Both the position numbers and the translations under genes were made by a program. The notes beneath the pieces were generated by a model. That model did not search any database. It saw only the letters and a program-made list of their open reading frames with translations, and had not been told where the DNA came from. From assembly GCA_030602715.1 (NCBI GenBank), contig JAUVZD010000007.1:85146-149145 (forward strand): a stretch of DNA of 64,000 bases, written 5' to 3'. Positions 1 through 64,000 of the stretch are shown here, piece by piece. How positions within the stretch are numbered: position 1 is the first letter of the stretch; each line of letters starts with the position of its first letter. The DNA is from Candidatus Coatesiibacteriota bacterium. GTDB lineage: Bacteria > RBG-13-66-14 > B26-G2 > JAUVZD01.

Positions 1-131
1 AGGTCGGATACGGCCACTATGTTCCACTCAAAATCGTAGCGCTCCTTGAGATAGTCTTTTTTATCCAGTAAAATCTCGGTCAGCCCCTGACCGACCACCC
101 CGAAGCCGATAAAGGCGAGATTGTATGACAT
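1..131 (-). CDS. Homoserine dehydrogenase-like NAD(P)-binding protein, N-terminal part
   Basis: Only the first 43 codons are inside the window; the gene runs off the left edge. The protein begins MSYNLAFIGFGVVGQG, a Rossmann-fold dinucleotide-binding loop (GFGVVGQG) of the kind found at the N terminus of homoserine dehydrogenases and related oxidoreductases. The ATG at 131 is preceded by a strong GGAGGA ribosome binding site. It lies 86 bp downstream of the TIM-barrel gene at 218-1168 on the same strand, so the two are probably co-transcribed. The family call rests on the NAD-binding loop alone, because the catalytic domain is outside the window. Another NAD-dependent dehydrogenase is possible. 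Confidence 0.65.
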   Translation of the reverse strand, partial: MSYNLAFIGFGVVGQGLTEILLDKKDYLKERYDFEWNIVAVSD

Positions 132-217
132 AGGTGTGTCCTCCTATAAAAAAAATTAAAGTCCCTAATTTTAGGGGCGGAAGCCTAACACCTCCGCCCC
201 ATCATCATCTACTAATC

Positions 218-1168
218 TTACACCTTCGGTATAGCCAAATCCTTAGCCCCCACATCGCTCATGGTGCACTCCGGGCAGTTGGCCTGGATGAACTCGTGGA
301 TTATCTGGGCGTATTTGACCTTCTCCCTAGCCCACCAGGCGAGCATCTCCTCGCTGGTCCAGGGCTTATAGAGCGCCCCCGGTCCAGCGGCGCAGGCCGG
401 TCCCGGCTCCACCTTGTAGTAACAGGGGGCACAGGTGCGAGCTATCTCCGGCGCGTCATACATGCGGTTGTATCCGCCGAAGGATTCGGCGAGCATGACA
501 TGGAAGTCAATGGGGATGTCGCAGGAGGCGCGGATGGAGGCGAACTGGGGCAGGGAGAGGTCGCCGATGGGGTTGAAGGTTCCCGCTCCCAGCTCCTGCA
601 GGAGCTTTCCGCCGGCTCCGCTGGCGTGACCGGCGTAGATGCTCACCTTGAAGATGATATCTTCGGGGATATCGCCTGCCTTGCGCATCTGGTTAAGAAG
701 CCACAGAAGTCCCTCGTCTATGACTAAAAACCCTCTGAAGCCGATATCTATACAGCGCATAATGTCGCTTATCACATGGCGCAATTGGTCACTTCCCCGA
801 AAGCGCAGTCCGCTGAAAGCGCCCTCCGGGGTCACCAACTGACGACCGGTATCCCAGGCAGAGCGTGGTCCGGGGGTGAGGATGACCTCCAGCTTGGCGT
901 CGGCAGCCATCTGGGCGAAGTCGGTAAGTTCGGCTTTGTCCAGCAGGGTGGCGCCCATGACCACCGCAATCACCCGGTGGATGGCGATCTTGCGCTTATT
1001 CATCTCATCTATGAGGGCGGAAAGCACCCCGGGTCGCTCTATGCCGGATATCTCCATACGATACCAGGCGCCGTCTGGGAAGCGCTTTTCTGACGTGGGC
1101 AGGTCATAGGCGTCACGACCGGGAATCCCGTGCTTCTCCATTGCTTTTACCGCTTTGGATTGGTCCAT
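218..1168 (-). CDS. Uncharacterised TIM-barrel protein, U32-peptidase-like
   Basis: 316 residues with no signal peptide. The alternating strand/helix pattern and segments such as VILTPGPRSAWDTG, FRGFLVIDEGLLWLL and IIFKVSIYAGHASGAGG look like a TIM barrel. I recall close relatives annotated as peptidase U32-like proteins, but no catalytic residues are established for them and I do not assign a reaction. There are several Cys near the C terminus (CAPCYY, CPECT). It sits just upstream of the homoserine-dehydrogenase-like gene on the same strand, which suggests that the barrel protein and the dehydrogenase act on a shared small-molecule or amino acid pathway (inference). The upstream region has a GAAAGGAGC-type ribosome binding site. 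Confidence 0.6.
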   Translation of the reverse strand: MDQSKAVKAMEKHGIPGRDAYDLPTSEKRFPDGAWYRMEISGIERPGVLSALIDEMNKRKIAIHRVIAVVMGATLLDKAELTDFAQMAADAKLEVILTPGPRSAWDTGRQLVTPEGAFSGLRFRGSDQLRHVISDIMRCIDIGFRGFLVIDEGLLWLLNQMRKAGDIPEDIIFKVSIYAGHASGAGGKLLQELGAGTFNPIGDLSLPQFASIRASCDIPIDFHVMLAESFGGYNRMYDAPEIARTCAPCYYKVEPGPACAAGPGALYKPWTSEEMLAWWAREKVKYAQIIHEFIQANCPECTMSDVGAKDLAIPKV

Positions 1169-1229
1169 AATGAAAGCTCCTTTCGGAAAAATCAGTCAGC
1201 GATCTATACTTTTTAAACGATGATAATAA

Positions 1230-1244
1230 AAACCCCAGCGGGGG
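1230..1244 (-). terminator. Second hairpin terminator, minus strand
   Basis: A CCCC/GGGG hairpin with a 3-nt loop is followed on the minus strand by TTTTT and further T-rich sequence. It lies about 25 bp past the terminator at 1265-1288 and probably backs it up for the propeller gene 1308-2204. Confidence 0.5.
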
Positions 1245-1264
1245 TCAAATGAAAAGATTGACAT

Positions 1265-1288
1265 TGAAAAAGCCCACCGTAAGTGGGC
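1265..1288 (-). terminator. Rho-independent terminator after the propeller gene
   Basis: Arms GCCCAC and GTGGGC (1272-1277 and 1283-1288) with a 5-nt loop are followed on the minus strand by five T residues. It starts about 20 bp after the stop codon of the gene at 1308-2204. Confidence 0.85.
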
Positions 1289-1307
1289 AAAGATTTGACC
1301 GAGAATG

Positions 1308-2204
1308 CTAATCCCTATACAATATCGCCTTTATGCGGTCAAAGGAGGGGGGGCTGGTGCTCACCTCCCAACTGACCGAGTAGATATCGTAACCGCCATA
1401 ACCATCCATCCTGACGGAGGTAAAGTAGAGCAGATTCTCCTCGGCGTCAAAGAAAGCTCCCCACTCCGGGCTGGATGAGCTGATGAAATCGGGCAGACGC
1501 TGTGCTTTCTCCCAGCCCTCGTCGGTGAGATGGGAGTAGAAGATGTCGTAATCGCCTGCTTGCAGGAGCACATTGGAACTCCACATAAGCAGGTTGTGGG
1601 TGAAGAAGGGGTATTTCTCGTTATAAGCGGTATTTATACGACTGCCCAGGTTGAGCGGTTCGCTCCATCCCCCTTCAGTGCGCAGGCTGACCCAGATATC
1701 CAGTCCCCCGAAGCCCCCTTCCCTGTCGCAGCAGAAGAAGAGCATCTCCCCGTCCTCGGATATACAGGGCGCCGCCTCCACCCCGGGGGTACTTATGGGC
1801 TCACCCAGATTCTGGGGCTTCTGCCACTTCCCCTTCACCCTGCGGGAGAAATATATGTCCTCACTTCCCAAGCCGTCGGGTCGGTTAGAGTGGAAGTAAA
1901 GCACATCAGCCCATCCATCAAATGACGGCGAGGCGTCAAGATAAGGGGTGTTGACGCCTGCAAGCTCCTCCGCCATCATCCAGCCCTCGGTGGAGGGGTC
2001 TATATAGAATATATCCCAATCGCCTGAGCCACCCATGTGGTCCCGGGCGGAGAAATACAACATCCCCTCATAGACGGTGGCATCACCCTCATCAAGGTAG
2101 GAGTTGACCTCCTCGCCGAGGTTCTTCACCTCTCCCCACACCTGAGCCCAGGCCGGAAGGGGAGCCGTAAAGAGAGATACCACAATGAGCACCAGATAAC
2201 GCAT
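1308..2204 (-). CDS. Secreted PD40/WD40-like beta-propeller protein with C-terminal tail motif
   Basis: 298 residues with a clear signal peptide (MRYLVLIVVSLFTAPLPAWAQ). The mature part holds repeated blade motifs of the PD40 type: MLYFSARD, VLYFHSNRPDGLGSEDIYFSRR, MLFFCCDREGGFGGLDIWVSLR and LLYFTSVRMDGYGGYDIYSVSW. Such propellers are usually periplasmic or surface binding proteins; no enzyme motif is visible. The last residues, PPSFDRIKAILYRD, fit a tail pattern shared with the exported proteins at 37424-38053 and 49469-49969. Only 64 bp separate it from the small membrane protein gene upstream on the same strand (2269-2538), and it ends in two successive terminators. Confidence 0.85.
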   Translation of the reverse strand: MRYLVLIVVSLFTAPLPAWAQVWGEVKNLGEEVNSYLDEGDATVYEGMLYFSARDHMGGSGDWDIFYIDPSTEGWMMAEELAGVNTPYLDASPSFDGWADVLYFHSNRPDGLGSEDIYFSRRVKGKWQKPQNLGEPISTPGVEAAPCISEDGEMLFFCCDREGGFGGLDIWVSLRTEGGWSEPLNLGSRINTAYNEKYPFFTHNLLMWSSNVLLQAGDYDIFYSHLTDEGWEKAQRLPDFISSSSPEWGAFFDAEENLLYFTSVRMDGYGGYDIYSVSWEVSTSPPSFDRIKAILYRD

Positions 2205-2268
2205 GGATTACCCCAAGTGCCAGAAGTGTATCACAGGGGAGCTTCCCGGTCAAGTGTTGAGAAGAGAC

Positions 2269-2538
2269 TCAGGCCCCAACATCGCTCCCTTCCCTCCGCA
2301 AGAAGAGAGCCCAGACGAGCAGGAGATAGCCGGTTAAGGTGAGGAAGAAGACCACCACCGGCAAGATGCCCACGGAAGCCTTCCCCACCGACTGGATAAG
2401 ATAGACCAGGGAAAAAGGCAGAAAGGCAATGCCCACCCAAAAAAGCTTTCGTCTCCTCCACCGCCTGATGCCGAGGATTAAGATGATGAGTGCAAATATC
2501 AGATTGAGCAGGGGTAGATTCTGTGAGAATATCTCCAT
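2269..2538 (-). CDS. Small integral membrane protein, function unknown
   Basis: 89 residues, almost entirely hydrophobic, with three likely membrane segments (roughly residues 9-23, 33-50 and 58-80) separated by the basic loop RRWRRRK. The ATG at 2538 has an AGGAGA ribosome binding site 4 nt upstream. This start is better supported than the overlapping 76-codon frame beginning at 2461, which lacks both a good site and membrane-like composition. It is the first gene of a probable two-gene unit with the propeller at 1308-2204 and is divergent from the M1 peptidase. I recognise no family. Confidence 0.65.
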   Translation of the reverse strand: MEIFSQNLPLLNLIFALIILILGIRRWRRRKLFWVGIAFLPFSLVYLIQSVGKASVGILPVVVFFLTLTGYLLLVWALFLRREGSDVGA

Positions 2539-2606
2539 GGATTCTCCTTTCTTTGATTCAGTGGTTAATCATACGAAATTTCAGTCCAGAATTCACTTTT
2601 TTCAGG

Positions 2607-2635
2607 TTGTATAAATACGGGAAAAACGTTATATT
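2607..2635 (+). promoter_or_regulatory. Sigma-70-type promoter of the M1 peptidase gene
   Basis: TTGTAT, a 17-nt spacer and TATATT lie 45 bp before the ATG at 2680, in the divergent gap 2539-2679. Confidence 0.55.
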
Positions 2636-2679
2636 AGTGTAACATACCAACTCACCTCTAATCCTGGAAGGAACAAAGG

Positions 2680-4941
2680 ATGAAAGTAAAATTTGTATTG
2701 ATAGGCGTCTTTTCTGCCCTAATCTTCGCCTTCTGCGCCCAGGCGGACCAGCCGGAGTGGTCCTTTGAGGGCTACGACCAGTTCCTTAAGTGGCGACAGG
2801 AGCAGAACGAGCGACTGCCACAGACGCTGGACAGTGAAGCAGAACACAACTACGATGTCAAAGCCTACTACATCTACCTAGATGTTGATATAACCGGTGA
2901 ATATATCCAGGGATACTGCACGGTCACCATGGAAAGCACCATTGCCGGCTTGGACACCGTGGAGTTGGACCTGCGCAGTCTGACCGTTACCGACTGCGAG
3001 TTCAACGGTTCAAGCGCATCATACAGCCAGGACACCTATCTGATAACCATCTATCTACCCACCCCTCAAAATCCGGGCACCGACTTTGATGTAACCGTCT
3101 ATTATGAGGGCAATCCCGCAGACGGAATGTTCTTTGATACCGACCCGGTCTGCGCCTTCACCCTCACCGAGCCGACGGAATCCCGCTTCTGGTATCCCTG
3201 CTACGACGACCCTTCGGACAAAGCCGACCACTGCGATGTGGTCATCACCGTTGACGGCGACTACGAAGTCGCTGGAAATGGACTGGAGGTCTGGCGCAGT
3301 TACTCCGGCGGACGCACCATCTCCCACTGGTATGAGTCCCACCCCATTCCCACCTACCTGGTCGCCGTCGCCATCTGCGACTATTCCGTGCTGGAGGACA
3401 GCTATCAGGGAATGCCGCTCAAATACTATGTCTATCCGGGGGAGGAGAGCGACGCCTGGATCGCCTTTGAGCATACCTCGGATATGTTTGACCTCTTCAA
3501 TGATATTTATAGCACCTATCCCTTCCAAGACGAGAAATACGCCATCGCCGAGCTACCCTTCGGCGGGGGAATGGAGCAAACCACCTGCTGTTTTCTGGGC
3601 GAATACTGGGTCATGCCTTCTCACTCTTCGGACTGGATACTTGCCCACGAACTCTCCCACCAGTGGTGGGGCGATTGGGTTACTTGTGGCACCTGGATGG
3701 ATATCTGGCTCAACGAGGGTTTCGCCACCTACAGCGACGCCCTCTTCGCCCAATATTTCTACGGCGAGGAAGCCTTCCAGAACCGCATGCAGAATTTCGC
3801 CGATGCCTACTTTGAGGAGGACTCATGGTATCGCTTCCCCATCTATGACCCGCTATATATGTGGGGGGCGACGGTCTATGAGAAGGGGGCTTGGATTCTG
3901 CACATGATGCGCAGAGTATTTGACGACGATGACCAGTTCTTCCAGATGCTCCGTAATTACGGTAACGCCCACGCCTACAGCACGGCTATTACCAGCGAAT
4001 TCCAGACTGCTGTGGAGGCAGGCTACGGCGACGACTTCAGCTGGTTCTTTGATGAATGGGTCTATCTGGCTGGATATCCGGAGATAGAATATGGGTGGAC
4101 GGCTGACGGCAATACCGCCACTCTGTATCTATATCAGGTGCAGGAAGTTGACGACCTGACCCCCCTCTTTGAGATGCCGGTGGATGTTCGCCTCACCACC
4201 ACCGCAGGCGCTGAGGACTTTGAAATCTGGATGAGTCAAGAATCGGAGACTTTTGAGTTCACCGCCTCCGGGGAGATCACCGACCTGGAGTTTGACCCGG
4301 ATAACTGGCTCCTGTGCACAAAGGATGAGACCATAGACGTAGCATTGCACTACTTCAGCGCAACCGCCACCGCATCGGGCATCAACCTCTCCTGGGAGAT
4401 TTCAAGCGACGAGGAAATCTTCGGGTTCAACCTCTACCGCCGTTTACTGGATACCGATGCCGACCAAACGCCGGAATCCATCGGGGTAAAGAGCAATGCG
4501 AACTCATCCGGTGCATGGAGCAAGATCAACGAGCAACCCATTACCGGCGAAAATCCCTACTCCTATCTTGACCGGGGGGTATTTGAGGAAAAGAGATACG
4601 AATATCGGCTGGAGGTGATAATCATAGCGGGGAAGAGGACCATCGGCAACACAGAGGTCATCGCCTCCACCACTCCCGGCTCCTTCGCCCTGCTACAGAA
4701 CTACCCCAACCCCTGGAGCGAGACCACCACCATAACCTTCACCCTGCCGGAAGCCTGCGAGATCTCCCTTGGTATATACGATATCTCCGGCAGGCTGGTG
4801 AAGGAGGTCGCCTGTGGTTATTACCAGAGCGGTGAGCACCAACTCACCCTGGACAACTCCCAACTCAGCAGCGGAGTATATGTCCTGCGCCTGTCAAATA
4901 GTGAACAGATGTCCTTCAGCAAGATGGTCTTTGCTAAATAA
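2680..4941 (+). CDS. Secreted M1-family zinc metallopeptidase with C-terminal sorting domain
   Basis: 753 residues. The signal peptide spans roughly residues 1-22. The N-terminal half is an aminopeptidase-N-like beta domain followed by the thermolysin-like catalytic domain. The zinc site is HELSHQWWGDW (HExxH) with the third ligand in LNEGFATY. FGGGMEQ stands in place of the usual GAMEN substrate loop. After the peptidase come a fibronectin-III-like segment (INLSWEIS ... GFNLYRR, about residues 560-660) and a classic C-terminal sorting domain: LLQNYPNPW, YDISGRLVKE, SGVYVLRLS and a final basic KMVFAK. In Bacteroidetes such domains direct type IX secretion. No T9SS gene is in this window, so the export route is unknown. 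An isolated gene with its own promoter and terminator. Confidence 0.93.
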   Translation: MKVKFVLIGVFSALIFAFCAQADQPEWSFEGYDQFLKWRQEQNERLPQTLDSEAEHNYDVKAYYIYLDVDITGEYIQGYCTVTMESTIAGLDTVELDLRSLTVTDCEFNGSSASYSQDTYLITIYLPTPQNPGTDFDVTVYYEGNPADGMFFDTDPVCAFTLTEPTESRFWYPCYDDPSDKADHCDVVITVDGDYEVAGNGLEVWRSYSGGRTISHWYESHPIPTYLVAVAICDYSVLEDSYQGMPLKYYVYPGEESDAWIAFEHTSDMFDLFNDIYSTYPFQDEKYAIAELPFGGGMEQTTCCFLGEYWVMPSHSSDWILAHELSHQWWGDWVTCGTWMDIWLNEGFATYSDALFAQYFYGEEAFQNRMQNFADAYFEEDSWYRFPIYDPLYMWGATVYEKGAWILHMMRRVFDDDDQFFQMLRNYGNAHAYSTAITSEFQTAVEAGYGDDFSWFFDEWVYLAGYPEIEYGWTADGNTATLYLYQVQEVDDLTPLFEMPVDVRLTTTAGAEDFEIWMSQESETFEFTASGEITDLEFDPDNWLLCTKDETIDVALHYFSATATASGINLSWEISSDEEIFGFNLYRRLLDTDADQTPESIGVKSNANSSGAWSKINEQPITGENPYSYLDRGVFEEKRYEYRLEVIIIAGKRTIGNTEVIASTTPGSFALLQNYPNPWSETTTITFTLPEACEISLGIYDISGRLVKEVACGYYQSGEHQLTLDNSQLSSGVYVLRLSNSEQMSFSKMVFAK

Positions 4942-4962
4942 AGAATAAGCATAAAGGTAATT

Positions 4963-4991
4963 GGGGCGGTTTTAAAACCGTCCCTTTTTTT
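4963..4991 (+). terminator. Terminator after the M1 peptidase gene
   Basis: Self-complementary arms around CGGTTTTAAAACCG, extended by GG and CC pairs, are followed by seven T residues, 22 bp after the stop codon. Confidence 0.9.
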
Positions 4992-5013
4992 ACACATTTT
5001 TTTAATTTTATGA

Positions 5014-5302
5014 TATAATTATTCCACAAAGAATAAACAGCATTATTACATTATTTCATGCTAATAAATAGAATACTCAATGATTAGAGTATTCGAATCT
5101 GAGAGACTGTAACACCATAAATTCCAAAACAAAGGAGGTCGGCGCCGGGTTAACCAAGCTTTATCCTACACCAACCATCGGGGATTATTTGACTGAATAC
5201 CATTAGAGTTGCGTCCCCAGGGCATACTCTCTCTCACCCTAAACAAGAATTTGCCCAATCCACAAAGGGATAAAAAAGGGATATTGGGCAGGGAGGAATA
5301 CT
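5014..5302 (+). promoter_or_regulatory. Extended -10 promoter and long structured leader of the response regulator gene
   Basis: TGATATAAT at 5011-5019 is an extended -10 element with a poor -35 box. It would start a leader of about 275 nt. The leader holds a perfect 8-bp hairpin (GAATACTC / GAGTATTC, 5071-5094). It also holds an AAAGGAGGT Shine-Dalgarno-like sequence at 5131-5139 with no start codon behind it. A second hairpin (TGCCCAAT at 5252-5259, ATTGGGCA at 5283-5290) abuts the real ribosome binding site GGGAGGA at 5291-5297. I recognise no known riboswitch class. Confidence 0.4.
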
Positions 5303-5731
5303 ATGTTTTACTACGCTCAGTTGTTATGTTCTGCACTGCAAAGCTCAAAGAAGATCCTGATAGTTGATGACCATCCGGATATAGTGGATATCATCTACTA
5401 CTTCATCACCTTAAGTTGCGATCAAACCTTCAAAATTTACAAAGCCAGCGACGGCAAAGAAGCTCTGACAATTGTTAAGAAAGACAGACCGGACCTGATT
5501 TTTCTGGACCTGCATATGCCGGTTATGAACGGCTTTGAAGTCTGCCAAACCCTAAAATCGGACGACAAATTCTCCAATATCCCCATCGTTATCGTCTCCG
5601 CCTATCTAAGTAAGGAGAATATTGACAGGATAATCTCCTTGGGCGCAGACATGTTTATAAAGAAGCCCATTGAAATAGAAGAACTTTTAGGGGCTATTGA
5701 GAAATTTGTGACCAACCGAACGACATCCTAA
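5303..5731 (+). CDS. Single-domain response regulator (REC only)
   Basis: 142 residues forming one receiver domain with no output domain. The acidic pocket is at VDDHPD (about residues 21-26), the phosphoacceptor Asp is in FLDLHMPVMNG, the switch Ser is in IVSAY, and the conserved Lys is in IKKPIE. The first 15 or so residues (MFYYAQLLCSALQSS) precede the usual domain start. The ATG at 5303 follows a GGGAGGA site, so I keep it. The histidine kinase at 6089-8104 is the obvious partner, but a terminator lies between them, so the two can be transcribed separately. With no DNA-binding domain, it probably works by protein contact or phosphorelay. Confidence 0.92.
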   Translation: MFYYAQLLCSALQSSKKILIVDDHPDIVDIIYYFITLSCDQTFKIYKASDGKEALTIVKKDRPDLIFLDLHMPVMNGFEVCQTLKSDDKFSNIPIVIVSAYLSKENIDRIISLGADMFIKKPIEIEELLGAIEKFVTNRTTS

Positions 5732-5842
5732 ATCCTTATGAGTTCTTAATAACCGGCAGGTTGAGCTATGGATGAAATAAATTGGAGAATTCCCTACCAA
5801 CTAAACGATACCCTACGTACATCTTCATCCCCAAAAGGATAT

Positions 5843-5875
5843 AAAAGGTCGTTTACGCAACGACCTTTTGTATAC
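5843..5875 (+). terminator. Terminator after the response regulator gene
   Basis: Arms AAAAGGTCG (5843-5851) and CGACCTTTT (5861-5869) enclose a 9-nt loop and end in a T-rich run. A matching A-run upstream could let it work on both strands. Confidence 0.8.
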
Positions 5876-6088
5876 AGCCTCCTTTTAAAATCAATGTAGA
5901 AATCTCCCCCTCAAAAAACTCCGGCGACATCTCCCTTTCCAGTTGATTTTGGTAAAACGAAATCTTAGTATTGTATTGTATAAATAGTCCGGCGATGACC
6001 GTCTTAACCACTCTTATTGGCCAAGAAATCCCAAAATTTTTGCCATCCACCGATCAAAATAGGTTCCATCGTCAAGAGGAGTTTAGAT

Positions 6089-8104
6089 ATGAATGACACA
6101 ATAAAGACAAAAAAGCAACTTATAGATGAGTTAAAAAAACTCAGGCGAAAGGTATCCCATCTGGATAAGTTGAAGGTCAAAGGCCGGAAAGAGGAGGAGG
6201 CTTTTTCCGAATCGGAGGAGAAGTATCGCACCACCTTTGAATCAACGGGAACGGCAACGGTAATCATTGAGGAGGATACAACTCTATCCACGGTTAACTC
6301 GGAATTTGAAAGGCTCTGTGGATACTCAAGGGAGGAAATAGAGGGGAAAAAGAGCTGGACTGAATTTGTGGTGAAAGAGGACCTGGAAAGGATGAAGGAA
6401 TATCATCGTCAAAGAAGAACTGAAGAGGGAGCCGCTCCAACAAACTATGAATTTCGCTTTATTGACCGACATGGCAATATCAAAGAGATATTTCTGACCA
6501 CCGCCGTAATTCCTGGAACGAAAAGGAGCGTGGCATCTTTACTGGACATCACCGAGCGCAAGCGGGCGGAGGAAGCCCTGCGCCATTCAGAGGAACGCTA
6601 CCGCACACTCACCGCCAACATCCCCGTCGGGGTCTTCCGAACGACAGCGGACCCCGAAGGTCACCTGCTTTCAGTCAATCCAGCACTGGCAAGGATGTTC
6701 GGCTACAATAAGCCAGAAGCGATGTCGGAAACTCGAGTCGCCGACCTATACCTAAACCATGATGACCGTAAGAAGTTTGTGGAAGCGGTGAGCTCAGCAG
6801 GGGCTATATCAAACTATGAAGTCCAATTTAAGCGGAAGGATGGAACGTCTTTTTGGGGGTCGCTCAACGCAAGGGCTGTTACCGATGGTAGCGGAAAGGT
6901 GGCATACTTTGACGGCATTTTGGAGGACATCACCGAGCGCAAACGGGCGGAGGAGGCACTGAGAAAACAGAAAGAGAAAGCACAGAGGTATCTTGACATT
7001 TCCGGGGTTATGTTCGTTGTCATAGGTTCCGACCAAAAAGTTTCCCTCATAAATAAAAAGGGGGGGGAGATCCTAGGGTATAGCGAAGAGGATATCATTG
7101 GCAAGAACTGGTTTGATAATTTTCTTCCAGAAAGGACTAGGGAGGACATAAAAGCGCGTTTTGATGTGTTGATGTCCGGAGAGAAGGATCCGGATCCATA
7201 CTTTGAAAATCCTATTTTGACCAAAGACGGTGAGGAAAGGATAATCCTCTGGCACAATACAATATTGACCGATGATTCGGGCAAAATAATCGGCAATCTT
7301 AGTTCAGGTGAAGACATCACCGAGCGCAAGCAGTACTTCAGCGACCTGAACGAGTATTCTAAGGCTCTGGAAAGTCTGCTCAAGGAGCGCTCCGAATTCT
7401 TCTCCATGGCTTCCCACGAACTGCGCACCCCTATCACCGTGGTCAACGGTTACCTGGACATCATGGAAAGAAACCTGGAAGATATGGACAGAGCCCAAAT
7501 CCATGAAACCATCAAAAAGGCAATGGAACATTCCGAAAGACTCACCTTATTGGTAGAGACCCTGCTGGATATTTCCAAGATAGAGGACGCAAAATCTATC
7601 TTGTCCAGTGAGGTCTGCGAGATAGAGCCGATAGTCAAGCGAGCACTAAACCTCTGCGAACACCAGGCGCAGGAGAAACAGATTACCTGCCACTTTGAAG
7701 GTTTTGACTGTGGAGATAGAAAGCCTTATGTGATTGGTGACGCCCTAGCCATTGAAAATGTGTTACTCAACATCCTGGGAAACGCCATCAAATATTCAAA
7801 CGAGGGTAGCGAGGTAATTATCAGATGTGACACCGAAGATGATACCCTGCGCCTTGACTGCATTGACCAGGGCATCGGTCTCCCCCCCGGGGTGGAGAAG
7901 AGGATATTTGAGGAGTTCTACCGTGTGGAGCAGGGCGGTGAACTGAAGAAGAGCGGAACCGGGTTGGGCTTGAGCATCGCCAGACGGCTGGTGGAGCGAA
8001 TGGGAGGAAGGATATGGGCACACAGCGAAGGGCTTAACGAAGGAACCACAGTCAGTTTCACCCTACCACTGGCAAAATCCAAGAACCTTGCAGAAAAGGA
8101 GTAA
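6089..8104 (+). CDS. Sensor histidine kinase with three PAS domains
   Basis: 671 residues with no membrane segment, so a cytoplasmic sensor. In order: a short coiled coil (about 1-40), three PAS/PAC modules each ending in a DITERK linker (about 45-165, 170-300 and 310-420), the dimerisation/phosphoacceptor helix with SHELRTP (about 445), and the ATP-binding domain. That last domain shows ILGNAIKYS (N box), DQGIGLP (G1) and GTGLGLSIA (G2). The frame is open back to a TTG at 6017, but ATG 6089 has a GAGGAG site in front and gives a normal N terminus. The three PAS linkers are near-identical in DNA (around 6546, 6928 and 7312), which points to internal duplication. Its likely partner is the receiver protein at 5303-5731. 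Confidence 0.93.
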   Translation: MNDTIKTKKQLIDELKKLRRKVSHLDKLKVKGRKEEEAFSESEEKYRTTFESTGTATVIIEEDTTLSTVNSEFERLCGYSREEIEGKKSWTEFVVKEDLERMKEYHRQRRTEEGAAPTNYEFRFIDRHGNIKEIFLTTAVIPGTKRSVASLLDITERKRAEEALRHSEERYRTLTANIPVGVFRTTADPEGHLLSVNPALARMFGYNKPEAMSETRVADLYLNHDDRKKFVEAVSSAGAISNYEVQFKRKDGTSFWGSLNARAVTDGSGKVAYFDGILEDITERKRAEEALRKQKEKAQRYLDISGVMFVVIGSDQKVSLINKKGGEILGYSEEDIIGKNWFDNFLPERTREDIKARFDVLMSGEKDPDPYFENPILTKDGEERIILWHNTILTDDSGKIIGNLSSGEDITERKQYFSDLNEYSKALESLLKERSEFFSMASHELRTPITVVNGYLDIMERNLEDMDRAQIHETIKKAMEHSERLTLLVETLLDISKIEDAKSILSSEVCEIEPIVKRALNLCEHQAQEKQITCHFEGFDCGDRKPYVIGDALAIENVLLNILGNAIKYSNEGSEVIIRCDTEDDTLRLDCIDQGIGLPPGVEKRIFEEFYRVEQGGELKKSGTGLGLSIARRLVERMGGRIWAHSEGLNEGTTVSFTLPLAKSKNLAEKE

Positions 8105-8485
8105 CGGCGAACCCCCATAATCCACAAAGCTCATTGAGGATATTTATCATAATGAGTATTCCCATTATAATCCATCCTCAAGAGAAGCCCTCCAATGACG
8201 ACGAACTACAAGCTCTCCACCGCAACCAACGGACCGCTTCAAAGCCCGTAAAAGAAGCTCAAAGCCGGTGAAGAGCTCTCCGCTATCCCTGAAATTAAAA
8301 CGCACAAGCCAATCGGCTCCGGCGGAATTTGCTGGAAGAAACCAGACACAAAAAAAGGTCCGATGTGGGCTATCTTCCCCATCGAACCCAAAATCCGCAC
8401 CCCCTTCCCCTACCACCAACATCGGTCATATTCATTAAAATCTTAGTCTTCCAGGAAAAATCCCCTTTATCCTACCTACTCGTCC
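8105..8485. other. Non-coding gap of 381 bp
   Basis: The gap lies between the convergent histidine kinase and zinc-ribbon genes. One forward frame (8195-8446) reads as plausible protein around PIGSGGICWKKPD but carries a TAA at its 19th codon. It may be a decayed gene, but the evidence is weak. I see no clear terminator or RNA gene. Confidence 0.4.
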
Positions 8486-9229
8486 TCAAAAGACGATCGC
8501 CGGTCCAAAAGAGATCGCAAATTTATCAGGATGGTCAAATCCGGGAAACTTCATCAATTCCAACCTGCCCCCTATCCCAACACTCCTTGTGAACAGAAAG
8601 TTGGAGAAAACACCAAAGGCAAGCGTCCTCAAAGTGTTATGGTGTCCACCGCTGACGTCCCCCTCAAGATAAAGTCTATAACCGATGTATGGGTCCACAA
8701 AGGAACCCCTATTGTCAAGATTGACCATAATCCCGAACTTGGGGATGGGGGCAAACTCAACCACAACCATCCCATCGCCGAAATAGCTCTTGATGAACAT
8801 CCCCACGCCTAGATGAGGATTGACCTTCACCCCCCGCAACAGGAAGAACTGGAAGAAGCTGTCCAAGCAAAAGCTGTGTACCTTTTCCCTCTTGGAATAG
8901 TATGGGACGATGTGGATGGCATACGACTCACCGATATTGTTGAAGGTAAAGGGGAACATGGTGTCAAATTCGGTATGTTTATATAAAGTGCTACGAACCA
9001 GACCGATGCCCGGGGAAAATATGGTGACCGTCTTCTCCCGATAGTCCAACCGATTGTTCTCATCTATGGGCAGAGCGTAAAAATTAAAACCGCAGTCCGG
9101 ACACTCCCCCTTATGAACTTCAACTACCGCATGACAGCGGGGACAAGTCTTAACATCCCCGGCATAGACCGCAGAAACAGCCGCAACTACCAAAAACAGA
9201 ACTAAAACTATCCTCAACCACACCTTCAT
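8486..9229 (-). CDS. Exported zinc-ribbon protein with an outer-membrane-barrel-like C terminus
   Basis: 247 residues. The signal peptide spans about 1-23 (cleavage near AVYAG). Directly after it comes a rubredoxin-like zinc ribbon, CPRCHAVVEVHKGECPDCG. The rest is rich in alternating hydrophobic/aromatic strands (SYAIHIVPYYSK, FFQFFLLRGVKV, FVDPYIGYRLYLEG, FGVFSNFLFTRS) and ends FAISFGPAIVF. That is the terminal aromatic expected of an outer membrane beta-barrel. A zinc ribbon outside the cytoplasm joined to a barrel is unusual. A GAGGAAGAAGGAA stretch precedes the ATG. No recognised family; isolated on the minus strand. Confidence 0.7.
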   Translation of the reverse strand: MKVWLRIVLVLFLVVAAVSAVYAGDVKTCPRCHAVVEVHKGECPDCGFNFYALPIDENNRLDYREKTVTIFSPGIGLVRSTLYKHTEFDTMFPFTFNNIGESYAIHIVPYYSKREKVHSFCLDSFFQFFLLRGVKVNPHLGVGMFIKSYFGDGMVVVEFAPIPKFGIMVNLDNRGSFVDPYIGYRLYLEGDVSGGHHNTLRTLAFGVFSNFLFTRSVGIGGRLELMKFPGFDHPDKFAISFGPAIVF

Positions 9230-9371
9230 TTCCTTCTTCCTCTGTCAGCTTCAGCTTCTTTATGAATATCACAATAGCTGTTCACTAAAATTCTTTAATA
9301 AACTTACCAAAACAAATCTTAAAGTCAAGCGGTTAGTAAAATATTTCTTAAATAAAGGAGTAGCTTCCGCT

Positions 9372-9908
9372 TCATTTTCCAAAATTGTTGAGATATCCCA
9401 TAAGCTCTCCTTTTAGCATGTCACGATTTCCCAAAGTCACCCTTATCACCTGCACCCCTTCCATACTTTTCAGTCGGTCGCAGATTGGATGGTGCTTCTC
9501 CCGAATCACCCCCACCAGAAGTGGAAGTTTTGCCACCACTTGCAGACTTAGGTCGGCAAATTTTTGGGAATACATCTCCATAGCCCCAAACTCATCAACA
9601 AGTAAGGGGCATCCTTCGCCAAGTGCCCTTTGCATCTCCCCCACCATCAAGTTGTCTATATCGGTTACATTGATTCCATAACGGCCCAAGCGGGGCGAGC
9701 CTTTAATATTCACCTGGGCGAGAATTCCCCGGCGCCCGTCCAATGTAGAGATGGAAAACCCCACCCTCCTTCCCCCCTCCCTGATCTCACCAGTTGTGAA
9801 GCCCACCCCTCCAAGAGATAGCATCGGGGGTATCCCCGCTTTGACCAGAGTGGTCTTTCCCACGCCCGGTGAGCCGGTGAATAGAATGACCCTTGTTGAT
9901 GTATCAAT
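9372..9908 (-). CDS. THEP1-type nucleoside-triphosphatase, start codon unclear
   Basis: P-loop NTPase of the THEP1 (NTPase_1) family, which hydrolyses nucleoside triphosphates in vitro and has no settled cellular role. Visible motifs are Walker A GSPGVGKTT, the GFTTGEIREGGRRVGF strand typical of the family, and Walker B PLLVDEFGAMEM. The first usual start codon in frame is a GTG at 9863, but that would cut through the Walker A loop. The frame stays open upstream to a stop at 9965-9963 with no ATG, GTG or TTG in it. I therefore give an ATT codon at 9908 as a provisional start. Either a rare start codon is used, or the start is damaged. It follows recJ by about 60 bp, with a weak hairpin terminator between. 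Confidence 0.75.
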   Translation of the reverse strand: MDTSTRVILFTGSPGVGKTTLVKAGIPPMLSLGGVGFTTGEIREGGRRVGFSISTLDGRRGILAQVNIKGSPRLGRYGINVTDIDNLMVGEMQRALGEGCPLLVDEFGAMEMYSQKFADLSLQVVAKLPLLVGVIREKHHPICDRLKSMEGVQVIRVTLGNRDMLKGELMGYLNNFGK

Positions 9909-9917
9909 CGCGCCTAT

Positions 9918-9948
9918 AAAGAAAACCCCAAACCTATAAAGCTTTGGG
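9918..9948 (-). terminator. Possible weak terminator after recJ
   Basis: Arms CCCAAA and TTTGGG (9943-9948 and 9927-9932 read on the minus strand) are followed by GTTTTCTTT. It lies 20 bp past the recJ stop and inside the upstream open frame of the THEP1 gene. Confidence 0.4.
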
Positions 9949-9968
9949 AGATTGGTTTTTAATTAGCC

Positions 9969-12335
9969 CTATAATAATGATTTCAAGTATACGGACCTGC
10001 GGTTTCTCTCCGCCTGACAGATACGATAGTGCACTGAGTCGTCCAGTTCAACCTTATCAACCCTTCCGGAACGCATTGGTTTGAAAAACTTCCCCTCCCG
10101 ACTGATCAAGCCCAAATCCTGGAATATATACAGTGCATTCTGGGTTCCCAAAAGGCTCAGTCCCTCGCTCACCGCATCCAGATATTGTTTATAATTATCA
10201 AAATGGGGACCCATGGAATCCACTTCAAGAATAGCCCGATAGACATCAACCAGGTCTTTACGCTCCGGGAATAGGTGTTTGATAACTTCCATCTCCTTCC
10301 TGACTACATCCTCGCTGAAAGCCATATAGACGGGTAGCCTGCTGTAACTTACCGCCTCCCTAAGCATAGCCAGCTCTTGAGGTCCCATCGGTGGTGATAG
10401 GAAGATAATTCCCTTTATTTTTGAAATATCCTCCACATTCAGCTCCGATTCAAATTGCTTAAAATCTTCCACCTCCATCCAATTCAGAGCGTGCTGCTCT
10501 ATATTATCCTTCTTAATTATATAAACCTTATCTGAACCGGCTCTACCTTCTCCGTCGGTTCTATCTATAATCAACCAGACCGCTTCCTTCCCCCTTCCTT
10601 CACCTCTGTAGATTCGCTGGGCGTCCTTGGGTTCCATCTGGCGGATCTCAATGAGATCATCAACCATTGCTGGGATGATCTCTTTAACCCTGAATTCCAA
10701 GGAAGAGCGGCCGTTCCAGAAATTCATGTAGGGGCGTCCGGTCAAGCCCACGGGTTTCCCTGAAGAAAGCACGGGCAGAAAGTCTAAATGATTGAAAGCG
10801 ATGGCGGTGATGACTTTGAAACCATCAGTAATCTTAAAACGAACATGACGGTCGCGCAAAACCTCCGGTTGGCTCAGCACCCGTGCACTGCGAATGCAGA
10901 TGATGGGTTCAGGGTTGCCCATCCCGAAGGGTTCCATCATAGCCAACCCTTCAGCCAAGGATTCATCTATCTCAGAGATATCGCATTCTAGATCCGCCTT
11001 ACCGACCGTCAGCAGGTCTTCCCAGACCACATTCTCCCGGACATATTCATGCAGTCGCACTTCAAGCTCAGCAATACCACCCTGGTCAATGACAAATCCG
11101 GCGGCATCCTGATGCCCACCGAAGCGAATGAGCAAGTCCTCCGTAGAAATCAACGCCTCTACCACATCAAACCCCTCAATCGCCCTTGCCGAGCCCCTGG
11201 CCGGGCTGGTGTCAGTTGTAATGAGTATTGCCGGTCGTAAAAATTCCTCAGCCAGACGAGCAGCGACGATTCCGATTACCCCGGGATGCCAATCCTTGGA
11301 GGAGAGGAAGATGCATTCATCATCCACTCTTCCCTTCAGCATCTCCTTTGCTTGACGATAGACACTATCACATATCTCTCGCCGTTCCCGGTTGCGGGTC
11401 TCCAGCTTGGAAGCCAACCTAAGCGCTTCATTAGGCGTCTTGGACATCAACAACTGCAGGGAGAGAGTGGCATCGCCCAAACGCCCGGCTGCGTTTATCC
11501 GTGGAGCAAGCACAAAGGAAATGTGCCAACTGGTAATGGCACGAGGGGAGACCCGAGCGGTCTGGCAGAGGGCGGAAATCCCGGGACGCTCCTGCAAAGC
11601 CAACCGGGACAACCCCAGTTTTACCAGAGTGCGGTTCTCCCCCACCAGGGGAACTACATCAGCTACTGTGCCCAAAGCCACCAGGTCAAGGTAACTCTCG
11701 GGAGCGATGTCGGGGAAATTCCCCGCCAGCGCCTGAATCAACTTATAGACCACTCCCACACCAGCCAACCGATTAAAAGGATACTCAGAATCCTTCCGCT
11801 TGGGGTTGACCACAGCAAGAGCCTGGGGTATCTCTTCCCCCACCTTGTGGTGGTCGGTGATAATTACATCCAGCCCCAGTTGTCGGGCTCTTGCCGTCGC
11901 CTCAACCGCCTTGGTGCCGCAATCCACGGTAATCATCAGTGTCTGCTTCCGCTCTACAGCATAAGAGATGACCTCATCACCGAGGTCATAACCCTCAATC
12001 AAGCGATTGGGGATATAATAATCAACATTGGGGGAGAACAGACTGAGGACATCGTAGAGAATGGCTGTTGCGGTGATGCCGTCGGCGTCAAAATCGCCGT
12101 AAATTAGGATATGCTCCTCTTCATTGACCGCCCTCACGATTCGCTCAACCGCTGGCTTTATATCCGGCAGAAGGAAGGGGTCATGCAGATGGGAATACTG
12201 AGAATGAAGATAAGCGTCCGCCTCTTCTGGCCCAATTCCCCTCTGAACCAGAATTTGAGCCATGCGGGGCGGTATGCAATACTTACTTGACAGAATGAAC
12301 GCCTGGTAAGCGTCATCCAGTGAAAAGTTTTTCAT
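9969..12335 (-). CDS. recJ: Single-stranded-DNA-specific exonuclease RecJ
   Basis: 788 residues. The DHH phosphoesterase core is complete: IYGDFDADGITATAIL (about residue 78), MITVDCGTK, and VIITDHHKVGEEIP holding the DHH triad. It is followed by the DHHA1 region (GHQDAAGF near residue 408) and the OB-like domain (VRFKITDG). RecJ degrades single-stranded DNA 5' to 3' in recombination and mismatch/base excision repair. At 788 residues it is about 200 longer than the Escherichia coli enzyme. The extra C-terminal segment (about 570-788) has no recognised motif, though longer RecJ forms are known. AGGAAGAG precedes the ATG. A possible promoter TTTACA-17-TACATT lies in the 12336-12448 gap. Confidence 0.94.
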   Translation of the reverse strand: MKNFSLDDAYQAFILSSKYCIPPRMAQILVQRGIGPEEADAYLHSQYSHLHDPFLLPDIKPAVERIVRAVNEEEHILIYGDFDADGITATAILYDVLSLFSPNVDYYIPNRLIEGYDLGDEVISYAVERKQTLMITVDCGTKAVEATARARQLGLDVIITDHHKVGEEIPQALAVVNPKRKDSEYPFNRLAGVGVVYKLIQALAGNFPDIAPESYLDLVALGTVADVVPLVGENRTLVKLGLSRLALQERPGISALCQTARVSPRAITSWHISFVLAPRINAAGRLGDATLSLQLLMSKTPNEALRLASKLETRNRERREICDSVYRQAKEMLKGRVDDECIFLSSKDWHPGVIGIVAARLAEEFLRPAILITTDTSPARGSARAIEGFDVVEALISTEDLLIRFGGHQDAAGFVIDQGGIAELEVRLHEYVRENVVWEDLLTVGKADLECDISEIDESLAEGLAMMEPFGMGNPEPIICIRSARVLSQPEVLRDRHVRFKITDGFKVITAIAFNHLDFLPVLSSGKPVGLTGRPYMNFWNGRSSLEFRVKEIIPAMVDDLIEIRQMEPKDAQRIYRGEGRGKEAVWLIIDRTDGEGRAGSDKVYIIKKDNIEQHALNWMEVEDFKQFESELNVEDISKIKGIIFLSPPMGPQELAMLREAVSYSRLPVYMAFSEDVVRKEMEVIKHLFPERKDLVDVYRAILEVDSMGPHFDNYKQYLDAVSEGLSLLGTQNALYIFQDLGLISREGKFFKPMRSGRVDKVELDDSVHYRICQAERNRRSVYLKSLL

Positions 12336-12448
12336 CTCTTCCTGACAACTAACTACAGTTTAAGAACAAAATAAATCCGATAAATGTAACATCCCTTCCC
12401 AACTATGTAAAGAAAAATCTCCCCTTTTTTAATTGTTTTCCTATAAGA

Positions 12449-12480
12449 AAAAAAAAGACCCTCATCTATCCGAGGGTCTT
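12449..12480 (-). terminator. Terminator after secF
   Basis: Arms AAGACCCTC and GAGGGTCTT with an 8-nt loop are followed on the minus strand by at least eight T residues, 19 bp after the secF stop. It closes the long que-sec operon. Confidence 0.92.
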
Positions 12481-12498
12481 TGGAATCGCTTCCCGAGC

Positions 12499-13932
12499 TT
12501 ATCTTCTTTTCCTGCTACGCCCAATTTTCTTTCTGGAAACACCCTTTCCCCGCTTACTGCTCCAATTGTTCCACTCAATCAGCAACGGTGCGGTGACATA
12601 GATGGAGGAGTAGGTGCCCAGGAATATACCTGCAATCATCACCACCGCGAAATCCCTAAGAGCCTGCCCGCCGACGAACAGCAAAACCCCCAACACCAGA
12701 AGTGCAGAGACGCCGGTAAGAATGGTGCGGGATAGGTTCTCATTGATAGCACGGTTCAACGATTCTGCATAGGTCTCCTTGCGCCGCTGGGAAAGCCCTT
12801 CCCGGATGCGGTCATAATAAACTACGGTGTCGTTGATGGAATAACCAACCGCCGTCAGGAAGCCGGCGATGACCGTCATGCTTACCTCTATATTCAACAC
12901 CGAACACAATCCCAGGACGATATAGACATCGTGTAAAAGGGCGATGATAGCCATAACCCCACTGCGCAGGTCGAAGCGGAAGGCTATGTATATCAACATC
13001 AACACGAATGCAAGGAGAAGTCCGTAGAGGGCTTTCTGGGCTATCTCCCCGGAGACCCGAGGTCCGACTATCTCCGAGCCCCGAATTTCAAAGGGGCGGA
13101 TGAAGAAGCTGTCCCTTATCTTGGAAAGCTCCTCATCACTCAAGTCAGCAAAATCGGCGAGCTCATCAAAGCTGGGCACCAGGCTGATGACGGCAATGGG
13201 GTCATCCAGGTGGCGGTAGTGAAATATCGCCTCCGCTATCTCCAGCGCACGGGCTTCGTCCCCTAAAACCTCGGTGAAAGATATCTTCAAAGTCTCCAAC
13301 TGCTCCATGCGGTTCAGGTCAAATTTGTCGCGAGCGTAGCCCTCACTGGGAAATAGCTCCTCCAGTATCTCCTCAATATGGGCGGTCATATCCCGAACCA
13401 CCACCTCCTGCATTCGCTCCAGCAGACCGCTCTCGCTGATGGCGTTGATGTTTGCCTTATGAGTTACCTCACCGCCGGTCTCCTCTCCGCTGACCTTCTC
13501 TTCTCCCACCTCCGCTGTGGTAAATGTGTTCCGAATGCTCTGTTCACTCACCTGCTCCATCCCCTCCAAAGCCAATACTTCCTCAATGCTGTCAAAAGAC
13601 CCTTTCTCCTCTCGGGCTTGTATGACGATTGAGGTCAGTTCCCTCGCCAATTCCGCACCCTTCTGCTGAATGACCAACTCGTCCTCATTTAGACCCACGG
13701 TGTGCACCTCATCCACATCCAGGCGGGAACGGACCGTAGCCAGCTGGTCGGTGCTGATCCTTTCCAGGAACTTGACATTGACCCTCATACCACCGGCAAA
13801 GTCCACGGAGAGATTGGGACCACCTTTAATTAATAAAGATGCGGTGGTTATAGCCATAAGGGTGAGGGAGAAGACGAAAGCAACCCGTCCGAAGCGAACG
13901 AAATTGTAATTGGTGCCCACAAAAAATCTCAT
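12499..13932 (-). CDS. secF: Protein translocase subunit SecF with an enlarged periplasmic domain
   Basis: 477 residues; SecF is normally about 300-330. The hallmarks are present: first membrane helix (about 17-37), VDFAGG (43-48), FEIRGSEIVGPRVSGE (281-296), then five membrane helices including AVGYSINDTVVYYDRIRE. Between about residues 100 and 280 lies an additional region of roughly 150 residues not expected in SecF. It includes a helix-hairpin-helix-like stretch, GSFDSIEEVLALEGM (111-125), a charged linker, and a second helical block, LVPSFDELADFADLSDEEL. SecDF uses the proton-motive force to pull exported proteins across the inner membrane. It follows secD by 16 bp in the same operon. 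Confidence 0.93.
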   Translation of the reverse strand: MRFFVGTNYNFVRFGRVAFVFSLTLMAITTASLLIKGGPNLSVDFAGGMRVNVKFLERISTDQLATVRSRLDVDEVHTVGLNEDELVIQQKGAELARELTSIVIQAREEKGSFDSIEEVLALEGMEQVSEQSIRNTFTTAEVGEEKVSGEETGGEVTHKANINAISESGLLERMQEVVVRDMTAHIEEILEELFPSEGYARDKFDLNRMEQLETLKISFTEVLGDEARALEIAEAIFHYRHLDDPIAVISLVPSFDELADFADLSDEELSKIRDSFFIRPFEIRGSEIVGPRVSGEIAQKALYGLLLAFVLMLIYIAFRFDLRSGVMAIIALLHDVYIVLGLCSVLNIEVSMTVIAGFLTAVGYSINDTVVYYDRIREGLSQRRKETYAESLNRAINENLSRTILTGVSALLVLGVLLFVGGQALRDFAVVMIAGIFLGTYSSIYVTAPLLIEWNNWSSKRGKGVSRKKIGRSRKRR

Positions 13933-13948
13933 CTCCGGTTGCCTCCGC

Positions 13949-15481
13949 CTATATAGACAACCGCTTCAACTTGAAGCGATTGGTTATGCCGTCGTATATC
14001 ATCTTGGTGAACACAATGGCGGTGAACATAGAGGCGCTGATGCCGATTATAAGTATAACTGCAAACCCCTTGACCGCTCCCTTGCCGAAATAGAGCAGAG
14101 CTACACCTGCTATCATAGTGGTCAGGTTGGAGTCCAGAATGGTGACGAAAGCCCTTCTGTAGCCGGCGTCAATCGCCGCCCGCACCGTCTTGCCGATGTC
14201 CCGTTCCTCGCGTATGCGCTCAAAGATGAGCACATTGGCGTCCACAGCCATTGCGGTGGAGAGAATAAACCCGGCTATCCCTGGCAGGGTCAAAGCGGCA
14301 CCCAAAATAACCAGCACCGCAGCGGTGATCAACATATTAAATAGCAGAGCCAGGTCAGCCAGAAGACCGCTGGCGTTGTAATAAAGCACCATGAAGAGAA
14401 CCACCATAGATATACCTATGATGGCGGCTAGAATGCCGTTTCGGATGGAATCCCTTCCCAGAGAGGGACCCACCACCTGTTCCTGGATGATGTGCATGGG
14501 CGCAGGCAAAGCACCGATGCGCAGAACCAACGCCAGATCCGAGGCATCCTGCGGGCTAAATTTTCCGGTAATCTCCCCCCGGTCGGTGATGCGAGCTTGA
14601 ACCACCGGGGCTGACTTGACCACACCGTCCAACACGATGGCTAGCTCTCTGCCGATACTGTTACCGGTCAGCTTGCCGAAGGCTTTGCTCCCCTCAGATT
14701 TGAACTCAAAGATTACATTCGGTTTGTTGTATTCATCGTAGCTCGCCTGGGCATTGGAGAGCATATCGCCGGTCACATCCACCTGCTCCTCGCAGAGATA
14801 GACTATGCGCACCTGCCCGCGCGCCGCTTTGAATAAAGGGTCGTCTAAATCCTCAACAACATCGCCGGGATGGAAGACCACCCCGCTGGGGATAAGCCCC
14901 CACTCGTCTGCCTGGGAAAGCATCTTCTGCACATAGTTCCAGTCGTCACGATAAACGAAGAACTTGTCCCCGTAGCCGGTCAACATGTAGGAGAGGAACT
15001 GCGATTGTTTGGCTTCCTCCCCATAAAGCTCTCTGACCTTGGCGTCATACGCCTTGATGATGCCCGCAAAGATAGTCGGGTCTGCCAACAATTTGAACTC
15101 CAGCATAGCGGTTTGACCGATCACCGCCTTGGCTCGCTCCGGGTCTAAAATGCCCGCCAACTTGACCACTATCTTGTCCGAGCCCTCGGTCTGAATTGAG
15201 GGCTCCTTCACCCCCAGGGCATCAATTCGCTCCCGAATTATCTCCAAAGCCCGCCTCACAGCATCGTCGGCTTCGCCCCCGCTCATCCCGGTGGTGTCCA
15301 CCTCATAGACCAGATAGGACCCGCCTTTCAGGTCCAGACCCAGGTTTATGGGTTTATCCGGTAGCCACCTGGTCACCCAATCGGGGAGTATCTGATAGAG
15401 CCCGATGGTGGGAAGGACATAGGCAAAGGATATCAGAAAGACCAAAGTAACTATAGGAATCCTGAAGCGATTAGCCTTCAT
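13949..15481 (-). CDS. secD: Protein translocase subunit SecD
   Basis: 510 residues from the ATG at 15481, which has a GGAGG site 5 nt upstream. A longer open frame to 15568 lacks such a site and adds non-membrane sequence. Motifs: LGLDLKGGSYLVYEVD after the first helix, the ERIDALGVKEPSIQTEG P1 region, GKFSPQDASDLALVLRIGALPAPM, and the five-helix RND-like half ending ...FERIREERDIGKTVRAAIDAGYRRAFVTILDSNLTT. It pairs with SecF directly downstream. The operon order yajC ... secD-secF with tgt upstream is the classical one, here interrupted by extra genes. Confidence 0.95.
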   Translation of the reverse strand: MKANRFRIPIVTLVFLISFAYVLPTIGLYQILPDWVTRWLPDKPINLGLDLKGGSYLVYEVDTTGMSGGEADDAVRRALEIIRERIDALGVKEPSIQTEGSDKIVVKLAGILDPERAKAVIGQTAMLEFKLLADPTIFAGIIKAYDAKVRELYGEEAKQSQFLSYMLTGYGDKFFVYRDDWNYVQKMLSQADEWGLIPSGVVFHPGDVVEDLDDPLFKAARGQVRIVYLCEEQVDVTGDMLSNAQASYDEYNKPNVIFEFKSEGSKAFGKLTGNSIGRELAIVLDGVVKSAPVVQARITDRGEITGKFSPQDASDLALVLRIGALPAPMHIIQEQVVGPSLGRDSIRNGILAAIIGISMVVLFMVLYYNASGLLADLALLFNMLITAAVLVILGAALTLPGIAGFILSTAMAVDANVLIFERIREERDIGKTVRAAIDAGYRRAFVTILDSNLTTMIAGVALLYFGKGAVKGFAVILIIGISASMFTAIVFTKMIYDGITNRFKLKRLSI

Positions 15482-15582
15482 CCAGCCTCCAGTGTATGAC
15501 CTTACATTGTTGTGAATTTTCTTCAGACAATTATTTCCACCCCATACAGGGATGGGAATATTAAGCACATTGTAAAGCTAAA

Positions 15583-15612
15583 TTCCCCAAAAGACAAGGG
15601 GTTTTTGGGGAA
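15583..15612. repeat. Inverted repeat between the methyltransferase gene and secD
   Basis: Perfect 10-bp arms TTCCCCAAAA and TTTTGGGGAA with a 10-nt loop. There is no strong T-run on either strand, so this is an attenuator or mRNA-stabilising hairpin rather than a clear terminator. Confidence 0.55.
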
Positions 15613-15639
15613 CTTGTGGGGAGGTGGTGGTAATTTTCG

Positions 15640-15667
15640 GGATATTTTTCTACGGTGGAAAATATCC
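15640..15667. repeat. Inverted repeat just after the methyltransferase stop codon
   Basis: 9-bp arms GGATATTTT and AAAATATCC enclose a 10-nt loop, 8 bp beyond the stop codon at 15675. Together with the repeat at 15583-15612 it may reduce read-through into secD. Confidence 0.5.
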
Positions 15668-15674
15668 AATCCTC

Positions 15675-16454
15675 TCACGACCCAATCCGCTTCACTATAA
15701 CGGTTATGCGGGTGCTGTGTTTATCCGGTATCTGCGGTCGGTCAATATCAAAGCCGGCGCCGAAATACTCGGCTATCTCAAAGAACCCGCTTCTGCCCAC
15801 AAAACCACGAAAATCGGCTATGGTGTATGGACGGACTACGCTCTCCTCAACAAGCTCATATCTCCCATCGGAACTGTTGACCGTGCAGGTAATGACCATT
15901 CTCTCCCGGTGGTTCTTCAGGTCGGGGACACCGGCGGAGACCACGGTGCGCACCTTAATGCCCTCCCGCTCCATATCCCAGACCTCAATATCGCCGGGAT
16001 AGTTCTCCGGGTCGCCGACCAGGGAAAAATCCAGCACATAGATCCCGCCCGGCTTAAGAGCCCCAGCCACCGACCTAAAATGGCTCTTCACCTCCTCCTC
16101 GCTCAAAAGACAACGAAAGGTATCCACCATACAGAAGGCGCCGTCAAAGTTCTCCTGGCCCAGATCAAAGTCTGCCATATCCCCCTCCACTATCTCTATC
16201 CGACCCACATAATCACGGGTTCGCCTGCGGGCAAAGGCAACCATCTCCGCACTTCTATCCAGCCCCACGACGTTGAAACCCCTCTCCGCCAGTGGGGGAA
16301 GCAGACGACCACCGCCACAGCCCAGCTCCAACAAGCGCCCCTTCCCTCTGCCATAGCGCATAAAGGCTTCAGTCAGAGACTCCACCTCCATATCGGGTTC
16401 CCACCCGAAGGCGATGTCGTATATACGGGGGCTTTCGTAAAGTGAAGGGGACAT
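15675..16454 (-). CDS. Class I SAM-dependent methyltransferase
   Basis: 259 residues from the ATG at 16454. An in-frame TTG nine bases earlier is possible, but neither start has a good ribosome binding site. The SAM-binding core is RLLELGCGGGRLLPPLAERG (motif I, about 40-59), VVGLDRSAEM (motif II), EIVEGDMADFDL, and the post-motif GALKPGGIYVLDFSL. The C-terminal half is a beta domain typical of small-molecule methyltransferases. The substrate is unknown. It lies in the yajC-secD interval with an HD hydrolase and a glutamine amidotransferase, which hints at a small-molecule processing group carried within the operon (inference). Confidence 0.85.
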   Translation of the reverse strand: MSPSLYESPRIYDIAFGWEPDMEVESLTEAFMRYGRGKGRLLELGCGGGRLLPPLAERGFNVVGLDRSAEMVAFARRRTRDYVGRIEIVEGDMADFDLGQENFDGAFCMVDTFRCLLSEEEVKSHFRSVAGALKPGGIYVLDFSLVGDPENYPGDIEVWDMEREGIKVRTVVSAGVPDLKNHRERMVITCTVNSSDGRYELVEESVVRPYTIADFRGFVGRSGFFEIAEYFGAGFDIDRPQIPDKHSTRITVIVKRIGS

Positions 16455-16511
16455 AAGAAACAATAGTCAGGAGTTTTTTCACAATCTTCGGGCAGATGTC
16501 ACCCACAATCT

Positions 16512-17231
16512 CTACAATATCCCTGCAATCCTAAAAAAATTCTCAAGAATCAGTGAACTCAGCCTATAATACTCCGCCTCATGCTCATTGAACTCTGCGG
16601 ACATCTTCCGTGGCGAGAATCCCTTCTCCTCCAGCGCCCCACCATACATCCGAATCCAATCGTCCAGGGTCTCTCTGGTTATCTCCGGGTGAAACTGCAC
16701 CCCATAGACCCTCTCCCCAAAACGGAAGGCTTGATTTTGGGCGATGGCACTCTCCGCCAGATGGACGGCTCCCGGAGGGAGGTTAAATGTGTCATTATGC
16801 CAGTGGAAGGTGCTGAAGGGGTTAGGGAAGCTGGAAAAGAGGGGGTCAGCCACACCCATCCGATTCAAAGTTGCCTGATGACAGCCTATCTCTGCTCGGC
16901 TGTGGCGATATACCCGCCCCCCCAGAGCCAACGCCAAAAGTTGACAACCCAGGCAGACCCCCAGGACGGGTCTCTGGCGCTCGGCGAGTATGTTCAGGAG
17001 CTCCATCTCCTCAAGAAGGAAAGGGTGACGCTCCTTTGCCTGATAAATATGATACGGTCCCCCTAAAATGATGAAGGCGGAGTAGTCCTCTATCCGTTCG
17101 GGGGGGACCCGGTCGCTCCGAGAATAGTCTATCACCTGATGAGGAATATTCCAGCGGACAGAGAAATCCCCCAGTGAACCGGGGGTGTCATAATTAACAT
17201 TCTTGATGTAGAGCAGGGGCTTGTCAGTCAT
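16512..17231 (-). CDS. Class I glutamine amidotransferase-like protein
   Basis: 239 residues. A type 1 amidotransferase fold with the nucleophile in PVLGVCLGCQLLALALGG (about residues 93-110) and the His-Glu pair in VYGVQFHPEIT. The oxyanion glycines are in FIILGGPYHIY. It resembles the stand-alone GMP-synthase-like amidotransferases, some of which are gamma-glutamyl hydrolases, rather than a subunit of a known synthase. No synthase partner is adjacent. Its ATG lies 6 bp after the HD-domain gene stop, so the two are translationally close. Confidence 0.85.
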   Translation of the reverse strand: MTDKPLLYIKNVNYDTPGSLGDFSVRWNIPHQVIDYSRSDRVPPERIEDYSAFIILGGPYHIYQAKERHPFLLEEMELLNILAERQRPVLGVCLGCQLLALALGGRVYRHSRAEIGCHQATLNRMGVADPLFSSFPNPFSTFHWHNDTFNLPPGAVHLAESAIAQNQAFRFGERVYGVQFHPEITRETLDDWIRMYGGALEEKGFSPRKMSAEFNEHEAEYYRLSSLILENFFRIAGIL

Positions 17232-17237
17232 AGAAGA

Positions 17238-18017
17238 TCAGCTCATCTCCACATCGTTTATCTCCAGAATAAAGCTCAAGCCCAACTTGCGAGCGGCTTT
17301 ACGAGAGATTATCATCCGAGTGAGGAATATCTCAAAATACTCCATCACATGAGATATTTTAGTATCAATTGTAATGGAGAGTTTGATCTTATCCTCGTCA
17401 GCATTGACGAACAAGTGGGTATTCAGAACCGCATAGTTGACCCGGTCATGGATGTCAAAGGAGATCATTGAGGGGTTGCGCACCCGACTGCGGTGGACAT
17501 CGCTCTTGTCCGCAAGTATCAACGCTGCGGTTATGGGGGTTACCGGCTCACCGGTCTTCTCATCGTGATTGCCGATAGCCATCATACACTCTATGCGCTC
17601 CTCGGTCTCCATCCCCAGCCGTTTGAGGATGCTTCCGGAGATGATAGCCCCGGATTGCTCGTGCATCTGGCGATTCACCACCCCACCGATGTCGTGCATA
17701 TAACCGGCAACCGCAGCCAGCTCCTGCTCCCTGGGTGAGTAGCCCAACTGGCAAAGAATCCAGTAGGAGCGGTAGGCGGTTATGCTGTGGTGACGACTGC
17801 CGTGTTCGGTGTAACCCAAAGCGCCCAACACCTCGTTGGACTTCTCCAGGTAGATACGCACCTCCCTATCCCCCATAACATCAGAGAGCCCGACCACTCC
17901 TTCAACCTGAGGATAGAGCTCGGCAAGCACGCTCTCCAGCGTCTCGCCCTCCACTATCATCTGCTGGGCGCGCTCCTGGAGGTTGCCGGTTACCCTCTCT
18001 TTACTTTTAGGATTCAT
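17238..18017 (-). CDS. HD-domain metal-dependent phosphohydrolase
   Basis: 259 residues. The HD superfamily signature is spread over HGSRHHSITAYR (about residue 72), AGYMHDIGGVVNRQMHEQSG (HD pair plus following His) and MAIGNHDEKTG, with ADKSDVHRSR as the final Asp. These residues bind two metals in phosphohydrolases of this superfamily. The substrate cannot be told. The C-terminal part (about 190-259) is an extra domain of mixed strand/helix. The start at 18017 lies 8 bp after the yajC stop, within the que-sec operon. Confidence 0.85.
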   Translation of the reverse strand: MNPKSKERVTGNLQERAQQMIVEGETLESVLAELYPQVEGVVGLSDVMGDREVRIYLEKSNEVLGALGYTEHGSRHHSITAYRSYWILCQLGYSPREQELAAVAGYMHDIGGVVNRQMHEQSGAIISGSILKRLGMETEERIECMMAIGNHDEKTGEPVTPITAALILADKSDVHRSRVRNPSMISFDIHDRVNYAVLNTHLFVNADEDKIKLSITIDTKISHVMEYFEIFLTRMIISRKAARKLGLSFILEINDVEMS

Positions 18018-18025
18018 ACTCCAAC

Positions 18026-18388
18026 TTAACGGCCAAAGAGTCCTCTCTTCTTTTCCATACCACCCTCCCCAGGCAATCTTCCCACCACCTCTATGCGGGT
18101 TCGCACTACCTCCAACTTAATCCCTTCCCCCACCTGAATGACCACTATCTGGTCGTTGTCCTTGAAGCCCACAATTTTGCCCCGGATTCCACCGGAGGTG
18201 ATAATCGTATCCCCCTTCTTCATCAACTCCAGCATCTCCCGACGTTTCTTCGCCTGTCTCCTCTGGGGCATAATTATCAGGAAGTAGAAGACCAGGATGA
18301 TGATGACAAAGGGAAGCAGAAAGTCCATAATCCCACCACCGCCGTTACCTTCACCTGAACCCATAGCATAGGCTACATCTACAAACAT
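18026..18388 (-). CDS. yajC: Sec translocon accessory protein YajC
   Basis: 120 residues from ATG 18388, chosen over ATG 18424 because AAGGAGGAG lies 3 nt in front of it. A short N terminus is followed by a Gly-rich stretch, one membrane helix (IMDFLLPFVIIILVFYFLII), the family signature MPQRRQAKKRREMLELMKKGD, and a small cytoplasmic beta domain (TIITSGGIRGKIVGFKDNDQIVVI). YajC associates with SecDF. It is separated from secD by three unrelated genes, and from tgt by a propeller gene. Confidence 0.94.
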   Translation of the reverse strand: MFVDVAYAMGSGEGNGGGGIMDFLLPFVIIILVFYFLIIMPQRRQAKKRREMLELMKKGDTIITSGGIRGKIVGFKDNDQIVVIQVGEGIKLEVVRTRIEVVGRLPGEGGMEKKRGLFGR

Positions 18389-18520
18389 TAACTCCTCCTT
18401 AAGTTGTTCCCACGTCACATTCACATTTTGTGCTTAACGATTATAACCGAAAACGATACTCCTGCCAAGCTATTTTTTACCGAATGAAAGATAATCGCTA
18501 ATAAACCCCCCGTGAAACCA

Positions 18521-19585
18521 TCAACGGATGACCTTATACACCAGCAATTCCCTGGAGGGAATATAGACAAAGTCCAGGGCAATTCCCCCATCCATCTCCA
18601 CCTCTTTGACCTGATAAAGACCCATCCCCTTAACGGGAATCACACCCAGGGAGGCAGGTCCCGAGCGAGGCACCCAGGAGAAAAGAATGGTTCTGCGCTC
18701 ATTATCAAAATCCAGGGCGGTTATGCTCCCCCGGGAGAAATCAAAGCCCAGGGGCATCTCAATGACCTCTTGTCCACCCTTCTGGATAAGATATATACCC
18801 ACCGGAGGCCCATAACCCCCATAAGCATCCCCTTCCACCACAACCAGCAGGGAGTTATACTCCCCCAGCCAGATGTAGGAGGCGCTCCCGAAGGCTTCAC
18901 TTATTGGAGTGGTTACCGTATCCTCATCCCGGTCATATATGCGCAACTGCCAGCCTCCACCTTCGGCAGTCTCCATCATATAGGCGATGTATCTTCCATC
19001 GGGCGACGACTTGGAATGGCGGCACTCTCCCAGGGGGGAACTATCTATGCCCAATCCGTCACTGCGTATCTCCCAGGCTTCGCCGGGACGATCGCTACCG
19101 GGGACGAGGCTCAATTTCTCCCCGTCCCACCGCCAGAAATACTGCGGAGGAGTGCCAACAATGTCCCCGGAGAACACTTTGGTGAATCCGCCGAACCAAC
19201 CGAATTCCCACACCCCCAGGTTATATCTATCCCCCTTGGAAAGCAAGCACGCCACCCTATCCCCCTGGGGGGACCAGGTGAGATACGAACCCTGATACGG
19301 TGATATGTCCTCCTCGTCCAGCTTGTTCAATTTCAGGTCGGTGTGAATCAATCGCTCCCCGCCCTCTATCCAGGCAAGCTCCTCACCGTTGGGGGAGAGG
19401 TTGGTGGGATAAAGATTGACCACCTCAAACCCCAGATACTCCGAAAGCGAAAGGACATAGTAACCACCATACTTCTCGCCCAGCTCCGCCTGCGCCCAGG
19501 TGCGCTGCGCCTCACCAAAATAGAAGATAACGACCAACACGATGAAAATTGTTACCACAGAGATGAAACAAGTTCTAACCCTCAT
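18521..19585 (-). CDS. Membrane-anchored TolB-like WD40/PD40 beta-propeller protein
   Basis: 354 residues from the ATG at 19585. The frame is open further upstream, but that part overlaps tgt. The gene start overlaps the tgt stop by 11 bp, giving translational coupling. The N-terminal helix (about residues 4-24, CFISVVTIFIVLVVIFYF) acts as signal or anchor. The mature part shows blade motifs of the TolB type: NLSPNGEELAWIEG, YLTWSPQGDRVACLL, SSPDGRYIAYMM and DNERRTILFSWV. A periplasmic binding role is likely. Its place between tgt and yajC is not the usual order for this cluster. Confidence 0.8.
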   Translation of the reverse strand: MRVRTCFISVVTIFIVLVVIFYFGEAQRTWAQAELGEKYGGYYVLSLSEYLGFEVVNLYPTNLSPNGEELAWIEGGERLIHTDLKLNKLDEEDISPYQGSYLTWSPQGDRVACLLSKGDRYNLGVWEFGWFGGFTKVFSGDIVGTPPQYFWRWDGEKLSLVPGSDRPGEAWEIRSDGLGIDSSPLGECRHSKSSPDGRYIAYMMETAEGGGWQLRIYDRDEDTVTTPISEAFGSASYIWLGEYNSLLVVVEGDAYGGYGPPVGIYLIQKGGQEVIEMPLGFDFSRGSITALDFDNERRTILFSWVPRSGPASLGVIPVKGMGLYQVKEVEMDGGIALDFVYIPSRELLVYKVIR

Positions 19586-20723
19586 CACTGCACTCCTCCA
19601 GTTTGATCTCCTCATCTTCGGAGTGATATTTCTCCAAAAATACTTTACCAAACGAGGCGAGCATCCCCTCGCTGATTGCGGCGCGGATGGCTGACATAAG
19701 GTCGGCGTAGAAATAGAGATTGTGCAGGCTGGCAAGCCGGGGAGCGAGCATCTCCTTGCTTAGAAAGAGATGGCGCAGATATGCCCTGGAGAAACGGGTG
19801 CAGACCGGACAAGAGCAACCCTCATCCGGCGGGGAATCGTCCTCCCGAAAGCGGGCGTTGCGTATGTTGATGGGACCTGAAGCGGTAAAGAGCAAGGCGT
19901 TTCGCCCACAGCGGGTGGGCAGAACACAGTCAAAGATGTCAATTCCCGCCGAAACCGCAAAGAGCATATCCTCCGGTCTTCCGATGCCCATCAGATACCT
20001 CGGTCTGTCCTCAGGTAGTTGGGGGGAGAACTCAGCCACAATCCCCTCCCGTTCCTCCTCAGTTTCACCCACGGCAAGCCCCCCCAGGGCGTAGCCGTCA
20101 AAATCCAGCTCACAAGTTCCCTCCAGGCTAATCTTACGCAGTTGTGGATAGACCCCCCCCTGCACGATACCGAAGACAGCCTGTTCGGGCTTGGCAGTCT
20201 CCTTACAGCGAGCCGCCCAGCGCAGGGAAAGCTCAAGCGACCTTGTCGCCTCCTGCTCCGTCGCCGGATAGGGGGTGCATTCATCAAGAACCATAGCGAT
20301 ATCGGTGGAAAGCGAGCCCTGAACCAACATGGAGAGCTCCGGGGTCAGCAGATGGCTTGAGCCGTCAATATGGCTCCTGAAGGTGATCCCCTCATCATCT
20401 ATACGGCGAATCCGGGCGAGTGAGAAAGCCTGAAATCCCCCCGAATCCGACAACAACGCCCTTGACCAGCCCATGAAGCGAGCCAGCCCTCCCTTTTCAC
20501 GGATCAGCTCATAGCCGGGACGAAGATAGAGATGATAGGTATTTACGCAGAGCAGGGAGTAGCCGGCGACCGCCACCTCCTCCGGGGTCAGCCCCTTGAC
20601 CGTCCCCTGGGTGGCTACGGGTAAAAAAGCCGGCGTCTCCACCGCACCGTGGTCGGTGTATATGGTTCCCAGTCGGGCTTTACACGATTCGTCCCTGGCA
20701 ATTACCTCAAAGGCGAAAGACAT
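19575..20723 (-). CDS. tgt: tRNA-guanine transglycosylase
   Basis: 382 residues from ATG 20723. A longer frame to a TTG at 20762 exists but adds residues not found in the family. It exchanges guanine-34 of tRNA(Asp/Asn/His/Tyr) for preQ1. Motifs: ETPAFLPVATQGTVKGL, LLSDSGGFQAFSL (substrate Asp), IAMVLDECTPYP, GIVQGG and LGGLAVGE. Also FDCVLPTRCGRNALLFT (nucleophile Asp region) and the zinc site CSCPVCTRFSRAYLRHLF with a downstream His in LASLHNLYFY. It forms the queuosine unit with queA and queH upstream. Confidence 0.96.
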   Translation of the reverse strand: MSFAFEVIARDESCKARLGTIYTDHGAVETPAFLPVATQGTVKGLTPEEVAVAGYSLLCVNTYHLYLRPGYELIREKGGLARFMGWSRALLSDSGGFQAFSLARIRRIDDEGITFRSHIDGSSHLLTPELSMLVQGSLSTDIAMVLDECTPYPATEQEATRSLELSLRWAARCKETAKPEQAVFGIVQGGVYPQLRKISLEGTCELDFDGYALGGLAVGETEEEREGIVAEFSPQLPEDRPRYLMGIGRPEDMLFAVSAGIDIFDCVLPTRCGRNALLFTASGPINIRNARFREDDSPPDEGCSCPVCTRFSRAYLRHLFLSKEMLAPRLASLHNLYFYADLMSAIRAAISEGMLASFGKVFLEKYHSEDEEIKLEECSDEG

Positions 20724-20762
20724 CTCCGAGTCCCCAGGAAAGCGAGAAGGACTGATTATCAA

Positions 20763-21836
20763 TTACAGGATGAGCATTGCATCCCCGTAGCTATAGAAGC
20801 GATACCTCTCTTTCTGAGCCAGTTTATAGAGCTTCTTTATCTCCCTCAAGCCGGCGAAAGCCCCCACCAGAGCCAGCAGACTACTCCGGGGAAGATGGAA
20901 GTTGGTCAGCAGTGCATCCACCATACGGAATCGGAAGCCGGGGAGGATGAACAGCTCAACCATCCCCGAGCCGGGGAGCAGATAACCCCCACCCACAGTG
21001 GCTGATTCCAGACAGCGCACCGTTGTGGTGCCCACCGCCACCAGGGGACGACCCTCGTTTTTAGCGGCGTTTATCTGCCGGGAGGTGCCTTTACTTATTG
21101 AATAGTATTCACCGTCCAGTCTGCCCTCTCTCAAGGCTCGGTTATCCAGGGGTTTGAAGGTGGCGTAACCTATATGCAGGGTGATGAAAGCAGTCTCCAC
21201 TTTGGCTTTTTGTAACCTGTCCATAAGCTCCTGCGAAAAATGCAGGGCGGAGGTGGGTGCAGCCACCGAGCCGGGGCGGCGGGCAAAGACCGTCTGATAT
21301 CGCTCCTTGTCGCTCTTATACGGACCCTTGGGGCGTTTTATGTATGGTGGAAGCGGTGGTTTCCCCAACTCCTCCAGATAATCGCTTATATCTCCCTCCG
21401 AAAGAAAGTCAACCACCCGCTCAGCTCCCTCCAGCACCCCGGCAATCTCCGCATAGATACCCTTTCTGCCCAAGTTTATCCGCTGTCCCAGAGGAAGCCC
21501 GGGGCTGACCAGCGCCCGCCAGCGGTTGGGCTCAAGCTCCCTGAGGAGCAGTATCTCCACCGCTCCACCGCTCTTCGCCTTCCTGCCCCAAAGGCGGGCG
21601 GGGATGACCTTGCTGTCGTTGAACACCAAAAGACAACCCGATGGAAGCCAGTCAATTATATTCCCGAACCTGGCATGATTTACAGTGCCGTCCTTGCGGT
21701 TATAGACCATCAGACGAGAACCGTCTCGCCTGCGGGCAGGTTCCTGAGCGATGAACTTCTGGTCAAAGGGATAGTCCAGGTCTCTTAGCCGAAGGAGTTT
21801 CTTAGGCGACTGGGAGTTGAAGTTTTCCCCTTTCAC
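20763..21836 (-). CDS. queA: S-adenosylmethionine:tRNA ribosyltransferase-isomerase
   Basis: 357 residues. It transfers and isomerises the ribosyl group of SAM onto preQ1-tRNA to give epoxyqueuosine. Family motifs are DYPFDQKFIAQEPARRRDGSRLMV, LVFNDSKVIPARLWG, YQTVFARRPGSVAAPTSALHF, ITLHIGYATFKPL, EYYSIS, VAVGTTTVRCLES and LLTNFHLPRSSLLALVGAFAG. Its ATG overlaps the stop of the queH gene (ATGA-type overlap at 21833-21836), so the two are coupled; tgt follows 39 bp downstream. Confidence 0.96.
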   Translation of the reverse strand: MKGENFNSQSPKKLLRLRDLDYPFDQKFIAQEPARRRDGSRLMVYNRKDGTVNHARFGNIIDWLPSGCLLVFNDSKVIPARLWGRKAKSGGAVEILLLRELEPNRWRALVSPGLPLGQRINLGRKGIYAEIAGVLEGAERVVDFLSEGDISDYLEELGKPPLPPYIKRPKGPYKSDKERYQTVFARRPGSVAAPTSALHFSQELMDRLQKAKVETAFITLHIGYATFKPLDNRALREGRLDGEYYSISKGTSRQINAAKNEGRPLVAVGTTTVRCLESATVGGGYLLPGSGMVELFILPGFRFRMVDALLTNFHLPRSSLLALVGAFAGLREIKKLYKLAQKERYRFYSYGDAMLIL

Positions 21837-22375
21837 CCCAGCTCAACCTCCCTCTTGGAGTAGCGCTCATATTCGCTGAAGATACAACCGCAGTAGGGCT
21901 GAAGATAAAGCCCCAACTTTCGGGCATCGGCTTGACCCTCTCTGAAATGGGGGCGCAGGTCGCTATGAACGAACTCCACCCCGGCATCGTCTGCAGCCCG
22001 CTCTCCAACCCTTATTATCTGCTCCCGGTTCTGGTGAGGGGAGATGAGCAAGGTGGTGGTGAAGGCGTGCATGGAGAGTTCGGAGGCTTTCTCTGCGGTG
22101 CGGGTGAGCCGAAGTCGGTAACAGCCGGAGCAACGCTCCTCCCCGCAGTCAACCGCGGTGAGAAATTTTTTCAAATCGTAGAGGTCCTCATCGTGGAAGG
22201 GATAATTTCTTTCCTGAAGATACTGAAAGAGCGCCTCCCTCCGCCTGAGGTATTCCCTGTAAGGATGGATGTTGGGGTTGAACCAGAATATGTGCGGAAG
22301 GTAACCCTCCTCCGAGAAGACCTCGGCGGTCTTAACCAGACAAGGAGCACAGCAGGTGTGGATGAGAATGTCCAT
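21833..22375 (-). CDS. queH: Epoxyqueuosine reductase QueH
   Basis: 180 residues. QueH (formerly DUF208) reduces epoxyqueuosine to queuosine in tRNA and is unrelated to QueG. The signature cysteines are all present: HTCCAPC near the N terminus, CSGCYRLRL (about residue 83), and YCGCIFSE near the C terminus. These match the Fe-S cluster and metal-binding cysteines of the family. As the first gene of the que-sec operon it completes the last three steps of queuosine synthesis with queA and tgt. No preQ1 synthesis genes are in the window. Confidence 0.95.
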   Translation of the reverse strand: MDILIHTCCAPCLVKTAEVFSEEGYLPHIFWFNPNIHPYREYLRRREALFQYLQERNYPFHDEDLYDLKKFLTAVDCGEERCSGCYRLRLTRTAEKASELSMHAFTTTLLISPHQNREQIIRVGERAADDAGVEFVHSDLRPHFREGQADARKLGLYLQPYCGCIFSEYERYSKREVELG

Positions 22376-22479
22376 AATTGCCCGCCTGAGGAAAACGAAT
22401 TATCAGTATATCACCAAAAAACTACGTGTCAAGGTGTATAGCCACGAAGATATACACCGAACGATGCGAAATATTCCCC

Positions 22480-22508
22480 TTGAGAAGTCCCCCGCTGTGA
22501 TATATATT
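22480..22508 (+). promoter_or_regulatory. Promoter 8 bp in front of the PQQ-propeller start codon
   Basis: TTGAGA, a 17-nt spacer and TATATT end 8 bp before ATG 22517. There is no ribosome binding site, so transcription would begin at or next to the start codon, giving a leaderless mRNA. Confidence 0.55.
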
Positions 22509-22516
22509 ATAATAAA

Positions 22517-23563
22517 ATGAATGAAGCTTTCCACTACTGCGCTGTAACCCTGCTTACAGTCACCCTTCTATCATCAACGCCCACTGCGGCGCTCTCCGCT
22601 TCACCTCCCCAGATAGTGGAGGTGCTCAAGATAAAAGGCATTGCCTCCAATCCCCCATTGATAGACGGAGGCATCCTCTTCATCGGCACTATGAATAAAA
22701 AGGCTCTTGCCATTGACCTGCAAAGCGGAAAGAAACTATGGAGCAAGGGGTTCAAGTCGGCGGTTGTTGCCTCCCCGATAAAGTTCAACTCCCTGGTCAT
22801 CTTCATAACCGATTTCGGCGATGGGAGGATATACGCCCTCAATTCCACCCAGCTCAAAAAAGCCTGGCAGGAAAGGTTCGGCGTGGGCAGTTCCATCCCT
22901 CTCGTCGCAGGCGACCGTTTGATTATCCCCCAAAGGGAGTGGGTGATCTGTCTGGACGGAGCTTCCGGCACCCTATTGTGGGAGACATATCTGGACGGCA
23001 CAGTCATCTCTTGCGGGGTAATCACTGATGACAAGATATTTCTGGGCGCTGATAATGGAACTCTGTATATCTTGAACGATGATGGGGAGATAGTGGAGGA
23101 GGTGGACTTGGGGGAACCAATTCTGTCCGACCTGGCCTTTGCAGGGGGGTTTATCGCTGTGGGTGATTATGGCGGCGTCCTTCATATTCTACGGGTGGAT
23201 GACCACAAGCAGGTCTGGCAGAGCCAGTTCCCTGCTCCCATCCTCAGCCGACCGATATTCTATGATGATACAGTCCTGGTTTCCAGTATGAACGGCACCT
23301 GGCGGGGTTTCAATCTGGAAACCGGAGACGAACTCTGGGAATACACATGTAATGCGCTGGTGAGGGGAAACGGATTGATCTGGGAGGGGTCTTTGGTCTT
23401 CGGCGCCGATGACGGATACCTGTATGCGCTTGACCCCGAGAACGGCAATGTGAGATGGAAGGTGAACCTGGGCGGACAGCTCTCCTGTGGTATCACATTG
23501 GAAGGGGACCGACTCTACACCCCCTCCACAGATAAAAAAATATATGTCCTGTCGTATCAGTAG
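22517..23563 (+). CDS. Exported PQQ-type (BamB-like) beta-propeller protein
   Basis: 348 residues with a signal peptide of about 29 residues (AALSAS region). The body is a run of PQQ-like blades, each with the G-x-x-x-W docking motif: SGKKLWSKGF, LKKAWQERFG, SGTLLWETYL, HKQVWQSQF, TGDELWEYTC, NGNVRWKVNL. Domains of this type occur in quinoprotein dehydrogenases and in BamB. None of the dehydrogenase catalytic residues are visible, so a binding or scaffold role is more likely. No Cys lipobox. Its promoter suggests leaderless translation. Confidence 0.85.
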   Translation: MNEAFHYCAVTLLTVTLLSSTPTAALSASPPQIVEVLKIKGIASNPPLIDGGILFIGTMNKKALAIDLQSGKKLWSKGFKSAVVASPIKFNSLVIFITDFGDGRIYALNSTQLKKAWQERFGVGSSIPLVAGDRLIIPQREWVICLDGASGTLLWETYLDGTVISCGVITDDKIFLGADNGTLYILNDDGEIVEEVDLGEPILSDLAFAGGFIAVGDYGGVLHILRVDDHKQVWQSQFPAPILSRPIFYDDTVLVSSMNGTWRGFNLETGDELWEYTCNALVRGNGLIWEGSLVFGADDGYLYALDPENGNVRWKVNLGGQLSCGITLEGDRLYTPSTDKKIYVLSYQ

Positions 23564-23679
23564 ATGGGAAATGGGCATCCAACTCCATCCAAAAGAATTG
23601 TCTACCTCCACCCACGATTACCCACTGTTTAAGCGGCAAATATTTACAGATAATATGTAACTTTAGGCTAAAAAAACCC

Positions 23680-23708
23680 TTGACATTGGACGATTCATTG
23701 TGTTAGTC
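23680..23708 (+). promoter_or_regulatory. Promoter of the heme lipoprotein gene
   Basis: A perfect TTGACA at 23680-23685 is followed, after 17 or 18 nt, by TTAGTC/TAGTCT. The -10 box is weak. It lies about 80 bp before the start codon. Confidence 0.45.
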
Positions 23709-23790
23709 TTGCCAGGCTGATACATCGTAACCAAAGAAAATCAATATACTCGTTAAAAGTTTTTCTCCTGTTTAGGAGGTGAATAGCGGT

Positions 23791-25080
23791 ATGAATCGCT
23801 GGTTAACTCATCTGTCCGCTGGAGCTTTAGCAATGGTAATCTGTTTTACCATCGCCTCTTACTTCATCGGTTGCTCCGAGGACACCACCACACCTACCAC
23901 GCCGGAAATCAACTTCAAGGATCAATATTTCTCCTTTGCCATAGGTAATGGTAGTGACATCGAACATTCCGGCAGTAATCTTATTCTCGTTGACTGGCTG
24001 AACGACGACAACTACACACCCAAGTTAGTTCCTCAACATGTCTTCCAACTGCCCTCCATTGATGGAGTTGGAGACGACGCTTGCTGGGGCGAAGCTCAAG
24101 CATTGAATCTCACCCTATCCTTCATCCCCGAAGGTGTAGAACCACCACTGTCCTCGGTTCAGTTTCCTGACAATCATGACCCCATTACCCAGGTAACCAT
24201 CAAATCCGTTTATAACTACATTGGAGACGAAATTGCCTTCCTGGTAACCTGGAGCGACGATACCCAGGACATCAAGAAAGACGGCGCCGAGAAAATTGGT
24301 ACCGGAGGTAGTGATTGGGAAATCCATCTGGATTGGGACCAGGATTGGTTCTGCTTTATGTGGAGCATCTGGCAGTGGCACACCAACTCCGAAGGAGACA
24401 TTGACGGCTTGGCTGAACTGCACACTGATTTCCAGACCCAGGGATGCCAGACCACCTGCCACGAATCGGCCAGACCATACCACCTCAACAGCACTATGGA
24501 CGACCCCTTCAATCCCGGAAACACCATTTCTGAGAAGTGCGATATCTGGTTTTGGGGCTCAAACTACACCAACTATGCCGGTGAAGCCGAGCAAGAAGGT
24601 TTACCCCAACCCCCAGCCTGTATGGTTGACGGCTTCATAGACGATTATAGCGGTATCATCGGTGACTACAACGACCCCGACGCAGAGGACCCCGATGGGC
24701 ACAAATACGCTTATGATGTTCAATACTTCACCTTCCAGAATGACATGGGCACCCCCGGATACCAGCACAACACCAGGCAAGTGGGTTCCGCCTACTATCC
24801 TGCAGATCAGCACATTGATCAGGCAGACGATTATAGCATCTATTATCCCTACCTCTGGCTCTCAGCCGATACTGTCGTACCAGTTATTCTAGGAGCTGCT
24901 TGGCCACTCGGTGCTGTGATTACCGGTTACATAAACCGTTCAGGTCTAGGCGCCGCATCACAGGTAAACGGATTGGGTACATACGACAATGGAACCTGGA
25001 CCGTTGAATTCTCCCGTGACCTCTCTACCGGAGACCCCGACGACACCATGCTTGACATCTACGAACCCCACGACTACTAG
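23791..25080 (+). CDS. Heme-binding lipoprotein, ethylbenzene-dehydrogenase gamma-like domain
   Basis: 429 residues from ATG 23791. A GTG at 23779 is in frame but overlaps the AGGAGG site. The N terminus is a lipoprotein signal (SYFIGC lipobox, Cys about 28), so it is probably membrane-anchored on the periplasmic side. The body looks like the EB_dh heme-binding family: IDGVGDDACWGEAQALNL, DEIAFLVTWSDDTQD and GTWTVEFSRDLSTGD. It also has one c-type heme motif, CQTTCH (about residue 225), in a loop. I infer an electron-transfer lipoprotein. It stands alone between its own promoter and terminator with no oxidoreductase partner nearby. Confidence 0.8.
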   Translation: MNRWLTHLSAGALAMVICFTIASYFIGCSEDTTTPTTPEINFKDQYFSFAIGNGSDIEHSGSNLILVDWLNDDNYTPKLVPQHVFQLPSIDGVGDDACWGEAQALNLTLSFIPEGVEPPLSSVQFPDNHDPITQVTIKSVYNYIGDEIAFLVTWSDDTQDIKKDGAEKIGTGGSDWEIHLDWDQDWFCFMWSIWQWHTNSEGDIDGLAELHTDFQTQGCQTTCHESARPYHLNSTMDDPFNPGNTISEKCDIWFWGSNYTNYAGEAEQEGLPQPPACMVDGFIDDYSGIIGDYNDPDAEDPDGHKYAYDVQYFTFQNDMGTPGYQHNTRQVGSAYYPADQHIDQADDYSIYYPYLWLSADTVVPVILGAAWPLGAVITGYINRSGLGAASQVNGLGTYDNGTWTVEFSRDLSTGDPDDTMLDIYEPHDY

Positions 25081-25099
25081 AGACATCCACTCACAATAC

Positions 25100-25129
25100 A
25101 AAAGCCCCTCGCATCTGCGAGGGGCTTTT
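25100..25129 (+). terminator. Terminator after the heme lipoprotein gene
   Basis: 14-bp arms AAAAGCCCCTCGCA and TGCGAGGGGCTTTT enclose a 2-nt loop, 19 bp after the stop. Self-complementary A/T ends could make it bidirectional. Confidence 0.95.
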
Positions 25130-25131
25130 CT

Positions 25132-25484
25132 ACTTTCTTTATGAAAAATATGGCAAAATTCTTAAGATTTTTTTGATAATATTTGAAACATCCTAAATTA
25201 AATTTCACATATAAAAACTTAAGAAACATTCACATGATATTAACAAATAACACTCCTTAAAACCAAATACCAATTCTACTAAAAAATACTAAACAATTGA
25301 GATGTATTTAATATAGCTTATAGCAACTGCGTTTTAGAAATATAACTTTACTATTAATAGTTATTCAATGTTAATATTTTCATTCCAAATTTTAATATTT
25401 TCTACTTGACTTATTGTCTATTCTGTGTTAACAAATATTGTTTAAAAATATGAAAATTCCATTAACCTAAGAAAAGGAGGAGTT
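25132..25484. other. AT-rich intergenic island
   Basis: About 350 bp of strongly AT-rich sequence without a credible gene, very unlike the surrounding DNA. The only recognised element is the promoter-like TTGACT-17-TAACAA at 25406-25434 before the small lipoprotein gene. Confidence 0.6.
25406..25434 (+). promoter_or_regulatory. Promoter of the small lipoprotein gene
   Basis: TTGACT, 17-nt spacer, TAACAA, about 50 bp before ATG 25485. Confidence 0.45.
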
Positions 25485-25844
25485 ATGAAAAGGATTTTAA
25501 TCTTATCAATCATGGCATTTTCAATTGCCATGTTAATGCTTTCCTGCTCTGAAGGTGTTTTTGATGTTCCAGAAGGTGAAAACATTTCTTCAAGTAAAAT
25601 AAATGAAATCTATGGTTACGTGTGGGATTACCAAACACCTTTAGACGCAACACTTACACTTCAAAAAGAATATCCACCAGGCCAGATGACGAGAACAGAT
25701 GAAGATGGCTACTATGAGTTTTTAAACCCTGTTTGGAAAACACAATATACACTAATCTGTGATCCTGACGACCCAAGCTACGGAACAAAACGCGAAGAAT
25801 TCTTCTATTGGGGTGGTGAAAAAATGGTTAACTTCATTTATTGA
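25485..25844 (+). CDS. Small lipoprotein with a carboxypeptidase-regulatory-like fold
   Basis: 119 residues. The lipoprotein signal is MKRILILSIMAFSIAMLML followed by SCSE (Cys 21). The mature domain reads as a small beta-sandwich of the CarboxypepD_reg type: INEIYGYVWDYQTPLDATLTLQ ... TRTDEDGYYEFLNPVWKTQYTLICD, i.e. a strand, an insertion loop, and the typical T-x-x-D-G-x-Y-x-F motif. Such domains occur in surface adhesion and transport proteins; a catalytic role is unlikely. A strong AAAGGAGGAG site precedes the ATG. Codon use is clearly more AT-rich than in its neighbours, and the gene sits in an AT-rich island, suggesting recent acquisition or relaxed selection. Confidence 0.75.
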   Translation: MKRILILSIMAFSIAMLMLSCSEGVFDVPEGENISSSKINEIYGYVWDYQTPLDATLTLQKEYPPGQMTRTDEDGYYEFLNPVWKTQYTLICDPDDPSYGTKREEFFYWGGEKMVNFIY

Positions 25845-25868
25845 TTAAAATGTAACCCAAAATAATTT

Positions 25869-25897
25869 AAAACCTCTCGCTTTCGCGAGGGGTTTTT
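25869..25897 (+). terminator. Terminator after the small lipoprotein gene
   Basis: 12-bp arms from AAAACCTCTCGC and GCGAGGGGTTTT (one G-T pair) end in TTTTT, 24 bp after the stop. Confidence 0.9.
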
Positions 25898-25921
25898 ACA
25901 TGCAGTTAAGCTCTCTTTCTC

Positions 25922-25950
25922 TTGACCAAATTTTGGGAATATGTTAAAAT
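25922..25950 (+). promoter_or_regulatory. Promoter of the transketolase operon
   Basis: TTGACC, 17-nt spacer, TAAAAT, about 60 bp before ATG 26012. Confidence 0.6.
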
Positions 25951-26011
25951 TCTCACAATCTAATTTTCGCATAACATCCCTCTCACTATTTCATCTTCGG
26001 AGGCTCTACAT

Positions 26012-26839
26012 ATGGCTAAAAAGCCGCTACCAAAAGCGGAGTTGGACAAAATTTGCAAACAACTCCGTCGTGATATTATGACTATGTTGGTAAAAGCCGG
26101 TTCGGGTCATGCCGGTGGTTCTCTGGGGTCCGTGGAGATTATTGCCACACTCTACTGGAATATCATGAATTTTGACCCTGCCAATCCCCGGTGGGATGAG
26201 AGAGATTACTTCATCCTCTCCAAGGGGCATGTCTGTCCCGCCCAATATGCGGTTCTGGGAAATCTGGGCTTCTTCCCCAAAGATGAACTCTGGACTCTGC
26301 GTAAATTGGGCTCCATCCTGCAAGGACACCCCCACTGGCTGAAGACACCCGGTCTGGAAGCCTCCACCGGTTCTCTGGGTCAAGGTCTATCCATCGCCAA
26401 CGGCATAGCCATGGCTCTGAAGCGCGACGGCAAGCCCAACAGGGTCTTCTGCCTGATGGGTGATGGGGAGCAGGACGAGGGGCAGATTTGGGAAGCGGGT
26501 ATGACCGCAGCTCATTACAAACTGGACAACGTCTGCGGAATTGTCGACCGCAATTATCTCCAGATTGACGGCAACACTGAGGATGTAATGGGCTTGGACA
26601 CACTGTCCGACAAATGGCGGGCTTTCAACTGGAATGTAATAGAGTGCGATGGGCACGATGTGGATGCTTTGACCGATGCCTATAATCAAGCGATAGCGAC
26701 CAAGGGCAAACCAACGATCATCATCGCCAGAACCACCAAGGGTAAAGGGGTCTCCTTCATTGAGAATCAGGTTGACTGGCACGGAAAAGCACCCAATCAA
26801 GAACAGTATGAAAAAGCTATGGCCGAGTTGGCCGATTAG
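26012..26839 (+). CDS. Transketolase, N-terminal (TPP-binding) subunit
   Basis: 275 residues; covers the pyrophosphate-binding half of transketolase, which is encoded in two pieces here as in many archaea and anaerobes. Motifs: GHAGGSLGSVEI, ILSKGHVCPAQYA, EASTGSLGQGLS, and the TPP-binding GDGEQDEGQIWEAGMTAAHY ending in NN/RN as IVDRNYLQIDG. The enzyme moves two-carbon units between sugar phosphates in the non-oxidative pentose phosphate pathway. The second subunit follows 17 bp downstream. A CGGAGG site precedes the ATG. Confidence 0.94.
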   Translation: MAKKPLPKAELDKICKQLRRDIMTMLVKAGSGHAGGSLGSVEIIATLYWNIMNFDPANPRWDERDYFILSKGHVCPAQYAVLGNLGFFPKDELWTLRKLGSILQGHPHWLKTPGLEASTGSLGQGLSIANGIAMALKRDGKPNRVFCLMGDGEQDEGQIWEAGMTAAHYKLDNVCGIVDRNYLQIDGNTEDVMGLDTLSDKWRAFNWNVIECDGHDVDALTDAYNQAIATKGKPTIIIARTTKGKGVSFIENQVDWHGKAPNQEQYEKAMAELAD

Positions 26840-26856
26840 AGAACGGAGACAAAAAG

Positions 26857-27843
26857 ATGAAAGTGGAAAAAGAGATGCACCTGGTAGAGGACCTCCACCA
26901 ACCTCAGGAGAAGCCCACCCGTGACGGTTACGGAGACGGCCTCCTCTTCCTCTGCGAGACCAACCCCAATGTGGTAGTTCTGGACGCCGATTTGGCTAAA
27001 TCCACTCGCACCGTCTGGGTGCGGGATAAATATCCCGAGCGGTTCATAGATATGGGCATCTCCGAACAGGATATGCTGGGAACCGCCGGGGGACTCTCCC
27101 TGGGGGGAAAGATACCCTTCGTCTCCACCTACGGTGTCTTCGTCGCCGGGCGAGCATGGGACCAGATCCGCACCACCGTCTGCTACGGAGGGCTGAATGT
27201 CAAGATAGGTGGGGCTCACGGAGGGATATCCGTCGGTCCCGACGGCGCCACCCATCAGTCTCTGGAGGAGATCCCTCTGATGCGAGTCCTGCCGGGGATG
27301 ACCGTCATCGCCCCCACCGATTGCCACGAGACCAAGAAAGCCACTTTGTGGGCGGCTGAATACACAGGACCCGTCTATCTCCGCTTCGGTCGTGAGGCGG
27401 TGCCGATAATAACCACCGAGAAGACCCCCTTCACCGTGGGAAAGGCGGAGACATATCGCCAGGGCGATGACTGCGCCATCGTCGCCTGCGGCACTCTGGT
27501 CTGGCTCGCCCTCTTAGCCTCTGATGAGCTGGAAAAGGAGGGCATCCAGTGCCGGGTGATAAACAACCACACCATAAAGCCAATTGACAAAAAGACCCTG
27601 GCCAAGGCGGCACGGGAATGTGGTTGTATGGTCACCGCCGAGGAACACAGTATATTCGGTGGTCTGGGGGGCGCCGTCGCCGAAGTAATCTGCCAGGAGC
27701 ATCCAGTCCCCTTGCGGATTATCGGCATTGAGGACCGCTTTGGAGAATCCGGCGAACCCTGGGAGCTGATGGAAGAGTTCGGTATGTCCAAGGACAACAT
27801 CAAAAAGAAGGTCAAAGAAGTGCTCAAGATGAAGAAAAAATAA
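26857..27843 (+). CDS. Transketolase, C-terminal (pyrimidine-binding) subunit
   Basis: 328 residues; the partner of the N-terminal subunit just upstream. The pyrimidine-binding domain shows VVVLDADLAKSTRT and RFIDMGISEQDMLGTAGGLS (catalytic Glu in SEQDM). Further on are GPDGATHQSLEEIPLMRVLPGMTVIAPTD and the C-terminal transketolase domain (CRVINNHTIKPIDKKTL, TAEEHSIFGGLGGAVAEV). The two genes form a closed unit with one promoter at 25922 and one terminator at 27866. Confidence 0.94.
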   Translation: MKVEKEMHLVEDLHQPQEKPTRDGYGDGLLFLCETNPNVVVLDADLAKSTRTVWVRDKYPERFIDMGISEQDMLGTAGGLSLGGKIPFVSTYGVFVAGRAWDQIRTTVCYGGLNVKIGGAHGGISVGPDGATHQSLEEIPLMRVLPGMTVIAPTDCHETKKATLWAAEYTGPVYLRFGREAVPIITTEKTPFTVGKAETYRQGDDCAIVACGTLVWLALLASDELEKEGIQCRVINNHTIKPIDKKTLAKAARECGCMVTAEEHSIFGGLGGAVAEVICQEHPVPLRIIGIEDRFGESGEPWELMEEFGMSKDNIKKKVKEVLKMKKK

Positions 27844-27865
27844 ATCATGTGAATGTTACTTTTCA

Positions 27866-27893
27866 GGGGGATGGTCTTCCATCCCCCTTCTTC
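27866..27893 (+). terminator. Terminator after the transketolase operon
   Basis: 9-bp arms GGGGGATGG and CCATCCCCC with a 4-nt loop, followed by TTCTTCT. Confidence 0.85.
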
Positions 27894-27968
27894 TATTACT
27901 ACCGGTCAATTACGAGCGAATATGTAAAAAATAAAGTTGAATTATTTGCTTTATTTTTTCCTGGATTG

Positions 27969-27977
27969 TGGTATAAT
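27969..27977 (+). promoter_or_regulatory. Extended -10 promoter of the M23 peptidase gene
   Basis: TGGTATAAT is a consensus extended -10 element about 75 bp before ATG 28052. No clear -35 box is seen. Confidence 0.55.
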
Positions 27978-28051
27978 CGGAATGAGAATATACTATCTCA
28001 TCTTTTTTAACATTTTTACATTGGAAATCACACCGACCTAATGTAAAAGCC

Positions 28052-29170
28052 ATGATCAAAAATTCCATATCCATAGTCATAGTCCCCCATTCCTCCGGCA
28101 AACCCTACACCATCTTCATCCACCGTTATCTACTCAGTTTCATCTTAGGCTTCTCCTGCCTGGCAATGCTGGGGCTTTTTGGCATAGTCTTCACCTACAC
28201 CTTTGACTACATACAAATGCAAGAGGCGTTAGAGCCCACCAAATTGGAGATAGACAACCTGATTGAGGAAAACCAGATGCTCAACGGTGCCATAACCCAA
28301 GCCTCCAATCATCAGGATGACCTTGCCCTACTGCTCAAGGAGGAGCGAGAACAACACGCCCAGGCGCTTATTGAGATACACGACCGATTGAAGATGCTGG
28401 AGAAATTTTATGCCGACCTGCGAATTATGGCTGGCTTCAAGCTAAATGTTGACGACGCCAAGGCTCTGGACAAAGTCGCTCCCGACCCCCTGGACGCCCA
28501 CGGTGGTCCGGTGGAAGTCATGGACAAGCACTTTGAGGGGATAAACCTTTTCTCCATGCCCCAGGATGAATATCTCCAATTGATGCAAACCAAGGAAATG
28601 GCTTTAAAGAATGAGCTCAACGAGCACATCACCACCATCCAGAAGCTGAAGATGCTTCTGGAGAATAAAGCCTCTCTCGTTGACGATGTGCCTTCAATGG
28701 TGCCGGTGGAGGGCACCATAACCTCCTTGTTCGGTGAGGTGCGTAAGGGCGGCACCCACGGCGGATTGGATATCGCTGCACCCGAGGGCACCCCCATCCA
28801 CGCTCCGGCTGACGGCGTGGTGGTGAAGTCCGGTCCAAGTATGGGTTACGGGAGGGTCATCATCATTGACCACGGCAACGGCTACACCACCCGCTTCGGC
28901 CACCTGAGTGGGGAGACAGTCTCCTTGGGAGATCGGGTGGAGGAAGGGGATATCATCGGCTATGTCGGCTCCACCGGCTGGGCTACCGGACCCCACCTGC
29001 ACTACGAAGTGCGGTTAAACGGCGTCCCGGTTGACCCCATCAACTACCTGAATACCAACCTACCCCAGGAACTGCTTGACAATACCGACAACCCCAACAC
29101 CTCCATTGAGGAGCTACCGCCCTCCTATCCCTTTATAGGGGACCTACCACTACAGGAAAGTGACCTTTGA
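28052..29170 (+). CDS. Membrane-anchored M23 (LytM-type) peptidase
   Basis: 372 residues. A short cytoplasmic N terminus is followed by one membrane helix (about residues 27-50), then a periplasmic coiled coil (about 55-125 and 170-210). The C-terminal LytM domain has zinc ligands in GGTHGGLDIAAPEGTPI and GPHLHYEVRLNG, and VIIIDHGNGYTTRFGHLS between. The catalytic His/Asp pattern is complete, so it may be an active peptidoglycan endopeptidase. The coiled coil with LytM layout also resembles EnvC/NlpD-type regulators, which lack the ligands. The DNA before the ATG has no strong ribosome binding site. Confidence 0.9.
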   Translation: MIKNSISIVIVPHSSGKPYTIFIHRYLLSFILGFSCLAMLGLFGIVFTYTFDYIQMQEALEPTKLEIDNLIEENQMLNGAITQASNHQDDLALLLKEEREQHAQALIEIHDRLKMLEKFYADLRIMAGFKLNVDDAKALDKVAPDPLDAHGGPVEVMDKHFEGINLFSMPQDEYLQLMQTKEMALKNELNEHITTIQKLKMLLENKASLVDDVPSMVPVEGTITSLFGEVRKGGTHGGLDIAAPEGTPIHAPADGVVVKSGPSMGYGRVIIIDHGNGYTTRFGHLSGETVSLGDRVEEGDIIGYVGSTGWATGPHLHYEVRLNGVPVDPINYLNTNLPQELLDNTDNPNTSIEELPPSYPFIGDLPLQESDL

Positions 29171-29196
29171 CCTTTAAGAAAACAACTCTACTTAAG

Positions 29197-29226
29197 AAAT
29201 CAGCCACCCGCATGGATGGCTGATTT
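29197..29226. terminator. Bidirectional terminator between the M23 peptidase and thiDN genes
   Basis: 10-bp arms AAATCAGCCA and TGGCTGATTT, with T-rich sequence beyond the right arm and A-rich before the left. It sits between two convergent genes. Confidence 0.8.
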
Positions 29227-29249
29227 TCATTTTTTCTTCTGGGTAATCC

Positions 29250-30593
29250 TCAGCGCAGTGAATTAGCCAGTTCCTCCACAATCTCAAGGACCCTGAAGAT
29301 ATTCTCGCCCAATATTCGCACCATCGGTTCTTTGCCAATATCTCCACGGTCATAGATGAGTTGCGGTGGCTCACCACCCTCTAAACTCTGCGCTATCCAT
29401 CCCAGGGTTGTCCCCTCCTTCCCCCTCTGCTGAGGGGGCTCATCCCTTCGCTCTACAGCTTCCACTCGTAATCCCAGACCCCGAGCGGCATCAACGATCT
29501 CCTCACAGAAAGATATATTCATCCCCGCCCGTATGTTCGGCCAGCGTCTATTTACCTCCAAAACCAGTCTAGCCACATGCGACGAACCCCCCAAGCAGGG
29601 CTGACCGGTAATCAGAGGACCCTGGGGACCCTTTACAATTCGGCTGGAAAGACCTATCACCTCCTCCACACTATCAGCTCCACCCCAGGGTATGAAGGCT
29701 ATATTTATCCCCACCTCGGGGACAAAATACTCAAATCCCTTGATCTGGGAGAGCTTCCTGAGGGCATTGGAAGTGATGTTCATAGCCTCCAGTGCGTTTT
29801 CAGCACGGGATTGGCACAAGCCGTGGCGCAGTAGCCAATCCTCTTCTCTGGAGGCTTGTAAAAGGTTATAGACAAAATACCGTGCTTTCAAAATGGATTT
29901 GAACATGTCCAATCCGAAGGTGGTATAGACGGCGATGGCGGAAGATAGAGCACAACCCAGACCATGCCAAGTCCTTTCGCTCTCGGTTACCGCCTTGCGC
30001 TTCAACTCCCTGATCTGCCCTTTATAAAGAAAGATATCGCCAATTATATTATCCGGCCAGCGAACGCCGGTAGCTAAAAAATCGGTATTATACATCTCGG
30101 ACAATTCATTTAGGGCGGAGACCACCTCGCTGGGAATGGAGACATCCTTGCCGGTTAGGATGGAAAGTTCTTTGGTGTTGGGGGTTACCAGAGTGGAGAT
30201 GGGAAATAGCAGGTCGGCGACCTCCCTGGGGGAAGTGTCATCTATCAAGGCTCCCCCACTGCTGGCGGAGAATACCGGGTCGTTAATTATCGGTCCCTCA
30301 TAACCTTGGAGCATATCATGAATCTTCTTTGCGTTATCAAGCGAGCCCACAGCACCTATTTTGTATGCTCTGGGATTTAACTCCTGATGAACCGCCTCAA
30401 GCTCCTTCTGGAGGAGGTCCGTGGGTATGGGAAAGAGTTCCAATACACCGTTTTTACTCGTCTGAGGCGCCAAGGCGGTCATAACCCCGGCGCCCTGGAC
30501 ACCGAGACAAGCAAATACCTTTATATCTGCCCCTATACCAGCCCCACCGCTTGGGTCATAGGCAGCAATGGAGATTACACCCTCAGGTTTCAT
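29250..30593 (-). CDS. thiDN: Fused ThiD-ThiN: HMP/HMP-P kinase and thiamine-phosphate synthase
   Basis: 447 residues from ATG 30593, which has an AGAGG site; an upstream ATG at 30617 is less likely. The N-terminal half (about 1-250) is ThiD: DPSGGAGIGADIKVF, DPVFSASSGGALI, TPNTKELSILTG and the anion-hole GLGCALSSAIA. The C-terminal half (about 290-447) is the ThiN domain (FVPEVGINIAFIPWGGADSVEEV, GSSHVARLVLEVNRRWPNIRAGMNI, DRGDIGKEPMVRILG). ThiN replaces ThiE and joins the pyrimidine and thiazole phosphates. ThiD-ThiN fusions are known in archaea and some bacteria. No TPP riboswitch is visible upstream. It lies 102 bp behind the Glt-like operon. Confidence 0.92.
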   Translation of the reverse strand: MKPEGVISIAAYDPSGGAGIGADIKVFACLGVQGAGVMTALAPQTSKNGVLELFPIPTDLLQKELEAVHQELNPRAYKIGAVGSLDNAKKIHDMLQGYEGPIINDPVFSASSGGALIDDTSPREVADLLFPISTLVTPNTKELSILTGKDVSIPSEVVSALNELSEMYNTDFLATGVRWPDNIIGDIFLYKGQIRELKRKAVTESERTWHGLGCALSSAIAVYTTFGLDMFKSILKARYFVYNLLQASREEDWLLRHGLCQSRAENALEAMNITSNALRKLSQIKGFEYFVPEVGINIAFIPWGGADSVEEVIGLSSRIVKGPQGPLITGQPCLGGSSHVARLVLEVNRRWPNIRAGMNISFCEEIVDAARGLGLRVEAVERRDEPPQQRGKEGTTLGWIAQSLEGGEPPQLIYDRGDIGKEPMVRILGENIFRVLEIVEELANSLR

Positions 30594-30620
30594 ATCCAAC
30601 CTCTGAAGACACTGCAACAG

Positions 30621-30640
30621 AAAAGGGGCGCTCTCGCCCC
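30621..30640 (-). terminator. Terminator after the GYF/TonB-like gene
   Basis: Arms GGGGCG and CGCCCC with a 4-nt loop are followed by TTTT on the minus strand. It separates the energy-transducer operon from thiDN. Confidence 0.7.
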
Positions 30641-30695
30641 GACTTTACTTAACCATAGAGATAAAACCGCATTCGTCCGGCACAACAGAATCGTC

Positions 30696-32213
30696 CTAAG
30701 CTGCTGAGAAGAAGATGAAAGGATAAACAATTATAGTATCACCACTGGATATGGTGGGGAAGTTCCAACCATAGACTACAGAGACTACCTCACTCTCCAT
30801 GGTGGGATTATTCATAGTTGACGATATAAGGTAACAGTTGGAAACTCGTCCGGAGGCGGAGATGGTAAAGCTGACCACAATCTTTCCCTGAAGCGTTGGG
30901 TTTGTCTTAAGGTATTTCTTGTAGATGTATTCTAAACCTACTTTATGCCTTTCTATTACCTCCCGAATGATGACAGAGGAGCGGTTAGCATCAGCGGAAC
31001 CTTCGCCGGAGATACTGCTGGGTGATGTGAGGGAGACACCTCCACTAACCTCCATCTCAAAACCCACCCCTCCCCCTCCCCCAGAGCCCAGCATGGAGAT
31101 CAGATCGCCCAGACCACTGCCACCTCCACCACCCAAACCCAAGCCACCACCTCCACCACCAATGGAAGAGTAACCACCGGTCTTCAAACCCCCGATACCG
31201 CCGATGATTCCATCAAAATCACCAGCACCTCCCCCACCGAGGATATCTACTACACCACCGCCAGGACCATCAGAGGTTATCAATCCCAAAACTCCGTAAC
31301 CCAGAGGTCCTTCGCCCAGACCGGCTCCACCTGGACCATGCCCCCCACCTGAGCCTCCACCACCAGCTCCTTCGCCCTCGCCCACACCGAAGCCCGTTCC
31401 TTCACCGTCGGGGATATCCGCAAACATATCCTCATCCGTCACCAGCTCAGCAATTCTCCCGGTAATATCCAGTATGTCCTCCTCCTCCCTCTCGGGGAGA
31501 TGCAGATAAAATGCTGACGCCATGAAAAGCCCGCATAGAATGGCGATTGAGATGAAAGAAAGTATGAAGTTACGGTCATCGTGATATTCAGACATTTCCC
31601 GGCGATATTGGGGCTCCTCCAGCTTTCCGTCTTTGAACAGCTCACTAATGGGTAAAGGTTCACCCCGCACCAGCCTTCTCTCCGGTTTTTCCGTGGATAT
31701 TTGCGGTTCTTGAGCGGGCTCAGCTTCCACGTCTGCAGTAACGACATCTTCCACACCTCTACTCATTGCCCGTTCCCGTAAAGTCTCCTCTAGTATATTC
31801 TTCTCCCCTACGCTTACTTCCCGCTCAGGGGCAAAGTCAGTCGGCCAATCCTCCCCCAGCGCCCTGTCAGCCCGCATCCACTTACCCCGGTAAAAAACTG
31901 AGTCGCCGGCTTCAACCCGCCCTATTTTTACCAAGCCGACTATCTCCTCCCGGGTGATAGGACCAAGGTTTTTCTCTCCCGCCCGCAAGTAGAAGAAATC
32001 CTCACCACCGGTGCCAGCTTTCCTCAATTCATACTGTTCAATAAGCGTAACCAGCGAGGAAACCACCCCCACCGAAACCCATCTCTTCTGCTGAGGAGAC
32101 CAGATATAGTGGTTTCTCAACACTTGACCTTCCAGTGCCTGTTGTTTAACCTCTTCTACGGTCATCGGCCCGAATCTCTCCGAGCCCTTTGCTATGTATA
32201 TGCCAGCACTCAT
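30696..32213 (-). CDS. GYF-domain, Gly-rich, TonB-like (GltJ/AgmX-like) membrane protein
   Basis: 505 residues. Two GYF_2-type domains: about 1-65 (IYIAKGSERFGPMTVEEVKQQ) and about 72-130 (FFYLRAGEKNLGPITREEIV). Then an acidic linker, one membrane helix (about 213-235), a Gly-rich periplasmic region (about 275-385), and a TonB-like AgmX/PglI C-terminal domain (IIREVIERHKVGLEYIYKKYL ... GKIVVSFTISASGRVSNCYLISST). This matches the layout of GltJ (AgmX) of Myxococcus gliding motility, except that no zinc ribbon precedes the GYF domains. Paralogous to the FHA protein upstream: both carry a LLGL-T-x-GPSGG...VVDILGGGG block. The last gene of the five-gene operon. Confidence 0.8.
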   Translation of the reverse strand: MSAGIYIAKGSERFGPMTVEEVKQQALEGQVLRNHYIWSPQQKRWVSVGVVSSLVTLIEQYELRKAGTGGEDFFYLRAGEKNLGPITREEIVGLVKIGRVEAGDSVFYRGKWMRADRALGEDWPTDFAPEREVSVGEKNILEETLRERAMSRGVEDVVTADVEAEPAQEPQISTEKPERRLVRGEPLPISELFKDGKLEEPQYRREMSEYHDDRNFILSFISIAILCGLFMASAFYLHLPEREEEDILDITGRIAELVTDEDMFADIPDGEGTGFGVGEGEGAGGGGSGGGHGPGGAGLGEGPLGYGVLGLITSDGPGGGVVDILGGGGAGDFDGIIGGIGGLKTGGYSSIGGGGGGLGLGGGGGSGLGDLISMLGSGGGGGVGFEMEVSGGVSLTSPSSISGEGSADANRSSVIIREVIERHKVGLEYIYKKYLKTNPTLQGKIVVSFTISASGRVSNCYLISSTMNNPTMESEVVSVVYGWNFPTISSGDTIIVYPFIFFSAA

Positions 32214-32315
32214 AAAGAGAAAAATTCCTTGCAGAAGCTAGTTCACTTAATAATACTTAATCTCACCCTTCTGCAGGTCAGCACTTAATCCTTAGGGCGA
32301 ATTTTCAGACCATCA

Positions 32316-33695
32316 CTAGGTTTTTATGAACACAAAGGGATAGACTACAGTTACCTCTCCACCGGAAACGGCTGGGAATTTCCAACCGTAGATACGGCTG
32401 GCTATTTGCGATTCCATCTCCGGGCAGTTCATGGTGGAGGAAGAGACATAAGCGTTGGTGACTATTCCCTGAGCGTTGATTGAAAAAGTAACCACTACCT
32501 TTCCACTTAGGTTAGGATTCTTCTTTAGTTGGGCATTATACACCGATTGCAAGCCAGCCATGTGGGCGGAGATCACATTGGAGATAGCCGAAGAGCTACG
32601 ACCGGATTCCCCTTCTGCAGTTCCACTAATACTTTGAGGACCGGAAAGGGTTACCATCCCCACAGTTTCCAACTCACTGGTATCAAACCCACCACCACCA
32701 CCGCCACCCAACAATGCCGCCAGGTCCATTCCACCGGGACCGCCCAGACCTCCGAGACCGAGACCCCCACCCCCACCCAACCCCCCACCGGAACCGCTGG
32801 TAGTCAGACCGCCGATACCTCCAAGGATCGCATCTATATCACCAGCTCCACCTCCACCTCCAAGTATATCAACCACTGAGGGACCTCCGGAGGGTCCTTC
32901 GGTGGTTAAAAGCCCAAGCAAACCGGTGCCGTATACTCCGGGTCCATCATCAGTCCCCGGTCCATAGTTTGTCCCTCCTCCCCCTCCACCGCCAGGACCG
33001 ATTGCCTCACCTTCTCCCTCGCCGACACCCATCATACTCTCCTCCAAATCCTCAACATTTATCAACTCAGCGATTACCTCAGGTATATTCACAATCCTTA
33101 GCGAACCTCCCATTGGACCGACTTTGAAAGCGAATATCAAGAAGAAAACGGAAAGGGTGAGAGTGCCCAGGAATAGATAGGTGAAGTGACGGTCCTCCTC
33201 ATCCATGGTGCTGGTTAAGCCCCTGCGGGTGGGCATAATCTCGGCTATGGAGACCGGCTCCGGCGGTGCCGGTGGGGATATGTAGCCAAATCTCAAGGTC
33301 AGTTCGCCAAATTGAAGCTCTCCCTCCTTCCCTTCCACCATCTCCAGTTGATATACACCATCCTTGCGGGGAAGGAGCCCCTGAATGATCAAGGTGCGGA
33401 AATCTACATCCGAGCCCATGTAACTGACCTTGCCGGTCATCTGCTCGGTCATATTGAGTAGATAGCGGTCGGGTCCGGTCTTCTCCAGTAGGGAAAAAGC
33501 CTCACTTCCCTGCCAATCGTAATAGACAATATCGTTATCAGCGCCCCGCCCGATGGTTATCGTCTCGTCAGGGAAGAAGGTCCTCAACTTCTTCCCGTTG
33601 CGAAGTATCGTCAATCCTAACTTGCGAGGCTCAGCCGTTGCCACCCCTCCGCCGTCTATAGTGCCATCCGCCCTCTTCTTTTTTGCTAATGGCAT
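32316..33695 (-). CDS. FHA-domain, Gly-rich, TonB-like (GltG-like) membrane protein
   Basis: 459 residues. An FHA-like cytoplasmic domain (about 25-140; ITIGRGADNDIVYYDW has the glycine-arginine motif of FHA) is followed by a proline-rich linker and one membrane helix (about 172-190). Then comes a Gly-rich periplasmic stretch (about 235-350) and a TonB-like C-terminal domain (AISNVISAHMAGLQSVYNAQL ... GKVVVTFSINAQGIVTNAYVSSST). The order FHA-TM-TonB resembles GltG of the Myxococcus Glt complex. FHA domains bind phosphothreonine, so the inner face may be controlled by a Ser/Thr kinase (inference). Downstream of tolQ and two tolR-type genes, its presumed motor. Confidence 0.8.
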   Translation of the reverse strand: MPLAKKKRADGTIDGGGVATAEPRKLGLTILRNGKKLRTFFPDETITIGRGADNDIVYYDWQGSEAFSLLEKTGPDRYLLNMTEQMTGKVSYMGSDVDFRTLIIQGLLPRKDGVYQLEMVEGKEGELQFGELTLRFGYISPPAPPEPVSIAEIMPTRRGLTSTMDEEDRHFTYLFLGTLTLSVFFLIFAFKVGPMGGSLRIVNIPEVIAELINVEDLEESMMGVGEGEGEAIGPGGGGGGGTNYGPGTDDGPGVYGTGLLGLLTTEGPSGGPSVVDILGGGGGAGDIDAILGGIGGLTTSGSGGGLGGGGGLGLGGLGGPGGMDLAALLGGGGGGGFDTSELETVGMVTLSGPQSISGTAEGESGRSSSAISNVISAHMAGLQSVYNAQLKKNPNLSGKVVVTFSINAQGIVTNAYVSSSTMNCPEMESQIASRIYGWKFPAVSGGEVTVVYPFVFIKT

Positions 33696-33748
33696 TTATC
33701 ATACCTCCCCAGGTCCAAAATCGCAAACCGAGGCAAACCCCAAAATGG

Positions 33749-34294
33749 CTATTGTTTTCTCAAAACAGCAAGAGCAATATTGCCATACTTGGAGCGACCA
33801 CAGGTGTACATCACCCTGGTTAATAGGTCAAAGGTGATCAGCTTATCACCCTGTATGGTTACCTCTCCCTTGAAGGGTCGGGTGGGGTCTTGCTCAGCAA
33901 TAGCCTCCTTGATCCTGCGAATACGGGTCATCTCCACCAGCAGGTTATCTATGACCAAATCCTGGTCGTTCAGGGCGTCCTCCGTGGTGCAAACCGCTGA
34001 CCCCTCCACCAGTATATGTTTATTTGTTACCGCAACAATAACCGACTGAACCGGATTCTTGATGGATTCGGAGGCAGGTAGCTTGAGGTCGGGAGCCACG
34101 GACATAATATCCCCCTCTGCGGAGTAGGTCATAAACAGGAAGACGACCAGAATAACGAAGGTGTCTATCAATGAGACCAACAGAATTCGTACTTCCTTCG
34201 TCCGCTCCTCCATTATCCGTTCTTTTATCCGCCCAGTCTGTTGCCCACGCCGCCCCTTCGCAGCTGCGCGGGTAGGTTTTTTAGCTTGAGCCAA
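33749..34294 (-). CDS. ExbD/TolR-type proton-channel subunit (second copy)
   Basis: 181 residues. A long basic N terminus (about 1-33), one membrane helix with the conserved protonatable Asp (LLVSLIDTFVILVVFLFMTY), then a periplasmic domain ending with the family's dimerisation fold (VTIQGDKLITFDLLTRVMYTCGRSKYGNIALAVL). It differs clearly from the other TolR-type protein at 34350-34829. The presence of two different TolR proteins with one TolQ matches the AglRQS motor of Myxococcus. Confidence 0.87.
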   Translation of the reverse strand: MAQAKKPTRAAAKGRRGQQTGRIKERIMEERTKEVRILLVSLIDTFVILVVFLFMTYSAEGDIMSVAPDLKLPASESIKNPVQSVIVAVTNKHILVEGSAVCTTEDALNDQDLVIDNLLVEMTRIRRIKEAIAEQDPTRPFKGEVTIQGDKLITFDLLTRVMYTCGRSKYGNIALAVLRKQ

Positions 34295-34349
34295 CGAACC
34301 CCACCTCCTTAACTATTGCTGGTCCACGCCGGTTGCCCTCAACTTCCGA

Positions 34350-34829
34350 TTAGGTGATCTTCGGCGCCAGGGCGATCTCCGGCAGGTCTTTCGCCAAACA
34401 ACAATCCATGGTCTTGATTATGTCCTCGTACATTATCTGTTGTTCCGCCGCAATGATTACACTGGTCTGACTGGGAAACTCATCCTTTATCTGCTCTAAC
34501 TGCCCCGACAAACCATCCCAATCATACTCCCCACCTCGTTTGGGAATCGGCGGAAGAATTGCACCCGAACCCCCTACAATAAAACCTTGGTCAGTTATTA
34601 TCACCGTGAGGTTAAGCTGTTGCTTTTTCTCCTCCTCTAATTCGGTCCCTTCGCCTGCGCCAGCAGCGGTAGGAAGATTGATCTCAATGATCGACGTCTG
34701 CAGAATACAGGCAGTCATCAATAGAAAGACCAAAAGCACAGCCATTATGTCAATGAAAGGAACTAGCTCTAATTCCTCATCAACCCTCTGCTTCTTCCTC
34801 CTTACTTTCCCTGAGACCGGATATGCCAT
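34350..34829 (-). CDS. ExbD/TolR-type proton-channel subunit
   Basis: 159 residues. A typical N terminus, VDEELELVPFIDIMAVLLVFLLMTA, with the conserved helix Asp, followed by a periplasmic domain (LNLTVIITDQGFIVGG ... TSVIIAAEQQIMYEDIIKTMDCC). Its ATG lies 7 bp after the TolQ-type gene, so the two are co-translated. Together they form a proton-driven motor of the TolQR/ExbBD class. Confidence 0.92.
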   Translation of the reverse strand: MAYPVSGKVRRKKQRVDEELELVPFIDIMAVLLVFLLMTACILQTSIIEINLPTAAGAGEGTELEEEKKQQLNLTVIITDQGFIVGGSGAILPPIPKRGGEYDWDGLSGQLEQIKDEFPSQTSVIIAAEQQIMYEDIIKTMDCCLAKDLPEIALAPKIT

Positions 34830-34836
34830 CGCCTAA

Positions 34837-35469
34837 CTACCTCCGCACTTCTTCCAGAGTGTTCAATATCTTTACCACACTGGAGTCTATGTCAGCCATT
34901 ATCTTGTTTGAACGACCCACCAAAAAACCGTGGAAGACTATCGCAGCGATAGCTACAAATAGCCCAAAGGCAGTGCAGTGCATAGCTTCGGAGATGCCTG
35001 CGGAGAGGATGGCGGTCTTCTCTGCGGCACTGACCCCAGCCAAGGAACCGAAACAGGCGATCAGACCGGAGATGGTTCCCAAAAGACCAAGTAGAACCGC
35101 CACATTAGCCAGCATACCCAAATAAGGGATGCGTCGGTCAAGTCTCGGAATCTCCACCAGACTGACCTCGTCGGTCACCTGCTGTATGTCCTCCTCACCC
35201 TCCATAAAAGCCTGCAAAGCTGATTTTACGATGCGGGTCAGGGGTGTATCGTGCCTATTACACAGGTTGATAGCACCATTGATGTCCCGCTTCTTTATCA
35301 GCTTTAAACATTCCAGGGTGAAAGGCTCCGCTTTGATGTTGGACTTTATGGCAACATACCATATCCGCTCAATGATGATACTAAAGGCAAAGACCATAGT
35401 CGCCAAAATGAGATGCATCCCCCACTTCCCGGCCATATACCATCCAGCTACACCCTGTAACCATTCCAT
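34837..35469 (-). CDS. MotA/TolQ/ExbB-type proton-channel protein
   Basis: 210 residues with three membrane helices (about 17-37, 120-145 and 162-185) and a cytoplasmic loop between the first two. The family signature is IPYLGMLANVAVLLGLLGTISGLIACFGSLA and AGISEAMHCTAFGLFVAIAAIVFHGFL. It is the first gene of a five-gene operon with two TolR-type genes and two TonB-like proteins, transcribed from a strong promoter at 35586-35614. TolQ-type subunits form the pentamer that turns around the TolR dimer using the proton-motive force. No Pal, TolB or TolA of the standard Tol system is adjacent. Confidence 0.92.
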   Translation of the reverse strand: MEWLQGVAGWYMAGKWGMHLILATMVFAFSIIIERIWYVAIKSNIKAEPFTLECLKLIKKRDINGAINLCNRHDTPLTRIVKSALQAFMEGEEDIQQVTDEVSLVEIPRLDRRIPYLGMLANVAVLLGLLGTISGLIACFGSLAGVSAAEKTAILSAGISEAMHCTAFGLFVAIAAIVFHGFLVGRSNKIMADIDSSVVKILNTLEEVRR

Positions 35470-35585
35470 TCTTTTCTACCTCCTAAGAATTTATCCACTT
35501 ACTTCCCAAAATTTTCCATAAATGCGAATTTTGATTGCAAAATTTCTGTCGCCTACCTTCACCTATATTCTATAATACCCTACTA

Positions 35586-35614
35586 AACATACCACGAAAG
35601 GGTTATTTTGTCAA
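35586..35614 (-). promoter_or_regulatory. Promoter of the Glt-like operon
   Basis: On the minus strand TTGACA (35614-35609), 17-nt spacer, TATGTT (35591-35586). Leader about 110 nt. Confidence 0.65.
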
Positions 35615-35663
35615 GCCTTACTTGCCCACGAAATAACCTTTAGCCACATAATTTTTTGCCTGA

Positions 35664-37274
35664 CTACCTCCTCCAGAATTGAAATCTCCTCCAATCCCTG
35701 CGTTTCTTTCTTCCCTTCACCTCCTCCTCCTCCTCCAAGGTGCATACTTCTATCTCCTCCAGCCGCTTGCCCAACATCTTATTCAAGTGGTCAAAATCCT
35801 GATAGCTAATTCGCCCCTGCCGTAGAGCTTCCTGCAACGCCTCCCGTTCCTTCTGGATGAGTAGACGACGGGTGGCGGTCAGTTCCTCCCCCTTCAAGTC
35901 CGGGTATTCATCCTGCAGTTTATCAAGCTCTTTCTCCAGCTCGTTTATCCCCTTACGGTATTCTCGGCGCAGAAGGATATAATTGCTCCGCAATAACCCC
36001 CCACCCTTCCACGACCGCTCCAGTTCTCGCAAAGCCTCCTGAGAAGTAATCAATCTTCCCATCAGCCGCTGGTATCGCCCCTTCTGCTCTGGCAAGCGAG
36101 TGAAACCTAAAAAATGAACCAATGGGTTTATGGTCAACCCTTGAACCAACAGGGAGAGGAGAACCACCCCAAATGTCGTAGCCAAGATGAAATGGTATTG
36201 GGGCATTCCCTGGGGAATGGAGAGAACCAAGGCTAAGACTACTGTGCCACGCATAGCACCCCACACCATAACATGGCGGTTGCGGAATGGAATCTTTCCG
36301 TCTATTAGCGAACATATTGGGGTAATACAGTAGATAATTGTTGAGCGAGAAACGAGTATCGCCCCAAAGACGATGACTATAGGAAAGATGTAGTGGGTAA
36401 TATTCACATTGGACATCTGCATTCCGATAAGCAGGAAAATTATAGAGTTAACGATAAAAGTGGCGAACTCCCAGAAAGAGACGATGGTAATCCGAGAGAT
36501 GGGTGATAGCGCACGACGGAATCCATAATTACCCACCACCAGCCCAGCAGCCAATACTGCGATAATCCCCGACTGGTGGAGGAGTTCTGCCACCAGAGTA
36601 GTGCTATAGACCACGATAGTTGTCACGGTGACCCCAATAAGGTGATTATCAATTCGCTGGAGGATGACCGAGCCGATAAGTCCAAACACCAACCCCAGAG
36701 CCAGCCCCCCAAAGGTGACCATGAAGAAGGAGCCTATGGCGTTAGTTAAGGAGAACTCTCCCACCAGCAGGATACCCAGAACTATCTGGAAGACCACTAT
36801 AGCCACACCATCGTCAACCAGGCTCTCGCTCTTCATGGTAATGGTCAAACGCTTATCCACGCCCAGCCTTTGGAAGACAGCTAACACCGATACTGGATCC
36901 GTCGCCGAGAGTAGTGCCCCCAACAGAAGAGCATATCCCCACTGGACACCGGAACCGAGATGGATAATTATTGTGCAGATCCCCATTCCCACCAATAAGC
37001 CCGGAATGGCTAAAATCAGGATAGTGCGTATGTTACGCAGAAAATCCCTCAAGGGAATATTTATCGCTGCATCAAAGATGAGCACCGGTAAAAGAACGGT
37101 CATTATCAGCCCAGAGGTCAGCTCCAACACAGGAAGCAGTTTGAAATAGCCTATCACCAACCCCACTAATACCAGAGCGATGGTATAGGGTAGGCGAATG
37201 TAGGAGACCAGCACAGCAACCGAGCTAAAAATTATCAGAATCAGTATGTATATCTGTAGGTCCGGGAACTCCAT
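35664..37274 (-). CDS. CPA1-type sodium/proton antiporter
   Basis: 536 residues. About 12 membrane helices (residues 1-395), then a cytoplasmic basic/coiled tail (about 400-536) rich in Arg, Lys and Glu. Key motifs: LLGALLSATDPVSVLAVF and the ion-binding helix MKSESLVDDGVAIVVFQIVLG. CPA1 proteins usually carry Asn-Asp (ND) in this helix, whereas here it is Asp-Asp (VDDG). Later HVMVWGAMRGTVVLALVLS is also typical. Exchanges Na+ (or K+) for H+ across the inner membrane. Isolated gene convergent to nothing, divergent from the short secreted gene at 37424. Confidence 0.9.
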   Translation of the reverse strand: MEFPDLQIYILILIIFSSVAVLVSYIRLPYTIALVLVGLVIGYFKLLPVLELTSGLIMTVLLPVLIFDAAINIPLRDFLRNIRTILILAIPGLLVGMGICTIIIHLGSGVQWGYALLLGALLSATDPVSVLAVFQRLGVDKRLTITMKSESLVDDGVAIVVFQIVLGILLVGEFSLTNAIGSFFMVTFGGLALGLVFGLIGSVILQRIDNHLIGVTVTTIVVYSTTLVAELLHQSGIIAVLAAGLVVGNYGFRRALSPISRITIVSFWEFATFIVNSIIFLLIGMQMSNVNITHYIFPIVIVFGAILVSRSTIIYCITPICSLIDGKIPFRNRHVMVWGAMRGTVVLALVLSIPQGMPQYHFILATTFGVVLLSLLVQGLTINPLVHFLGFTRLPEQKGRYQRLMGRLITSQEALRELERSWKGGGLLRSNYILLRREYRKGINELEKELDKLQDEYPDLKGEELTATRRLLIQKEREALQEALRQGRISYQDFDHLNKMLGKRLEEIEVCTLEEEEEVKGRKKRRDWRRFQFWRR

Positions 37275-37347
37275 AATTATTTACTTTAATTATTATTATA
37301 AGTTTTGTCAAGGAAATTCCATAGATACGGGAAAGTGAAAAAAACCA

Positions 37348-37376
37348 TTGACAAGCTTGGTTACTACATATATAAT
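37348..37376 (+). promoter_or_regulatory. Consensus sigma-70 promoter
   Basis: TTGACA, exactly 17 nt, TATAAT: the best promoter in the window, 47 bp before ATG 37424. Confidence 0.85.
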
Positions 37377-37423
37377 ATATCTAGAATTTGCAGAAGACAC
37401 CCCCCTATTGGAGGAGGAAAGCG

Positions 37424-38053
37424 ATGAAAAAAATCATCCTTTCATTTGGCGTTCTTTCTTTAATGGTCGCCCCGCTCCTGGCCACTGAGGTAATTATTGG
37501 AGACCAGGACGGATTCCATAACGACCCCTGGTGTGGCGGCTGAAGTGCACAAATGAGGTATCAAGCCTTAATCCTGCAGTCGGAGATCGGACTTGCGGGC
37601 GAAATCACCAAGTTAGCATTTCAAGCCTACACCAGCTCGGGAGGAAGCTTCAATAACGTCCATGTTTATCTCTGCCATACTTCCGTTGATTCATTGAGCA
37701 CCAGCTTTGAAGCCAACTACGGTGGAAACGACCCCGGGGAAGTATTTTATGCCCCAACAAAGTCAATGTCGGGATCAGCCGAAAGCTGGACGGACATAGT
37801 ATTTGACGACCCCTATTACTACAACAACAGCGACAACCTGCTGGTGGAAATTAAATGGAGCGGGGGAAGTGGCACATACTACTCCCACACATCCAACACA
37901 TCCGGCTACTACTCCTGCGGTTACGCCTTGAGCTACTCCGCCCCCACCATGACCCACCACAACCAATGGCACAATCGCTTCCGCCTGACCATCGAACCCA
38001 CCGATGAAGTCCAACCCGCTTCCCTGGGTAAACTGCGTAGTCTATACCACTAG
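37424..38053 (+). pseudogene. Exported protein with tail motif, interrupted by an in-frame TGA
   Basis: Reading from ATG 37424, preceded by GGAGGAGG, gives a signal peptide (MKKIILSFGVLSLMVAPLLA), then TEVIIGDQDGFHNDPWCGG, then a TGA at 37541-37543. After it the same frame runs on for 170 codons: MRYQALILQSEIG, a beta-rich body (EITKLAFQAY, VHVYLCHTSVDSLSTSF, NNSDNLLVEIKWSGGSG) and the tail PASLGKLRSLYH. Neither half is functional alone, because export signal and body are split. A TGG-to-TGA change would explain it, as would a sequencing error; recoding (selenocysteine or readthrough) is possible but unsupported. The promoter, ribosome site and terminator are all intact. Confidence 0.8.
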
Positions 38054-38070
38054 ACCTAAGATAAGCCTCC

Positions 38071-38098
38071 CCCCAGCCATCAAGGCTGGGGATTTTTT
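38071..38098 (+). terminator. Terminator after the interrupted exported gene
   Basis: Arms CCCCAGCC and GGCTGGGG with a 5-nt loop, followed by TTTTTT. Confidence 0.93.
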
Positions 38099-38177
38099 AT
38101 ACCCATTCCGACCTTCTAATTCACCAGCAAACGACCATTTTACTACCCCGCTTATCCCGCCACCTTACCACCTTCAC

Positions 38178-38206
38178 TTGCGCAAAAGCCTTCTATGTGC
38201 TATCCT
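38178..38206 (+). promoter_or_regulatory. Promoter 8 bp in front of the ABC ATPase start codon
   Basis: TTGCGC, 17-nt spacer, TATCCT ending 8 bp before ATG 38215, with no ribosome binding site. Weak boxes; predicted leaderless start. Confidence 0.4.
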
Positions 38207-38214
38207 GTTCCCAA

Positions 38215-39198
38215 ATGACCGCCGAGGATAAAATTCTCCCAAAACCACTGGTCTCCGTCCGGGGTCTTCGCAAATTCTACCCCGCCGGGCGAAGGTTCCC
38301 CTGGCTCCGCTCCAAGCCCCCCATTCTCGCCCTGGATGGATTTGATATGGACATATTCCCCGGCAAAATCCACGCTCTTATTGGTCCAAACGGCGCCGGC
38401 AAGACCACCCTGCTTAAAATCCTCTGGAACCTGATCCAGCCGGATGAAGGCTTAATAGAATCCAACCACTTAGCCGACGATGATACAGTCCTGGTATCCG
38501 GGGAGGAGCGGGGTTTCTACTACCGCTTAAACGGCTGGGCTAACCTGGTATTCTTCGGTCGGCTATCCGGCAACTCCCGTCAAGAAACCCTCTCCCGGGC
38601 GACACAGTTAGCCGAGCGCCTGCGCCTCTCAGGCATCCTCAATCGCCGTTATCAGACCTACTCCAGCGGTGAGCGCCAGAAGTTAGCCATCCTGAGAGCT
38701 TTGTTGCAGGCGCCCCGCTTGATGATGATAGACGACCTGGCTAAGGGGCTGGACCCCCAAGCCACCCGGGAACTCACTGACATTCTCCTTGAGTTGGCCA
38801 GGGATGGTATGAGCATACTCTTAGCCACCCACCGTCTGGATTTAGCCGCCCAAATGTGCGACACCATCACCCTGATTCACCGGGGGAAAAACATCGCCAC
38901 CGGAAGCCCTCAAAAGCTCTCCCAACAGGTCTTTCCCCACCGCCATTACCGTATCGTTTTGAGCGGGGATGAGGTGACCGCCCGAAAAATACTCGCCGGG
39001 TCCATCACCTCCGATATTGAGATAAAGGATGGGCACCTCAGCGCTGAACTGGTGGTAAGCGATGAAGAGGAACTCGCTAAGCTCAGCCTGACCCTGGCCC
39101 AAAACGGCATCTCCATCATAGAGCTCTCCTCCTTAGAGGAGGAGCTGGAGACGGTCTATAACCACCTTTTGCAGGATAGCGATTCCAATGACGGATAG
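38215..39198 (+). CDS. ABC transporter ATP-binding protein (ABC-2 exporter type)
   Basis: 327 residues from ATG 38215; a GTG at 38197 is in frame but has no better support. Walker A GPNGAGKTTLLK (about 61-72), Q-loop in WNLIQPDEG, signature YSSGERQKLAI and Walker B RLMMIDDLAKGLDP. The H-loop is in LLATHRLDLA. Two oddities: the signature is YSSGE instead of LSGGQ, and the residue after the Walker B Asp is Asp instead of the catalytic Glu. It overlaps the permease gene by 11 bp. The exporter's substrate is unknown. Confidence 0.9.
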   Translation: MTAEDKILPKPLVSVRGLRKFYPAGRRFPWLRSKPPILALDGFDMDIFPGKIHALIGPNGAGKTTLLKILWNLIQPDEGLIESNHLADDDTVLVSGEERGFYYRLNGWANLVFFGRLSGNSRQETLSRATQLAERLRLSGILNRRYQTYSSGERQKLAILRALLQAPRLMMIDDLAKGLDPQATRELTDILLELARDGMSILLATHRLDLAAQMCDTITLIHRGKNIATGSPQKLSQQVFPHRHYRIVLSGDEVTARKILAGSITSDIEIKDGHLSAELVVSDEEELAKLSLTLAQNGISIIELSSLEEELETVYNHLLQDSDSNDG

Positions 39199-40021
39199 AG
39201 CAAAAAGAAAATTAAGATTCCCCTCCCAGATGGCTGCCTTCTTCATCCGAGACCTGCAGATATGGGTCTCCTATCGCCTGTCACTGTTCCTGGACATCGT
39301 CGGCTTGGTGGGGACCGCCCTCGCCTTCTTCCTTCTGGGGCTTGCATTTGAGGGCTACATCCCCCCGATGTTAGAACAATACGGGGGCTACTTCCCCTTC
39401 GTCATCATCGGCATCGCCTTCTTCGGCTTCCAGTCCAACGGTCTTTACGGTCTCTCCGGAAGCCTCCGTGAAGAACAGCTGCAAGGCACCCTGGAGCCGA
39501 TGCTTTCCTCCCGCATCACCCCGCTCTCCCTCTCCCTGGCGACAAACACATTCAGCTTCCTGCGCACCCTGGTCAGGGCGGTGCTCTTCCTGGTGCTGGG
39601 GGCGTTGGTCTTCTCCGTGGACCTCTCCTCTATGAACATTCCCTCCGCCATTGTCGTGCTTGCCCTCTCCCTTCCGCCCTTCCTCGCTCTGGGGATGCTC
39701 TCCGGCGCCTTCACCCTGGCATTCAAACGTGGCGACCCCGTTCGTTTGGTCTATGGGGGGCTCTCGGTGCTCCTCTCCGGCTTATACTTCCCCTATCAGC
39801 TTCTGCCCCAGCCCCTGCAGTGGTTGGCTCACGCCTTCCCGCTCACCCACGCACTGAGCGGCTTACGAGCCGCCCTGCTGAACGGCGCCAGTTTCTCCGA
39901 GGTATCCACACAGATTATTTGGCTTTTGGGCATGGGAGTAGTATTGCTCCCCCTGGGCATAGTAGCCTTAAAGCTGGGTCACCGCAAAGCCCGCCGGGAC
40001 GGGAGCTATGCGCAGTATTAG
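39188..40021 (+). CDS. ABC-2 type transporter permease
   Basis: 277 residues with six membrane helices (about 33-53, 68-90, 114-138, 148-172, 185-203 and 245-268). The ABC-2 signature is the cytoplasmic LREEQLQGTLEPMLSSRITPLSLSLA and the SGLYFPYQLLPQPLQWLAHAFPLTHALSGLRAALL block typical of NodJ/DrrB-like exporters. The start overlaps the ATPase gene, so the two are made together. Substrate class (drug, polysaccharide or lipid) cannot be told. Confidence 0.92.
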   Translation: MTDRAKRKLRFPSQMAAFFIRDLQIWVSYRLSLFLDIVGLVGTALAFFLLGLAFEGYIPPMLEQYGGYFPFVIIGIAFFGFQSNGLYGLSGSLREEQLQGTLEPMLSSRITPLSLSLATNTFSFLRTLVRAVLFLVLGALVFSVDLSSMNIPSAIVVLALSLPPFLALGMLSGAFTLAFKRGDPVRLVYGGLSVLLSGLYFPYQLLPQPLQWLAHAFPLTHALSGLRAALLNGASFSEVSTQIIWLLGMGVVLLPLGIVALKLGHRKARRDGSYAQY

Positions 40022-40072
40022 GGGGGGGATAACCACCCCAGCTCAAAGGATAAAAAGCGCTCATATCTTCAA

Positions 40073-40101
40073 TTGACTTTTGGGGAAAGATTTAATAAAA
40101 T
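40073..40101 (+). promoter_or_regulatory. Promoter of the C39-like lipoprotein gene
   Basis: TTGACT, 17-nt spacer, TAAAAT, 45 bp before ATG 40147. Confidence 0.65.
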
Positions 40102-40146
40102 TTACAAAAAATAGCCTTCAATGATAAACAATGGAGGTTTGGGAAG

Positions 40147-41202
40147 ATGAAGTCCAGAAATATGCTCAGCTTGAAAATCGCGGGAATACTTCTTGCCACG
40201 ATACTTTTGGCATTCTCCTCGTGCGAAATAATAGAGGAACTCCTGAACCCATACAACGCCGAACTGGTATTTGAACAGATAGACTTTGATTTGGGCGGGG
40301 AGATAATCACCAACTCCTCCTGGGGCTCGGTAACTCTTACCTATACCGGCTCGCGGGATGTGCTCTACTTCAACCTGGCGGTGAACGATTCGTGGGTCAT
40401 CCAGAACATACCCGTCCTGAGCCCTAAGGGAGAGGGTATTATACAGTCACTTACACTTAGATTTGACCTGGGGGTGTCCAGCGGAACCGAGGTGCTCACA
40501 TTGGAATATGCCTTTGACTTGAACACGGACACGCTTGAAACCATGCCCAGGGTGGTGCAAACATCATCGGTCAGAGACGGAAATATCATCTTCTATCCCG
40601 GCTTCACCGACGAAGATGTAAGTCTGGACCCGCCAAGCATACTGGTCGGGGGAGTGTCAATCCGCTACGCCTATCATGAGGGTGATTTCCCCAATCAAGA
40701 GTGCGGGATAAACGAGTGCACTCCGGTAGCGGTGTCCAACAGCCTTCAGTTTCTCAACGATGAATATGGTCTCGGATTTACCGACGACCAGATGAGCATC
40801 GCTACTATGAAAATGGCTACCGAATGGACTCCAAACGGTTGCCTGATTTATGACTGGAACGACCAACTCGCCTGGTGGAAGGTAAAGGACCAATATATGG
40901 AGGATAACGATTATCCGATAACCACCCGTAACATAACTGACTTTAACCAGATTATTTACGAAATAGCAGATGGACAAGATGTCGAACTCGTTCTAGACTC
41001 TCACTGCGCAGCGGTAACAGGACTCTACCAACTTGATAGCAAATATGTCCTATACATTGCCCATGATATCAAACAAGGGCAATCTGGTGGAACTGTAACT
41101 GAGGGGCTTATTTACGATCCCTCAACCGGTACTTTCAGTGGGGCAACTTGGGCTAACGGTGATATTTTTCACTATTTTGTGGTAGAGTGTCCTGAGGAGT
41201 AA
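40147..41202 (+). CDS. Lipoprotein with a C-terminal papain-like (C39-like) domain
   Basis: 351 residues. The N terminus is a lipoprotein signal (ILLATILLAFSSC, Cys about 27). Residues about 35-150 form a beta-sandwich (VFEQIDFDLGGEIITNSSWGSVTLTY). The C-terminal half looks like a cysteine peptidase fold: NQECGINECTPVAVSNSLQFLN (candidate nucleophile Cys with helix), and a His in VLDSHCAAVTGLYQL followed by a strand and Asp in YIAHDIKQG. I cannot name the family with certainty; C39-like or a related papain-like fold is the best guess. An isolated gene with its own promoter and terminator, GGAGG upstream. Confidence 0.65.
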   Translation: MKSRNMLSLKIAGILLATILLAFSSCEIIEELLNPYNAELVFEQIDFDLGGEIITNSSWGSVTLTYTGSRDVLYFNLAVNDSWVIQNIPVLSPKGEGIIQSLTLRFDLGVSSGTEVLTLEYAFDLNTDTLETMPRVVQTSSVRDGNIIFYPGFTDEDVSLDPPSILVGGVSIRYAYHEGDFPNQECGINECTPVAVSNSLQFLNDEYGLGFTDDQMSIATMKMATEWTPNGCLIYDWNDQLAWWKVKDQYMEDNDYPITTRNITDFNQIIYEIADGQDVELVLDSHCAAVTGLYQLDSKYVLYIAHDIKQGQSGGTVTEGLIYDPSTGTFSGATWANGDIFHYFVVECPEE

Positions 41203-41250
41203 AAAAAATAAACAAAACCACTTAGCAATTTTGGTGAATTTATTGTAAAC

Positions 41251-41279
41251 AAAGCCCCCACTTCCGGCGAGGGCTTTTT
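41251..41279 (+). terminator. Terminator after the C39-like lipoprotein gene
   Basis: Arms AAAGCCC and GGGCTTT with a 13-nt loop, followed by T residues. Confidence 0.75.
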
Positions 41280-41321
41280 CATTCTCCCAAATGCTCACAG
41301 CCTTAAACAAGGCACTTAATG

Positions 41322-41348
41322 AAAAAACGCCCATATCCTGCCGGGCGT
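41322..41348 (-). terminator. Terminator after the pentapeptide lipoprotein gene
   Basis: Arms ACGCCC and GGGCGT followed on the minus strand by at least six T residues, 27 bp after the stop at 41375. Confidence 0.8.
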
Positions 41349-41374
41349 CTCATTTCGCTATCGGCGCTACCCCA

Positions 41375-42058
41375 CTATCCGCTCCCGAAGTCCACCTTGC
41401 TCGCTCCCCCCCAACTGACTCCCTCGGTGATAGCGCCCTTAAAGCTGGTGTTGACGATGCTTGCGCCATGAAACTGTGCCCCGGAGATGTCGCTCTCGTC
41501 AAAGCTGGAACCGACGATATTGGCAGAGCTGAAGTCGGCGTTCTTGGCGCTTCCCCCCTCAAAGCTGACCCCCACCATGTTAACCCCGTTGAAGTCAGCT
41601 CCGTTGGCTACCGCCCCGTCCAATATTGTATCAACCAGGTTAGCCCCCTCCAGGAGGGCGCCGTTCAGCATTGCCCCCTCCAGATTTGCGCCCACCAGCT
41701 GGACATCGGAGAGGTCCGCCCCGGCAAGATTGCAGTCCGAGAGATCCGCCCCGACAAGTATTGCCCCGCTGAGCTTGGCGGCGGAGAGGTCGGCGCCGTT
41801 GAAGTCCACCTCAGCCAGATTGTAACCGCTCAAGTCCTCACCGTCTTTGACCTTAGAGACGATGAGCTGAACATAAGCCTCCTTCTCCTTCAGGTGGGTC
41901 CAGCAGTAGTCGGCGCCGGTGAGGGCGTTCTTATCGCAGTCTCCCTGCCCACAATCCTTTGTTACCACCCAACTCCCTCTACCGCAGGATATGAGCACCG
42001 CAAAGAAGAATAAGAGCAATAGAAAAGCAAGCCATTTTTTATCTTTATCATTCAACAT
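41375..42058 (-). CDS. Pentapeptide-repeat lipoprotein
   Basis: 227 residues from ATG 42058, preceded by GGGGAGGAAG; the frame is open further upstream without support. The N terminus is a lipoprotein signal (LLLLFFFAVLISC), then a short Cys-rich segment (CGQGDCDKNALTGADYC). From about residue 75 to the end there are some 25 repeats of A-(D/N)-L/F-x-x (VDFNGADLSAAKLSGAILVGADLSDC and so on). These fold as a right-handed quadrilateral beta-helix. Lipid anchoring of a pentapeptide protein is less common than cytoplasmic forms. Function unknown; a surface scaffold is one option. Confidence 0.87.
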   Translation of the reverse strand: MLNDKDKKWLAFLLLLFFFAVLISCGRGSWVVTKDCGQGDCDKNALTGADYCWTHLKEKEAYVQLIVSKVKDGEDLSGYNLAEVDFNGADLSAAKLSGAILVGADLSDCNLAGADLSDVQLVGANLEGAMLNGALLEGANLVDTILDGAVANGADFNGVNMVGVSFEGGSAKNADFSSANIVGSSFDESDISGAQFHGASIVNTSFKGAITEGVSWGGASKVDFGSG

Positions 42059-42189
42059 AACTTCCTCCCCAGAGAAAGACAGATTCGCAAGCGATAAAAA
42101 TCCATTAAAAAAATTATAACATACAGATTGAAATGTAGTATCAAAAAAGCCTCCATCCGCCCTTAAATCACAACCTGCCACTATCACTA

Positions 42190-42218
42190 TTGACCAGCCC
42201 CCAACGAAGTGCTATCAT
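42190..42218 (+). promoter_or_regulatory. Promoter 10 bp in front of the DUF5683-like gene
   Basis: TTGACC, 17-nt spacer, TATCAT ending 10 bp before ATG 42229, with no ribosome binding site. Predicted leaderless or nearly so. Confidence 0.55.
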
Positions 42219-42228
42219 TCAGCTACTA

Positions 42229-42909
42229 ATGCCAAAGACCCCGAAAATTAAGTTACAATCGCTGATTATCACCGCTTTCGCACTCTCGCTTACCCTTATC
42301 CCAGCATCCCCCGCATCGGCTCAAGACGAGACCGGTGAGGAGGGGGCAGTCTCCTCCACCGCACCTCCCAGCGAGGAGTCCACCGGTCTCTCTCCGGAGG
42401 AGATAGAGGCGCTCATTCTAGCCCCCAGGGAGGGGGAACTCTTTCTGGACTCCTCTTATCTTGTGGTCAGCACCGTGGAGATGAAATCGCCCACCGGCGC
42501 CCTGCTCCGCTCCCTGGTTCTGCCCGGCTGGGGGCAGTTCTACAACCGCGCCTGGTGGAAGGGGCTCCTGGTAATAGGCGGGGAGGCAACTCTTGCCGCC
42601 ATCGCCGTGCGTCAATATCTCAAAAGCAAGGATTACCTTAGTAAAGCCCGGGAGACCTCCGGAGCGGAATCGGACTACAATCTGAGCCAATATCAACATT
42701 ACCAGGTGGAGGCGGAGAAATACGGCTGGTTCTTCGTCGGCGTGCTGGTCTTCTCCATGCTGGACGCCTATGTTGACGCCCACCTCTATGACTGGGATGT
42801 GGGCGACATAGAGAGGGAGGAGGAAGCTGACAGCGTTGAAGACAAGTTCTCGCTTGCTCTCCTCCCCCGAAAGGATGGATTTGGGCTTGCGTTTGGGTTC
42901 AGTTTTTGA
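42229..42909 (+). CDS. DUF5683-like membrane protein
   Basis: 226 residues from ATG 42229; the frame is open to a TTG at 42190 that overlaps the promoter. Signal peptide about 1-30 (ASPASAQ). An acidic linker follows, then the DUF5683 signature SLVLPGWGQFYNRAWWKGLLVIGGEATLAA (about 93-122), with two or three membrane helices, and DAYVDAHLYDWDVGD. The family is common in FCB bacteria and of unknown function. Same-strand neighbour of manC-type and tatC genes (37 bp upstream of the first), so the three may be co-transcribed. Confidence 0.8.
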   Translation: MPKTPKIKLQSLIITAFALSLTLIPASPASAQDETGEEGAVSSTAPPSEESTGLSPEEIEALILAPREGELFLDSSYLVVSTVEMKSPTGALLRSLVLPGWGQFYNRAWWKGLLVIGGEATLAAIAVRQYLKSKDYLSKARETSGAESDYNLSQYQHYQVEAEKYGWFFVGVLVFSMLDAYVDAHLYDWDVGDIEREEEADSVEDKFSLALLPRKDGFGLAFGFSF

Positions 42910-42945
42910 GCAGGCTTTACACTTTAGATAAATCAAGGATTGCTG

Positions 42946-44025
42946 ATGAGCAAAAGAATCGTGGTTATAATGGCTGGCGGAAAGGGCGAGCGTTTCTGGC
43001 CCCTCTCCCGAAACACTCGTCCCAAGCAGTTCCTGCGCCTATTGGGAAAAAACACCCTTCTGGAGATGACCCTGGATCTAGCTGTCACAATCCCTAGCGT
43101 GGAACAGGTCTGGGTAGTCACCGGAAAGAATATGGTAGAGCAAATCCGCTCCATCTGTCCCGAGCTTCCCCCGGAAAACATTCTGCTTGAACCGGTGGGG
43201 CGCAACTCAGCCCCCTGTCTGGGGCTTGCCGCCATCAACGCCAAAAAGCGCCTGGGGGCGGAGACGACCATGTTAGCCATGCCCGCTGACGGACTGATTG
43301 AGGACAAAGAAGGTTTTGTCAGGCGGGCGGAGGTAGCCTTCAGCGCCGCCGAGAGCGGTGATTGGCTCTTGACTTTCGGCATCAAGCCCACCCGCCCGGA
43401 GACCGGCTACGGCTATCTGGAGCTGGGAGAGGCGCTGGATGAGGAGAGGGGAATCTACCGGATAAAACGTTTCCACGAGAAGCCCGACTTTATAGATGCA
43501 AAGAGATATCATGCCTCCGATGAGTTCCTGTGGAACAGCGGAATGTTCGCCTTCCGCGCCGACACCTTCCTCTCCGCAGTGAGCACGCACGCACCCGGGC
43601 TGGCTGAGGGACTTGCCAGGCTGGAGGAAGCCCTGGGCACCCCCGAATACCCAGCCCGCCTGGCGGAAATCTTTCCCACCCTGCCGGCGGAGTCGGTTGA
43701 CTACGCCATAATGGAGAAGGCGGACAACATCCTGACCGTCCACACCGACATCGGCTGGGACGACATCGGCAACTGGGACGCCCTGGACAGGCTGGTGGAG
43801 AAGGATGCGGACGGCAATGTGGTCGTCAATCGGGCGCTCACCGTTGAGAGCGGTGACAACATCATAGTCGGCGAAGATGTTACCATCGCCACTCTGGGTG
43901 TGGAGGGGCTGATTATCGTCGCCACCAAAGACGCCGTCCTGGTCACCCGTAAAGACCAGGGGCACAACATCCGCAAGCTGATAGAGAAAATTAAGGAAGA
44001 CGACGAGCTGGAGGGGCTACTCTGA
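42946..44025 (+). CDS. Mannose-1-phosphate guanylyltransferase
   Basis: 359 residues from ATG 42946 (an AAGGA site upstream). GDP-mannose pyrophosphorylase fold: MAGGKGERFWPLSRNTRPKQFLRL (nucleotide loop with catalytic Arg/Lys), ENILLEPVGRNSAPCLGLAA, TMLAMPADGLIEDKEGF, KPTRPETGYGYLELG, HEKPDFIDAKRY, FLWNSGMFAFRA and DIGWDDIGNWDAL. It lacks the C-terminal isomerase domain of bifunctional ManC. It makes GDP-mannose for polysaccharide or glycolipid synthesis. Followed by tatC after 50 bp. Confidence 0.94.
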   Translation: MSKRIVVIMAGGKGERFWPLSRNTRPKQFLRLLGKNTLLEMTLDLAVTIPSVEQVWVVTGKNMVEQIRSICPELPPENILLEPVGRNSAPCLGLAAINAKKRLGAETTMLAMPADGLIEDKEGFVRRAEVAFSAAESGDWLLTFGIKPTRPETGYGYLELGEALDEERGIYRIKRFHEKPDFIDAKRYHASDEFLWNSGMFAFRADTFLSAVSTHAPGLAEGLARLEEALGTPEYPARLAEIFPTLPAESVDYAIMEKADNILTVHTDIGWDDIGNWDALDRLVEKDADGNVVVNRALTVESGDNIIVGEDVTIATLGVEGLIIVATKDAVLVTRKDQGHNIRKLIEKIKEDDELEGLL

Positions 44026-44075
44026 GGACGGAAGGTAAAGGCGAGGGGAAGGGAATCTTCCGTCGCCTGCGCCGT

Positions 44076-44831
44076 ATGCAGGAGGGTGAAGGAGGAGAGA
44101 AGCCCCCAAAGGAGGAGAACTCGGCTGACGGCAAGCGGATGGGTTTTCTGAACCATCTGGAGGAGCTACGCAAGGCTCTACTGCGCATCCTGCTCACCCT
44201 CGTTTCGGGCACTATCGTATGCTTCTACTTCGCCCGCCAACTATTAACCTTCATAACACACCCCGCCGGCATTGTTTTACAATATATCACCCCCTTTGAG
44301 GCTTTCTTCGCCCAGCTGAAGGTGGCATTCGCCCTTGGTCTCTACATCACCCTACCGCTCAACGCCTTCTTCCTCTGGCAGTTCATCGCCCCAGCCATCC
44401 ACCGCCGACGCAAAGCCTTCATCGTCCCCTTCATGGTCTTCATCTTCATCTTCTTCACCGTCGGTGCGGCTTTCGCCTATTACATCCTGCCGGTCACCAT
44501 GAAGTTCTTCCGCAGTTTTGAGATGGAGGGGACTCTTGAAGCCCACTGGACCATCGGGCGTTATGTGGACTTCGTCCTGCGCATGCTCATCGGCTTCGGG
44601 ATGGTCTTTGAGGGACCGGTGGTGGTCTTCTTCCTTGCTAGGATGGGGATACTCTCAGCGGGGACAATGCTTTCCAAGTGGAAGTGGTTTATACTGGGGA
44701 TATTCATCCTGGCTGCGGTAATCACCCCGGGACAGGATGTCTTCAGTATGATGCTATTGGCGGCGCCTCTGGTGGCGCTCTATTTCATATCCATCCTGGT
44801 CGCCTGGCTGGCTTACCCCAAGCGGAGATAA
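44076..44831 (+). CDS. tatC: Twin-arginine translocase subunit TatC
   Basis: 251 residues. An unusually long charged N terminus (about 22 residues) precedes the family signature MGFLNHLEELRKALLRI. Six membrane helices follow, with ITPFEAFFAQLKVAFALGLYITLPLNAFFLWQFIAP and GFGMVFEGPVVVFFLARMGILS (the conserved F-E-x-P). TatC recognises twin-arginine signal peptides. No tatA/B gene is in the window. Confidence 0.95.
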   Translation: MQEGEGGEKPPKEENSADGKRMGFLNHLEELRKALLRILLTLVSGTIVCFYFARQLLTFITHPAGIVLQYITPFEAFFAQLKVAFALGLYITLPLNAFFLWQFIAPAIHRRRKAFIVPFMVFIFIFFTVGAAFAYYILPVTMKFFRSFEMEGTLEAHWTIGRYVDFVLRMLIGFGMVFEGPVVVFFLARMGILSAGTMLSKWKWFILGIFILAAVITPGQDVFSMMLLAAPLVALYFISILVAWLAYPKRR

Positions 44832-44885
44832 TAATATAGCGGAGATAATAAAATCCCCGCTACAACTCAACCAGCGGCTAAGACC

Positions 44886-46070
44886 TCACATCACCACATC
44901 AAATTCCCCCTCAAAGAGATAGTCCTCTATCCCCTCCTTGCCCAGAAACTCCATCACCGGCTCCTCCTCCAGCAGGTCGTCTATCTCTGCCGACCCATCG
45001 GAGAGAGTAACCCGCACCTCAAAGGTATGGTGCGCCTCGCCCAACAGCCCCTCGCCGAAATCAACCCACACTGCAAGCACCCGCACCAAAACCACCACCG
45101 CCTCCCCGTCGTCGCGCAGTTTAGTCGCAGACTCAACACGATATGCGCTCAAGCGTTGCTCGGAAACTTTACCGAAGTAAGCCACAGCCCCATCCACACC
45201 TCCATACCCGGCAATCAGATTGTTGCTTGCCAGGGCTAGGCACTCCTCTCCTCTGTGGTTTATCCAGGCGCTCATGAACCGCTCCACAGCGTTACGAGAA
45301 ATCTCCAGGACCACACCCAGCAGGTCGCTGTAGGCACTCACCCCCTCGCTCTTTAGCAGTTCACCAAGCGACTTTGCCTCATCCATTAGTTCCTCCGCCC
45401 TCTCCTCCATCTCCCCCTGAATGAGACCCACCTCCCGCTTATATTGATAATTCTGATAGAGAATCAAGCCGACCCCAAGCATCAATATGACTACGGCGAT
45501 AAATATCGGCACCGCACGCCGGGAGTAGGGGATGACCATCACCGCAAGCAGAACCACCCCGCCCGCAAGAAGGGGCCACAACACAGAAAGCAGGGAGGCG
45601 GGGCTTCTCTTCATGCGAAAGACCGTCCCCTCTCCGCTCAGACGGGGGAACTCCACTCCATCCGGGGGCTCCTCTCCGGCGGTGACCGTTATGCTTTGAT
45701 AGCCCCGCCGTTCACATCTTATCTCCGCTATGAGCTTCCCCTTGTATCCCGAGGGACCGAAGGCTCCCCCCTGGGCATCATATCCAAGCAGACCGGGTTC
45801 CCCCATATCCAGCAGGACCAGGTGAGCCAGACCGTCGCTTCCGCTAGCCCCCTCAACCGACACCCCGGAGTAAACTCGGGCCTGGAGGTCGGCGAAATCA
45901 ATATCCTGATAGGTGACGGTTATGAGTGCATCGCTCAAAGGGTTCCCCTCCGCATCCAGGATGACGAAGGTATAGACCCCCTCAAGCCCGGAAGCCCACA
46001 CCGCCCCGGCAAAGGAGAGCAGGGTCAAAAATCCGACCAGGAAGGTCAAGTGTCGGCGAACTCCTCTCAT
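44886..46070 (-). CDS. Membrane protein with N-terminal beta-sandwich, function unknown
   Basis: 394 residues from ATG 46070 (GGAAAGG upstream). Signal peptide about 1-26; an exported beta-sandwich of CarboxypepD_reg type (GVYTFVILDAEGNPLSDALITV); two membrane helices (about 162-182 and 188-208). Then a coiled coil (EVGLIQGEMEERAEELMDEAKSLGELL) and a C-terminal alpha/beta domain (AVERFMSAWINHRGEECLALAS ... AVVVLVRVLAVWVDFGEGLLGEAHHTF). That last domain has the look of an NTF2-like/Tim44-like fold, though I am unsure. No family recognised. It is convergent with tatC and divergent from ackA. Confidence 0.7.
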   Translation of the reverse strand: MRGVRRHLTFLVGFLTLLSFAGAVWASGLEGVYTFVILDAEGNPLSDALITVTYQDIDFADLQARVYSGVSVEGASGSDGLAHLVLLDMGEPGLLGYDAQGGAFGPSGYKGKLIAEIRCERRGYQSITVTAGEEPPDGVEFPRLSGEGTVFRMKRSPASLLSVLWPLLAGGVVLLAVMVIPYSRRAVPIFIAVVILMLGVGLILYQNYQYKREVGLIQGEMEERAEELMDEAKSLGELLKSEGVSAYSDLLGVVLEISRNAVERFMSAWINHRGEECLALASNNLIAGYGGVDGAVAYFGKVSEQRLSAYRVESATKLRDDGEAVVVLVRVLAVWVDFGEGLLGEAHHTFEVRVTLSDGSAEIDDLLEEEPVMEFLGKEGIEDYLFEGEFDVVM

Positions 46071-46150
46071 GGTCCTTTCCCTCACAATCCAATGATATAC
46101 AAATTCTGGCAGAAGTAAACCGTAAAAAGGGCGGGCAGGCATTATTTGGC

Positions 46151-46178
46151 TTTACATGCTTTCCGCTTATGCTATCAT
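46151..46178 (+). promoter_or_regulatory. Possible promoter of ackA
   Basis: TTTACA, 16-nt spacer, TATCAT, about 85 bp before the ackA ATG. Confidence 0.4.
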
Positions 46179-46261
46179 AATCCCCAAATTGATAAAATTC
46201 TCACAATCTTCCCCTCCCCCCAAATAAAGCTCTGCCCAGAGGGAAAGAGAGCTTCCTGGAT

Positions 46262-47473
46262 ATGTCCATAATACTGGTGGTCAATGTCGGTTCCTCCTCG
46301 GTGAAGTATCAGCTCATAGACATGGGCAAGGACAAACCAGTCCGCCTTGCCAGAGGTTTGGTGGAGCGCATCGGGCTGGACAGCTCCATTCACACCTACA
46401 TCCCTTTAGACGGAGAGATGATGCGCAAAGAGCTGGAGGTCCCCGACCACAGCAAGGCAATTGAGGTCGCCCTGGAGACCCTCCTTGACCCCGATGTGGG
46501 CGTGATCGCCGACAGGGGGGAGATAGCCGCCGTCGGTCATCGTGTGGTGCACGGGGGGGAGAAGTTCTCCTCCTCCACCATCATCAACGACGAAGTAATG
46601 GAGCAAATAATGGAATGCCGGCGCCTGGCTCCACTGCACAACCCCCACAACATAAAGGGCATTGAGGCTTGCCGACGGCTCTTTCCCCACACACCACAAG
46701 TAGCGGTCTTTGACACCGCCTTCCATCAGAGCATGCCCCCCCACGCCTTCCTCTACGCCCTCCCCCACGAGCTATACACCGAGCAGGGGGTGCGCAGATA
46801 CGGCTTCCACGGCTCAAGCCACCGCTTCGTTGCCCGGGAAGCGGCACGGGAGCTGGGCAGACCTCTCTCCGAGCTGAAACTGATCACCGTCCATCTGGGA
46901 AACGGCTGCTCCATAACCGCTGTGCAGGGCGGGGCATCCATGGACACCTCCATGGGTCTAACACCGCTGGAGGGTCTGGTAATGGGCACCCGCTCGGGGG
47001 ACATAGACCCGGCCATACCTTTGATGCTGATGCGCACTTCGGGAATCCATACCGAGGGGATGGAGCGGATATTGAACCGCAAGAGCGGAATTCTGGGGCT
47101 CTCGGGAATCGGAAGCGACATGCGGGAGATTGAGGAAGCTGTAGAGGCGGGGGACGAAGCCGGCATCCGCACCCTTGAGGTCTTCTGCTATCGGATTAAG
47201 AAATACATCGGCGCCTATATGACGGTTCTGGGCGGATTGGACGCCCTGGTCTTTACCGGCGGAATCGGCGAAAACTCCATGGTGGTGCGGCAAAAATCCA
47301 CCGCGGGTCTGGAGTTTCTGGGCATCCATCTTGACCATGAGCAAAACCGGAGGCTCAACCGCAGTCGCGGGCGGATAAGCAGGCAAGATTCACCGGTGGC
47401 GGTCTTCATCATCCCCACCGACGAGGAGCTGGTGATAGCCGAGGACACCTACGCCCTCCTGGGCGGGGGCTAG
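46262..47473 (+). CDS. ackA: Acetate kinase
   Basis: 403 residues. Interconverts acetyl phosphate plus ADP and acetate plus ATP, the ATP-forming step of acetate fermentation. Motifs: ILVVNVGSSSVKYQLID, VGHRVVHGGEKF, PLHNPHNIKGIEAC, AVFDTAFHQSMPPHA, RRYGFHGSSHRFVA, LGNGCSITAV, DTSMGLTPLEGLVMGTRSGDIDP and FTGGIGENS. Its last 60 codons (47291-47473) lie inside a 303-bp segment repeated at 49195-49497, so the window carries one full and one fragmentary copy of the 3' end. No pta gene is adjacent. The ribosome site before the ATG is weak. Confidence 0.96.
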   Translation: MSIILVVNVGSSSVKYQLIDMGKDKPVRLARGLVERIGLDSSIHTYIPLDGEMMRKELEVPDHSKAIEVALETLLDPDVGVIADRGEIAAVGHRVVHGGEKFSSSTIINDEVMEQIMECRRLAPLHNPHNIKGIEACRRLFPHTPQVAVFDTAFHQSMPPHAFLYALPHELYTEQGVRRYGFHGSSHRFVAREAARELGRPLSELKLITVHLGNGCSITAVQGGASMDTSMGLTPLEGLVMGTRSGDIDPAIPLMLMRTSGIHTEGMERILNRKSGILGLSGIGSDMREIEEAVEAGDEAGIRTLEVFCYRIKKYIGAYMTVLGGLDALVFTGGIGENSMVVRQKSTAGLEFLGIHLDHEQNRRLNRSRGRISRQDSPVAVFIIPTDEELVIAEDTYALLGGG

Positions 47474-47593
47474 GGGAAATTTCCTCTTTTGGAGTTATTT
47501 TCGGGTGTTACATCTGTGGGGGTATCGGGGCGGATATTATACCGTTAAACTTAAGACCCATCCATCAATTGAACAGAGCCCTTAAATTACCCA
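47291..47593. repeat. 303-bp direct repeat, left copy
   Basis: Covers the last 60 codons of ackA, its 3' flank, and 29 bp matching the 3' end of the minus-strand secreted gene. By hand alignment it differs from the right copy (49195-49497) at about 16 positions with no gaps, i.e. roughly 95% identity. The copies are offset by exactly 1904 bp. Confidence 0.93.
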
Positions 47594-47652
47594 ATGAATC
47601 CTGTCCACCACAACACGCGTGGGGAATACTAACACACCACCCGTAACCCACC
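47565..47652 (-). pseudogene. Remnant of a second tail-motif protein gene
   Basis: On the minus strand a short frame ends SLGNLRALFN followed by TGA, identical to the C terminus of the protein at 49469-49969. Ser and Leu before the repeat boundary are conserved with different codons (TCA-TTG versus TCT-CTG). The frame is open for only about 28 codons upstream, without a start or signal peptide, so it is a fragment. Either it is a true decayed paralogue or the repeat boundary lies here by chance. Confidence 0.55.
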
Positions 47653-47691
47653 TGTCAGTTTTTATTCTGACCGCAAACAAATGAATACCAC

Positions 47692-47720
47692 TTGACAAGC
47701 GGAGATTTTTATATTAATAT
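47692..47720 (+). promoter_or_regulatory. Promoter of the repeat-propeller gene
   Basis: TTGACA, 17-nt spacer, TAATAT; leader about 85 nt with an ACGAGGAGG ribosome site before ATG 47811. Confidence 0.75.
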
Positions 47721-47810
47721 GTAAGTAGGGCGGCGGGCACTTTTTAGATTACCAAAGAACCTGAAAGTTCCTATCTAGCTTGCTCTTTAAAATCTAACGA
47801 GGAGGATAAG

Positions 47811-49007
47811 ATGAGTAAGCAACTCAAAAAAACATCCCTTGTTGGGATGGTTATGCTCTTTTTGGCAATCCCCCTCTTTGCCCAACCACCTGACATCCTG
47901 TGGACGAAGACGTACGGTGGGGAAGGCACGGAGGAGGGTTATACTGTTCTCGAAACCTCGGATGGCGGGTATATCATCTCAGGGTGGACAACCTCCTACG
48001 GTGCAGGTGAGATGGATGTTTACCTTATCAAGACCGATGCTGACGGTAATTTGTTGTGGGAAAAGACCTTCGGTGGCGAATCGTGGGATCAGGGCCTTGA
48101 GATGTGTCAAACCTCTGATGGTGGATACGCAATAACCGGCAAGTCGGCCTCGTTCAATATGGAGGAGGAATTTGAGTTCCCTGCCATGATGTTTGACGCT
48201 TACCTGGTAAAGACCGATGCTGACGGTAATCTGTTGTGGGAAAAGACCTACGGTGGCGAATCTATGGATCAAGCATTTGGGATATGCGAGACCGCAGACA
48301 GCGGGTTGATTTTTACGGGCAGCAGCAACGACGACGTTTATCTTGTGAAGACCGACGCTGAAGGCGAGGTTGAGTGGGAGAAGACTTACGGCGGAGAACG
48401 GGCTGACTGGGGCCAAGGGGTGAGCCAGACAACTGACGGCGGCTACATCATCTCAGGATGGACGAACTCCTACGGTGCAGGTGAGATAGATGCCTACTTT
48501 ATAAAGACCGATGCCTCAGGCGACACGTTGTGGACAAGTGTCTACGGAGGGGTAGCCATGGATTTTGCTGGTTCGGTATGTCAGAACCCTGATGGCTCCT
48601 ACATCGCTTCAGGTATGACCGCATCCTTTGGTGAAGGCCGGAGTGATATGTGGCTTATAAAGCTCGATGCTAACGGTGACAGCCTGTGGACAAAGACATA
48701 CGGCGGCGAAGGCTCGGAGGTGGCTTTTGACTACTGCTTCACCCCTGACGGAGGGTGTGTAATAGCGGCGATGACCGATTCTTACGGCTCCGGAGAAGGG
48801 GATGCTTACCTGGTAAAGATAGACGCCGAGGGTAATCTCTTGTGGGAAAAAACCATGGGTGGCGAAGCCAAAGACGGTGCCTACTACGTGACCCAGACCG
48901 CAGACGGCGGTTTCATTGTCACCGGCTGGAACGCCTCAGAGGGAGCAGGCGCTGAGGACGTGTACCTCGTAAAGCTGGGACCCGATCCAGGAACCGGCGG
49001 GGAGTAG
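47811..49007 (+). CDS. Secreted seven-repeat beta-propeller protein
   Basis: 398 residues. Signal peptide about 1-25 (AIPLFAQ). The whole mature part is seven near-identical repeats of about 50 residues built on LWTKTYGGEGxExG, QTxDGGYIISGWT, SYGAGExDxYLIKTDADGN; one repeat has a short insert (SFNMEEEFEFPAMM). This is a surface or secreted propeller found widely in FCB and candidate phyla. Some repeats are almost identical in DNA (for example around 48035 and 48218, and 47975 and 48450), so they arose by recent duplication. The gene occupies the insert between the two 303-bp repeats and has its own promoter. It does not carry the SLGxLRxLF tail; it ends in GPDPGTGGE. Confidence 0.87.
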   Translation: MSKQLKKTSLVGMVMLFLAIPLFAQPPDILWTKTYGGEGTEEGYTVLETSDGGYIISGWTTSYGAGEMDVYLIKTDADGNLLWEKTFGGESWDQGLEMCQTSDGGYAITGKSASFNMEEEFEFPAMMFDAYLVKTDADGNLLWEKTYGGESMDQAFGICETADSGLIFTGSSNDDVYLVKTDAEGEVEWEKTYGGERADWGQGVSQTTDGGYIISGWTNSYGAGEIDAYFIKTDASGDTLWTSVYGGVAMDFAGSVCQNPDGSYIASGMTASFGEGRSDMWLIKLDANGDSLWTKTYGGEGSEVAFDYCFTPDGGCVIAAMTDSYGSGEGDAYLVKIDAEGNLLWEKTMGGEAKDGAYYVTQTADGGFIVTGWNASEGAGAEDVYLVKLGPDPGTGGE

Positions 49008-49194
49008 CATTCCGATTATGACTCTGAGTTGAATCCGTGCCAGGAGGTAATCCCAATTATCTAACAATAAAAACACAGAGCGGCGAGGTTAATGGTGTTG
49101 AGATAATATCATTTCCATAAGCCTCGCAGGGCAACGTTCGCGACCTGTGAATGTCCTTATCTGGGTGATTTATCGCATTTCCTTTTCGTTCCGC

Positions 49195-49377
49195 CAAAAA
49201 TCCACCGCCGGTATGGAGTTTCTGGGCATCCATCTTGACCAGGAGCAAAACCGGAGGCTCAACAGCAGTCGGGGGCGGATAAGCAGGCAAGATTCACCGG
49301 TGGCGGTCTTCATCATCCCCACCGACGAGGAGCTGGTGATAGCCGAGGACACCTACGCACTGCTGGGCGGGGGCTAG
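49195..49377 (+). pseudogene. ackA 3'-end fragment (duplicate)
   Basis: 60 codons plus stop reading KSTAGMEFLGIHLDQEQNRR ... EDTYALLGGG, matching the last 60 residues of ackA with three substitutions near its start (L to M, H to Q, R to S). It has no start codon or promoter of its own and lacks the catalytic domain. It is part of the right copy of the 303-bp repeat. Confidence 0.93.
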
Positions 49378-49497
49378 GGGAATTTTCCTCTTTTGGAGTT
49401 ATTTTCGGGTGTTACATATGTGGGGGTATCGGGGCGGATATAATAAAGTTAACCATAAAGCCCATCCATCAATTGAACAGAGCCCTTAAATTACCCA
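49195..49497. repeat. 303-bp direct repeat, right copy
   Basis: The partner of 47291-47593. Here the ackA end is a fragment and the minus-strand secreted gene is complete, the reverse of the left copy. Confidence 0.93.
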
Positions 49498-49969
49498 GAG
49501 ACTTCGGTTCCACACCTGTATTAGTAAACCTATCAACCCAACTGTTATCCTCGTCAAATATAACCCAGCCTTCACCTTCAGGGATAGTGTTAAGAAGTAT
49601 TAATTCATATCCCTCTCCATGTTCAGAGTAAAAACCGCAGTCAAATTGCTCCTCTATGTAGGTATCACCAGGATTAATATCAAAGTAAAAATCAGCATAA
49701 TCATCGTAATCATAAACAATAAAATGAAAATTTAGTACATTCGTATTAACTAAGGTGTTTTCAGAGAGATATATACCTATCTGGATATAATCCAAATAAG
49801 CAGATGGTTCATTTTGACCATCCTCACCATAGTCCCAATTGTAGTGCCACCTTGGATAATCCTCCAAATCCCAGTCCCAATAGGTGTCTGTAAAGTCGTA
49901 GTCCGCCGGGGCTTGCGCCGCGGTCAGGCTTATTGCCAATACCGCTAAAGCTATAATTGTGGTTTTCAT
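49469..49969 (-). CDS. Small exported acidic protein with C-terminal tail motif
   Basis: 166 residues from ATG 49969, which has GGAGG 6 nt before it; a longer frame lacks a site. Signal peptide about 1-20 (ISLTAAQAPA). The mature protein is very acidic and rich in Asp, Tyr and Trp (DFTDTYWDWDLEDYPRWHYNWDYGE) with beta-strand-like segments (LNFHFIVYDYDDYADFYFDI). A calcium-binding or surface role is possible. The last residues, EPKSLGNLRALFN, match the tail of the proteins at 37424-38053 and 1308-2204. Its 3' end overlaps the right 303-bp repeat. Confidence 0.8.
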   Translation of the reverse strand: MKTTIIALAVLAISLTAAQAPADYDFTDTYWDWDLEDYPRWHYNWDYGEDGQNEPSAYLDYIQIGIYLSENTLVNTNVLNFHFIVYDYDDYADFYFDINPGDTYIEEQFDCGFYSEHGEGYELILLNTIPEGEGWVIFDEDNSWVDRFTNTGVEPKSLGNLRALFN

Positions 49970-50005
49970 TGCGGTCCTCCTTGGGTTTATCAATTCAACA
50001 TATCT

Positions 50006-50071
50006 CTAAGGCTGGTGGCAAAATAAAAATGCCCCCACGATGACCATAAGGGCACAGGCGTATTTACTCAT
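50006..50071 (-). CDS. Possible 21-residue hydrophobic peptide
   Basis: ATG 50071 begins 21 codons ending in TAG; residues 5-18 are hydrophobic (ACALMVIVGAFLFC). A full AAGGAGG site lies 8 nt upstream. It is 37 bp before the start of the exported protein at 49469-49969 on the same strand, so it could be a leader or a tiny membrane peptide. An overlapping ATG gives only three codons. Too short to support by composition alone. Confidence 0.35.
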   Translation of the reverse strand: MSKYACALMVIVGAFLFCHQP

Positions 50072-50328
50072 CCATCTCACCTCCTTATTAAAGATTGGAC
50101 TTTATATCATCAAAATACCGGAAAAATTGCCATATTCCACTCCTCTTGATAACAGATCAAACCTCAATATAATTAAAATACCTTATGAAATTACCATAAA
50201 AACTATGAGTTGTCAAGGTGTTCTATAATCCAGCAAATAATCTTTACTGCAAGTCCAAACATCCTTAAAACGCTCGGCGCCCCCCATTCCACCCCCTACC
50301 ACAGACCACCATCCGCGCCCTTTTTACC
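50072..50328. other. Intergenic gap of 257 bp
   Basis: AT-rich to about 50225, then GC-rich up to the rpmF promoter. I see no RNA gene or terminator. Confidence 0.4.
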
Positions 50329-50357
50329 TTGACTTTTCCACCCCTTTCCCCTATAAT
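50329..50357 (+). promoter_or_regulatory. Promoter of the rpmF-plsX-fab operon
   Basis: TTGACT, 17-nt spacer, TATAAT, 40 bp before the rpmF ATG. Confidence 0.8.
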
Positions 50358-50396
50358 CGCTGATTGACCGTCGCCTAGAAAGGGGGAGTGAGCGAG

Positions 50397-50597
50397 ATGG
50401 CATTACCCAAAAGACGCATCTCCAAACAGAGAAAGCGCAAACGCCGCACCCACTGGAAGCTGACCGCCCCTTCGCTGGTCCGCTGTTCCAACTGCGGTAT
50501 CTATATAAAACCCCACCGGGTCTGCCCGGATTGTGGCTACTATCGGGGTCGGCCGGTGGTAGTCATCACCAAAGAGGAGAAAAAGGAGAAGAAGTAG
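50397..50597 (+). CDS. rpmF: Ribosomal protein bL32
   Basis: 66 residues from ATG 50397 (GGGGGAG site); three in-frame codons upstream are not needed. The signature is [21 protein letters not shown], then the zinc site [22 protein letters not shown]. It heads the fatty-acid cluster, an arrangement (rpmF-plsX-fab) conserved across many bacteria. Confidence 0.96.
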
Positions 50598-50654
50598 ACG
50601 GGTCTCCTCCACTAGCTGTATCTCTCTTCCGATCGGATACCGACCTACAACATC

Positions 50655-51668
50655 ATGCGCACAAAGATCGCCTTAGATGCCATGGGGGGTGATTTTGCCC
50701 CCAAAAATCTCATTGACGGGGCTCTGCAAGCCCTGCTTGAGGAATCCCGCTTGGAGGTGGTCCTGGTCGGCGACGAAGATGCCCTCAAAGAAAGCCTCCT
50801 GCACCGCTCCTACGACTCCGACCGGCTGGAGGTGGTTCACGCTGAAGAGGTCATCGGCATGGACGACTCCGCCGCCGCCTCAGTGCGCAAGAAACCAAAC
50901 TCCTCGGTGATGGTCGCCGCCGGGCAGGTGCGGGAGGGAAGGGCTGACGGACTGGTAACTGCGGGCAACACCGCCGCCGCGGTAGCCGCCTCCCTGCTCA
51001 ACATCGGTCGTCTTCCCGGCGTGCACCGCCCGGCAATCGCCTCCATCTTCCCCACCATGCGGGATAAAGCCTGCGTGGTCTTAGATGTCGGCGCCACCAG
51101 CGAGGTCCAGCCCCGCAATCTCCTCCAGTTCGCCATCATGGGGGAGATGTATGCCCGCTTCATTCTGGAGATAGATGAGCCCACCGTCGGCTTGCTCTCC
51201 ATCGGCGAGGAGGAAAAGAAGGGCAGTGAGGTGGTGGTGGAGACCAACCGTCTGATGAAGGAGAAACTGCTCAAGTTTTACGGCAATGTGCAGGGTGGGG
51301 ACATCCTCAAAGGAACCACCGATGTGGTGGTCTGCGACGGATTTGTGGGCAATGTTGCCCTCAAGTTCGCCGAAGCCATAGGGGAGATGGTCTTCGCCAC
51401 CCTGAAAAGGGAGATTCGCAAAGGCTTCTGGACCCGGGTGGGTGCCTGGCTCATGAAGCCCGCCTTTCGGCGTTTCCGCAAAGCGTGGGACTATTCGGAA
51501 TACGGCGGAGCTCCCCTTCTGGGGATAAAAAATGTGGTCATCATCTGCCACGGCAAATCCAATCCCAAAGCCATCAAGAACGCCGTTCTGGTGGCTGGCA
51601 AGTTCGTCTCCGAGGAAGTGAACCGCCACATCTCCGGGCAGGTTGCCGGGGAGGATACCGGAAGATAG
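50655..51668 (+). CDS. plsX: Phosphate acyltransferase PlsX
   Basis: 337 residues. Converts acyl-ACP to acyl phosphate for phospholipid synthesis. Motifs: KIALDAMGGDFAPKNLIDGAL, ADGLVTAGNTAAAVAASLLNIGRLPGVHRPAIASIFP, GLLSIGEEEKKGSEVVVETNRL, TDVVVCDGFVGNVALKFAEA, and YGGAPLLGIKNVVIICHGKSNPKAIKNAV. It is 57 bp behind rpmF and 35 bp before fabH. No strong ribosome site at the ATG. Confidence 0.95.
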   Translation: MRTKIALDAMGGDFAPKNLIDGALQALLEESRLEVVLVGDEDALKESLLHRSYDSDRLEVVHAEEVIGMDDSAAASVRKKPNSSVMVAAGQVREGRADGLVTAGNTAAAVAASLLNIGRLPGVHRPAIASIFPTMRDKACVVLDVGATSEVQPRNLLQFAIMGEMYARFILEIDEPTVGLLSIGEEEKKGSEVVVETNRLMKEKLLKFYGNVQGGDILKGTTDVVVCDGFVGNVALKFAEAIGEMVFATLKREIRKGFWTRVGAWLMKPAFRRFRKAWDYSEYGGAPLLGIKNVVIICHGKSNPKAIKNAVLVAGKFVSEEVNRHISGQVAGEDTGR

Positions 51669-51703
51669 ATTTTTCAGTTTAGATAGAACCCCAAAAAAAC
51701 AAA

Positions 51704-52690
51704 GTGGAGAACAGAGCGGCAATATTAGGGACCGGCAAGAGCGTTCAGGGAAGGGCGATAACCAACCAGGACCTGGAGAAGATGGTTGACACCTCCGACG
51801 AATGGATTACCGCCCGTTCGGGGATAAAGATCCGCTACTTCACCGACGACCAGACCGCCGCAAGCGACCTTGCCACCGAGGCAGGGAGGCAAGCTCTGGA
51901 GATGGCCGGGGTGGACGGTGCCGATGTGGACCTGTTCATCGTGGGCACGGTTACCCCGGACTTCGCCTATCCTGCCACCGCCTGCCTGGTCCAGCACAAT
52001 CTGGGCAACAAGAAGGGAGCCGGCTTTGACCAGGAGACCGGCTGTTCGGGCTTCCTCTACGGCCTGACCATCGGTGAGCAATTCATAAAGACCGGCAAGT
52101 GCAGGTATGTTCTGGCTATCGGCGTGGAATGTCTCTCCAAGGTAATGAACATGCAGGATAGGGGCACCTGCGTCCTCTTCGGCGACGGCGCCGGAGCCGC
52201 CTTGCTGGGTCCAAGCCCCGACGGAAAAAGCGGCATCCTGGATACTTTCATCAAATCCGACGGTTCCCTGGGCGACCTGCTCAAACAGCCCGCCGGGGGA
52301 AGCCGTATGCCCGCCTCCATAGAGACGGTAACCAATAATCTGCACACCATACACATGAAAGGTAATAAAGTCTTCCCACTGGCGGTGCGGTGTATGGAGG
52401 AGGCGGCCACCACCCTGATGAACCGTTTGGGCTTGACCGGGGAAGACCTGGATGTGCTCATCACCCATCAGGCTAACCTGCGCATCATTCAATCTCTGCA
52501 GAAGCGCTTGCAGGTCCCCGACGATAAGGTCTTTGTGAATATAGATAAATACGGCAACACCAGCGCCGCCTCCATCCCCATCGCTATGGACGAAGCGGTG
52601 CGCCAGGGGATAATTAAAAAGGGGAACTTGGTGATGCTTGCCTCATTCGGAGCCGGCTTCACCTGGGCTTCTGCGGCTATCAGGTGGTAA
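51704..52690 (+). CDS. fabH: 3-oxoacyl-ACP synthase III
   Basis: 328 residues with a GTG start. Starts each fatty acid by condensing acetyl-CoA with malonyl-ACP. The catalytic triad is visible: Cys in DQETGCSGFLYGL (about 114), His in VLITHQANLRII (about 250), Asn in KYGNTSAASIP (about 280). The N-terminal RAAILGTGKSVQGRAITNQDLEKMVDTSDEWI and WITARSGIKIRYFTDD are typical. Confidence 0.95.
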   Translation: MENRAAILGTGKSVQGRAITNQDLEKMVDTSDEWITARSGIKIRYFTDDQTAASDLATEAGRQALEMAGVDGADVDLFIVGTVTPDFAYPATACLVQHNLGNKKGAGFDQETGCSGFLYGLTIGEQFIKTGKCRYVLAIGVECLSKVMNMQDRGTCVLFGDGAGAALLGPSPDGKSGILDTFIKSDGSLGDLLKQPAGGSRMPASIETVTNNLHTIHMKGNKVFPLAVRCMEEAATTLMNRLGLTGEDLDVLITHQANLRIIQSLQKRLQVPDDKVFVNIDKYGNTSAASIPIAMDEAVRQGIIKKGNLVMLASFGAGFTWASAAIRW

Positions 52691-52711
52691 CACTCACTTT
52701 CTGGGAGAGCA

Positions 52712-53665
52712 TTGGCAAAAAGATACACAGTATTCATCTTCCCCGGACAGGGCTCGCAAGATGTGGGCATGGGCAGGGATTTCCTGGAAAGTTCCGCCCG
52801 TGCAAAGGAGCTCTTCAATGAAGCGGGGACGGCTCTGGGCAGAGACCTGGCAAAGCTCTGTCTGGAGGGACCGCTTGAGGAGCTGACCGACACCCGCTGG
52901 GCTCAGCCGGCAATCCTGACCGTCTCCGTGATCGCCACCACCCTTCTGCGGGAGTCACTCCCCCGGCTGGAAGTGAGCGCAGGAGCCGGTCACAGCCTGG
53001 GAGAATATTCCGCCCTGTGGGCTTCAGGCTCTTTGAGCTTCCCTCGGGTAGCCTGGATGGTCAACCGCCGGGGTCAGTTCATCACCGACGCTTGCGCAAA
53101 GAGCCCCGGCACCATGGCTGCCGTCGTGGGCTTGGACGATGAAGTGGTGGAGGAAATCTGCGCCCGGGCAACCGAGGAGGCGGGCTTGGTGGAGCCGGCA
53201 AACTACAACTCCCCGGACCAACTGGTGGTAACCGGGGTCAAGGCGGGGGTGGCGAAAGCCGTTGAACTTGCCAAGGATGCCGGCGCCAAGCGCGCAATGG
53301 AGCTTACCGTCAGCGGTCCCTTCCACTCGTCAATGCTGGAGCCGGCAGGAAGAGCAATGGCTGAACTTCTGGACTCAGAAGAGGTGAAACCCACCAACTT
53401 CCCGGTCTACGCCAACGCCGCCGCTGTTCCTCATGGCAGACCGGAGGAGATAATCTCCACCCTAGCCAGGCAGATTTATTCTCCGGTGCTCTTTAAGCAG
53501 ACCTTTGAAGAACTGGCTCGTCCCGACACCACCTTCGTTGAGCTGGGACACGGCAGGGTGCTCTCCGGTCTGGTAAGACGCACTTTAAAGGATTTTGAGG
53601 GGCTCAAGATAATTAACATAGGTAACATGGAGGAGCTGGAACAAGCGGTTGAGGAATTGGGATAA
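52712..53665 (+). CDS. fabD: Malonyl-CoA:ACP transacylase
   Basis: 317 residues with a TTG start (GGGAG site). Transfers malonyl from CoA to ACP. FPGQGSQDVGMGRDF at the N terminus, the nucleophile in AGAGHSLGEYSALWASGSL (about residue 90), Arg in WMVNRRGQFI, EPANYNSPDQLVVTG, and the catalytic His in SGPFHSSMLEPAG. Lies 21 bp after fabH. Confidence 0.95.
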   Translation: MAKRYTVFIFPGQGSQDVGMGRDFLESSARAKELFNEAGTALGRDLAKLCLEGPLEELTDTRWAQPAILTVSVIATTLLRESLPRLEVSAGAGHSLGEYSALWASGSLSFPRVAWMVNRRGQFITDACAKSPGTMAAVVGLDDEVVEEICARATEEAGLVEPANYNSPDQLVVTGVKAGVAKAVELAKDAGAKRAMELTVSGPFHSSMLEPAGRAMAELLDSEEVKPTNFPVYANAAAVPHGRPEEIISTLARQIYSPVLFKQTFEELARPDTTFVELGHGRVLSGLVRRTLKDFEGLKIINIGNMEELEQAVEELG

Positions 53666-53706
53666 TTTTTGAAATTTTCTCTTTTCTTTCAAGAAGGTGA
53701 CCATAG

Positions 53707-54450
53707 ATGTCTTCCCTCGCTGAAAAAGTAGCCATAGTGACCGGCGCCGCCCGGGGAATCGGTCGTGCCATTGCTGAGGCTTTTGTCGCCGAGGGCGCCA
53801 AGGTAGCCCTCTGGGATGTTTTAGCCGATGAGGTGGCTGAAGCGGCAGGTGAGTTGGGAGATTCTGCTCTCGGTCAAGTTGTGGACATCACCGAAACCGG
53901 GCAGGTAAAGGATGCCGTCGCTCTAGTTTTAGAAAAGTTCGGCGCTATCCATATTCTGGTCAACAACGCCGGCATCACCCGGGACAACCTGCTCATGCGC
54001 ATGAAGGATGACGATTGGGACCGGGTCCTGGATGTCAACCTCAAGGGTATGTTCATCTGCTGTCGGGAGGTATCCCGCCCCATGGGCAAGAACCGCTGGG
54101 GGCGGATAATCAATATCTCCTCGGTGGTGGGGCTCATCGGTAATCCCGGCCAGGTCAACTACGCCGCCTCCAAAGCCGGCGTCGTCGGCTTGACCAAGAC
54201 TCTTGCAAAAGAACTGTCCAGCCGTGGGATCACCGCCAATGTCATCGCTCCCGGTTTCATAGAGACCCAAATGACCGCCGAGCTTCCCCCGGAGATGAAG
54301 GACGCCTATTTCAAGCGCATCCCCCTGGGTCGGCTGGGGCGTCCGGAGGAGATTGCTGACCTAGCGGTATTTTTAGCCAGCTCCAAGGCGGATTACATAA
54401 CCGGGGAGGTTATCGCCGTTGACGGGGGGATACTGCTCAATACTATTTAG
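53707..54450 (+). CDS. fabG: 3-oxoacyl-ACP reductase
   Basis: 247 residues. NADPH-dependent short-chain reductase: cofactor loop TGAARGIGRAIAEAF, NNAGITRDNLLMRMKDDDWD, catalytic Ser in INISSVVGLIGNPGQVNYAASKAGVVGLTK with Tyr and Lys in YAASK, and IAVDGGILLNTI at the C terminus. In order between fabD and acpP. Confidence 0.96.
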   Translation: MSSLAEKVAIVTGAARGIGRAIAEAFVAEGAKVALWDVLADEVAEAAGELGDSALGQVVDITETGQVKDAVALVLEKFGAIHILVNNAGITRDNLLMRMKDDDWDRVLDVNLKGMFICCREVSRPMGKNRWGRIINISSVVGLIGNPGQVNYAASKAGVVGLTKTLAKELSSRGITANVIAPGFIETQMTAELPPEMKDAYFKRIPLGRLGRPEEIADLAVFLASSKADYITGEVIAVDGGILLNTI

Positions 54451-54477
54451 TAAAAATCCGGACAAGCCCCTTTATTC

Positions 54478-54506
54478 TTGACATTTCTTCCCAGTTTATG
54501 TTAATG
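54478..54506 (+). promoter_or_regulatory. Internal promoter before acpP
   Basis: A perfect TTGACA at 54478-54483 with TTAATG 17 nt later, in the 111-bp gap after fabG. It would give acpP-fabF extra transcription, as is usual for ACP. Confidence 0.5.
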
Positions 54507-54561
54507 CTATCAACATAGTATTACTGCCATTAGAAGATATCTTTTCCAAGGAGGAATTGAA

Positions 54562-54801
54562 GTGGCTGAGGCTGTAGAAGAGAAAGTGCGTGAAATCATC
54601 GTGAAACAGTTGGGAGTGACCCCGGAGGAGGTAACCCTAGAAGCTTCATTCATAGAAGACCTGGGAGCCGATTCTCTGGACACCGTCGAACTGGTGATGG
54701 AGTTTGAGGAAGCCTTCGGGTTGGAGATTCCCGACGAGGAAGCGGAGAAGATCACCAAAGTGGGTGAGGCAATAGAGTACATCAAGAAGAACACCGCTTG
54801 A
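54562..54801 (+). CDS. acpP: Acyl carrier protein
   Basis: 79 residues with a GTG start and a strong AAGGAGGA site. Carries growing acyl chains on phosphopantetheine attached to the Ser of [18 protein letters not shown] (about residue 39). Highly acidic and helical as expected. Confidence 0.97.
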
Positions 54802-54922
54802 GCTTTCCTCCGAAAGTAAGAGATTTTGCGGGAGGATGTCGCTTGCCATCCTCCCGCCTGATGAAAAAGCGGTCTTCTATCCAAATTTATAGACTGGCTT
54901 ATCTCTATGAGGTGATTCTAGT

Positions 54923-56161
54923 ATGAGGCGAAGAGTGGTCATCACCGGTATGGGAGCGGTAACTCCCCTGGGCAACAGTGTGGACGAATACTGGCAGGAA
55001 CTTCTTGCCGGCAGGAGCGGTGCCGGACCCATCACCCATTTCGATGCCAGTGACTACCGGGTACACTTCGCCTGTGAACTTAAGGACTTTGACGCCACCA
55101 AATGGATAGCGCCCAAAGAGAGCAGACGCATGGACCCCTTTGTGCACTACGCTATCGCAGCCTCTCACATGGCGTTGGAGGATAGCGGTTTGGGCACCGA
55201 CAAGCTGAACGATGAGCGAGCCGGCACCTTCATCGGTTCCGGCATCGGGGGGATAACCTTCTGGGAGAGGGAACACCAGGTGCTGCTAGAGAAGGGCTTA
55301 AGTAGGGTCAGTCCCTTTCTCATCCCGGCTATGATTGCCAACATGGCTTCGGGGATGGTCTCCATCAGATTCGGTCTGAAGGGTCCCTCAAACTGCGCGG
55401 TTACCGCCTGCGCCACCAGCACCAATACCATCGGCGACGCATATCGGCTGATTCAACACGACTACGCTGATATGGTAGTCGCCGGCGGAGCTGAGGCAGC
55501 GATCACCCCTTTAGGGGTTTCAGGTTTCGGCAATATGCGAGCCATCTCCCAGCGAAACGACGAACCACAGAAAGCCAGCAGACCCTTTGACAAGGAGCGG
55601 GACGGCTTTGTAGTCGGCGAGGGAGGTGCAATCGTCATCCTGGAGGAGCTGGAGCGCGCCAAAGCCAGAGGGGCAAAGATCTATGCTGAGGTGATCGGCT
55701 ACGGAATGTCCACCGACGCCTATCACATCACCGCCCCTGCGCCTGAAGGGGAAGGGATGGCTAGAGCGATGGCGAACACCATCAAAGATGCCGGCATTCC
55801 TCCAGAGGAGATTCAGCACATCAACGCCCACGGCACCTCCACACCCCTAAACGACATCTGCGAAACCAAAGCCATTAAAAAGGTCTTTGGAAAACACGCT
55901 GAGAAGATCGCCATAAACTCCACTAAATCAATGATCGGACACCTTCTGGGTGCCGCCGGAGCCATTGAAGCCATTCCCACGTTACTGTCCATCAAAGAGG
56001 GAAAAGTTCATCCAACCATAAACTACGAGTTTCCCGACCCGGAGTGTGACCTGGACTACACCACCGAGGGGAGCAGAAAATTGGACATCACCCATGCCAT
56101 ATCCAACTCCTTCGCCTTCGGGGGTCATAACGCCTCCATGGTCTTCAAAAAATATGTGTGA
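54923..56161 (+). CDS. fabF: 3-oxoacyl-ACP synthase II
   Basis: 412 residues. Elongating condensing enzyme with Cys-His-His site: [19 protein letters not shown] (Cys about 166), [19 protein letters not shown] (His), [19 protein letters not shown] (His). [10 protein letters not shown] at the N terminus and [17 protein letters not shown] at the C terminus. It is the last gene before a terminator. Confidence 0.96.
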
Positions 56162-56200
56162 TAATCCACCAATTCACCTCATGAAATGTAAAAAATATCC

Positions 56201-56242
56201 GGCAAGCGCTAGCTCCCAGTGGGAGCTAGACGCCTTTTTTTA
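56201..56242 (+). terminator. Terminator after fabF
   Basis: Arms CTAGCTCCC and GGGAGCTAG with a 3-nt loop, extended by outer GGC/GCC pairs, followed by seven T residues. Confidence 0.95.
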
Positions 56243-56275
56243 AGTGGCATACTCCAATGCACCAAAGGAAACGAC

Positions 56276-57196
56276 TTGGCAAAAGAGGAAAAAAAGGAAT
56301 CCCCTCCATTTGAAGAGAAGCAGGTGAAGGTTGAGCTTTCCAGGGAACTGCGCAACCTGTTTACCATGTCCGCAATTCACCCCGAGGGGATACGCCAATT
56401 AAGCGAAGCCCTGACCCACTCCTCCTACGCCAACGAGATGGGCGGAGAGATACCCAACAACGAACGCCTGGAACTTCTCGGTGATTCGGTCATTGAGCTA
56501 ATCGTGCGAGAATACCTCTTCCGCCGTTTCCCCCTGCACGCCGAGGGGAAGATAACCCAGATAAAGGTCAATATGGTCAACACCTACGCCCTGGCTCGGG
56601 TCGCCAAACACATCGGCTTAAACGACGCCCTCTTGCTGGGCAGAGGGGAGAAGACCAGCGGAGGAAAGCGCAAACCCTCCATCCTGGCTCAAGCGTTTGA
56701 AGCCTTGTCCGGCGCCATCTACCTCTCCTGCGGATTGGAGAAGACCACTCGCTTCGTCCTTGCCGCTATGGATGAGGAGATTACCCGCTGGGCGAGACAG
56801 AAGGAGTCGCTGGATGTAAAGGGCAGACTGCAAAAGCACATCCAGAAGGAGCACAATGTAATTCCTCATTATGTGACCCGGGATTATGACGAGGGCTTGT
56901 TCATCTCCATAGTCTATGGCGGAGATGAGGTGCTCGGCTCAGGAATGGGGCGGACCAAGAAAGAGGCGGAGAAGCGAGGCGCATACGAAGCCCTCAAACG
57001 GCTAGGGGTCACCAAGAGACGGGATAAGAGGAGGGCGGGCAACGGAGAAAGGAAGGGCGGTGCCCCTTATGACCCCCGCTACCGCAAGCCAGACGAACAA
57101 GGCAAACCCGCCCCCGACGGGGGGGAAGAAGTCAGCCCTCGGAAGGATGCTCAGACCAAAAAGAGGCGCACAAAGTGGAGCCGTAAAAAGAAATAA
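56276..57196 (+). CDS. rnc: Ribonuclease III with a long basic C-terminal extension
   Basis: 306 residues from TTG 56276, which has AAAGGA 6 nt in front; the frame is open back to 56219 but that lies inside the fabF terminator. Catalytic domain: LTHSSYANEM, NNERLELLGDSVIEL (signature, with the metal-binding Glu/Asp), VNTYALARVAKHIGL and ILAQAFEALSGAIYL. Double-stranded-RNA domain: DVKGRLQKHIQKEHNVIPHY ... GMGRTKKEAEKRGAYEALKRL. The final 65 or so residues (KRRDKRRAGNGERKGG ... KKRRTKWSRKKK) are a disordered, very basic tail missing from the usual 220-230-residue enzyme. Cuts rRNA precursors and structured RNA. Confidence 0.93.
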   Translation: MAKEEKKESPPFEEKQVKVELSRELRNLFTMSAIHPEGIRQLSEALTHSSYANEMGGEIPNNERLELLGDSVIELIVREYLFRRFPLHAEGKITQIKVNMVNTYALARVAKHIGLNDALLLGRGEKTSGGKRKPSILAQAFEALSGAIYLSCGLEKTTRFVLAAMDEEITRWARQKESLDVKGRLQKHIQKEHNVIPHYVTRDYDEGLFISIVYGGDEVLGSGMGRTKKEAEKRGAYEALKRLGVTKRRDKRRAGNGERKGGAPYDPRYRKPDEQGKPAPDGGEEVSPRKDAQTKKRRTKWSRKKK

Positions 57197-57290
57197 TTAA
57201 GGCGCTCTGGAATGTTCTTATCTTGGCTTTTGTTATATATCAGGCTAGAGGATTTCAACCACCCGATAAATAAAGAAAGGATGATTGACG

Positions 57291-57824
57291 ATGGAATTGA
57301 AGGGTTCCAAGACTGAAAAAAACCTGTGGACCGCCTTTCAGGGTGAGTCCATTGCTCGCAACAAATACACCTACTTCGCCTCCGTCGCTCGCAAGGAGGG
57401 CTATCGGCAGACAGAGGCAATCTTTGATGAGACCGCCCGCAACGAGAAGGAGCACGCCGAGCGCATCTTCAAATTTCTCTCCGCAATCGGCAACACTCCA
57501 GCCAACCTGAAAGCCGCCGCCGAGGGGGAGAACTACGAGCACACCGAGATGTATCCCTCCTTTGAGAAGGTCGCCCGGGAGGAGGGCTTTGATGAGATAG
57601 CCGACTTCTTCCACGAGGTGGCAGAGGTGGAGGAGGAGCACGAGAAGCGCTATCTTAAACTGTTGGAGAATGTGAAAGCCGGTCGGGTCTTCAAGCGGGA
57701 CGAGGAAGTGCAGTGGCACTGCAGAAACTGCGGCTACATCCACACCGGCAAAGAGGCGCCCAAGGAATGCCCCGCCTGCGCACATCCCCAGGAATACTTT
57801 GAGTTGTGGTGCGAGATGTATTAG
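57291..57824 (+). CDS. Rubrerythrin
   Basis: 177 residues from ATG 57291 (an AAAGGA site upstream). A four-helix diiron domain with E-x-x-H pairs in [12 protein letters not shown] and [18 protein letters not shown], then a C-terminal rubredoxin-like iron centre, [10 protein letters not shown] ... [11 protein letters not shown]. Rubrerythrins reduce hydrogen peroxide in anaerobes. It stands alone between rnc and the radical SAM gene; its electron donor is not in the window. Confidence 0.95.
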
Positions 57825-57848
57825 AGGGCTTCATCCGTATTACTTTGC

Positions 57849-57871
57849 AGCGGAGGTTCAGAACCTCCGCT
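57849..57871. repeat. Perfect inverted repeat between rubrerythrin and radical SAM genes
   Basis: 10-bp arms AGCGGAGGTT and AACCTCCGCT with a 3-nt loop, followed by A residues rather than T. It could be a terminator read on the minus strand, an operator, or an mRNA-end hairpin. Confidence 0.6.
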
Positions 57872-57884
57872 AAAAAATAACCCT

Positions 57885-58886
57885 ATGCCAAAAAAAACCC
57901 CACCCATCATTCCCATCTTCCTACCCCAGAGGGCGTGCCCAGAGCGATGCATCTACTGCAACCAACGGGTGGCAACCGGCGCCACCACCACACCGACGCC
58001 CGCCGAAGTTGACGACCATATCCAGCAGATACTGAATAACAGCGCCGAGAGCTATCAGATAGCCCTCTACGGGGGTAGCATTTCCGCCCTGCCCGTTGAA
58101 GAGCTGGAAGGATACCTCCAAGCCATACGCAGAGTTGAGCCGACTGACCGCATTCTGTGTATACGCATCTCAACCCGCCCGGATACAGTATCATCGGAGA
58201 TGATAGAGCTATTCCGACGCTACCGTGTAGAAACTGTGGAGCTGGGTGTGCAGAGCCTGGATGACGAGGTGCTGGTCCGCATAAAGAGGGGGCACGACGC
58301 AAAAAGCGTCCGCCAGGCGACCGAGCGCCTGCAAAAGGCGGGCATCCTTGTAGGTCATCATCTGATGCTCGGTCTGCCCGGTCAGTCGGCGGACTCTTTC
58401 GCACGCACCGTGCAGGAGACAATTGAACTAAAACCGACTACCGTTCGCCTCCACCCCACTTTAGTCTTGGAGGACACAGAACTCGCCGGGATGTGGCGGA
58501 GGGGGGAGTATATACCCATGGAGTTGGAGCAGGCGACGGCGGACTGCGCCCGGGCTTACAGCCGATTCTACGATTCCAACATTTCGGTCATCCGGTTGGG
58601 CGTTCAGGAGACGGAAACTTTAGCCGCAGGTGTGCTGGCAGGACCGCATCATCCCGCCTTCGGCGAGCTGGTCGTCTCCAGATGGCTCAGGGAGCTGGTA
58701 GAGAAAGCCATAAAAGCGCAGAAACCTAAGAATAAGTGCATAAAACTACTGGTAGCACCCAAAGCCCTCTCCCTCTTCATCGGTCAGAAGAGGTGCAATG
58801 TCCATTTCTTCAAGGAAGAGTTGGGGCTGGATATAGATATCGCTCCCTGCCAGTCCATGGAAGACTATGAATTCCAGCTTGCCTGA
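57885..58886 (+). CDS. Radical SAM protein, Elp3/B12-binding-like family
   Basis: 333 residues. The 4Fe-4S/SAM motif CPERCIYCNQ (about residue 18-27) has CxxxCxxC spacing, followed by the glycine strand IALYGGSISALP and the GVQSLDDEVLVRIKRGHDAKSVRQATERLQKAGILVGHHLMLGLPGQ block that typifies the HemN/Elp3-like group. The C-terminal part lacks a recognisable substrate domain (no acetyltransferase, no TRAM), so the reaction is unknown. No strong ribosome site before the ATG. Confidence 0.85.
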   Translation: MPKKTPPIIPIFLPQRACPERCIYCNQRVATGATTTPTPAEVDDHIQQILNNSAESYQIALYGGSISALPVEELEGYLQAIRRVEPTDRILCIRISTRPDTVSSEMIELFRRYRVETVELGVQSLDDEVLVRIKRGHDAKSVRQATERLQKAGILVGHHLMLGLPGQSADSFARTVQETIELKPTTVRLHPTLVLEDTELAGMWRRGEYIPMELEQATADCARAYSRFYDSNISVIRLGVQETETLAAGVLAGPHHPAFGELVVSRWLRELVEKAIKAQKPKNKCIKLLVAPKALSLFIGQKRCNVHFFKEELGLDIDIAPCQSMEDYEFQLA

Positions 58887-58960
58887 AATAAGATTTTCTC
58901 CTTCCTCATAATTTTGCTATAATCATAAAAATTATCTGAGATTAACGCAGGAGGTCCTCT

Positions 58961-60154
58961 ATGTGGGACATACATCTCACTGAAGATGAGCTTATGATCC
59001 GAAACCTTGCCCGGGAGATAGCCAAAGAGTCCATCGTCCCGGTCCGTGAGGAGTATGACCGAGAGGGTACCTTCCCCTGGGATATCGTCAAGATTCTGGC
59101 TGAAGCCGACCTCTTCCGGGTGCTGATTCCCGAGGAGTATGAGGGGCTTGATGTGGGCAACATTCTGGGGGAGGACAATACGCTCAGAGTGAGCAACATG
59201 CTCATGTGTCTGGTGACAGAGGAGCTCTCCCGGGCCTGTAGCGGAATCGCCCTGGCGCATGCCGGCACCGCCCTGGGAATAACCCCCCTGCTCATCGCCG
59301 GGAGCGACGAGCAGAAGGCAAAATATCTGCCTACGGTAGCCGGCGGGGAGAAGCTCTGCGCCTTTGCCCTCACTGAGGCGGGCGCCGGTTCCGATGCCAG
59401 TGCTGTAGCCACCACCGCCAAGCGGGAAGGCGACTGTTATATCTTAAACGGCACCAAGCAGTGGATTACCAACGGGGGAGAGGCAAAGATATACTCGGTC
59501 ATCGCCTCCACAAACCGCAGTCGGGGAGCACGGGGGCTATCCGCCTTCATCGTAGAGGACGGTACGGAGGGGTTCTCCTACGGCAAGAAGGAGGACAAGA
59601 TGGGCATCCGGGCCAGCGCCACCCGGGAGCTCATCTTTGACAACTGCAAGGTGCCGGCGGAGAACCTTTTGGGCAAGGAAGGGCACGGATTCGTCATCAC
59701 CATAAAGACCTTTGACGCCACCCGTCCGGGGGTTGCCGCCCAAGCCCTGGGGATAGCCCAGGGGGCACTGGACGAGGCGGTCAAGTATGCCAAGCAGAGG
59801 GAGCAGTTCGGGCAGAAGATATCCAACCTGCAGGGGATTCAGTTTATGCTGGCAGATATGGCTACAGCGGTGGAAGCCTCCCGGGCGCTGGTCTATTACT
59901 CCGCTCGGGCTATAGACGCCGGGGCAAAGGGTACCGGCGCCTACTCCTCCATGGCAAAACTGATGGCAAGCGACACCGCCATGCGCGTGACCACCGACGC
60001 CCTGCAAATCTTCGGCGGCTATGGTTATATGAAAGAGTATCCCATGGAAAAGATGATGAGAGACGCCAAGATAACCCAGATTTACGAGGGCACCAACCAG
60101 ATCCAGCGCCTGATCATCGCCCTGGACTTGATCAAGCGCGGGGGAAAGTGGTAG
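58961..60154 (+). CDS. Acyl-CoA dehydrogenase
   Basis: 397 residues. FAD-dependent acyl-CoA dehydrogenase: N-terminal helical domain, CAFALTEAGAGSDASAVATTA and ILNGTKQWITNGG in the beta domain, and QREQFGQKISNLQGIQFMLADMA. The C-terminal FGGYGYMKEYPMEKMMRDAKITQIYEGTNQIQ contains the catalytic Glu (YEGTN). It fits butyryl-CoA or short-chain specificity by overall form but this cannot be fixed from sequence alone. A good GGAGG site and a TATAAT about 40 bp upstream. No ETF gene is adjacent. Confidence 0.95.
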   Translation: MWDIHLTEDELMIRNLAREIAKESIVPVREEYDREGTFPWDIVKILAEADLFRVLIPEEYEGLDVGNILGEDNTLRVSNMLMCLVTEELSRACSGIALAHAGTALGITPLLIAGSDEQKAKYLPTVAGGEKLCAFALTEAGAGSDASAVATTAKREGDCYILNGTKQWITNGGEAKIYSVIASTNRSRGARGLSAFIVEDGTEGFSYGKKEDKMGIRASATRELIFDNCKVPAENLLGKEGHGFVITIKTFDATRPGVAAQALGIAQGALDEAVKYAKQREQFGQKISNLQGIQFMLADMATAVEASRALVYYSARAIDAGAKGTGAYSSMAKLMASDTAMRVTTDALQIFGGYGYMKEYPMEKMMRDAKITQIYEGTNQIQRLIIALDLIKRGGKW

Positions 60155-60184
60155 GCACATGCAATAAGTGTAACGATAACTCAA

Positions 60185-60218
60185 GCGCTCCCCCCCGCCT
60201 ATGGCGGGGGGGGGACGC
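60185..60218 (+). terminator. GC-rich hairpin after the acyl-CoA dehydrogenase gene
   Basis: Long C- and G-rich arms (around CCCCGCC and GGCGGGG, 3-nt loop) begin 30 bp after the stop. The T-run is short, so termination is likely but not certain. Confidence 0.65.
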
Positions 60219-60290
60219 TCCTTCTATGAGCCGGGCAGGGAGGGGGTTACTGCACCGGACTCATATCATCTTTCGGGTAGGGGGAAGGGC

Positions 60291-60518
60291 TCAGGAGACC
60301 AAGCGCAACTTCTGCTCCGCCGAAAAGGGTCTCTCGTGGGTGCGGGAGTAAGCCAGAAGGAAGTTGCGCAGACCCTGAAAGAGAAGATAGAGGTCCAAAG
60401 CCCGCTTCTGGCTCAAAGGCTCATCGCACCTTCCCTGATTACGGAAAAAGTTCAACGCCAGGTCGCTGACCATAGTGCTGACCGCCCTCTCAATCGCAAT
60501 CCTCTTATTTGCATCCAT
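60291..60518 (-). CDS. Small helical protein, function unknown
   Basis: 75 residues from ATG 60518 (AGAGG upstream); an earlier ATG at 60533 has less support. Predicted all-helical with many charged residues: MDANKRIAIERAVSTMVSDL, RALDLYLLFQGLRNFLLAYS. A consensus promoter lies 47 bp upstream on the same strand, a stronger argument than the protein itself. No family recognised. The overlapping plus-strand frame over the same DNA shows no such signals. Confidence 0.55.
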   Translation of the reverse strand: MDANKRIAIERAVSTMVSDLALNFFRNQGRCDEPLSQKRALDLYLLFQGLRNFLLAYSRTHERPFSAEQKLRLVS

Positions 60519-60564
60519 AACTATACCTCTCAATCTGATTTTGAATACTCAACATCCGTATAGT

Positions 60565-60593
60565 ATATTACCAAACATCCGTTGAGCTGTCAA
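60565..60593 (-). promoter_or_regulatory. Promoter of the small helical protein gene
   Basis: On the minus strand TTGACA (60593-60588), 17-nt spacer, TAATAT (60570-60565). Confidence 0.7.
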
Positions 60594-60597
60594 GGGG

Positions 60598-60624
60598 AAA
60601 AATGCGATTTTTCGCATTTTTTTT
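60598..60624. terminator. T-flanked hairpin, possibly second terminator of the NHL gene
   Basis: Arms ATGCGA and TCGCAT with a 4-nt loop, T-rich on both strands. It follows the terminator at 60631-60660 on the minus strand and abuts the small-protein promoter. Confidence 0.6.
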
Positions 60625-60630
60625 CAAATA

Positions 60631-60660
60631 AAAAAGCCGCCCAATGGGCGGTTCCTTTTT
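60631..60660. terminator. Terminator after the NHL lipoprotein gene
   Basis: Arms CCGCCC and GGGCGG with a 3-nt loop, followed on the minus strand by a T-run (AAAAAA on plus) and, on plus, by TTTTT; bidirectional form. Confidence 0.85.
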
Positions 60661-60680
60661 ACAATCAGCATATTATACCC

Positions 60681-61577
60681 TCACTCCACCACCTTATACC
60701 TCACCACCCGATGCATCTTGGGGAAACTGACCAGAAGCATGTCCTCGGATACCACCACCACATCCCCCACCAGCTCCGGGTCCAGCTTATGCTCGGCAGT
60801 TACATTAAACTCACCATCCAGCATTAACAGATAGGGCTGATATTTGCTTCCCTTTTCTTTTTCCGATCTCTGCTTGCTCGCCAGAAGCACATAGCCCCCC
60901 CCGAACTCCTTTATCTTATGGGGTATCATCTCCTCACCGTCAACATTCACCACCTCCCGGCTTCCCCCGTCAGGCATTAGTAACCTACCCGCTCCACTGT
61001 CCACCACCAATAAACCTCCATCCATCCACATAATGTCCTCCGGATTGTGCAGTTCATCCCCACTCCGGTATATCTGCACCGTCCCGATGGGCTCCACTCG
61101 CCATATGGTGTTAGCCAGGCTGTCGGCGATGTAGACAACGCCGTCTGCGCCAATCACCATTGCCTCCGGCGCCTCCATCTGAAACTCATCCTCCGGTCCG
61201 ATGACCATCAGACACTCCCCCTCGCTGGAGTAGCGGGTAAGGCGCTTGTTCACTCTGTCCGCCACCCATATCTGTCCGTTCTCACTTACCGCCAGCGACA
61301 GGGGCAGGAAAAGCTCCCCCCTCCCCTTGCCCAGACTGCCTATCTTGCCCAGATACACTCCGCTTGGGTCAAACTTGTGCACGCAAGCCCCCTCAAAGCG
61401 GTCCAGGATGTAGAGGTTTCCCTCGGAATCCACGGTCATATCGCAGGGCTCCCACAGCTCACCGGAGAACTCAAAGTCGCTGTCATATTCCACATTCACT
61501 CCCTTCTCCCCCTTACCGCAGGAGAGAAGGGATAACATCATCAAACCCGAAAGAACCAACCTGGAGACTTTATGCAT
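60681..61577 (-). CDS. NHL-repeat lipoprotein
   Basis: 298 residues. Lipoprotein signal with lipobox LSLLSC (Cys about 20). The body is a propeller of NHL-type repeats: PCDMTVDSEGNLYILDRFEGACVHKFDPSG, PLSLAVSENGQIWVADRVNKRLTRYSSEG, PEAMVIGADGVVYIADSLANTIWRVE. Periplasm-facing anchored binding protein by inference. AAGGAGG 6 nt before the ATG. It is divergent from surE, with its own promoter (TTGACA at 61626-61621, TAATAT at 61602-61597 on the minus strand). Confidence 0.85.
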   Translation of the reverse strand: MHKVSRLVLSGLMMLSLLSCGKGEKGVNVEYDSDFEFSGELWEPCDMTVDSEGNLYILDRFEGACVHKFDPSGVYLGKIGSLGKGRGELFLPLSLAVSENGQIWVADRVNKRLTRYSSEGECLMVIGPEDEFQMEAPEAMVIGADGVVYIADSLANTIWRVEPIGTVQIYRSGDELHNPEDIMWMDGGLLVVDSGAGRLLMPDGGSREVVNVDGEEMIPHKIKEFGGGYVLLASKQRSEKEKGSKYQPYLLMLDGEFNVTAEHKLDPELVGDVVVVSEDMLLVSFPKMHRVVRYKVVE

Positions 61578-61650
61578 ACGAGACCTCCTTGGGGCGATAT
61601 TACGGCTTACTTAGGCTCCCTGTCAAGGTCAAACTTCCCCCAAGTAGGTA

Positions 61651-61679
61651 TTGACAGAAGGGCGGTAAACGGATATAAT
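61651..61679 (+). promoter_or_regulatory. Promoter 6 bp in front of the surE start codon
   Basis: Consensus TTGACA, 17-nt spacer, TATAAT ending 6 bp before ATG 61686. Transcription should start at the A of the ATG, so the mRNA would be leaderless. Confidence 0.8.
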
Positions 61680-61685
61680 TAGAAG

Positions 61686-62480
61686 ATGTTTTTAAAACTG
61701 GACAGTGATCGCCCGATTATCCTAATCACCAACGATGACGGCATAGATAGCCCCGGGTTAACAGCCCTTGCCCGGGAGCTATCTCAACTTGGTCAGATTG
61801 TGATAGCCGCCCCCGAGGAACAACGGAGTGCTATAAGCCACGCCATCACTCTGGGAAAGCCCCTTCGCTTCTTCCCCTATCCATCCTCCAACAGCTACCC
61901 CACCTACTCCTCCAACGGCACCCCCGCAGACTGCGTCAAATTCGCCGTCCGTCGTTTGCTCTCACAAAAGCCCCAGCTGGTCGTATCCGGGATAAATTTG
62001 GGTCCCAACACCGGCACCAACATCCTCTACTCCGGCACCGTGGCTGGCGCCGTTGAGGGCTCCATCCTGGGAATCCCCTCTCTGGCTGTCTCGCTGGATA
62101 CCTACACCGACCCCATCTTCTCCGGCGCAGCGGAAATCTCCGCCCTAATCGCCGAAAATATCCTAAAGCGAAGCCTCCCGGCACAAATCGTTCTCAACCT
62201 CAATGTCCCCAATCTGCCCATTGAACGCATTAAAGGTATCCGCATAACCACCATGGGGCGCACCAATTATAACGACTTCTTTGAGGACGATCGCGGGGGA
62301 GAAGAGTATTACTTCTGGCTCAAGGATTCCAGCTCCTGGGAGGGGAACACCGAGGATAGCGACATAGCCACAGTGGCATCGGGATATGCCTCGCTGACCC
62401 CCCTGCAATATGACCTCACCCATCACCAATTCCTGGACGACCTAAGCGACTGGGATATTTCCACCAATAATCCAGAGTGA
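61686..62480 (+). CDS. surE: 5'/3'-nucleotidase SurE
   Basis: 264 residues. Metal-dependent nucleotidase: ILITNDDGIDSPGLTALARELS (the Asp-Asp metal site), VIAAPEEQRSAISHAITL, SNGTPADCVKFAVRRLL, LVVSGINLGPNTGTNILYSGTVAGAVEGSILGIPSLAVSLD and LNLNVPNLPIERIKGIRITTMG. It ends in the C-terminal dimerisation loop (SDIATVASGYASLTPLQYDLT). The family dephosphorylates nucleoside monophosphates under stress. Predicted leaderless mRNA. Confidence 0.95.
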   Translation: MFLKLDSDRPIILITNDDGIDSPGLTALARELSQLGQIVIAAPEEQRSAISHAITLGKPLRFFPYPSSNSYPTYSSNGTPADCVKFAVRRLLSQKPQLVVSGINLGPNTGTNILYSGTVAGAVEGSILGIPSLAVSLDTYTDPIFSGAAEISALIAENILKRSLPAQIVLNLNVPNLPIERIKGIRITTMGRTNYNDFFEDDRGGEEYYFWLKDSSSWEGNTEDSDIATVASGYASLTPLQYDLTHHQFLDDLSDWDISTNNPE

Positions 62481-62568
62481 TTTTACAAAATTGCAATCAT
62501 TTCACAAATGGGAATTAATTTTTCGGTCTCTGTTGCTTTTTGACGGTTAGACATAGATGGAGGGAAAG

Positions 62569-64000
62569 ATGAGACGACTGCTATCACCAATCCTCTGCGT
62601 CCTTCTGCTGGCATCTGTGGCGAGCGCGTGGGCGAAAGTGGACGATTCGGCTCCTGAAGCCAGCCTGGTAGAGGTCTATGTGAAATCTTACGAAGACGCG
62701 CTTCCACTTATTCATCTTGGTCTGGACATCTGCTCCGGAAAAGCCGGTGAGTATTACCACATCCTTGCCTTCAACCACCAGATACAACAGATACTGGACT
62801 TAGGCTACGAGATGAGGGTATTGATTGAGGACGTCAGCCAATACAACGCCTTGACCGAGGGCAAGGGCTACCAAGGTTATCACTATTACGATGAACTGCG
62901 CACCGAAATGCAGCAGTTAGCCAGCGACTATCCCGACATCGTCTCCTTCCACGATCTGGGCACCGCATGGCAGGACCATCAACTAATGGCCTGGAAGATA
63001 TCCGACAAGGTCACCGAGGAGGAGGGCGAACCGGTCATCTTCTTCGTGGGTTGCCATCACGCCAGGGAGCCGATGAGCGTTGAGGTTCCATTTTACTGTC
63101 TGAAGTGGGTGGTGGAGAACTACGGCACCGACCGCGTTTGTGCTGAGATCATTGACAATCTGGAGATCTGGGTGATGCCCATGGAGAACCCCGACGGACA
63201 CATCTACGACGGCTACGCCCAATACGGCTACCAGAGATTGTGGCGTAAAAATTGCCGGGACAATAACGACAGTGGAAGTTTTGAGCCATCCATAGACGGC
63301 GTGGACTTAAACCGCAACTATACCTATATGTGGGGATATGACGATTACGGCTCAAGCCCCTATATGGGCGATAGTACCTATCGCGGTCCCTGGGCGGGCT
63401 CCGAACCGGAGACGCAGATAGTGATGAACCTGGTGGAGGAAAAAGACGCCTACATCGTCATAAGCTATCATTCCTACGGCGAATACATCCTTATGCCCTG
63501 GGGCTACATCTACGATTTATCCCGACCCACCTCATTACGAACTCTTCTGGGAACTGGCTGACGGCATGAACGATGTTTTAGACGAATACTACCACAAATA
63601 TATAGTCGGCAACTGCATAGATACCTGTGGATACCCTTGCAACGGAGACACTATTGACTGGACCTTCGGGGATGGCGGCGATGAAACACAAAACCAATAT
63701 TGTCTTACCTTTGAACTGAACAATAGTTACCAGGGCGGTTTCTATCCCGACGACTCTTACATCCAGCCCACCTGCGAATATCACTATGAAGTGATTAAAT
63801 GGCTCTGTCAATGGCTGGTAGATGAAAGCACAACGGACATCGTCATCACCGATTTCACCGCCCAGCCGAAAATGAATCAGGTAAACCTGAGCTGGTGGGC
63901 AGAAACCACCCAGGACGAACATATCCTGGGCTTCAACCTCTACCGCAAAGTCGGCGCCCACTCCATGGAGACACCCTTAAATTACTCACAGAAAACCGAG
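62569..64000 (+). pseudogene. Secreted M14 zinc carboxypeptidase, frameshifted and running off the window
   Basis: From ATG 62569 (GGAGGG, 4 nt before) the first frame runs to a TGA at 63559-63561. It carries a signal peptide (about 1-24) and most of an M14 domain: GCHHAREPMSVEVPF (zinc ligands), MENPDGHIYDG, GVDLNRNYTY, ISYHSYGEYILMPWGY (zinc His). The protein then continues in the next frame: PPHYELFWELADGMN, QYCLTFELNNSYQGG (the catalytic Glu) and a fibronectin-III-like segment (VNLSWWAETTQDEHILGFNLYRK) to the window end. A single extra T in GATTTAT (63516-63518) would cause this. The truncated product would lack the catalytic Glu. Confidence 0.88.

Follow-up and report, generated by a model that had tools for sequence, protein, structure and literature searches.

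A shared C-terminal tail on exported proteins in the window

The window, a 64,000-nucleotide stretch of the genome of a Candidatus Coatesiibacteriota bacterium (the home genome), raises the question of what is signified by a short C-terminal ending shared by exported proteins with dissimilar bodies. A sequence-only reading had assigned one pattern to three exported proteins and a fourth copy to a gene remnant. Two of the three assignments stood. The gene at 49469 to 49969 (minus strand) encodes a small acidic protein of 166 amino acids with a type I signal peptide (MKTTIIALAVLAISLTAAQA) and no Pfam or NCBIfam match. Its tail, PKSLGNLRALFN followed by the stop codon (49469 to 49507, minus strand), scored 25.2 bits with a profile that was made solely from tails outside the window and applied to 409 genes called in stretches sampled from the home genome. 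The tail of the exported protein encoded at 37424 to 38053 (plus strand), PASLGKLRSLYH plus stop (38015 to 38053), scored 37.0 bits. Called tail genes scored 25 to 47 bits, and the best non-tail gene among the 409, the PD40 protein aside, reached -0.4 bits.

The third assignment did not hold at that level. The end of the PD40 propeller protein (1308 to 2204, minus strand), PPSFDRIKAILYRD (1308 to 1349), has Asp in place of the invariant Gly and a register that is off by two residues; it scored -28.7 bits when anchored and 6.1 bits if shifted by two residues. Chance alone would yield about 0.1 matches of this kind over the approximately 409 genes, and therefore a tail on this protein is unproven. 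Its end could be a decayed tail or a chance likeness. The fourth copy, SLGNLRALFN without a gene body (47565 to 47597, minus strand), was not independent. It marks the edge of a 193-nucleotide, 94% identical segmental duplication (47401 to 47593 and 49305 to 49497) that includes the 3' end of an acetate kinase gene and no more of the tail gene than its final ten codons. The bodies of the three window proteins are unrelated, as the earlier reading had supposed, which rules out ordinary full-length homology.

Distribution of the tail within the home phylum and beyond

The tail was far more frequent than first noted. Reading of frames in the home genome gave about 28 tails with the consensus V-Q-P-[TA]-S-L-G-x-[IL]-[KR]-[AS]-[LIM]-[FY]-x; the general consensus is V-x-P-x-S-[LVF]-G-x-[IV]-[KR]-[AS]-[LIM]-[FY]-x-stop. 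Across the 2.31 Mb of this genome the pattern G-x-h-[KR]-[AS]-h-[FY]-x-stop matched 34 sites, versus 7 for the reversed pattern. A stricter DNA pattern matched 20 sites in the home genome, 18 in genome G002, and 84 to 123 in each of four genomes of the home class (G003 to G006), and its reversal, used as a control, matched none in any of 14 genomes of the phylum. Homologs in a sister family (f5) end in SWGxIKAG[FIL] or SWGxIKAAGL, and the variant SWGxIKAxF-stop was found 9 to 27 times per genome in G007 to G011 (controls, 0 to 1). Ungapped alignment of the variants leaves the common core [L/W]-G-x-[I/V]-K-[A/S]-x-[F/Y], after which class 1 has one further residue and f5 has none. The Gly is invariant, and the Ser/Thr and Lys/Arg positions are nearly so.

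A second phylum carries its own form. A Candidatus Eisenbacteria record (L106) and its phylum have P-[ST]-[ST]-W-G-x-I-K-x-L-Y-R-stop, which was present in 41 of 47 genomes at up to 31 copies per genome, with a single control match overall. The 20 sites that were fetched comprise 22 ends, and every complete, unambiguous open reading frame among them starts with a signal peptide. No tail match was found in the sampled Cloacimonadota and Omnitrophota genomes. Two IMG/VR contigs catalogued as viral (L081 and L082) encode exported proteins with the tail; these contigs are probably host DNA.

Several tail genes, partly paralogous, can lie within about 6 kb of one another (L044 8169 to 14461, contig C4 of the home genome), and similar clusters occur in G003. 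No constant non-tail partner was seen, by eye, among the genes neighboring tail genes. Several carriers are tandem paralogs, which, together with the segmental duplication in the window, are what would be expected if the tails were nonfunctional, being the homologous ends of one duplicated family or a mobile DNA repeat. This explanation is very improbable because the bodies are unrelated (mean column identity, 10%) and because variant forms of the tail are conserved across two phyla. Furthermore, the conserved positions are encoded by mixed synonymous codons, and therefore selection acts on the peptide; a DNA repeat or mobile element was rejected on the same grounds.

Tail carriers have type I signal peptides

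The carriers were characterized in an unselected sample, 800 kb of G004 in two blocks picked by position alone, in which about 710 genes of at least 80 amino acids were called and signal peptides were assigned by a simple rule. The tail was present on 43 of these genes. A type I signal peptide was found on 41 of the 43, in 33 cases by the simple rule and in 8 upstream of an in-frame TGA; one of the remaining two genes follows a run of N and the other is ambiguous. Thus, 41 of 200 genes with type I signal peptides had the tail, versus none of 36 lipoprotein genes (Fisher p 0.0012) and none of 473 multi-transmembrane or no-signal genes, comprising 105 multi-transmembrane and 368 other genes (Fisher p 1e-23 versus type I). 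In 42 of the 43 copies exactly one residue separates the motif from the stop. Both checks put forward in the sequence-only reading, for enrichment among signal-peptide proteins and for confinement to the very C terminus, therefore bore it out. Just one-fifth or so of the type I genes are tailed, so most exported proteins must need something else or nothing.

The tail proteins in this sample are 122 to 337 amino acids long, with bodies that include propellers, DNRLRE/CBM96 domains, and Pfam-negative proteins; some match a ScyF-like NHL propeller model. The architecture is that of small (about 120 to 340 amino acids), nonlipidated secreted proteins consisting of a type I signal peptide, a body, a flexible V-x-P linker, and a tag whose ten-residue form is S-[L/W]-G-x-[I/V]-K-[A/S]-x-[F/Y]-(x)-COOH. 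Judged from these sequences, the tail is quite probably a short C-terminal sorting tag that acts after Sec. Export-only carriers and a fixed C-terminal place support the earlier suggestion of a sorting-type signal, and from them we infer sorting itself. The tail looks like an address label for the cell envelope.

Tail and lipid anchor replace each other in a propeller family

A family of six-bladed NHL propellers in G003 and G004 occurs in two forms, one with a lipobox and one with a signal-peptidase-I site. Five lipobox propellers of G003 (LLGAC or LLAAC) stop at the closing strand, for example at RVQYFKKRD-stop, and have no tail. The signal-peptidase-I propellers of both genomes run on into PAVEPTSLGRVKALFR-stop or a similar end (13 of 13 in G004). 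One tailed propeller of G003 was flagged as a lipoprotein by a crude rule, but its Cys, at residue 10, is too early for this to be a lipoprotein signal. Tandem lipoprotein NHL propellers with a lipobox and an ESPTEPP linker adjoin tailed signal-peptidase-I relatives at L110 13186 to 19869 and L109 17834 to 19793.

The lipoprotein paralogs need no tag, and therefore the tag may serve soluble proteins as the lipid anchor serves lipoproteins. In the sequence of events that we propose, the signal peptide would direct the protein through Sec and then be cleaved, and an envelope receptor would recognize the tag plus the free C terminus and bring the protein to the outer membrane or surface or retain it there. 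The distance to the stop would be fixed because such a receptor would read the tag together with the free end. The swap of tag and lipid anchor on one fold makes the role of the tag directly testable.

PDZ or Tsp-type proteases are also known to read free C termini. A motif at a fixed distance from the end might accordingly be read by an envelope protease, for quality control or for maturation, and not serve localization. We consider this improbable, because the tail is limited to a subset of exported proteins and because all 36 sampled lipoproteins, as well as the lipoprotein paralogs that share a fold with tail proteins, lack it, which a degron of general use in the envelope would leave unexplained.

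Properties of the tail peptide

AlphaFold models of two unrelated folds have bodies near pLDDT 97 and loose tails. Residues 191 to 209 of the jelly-roll model have a pLDDT of about 55 to 67, with a low-confidence helix at 201 to 207, and the final 20 residues of the propeller model average about 47 to 58, with a low-confidence helix at 312 to 319. In both models the tail is disordered or a short helix and contains no folded beta-sheet domain. Over their last ten residues, tails carry a net charge of +2.2, versus +0.2 in other exported proteins. An amphipathic helix is weakly supported, as hydrophobic periodicity was 0.56 at strand spacing versus 0.39 at helix spacing and thus fits a strand at least equally.

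These properties bear on whether the tail might itself be the anchor, with its basic amphipathic end binding a membrane, lipopolysaccharide, or a surface polymer directly and needing no protein receptor. The charge, the low-confidence helix in both models, and the replacement of the lipid anchor by the tail among the propellers are all consistent with this possibility. However, the hydrophobic periodicity is not specific to a helix, and the fixed C-terminal distance, the invariant Gly, and the near-invariant Ser/Thr and Lys/Arg exceed what membrane binding would demand. A receptor-free anchor is therefore rather unlikely.

Relationship to the type IX secretion system

The same cells have a type IX secretion system (T9SS). 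In the window, the M1 peptidase encoded at 2680 to 4941 carries a T9SS-type C-terminal sorting domain (PF18962; 4702 to 4929, plus strand; E 2.1e-11). Por_Secre_tail matches number 35 in the home genome and 20 to 58 in each genome of the phylum, and SprA was matched in all 14 genomes of the home phylum, in 46 of 47 genomes of the Eisenbacteria phylum, and in none of 14 control genomes. No protein of the G004 sample had both signals, none of its 43 tail proteins matching a local profile of the T9SS domain, and Pfam detected Por_Secre_tail in none of 39 tail proteins. Proteins with the T9SS domain were also larger (431 to 1072 amino acids) than the tail proteins in that sample. Two C-terminal classes thus coexist, because the T9SS domain and SprA occur throughout the phylum and the two signals are never on one protein in the sample. 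The distribution of the tail, its position, and this mutual exclusion are direct observations, and the tail class is separate from the Ig-like T9SS domain of larger proteins in the same cells.

Separate signals might still share an exit. T9SS type A (PF18962/TIGR04183; PorV, SprA) resembles the tail system in that a Sec signal peptide is combined with a C-terminal signal on varied cargo, dozens of times per genome. Different T9SS C-terminal classes are read via different shuttles, with PorP/SprF-like shuttles in place of PorV for type B domains (PMC12618676). The extreme C terminus is important in T9SS, the last two residues mattering in RgpB (PMC11285876), and the tail, like type A signals, coexists with SprA. 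Therefore, the tail could be a third T9SS signal class, recognized after Sec by a dedicated shuttle or adaptor and exported through SprA. Against this, the type A domain is an Ig-like beta-sandwich of about 75 amino acids, whereas the tail consists of about ten residues with no fold and tail proteins have neither a beta-sandwich nor a T9SS-domain match. Nor is the tail one of the published 'short' T9SS domains, because those have 43 to 55 amino acids and three strands (PMC11969387). SprA also failed as a predictor of the tail, since the two do not correlate in the Eisenbacteria phylum: among draft genomes, G070, G071, and G076 to G078 have SprA and no tail, and G029 has tails and no SprA match. 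We regard a third T9SS class as possible but on the unlikely side.

A more far-reaching reading, to which we give somewhat less than an even chance, is that the tail marks cargo for a system of export or surface anchoring that has not been described and that differs from T9SS and from all transmembrane CTERM systems. Its receptor would read the ten-residue C-terminal peptide, and the system would predate the split of the home and Eisenbacteria phyla.

Comparison with other C-terminal signals

To our knowledge, post-Sec C-terminal sorting classes rely either on a folded beta domain (T9SS) or on a transmembrane tag (sortase, exosortase, and myxosortase types). The PEP-CTERM/exosortase (PMC1569441) and MYXO-CTERM/myxosortase (PMC11980579) systems are similar to the tail in that short C-terminal homology recurs many times per genome on diverse signal-peptide proteins, and the cargo includes homologous proteins (matches to the ScyF-like NHL propeller model). 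However, their tags combine a transmembrane helix with a basic cluster, whereas the tail has no transmembrane helix. The tail proteins had no C-terminal hydrophobic stretch, and one residue or none follows the motif, unlike PEP-CTERM, MYXO-CTERM, and LPXTG proteins. The C-terminal beta-signal read by BAM is the last strand of an outer-membrane barrel with an aromatic end, whereas the tail bodies are propellers or jelly-rolls; the aromatic residue is penultimate in class 1 and in the Eisenbacteria type, and just the f5 variant ends in Phe. Encapsulin cargo peptides resemble SLGIGSLR, but an encapsulin mechanism was rejected because the tail carriers are exported.

The published literature that was searched contained no description of the tail. 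Within the libraries and papers that were searched, it ranks as a strong and undescribed C-terminal sorting-type tag. If so, two uncultured phyla would have a new sorting class based on a ten-residue, C-terminus-anchored peptide with as many as about 120 copies in a genome, and the surface and envelope proteins of these organisms could be listed from sequence via the tag.

A predicted selenoprotein family among the tail carriers

Through the tag, a large family of predicted selenoproteins that are exported also came to light; ordinary gene calling starts these genes too late or truncates them at TGA. The tailed window gene at 37424 to 38053 encodes a 209-amino-acid protein with a signal peptide and a predicted jelly-roll fold, and codon 40 is an in-frame TGA (37541 to 37543, plus strand) that would specify selenocysteine in the motif WCGGU (WCGG-TGA-SAQ). 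About 110 matches to the family occur in the phylum, up to 28 per genome and part of them with the TGA, and the family has no Pfam or NCBIfam match. A stop is present at the codon-40 site in 31 of the members that were fetched, and it is TGA in 31 of 31; 22 members lack it. The signal peptide lies upstream of the TGA, and most members have a Cys adjoining the predicted selenocysteine or within three residues of it. A SECIS-like hairpin with the loop CCAGGxCCUGG follows the TGA (mean z, -1.49 for the 31 TGA members versus +0.10 for the 22 others). The hairpin region of the window copy (37544 to 37591, plus strand) is weak (z -0.5), and the hairpin is clear in many relatives. The home genome encodes a tRNA-Sec with anticodon TCA (G000:C3:336968-337061). 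A fold search with the selenoprotein body returned lectin/CBM-like jelly-rolls (Z up to 12.2) and yielded no functional assignment.

We therefore have high confidence in the prediction that the gene at 37424 to 38053 is unbroken and very likely encodes selenocysteine, because a large family of exported proteins conserves both the in-frame TGA and a SECIS-like hairpin. A pseudogene was rejected for the same reason. Reading of TGA as Trp throughout was also rejected, because TGA terminates genes as well in these genomes and because Trp is not what homologs lacking the TGA have at the site. The family resembles prokaryotic CxxU/UxxC selenoproteins (PMC13188914) in having the TGA in a redox-like motif, a downstream hairpin, and a tRNA-Sec in the genome, but differs from them in being exported, in having no Pfam or NCBIfam match, and in reaching up to 28 matches per genome.

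Further jelly-roll members with a conserved in-frame TGA were seen at L120 10829 to 13700 and in L129 to L158. In addition, exported thioredoxin-like tail proteins have TGA at the first Cys position of a CxYC-type motif (UxYC). Examples are TTTUPYC at L049 5500 to 6309 (contig C9 of the home genome) and TWUGYC and IPUSYC in G004 (G004:C1, near 362168 to 363684).
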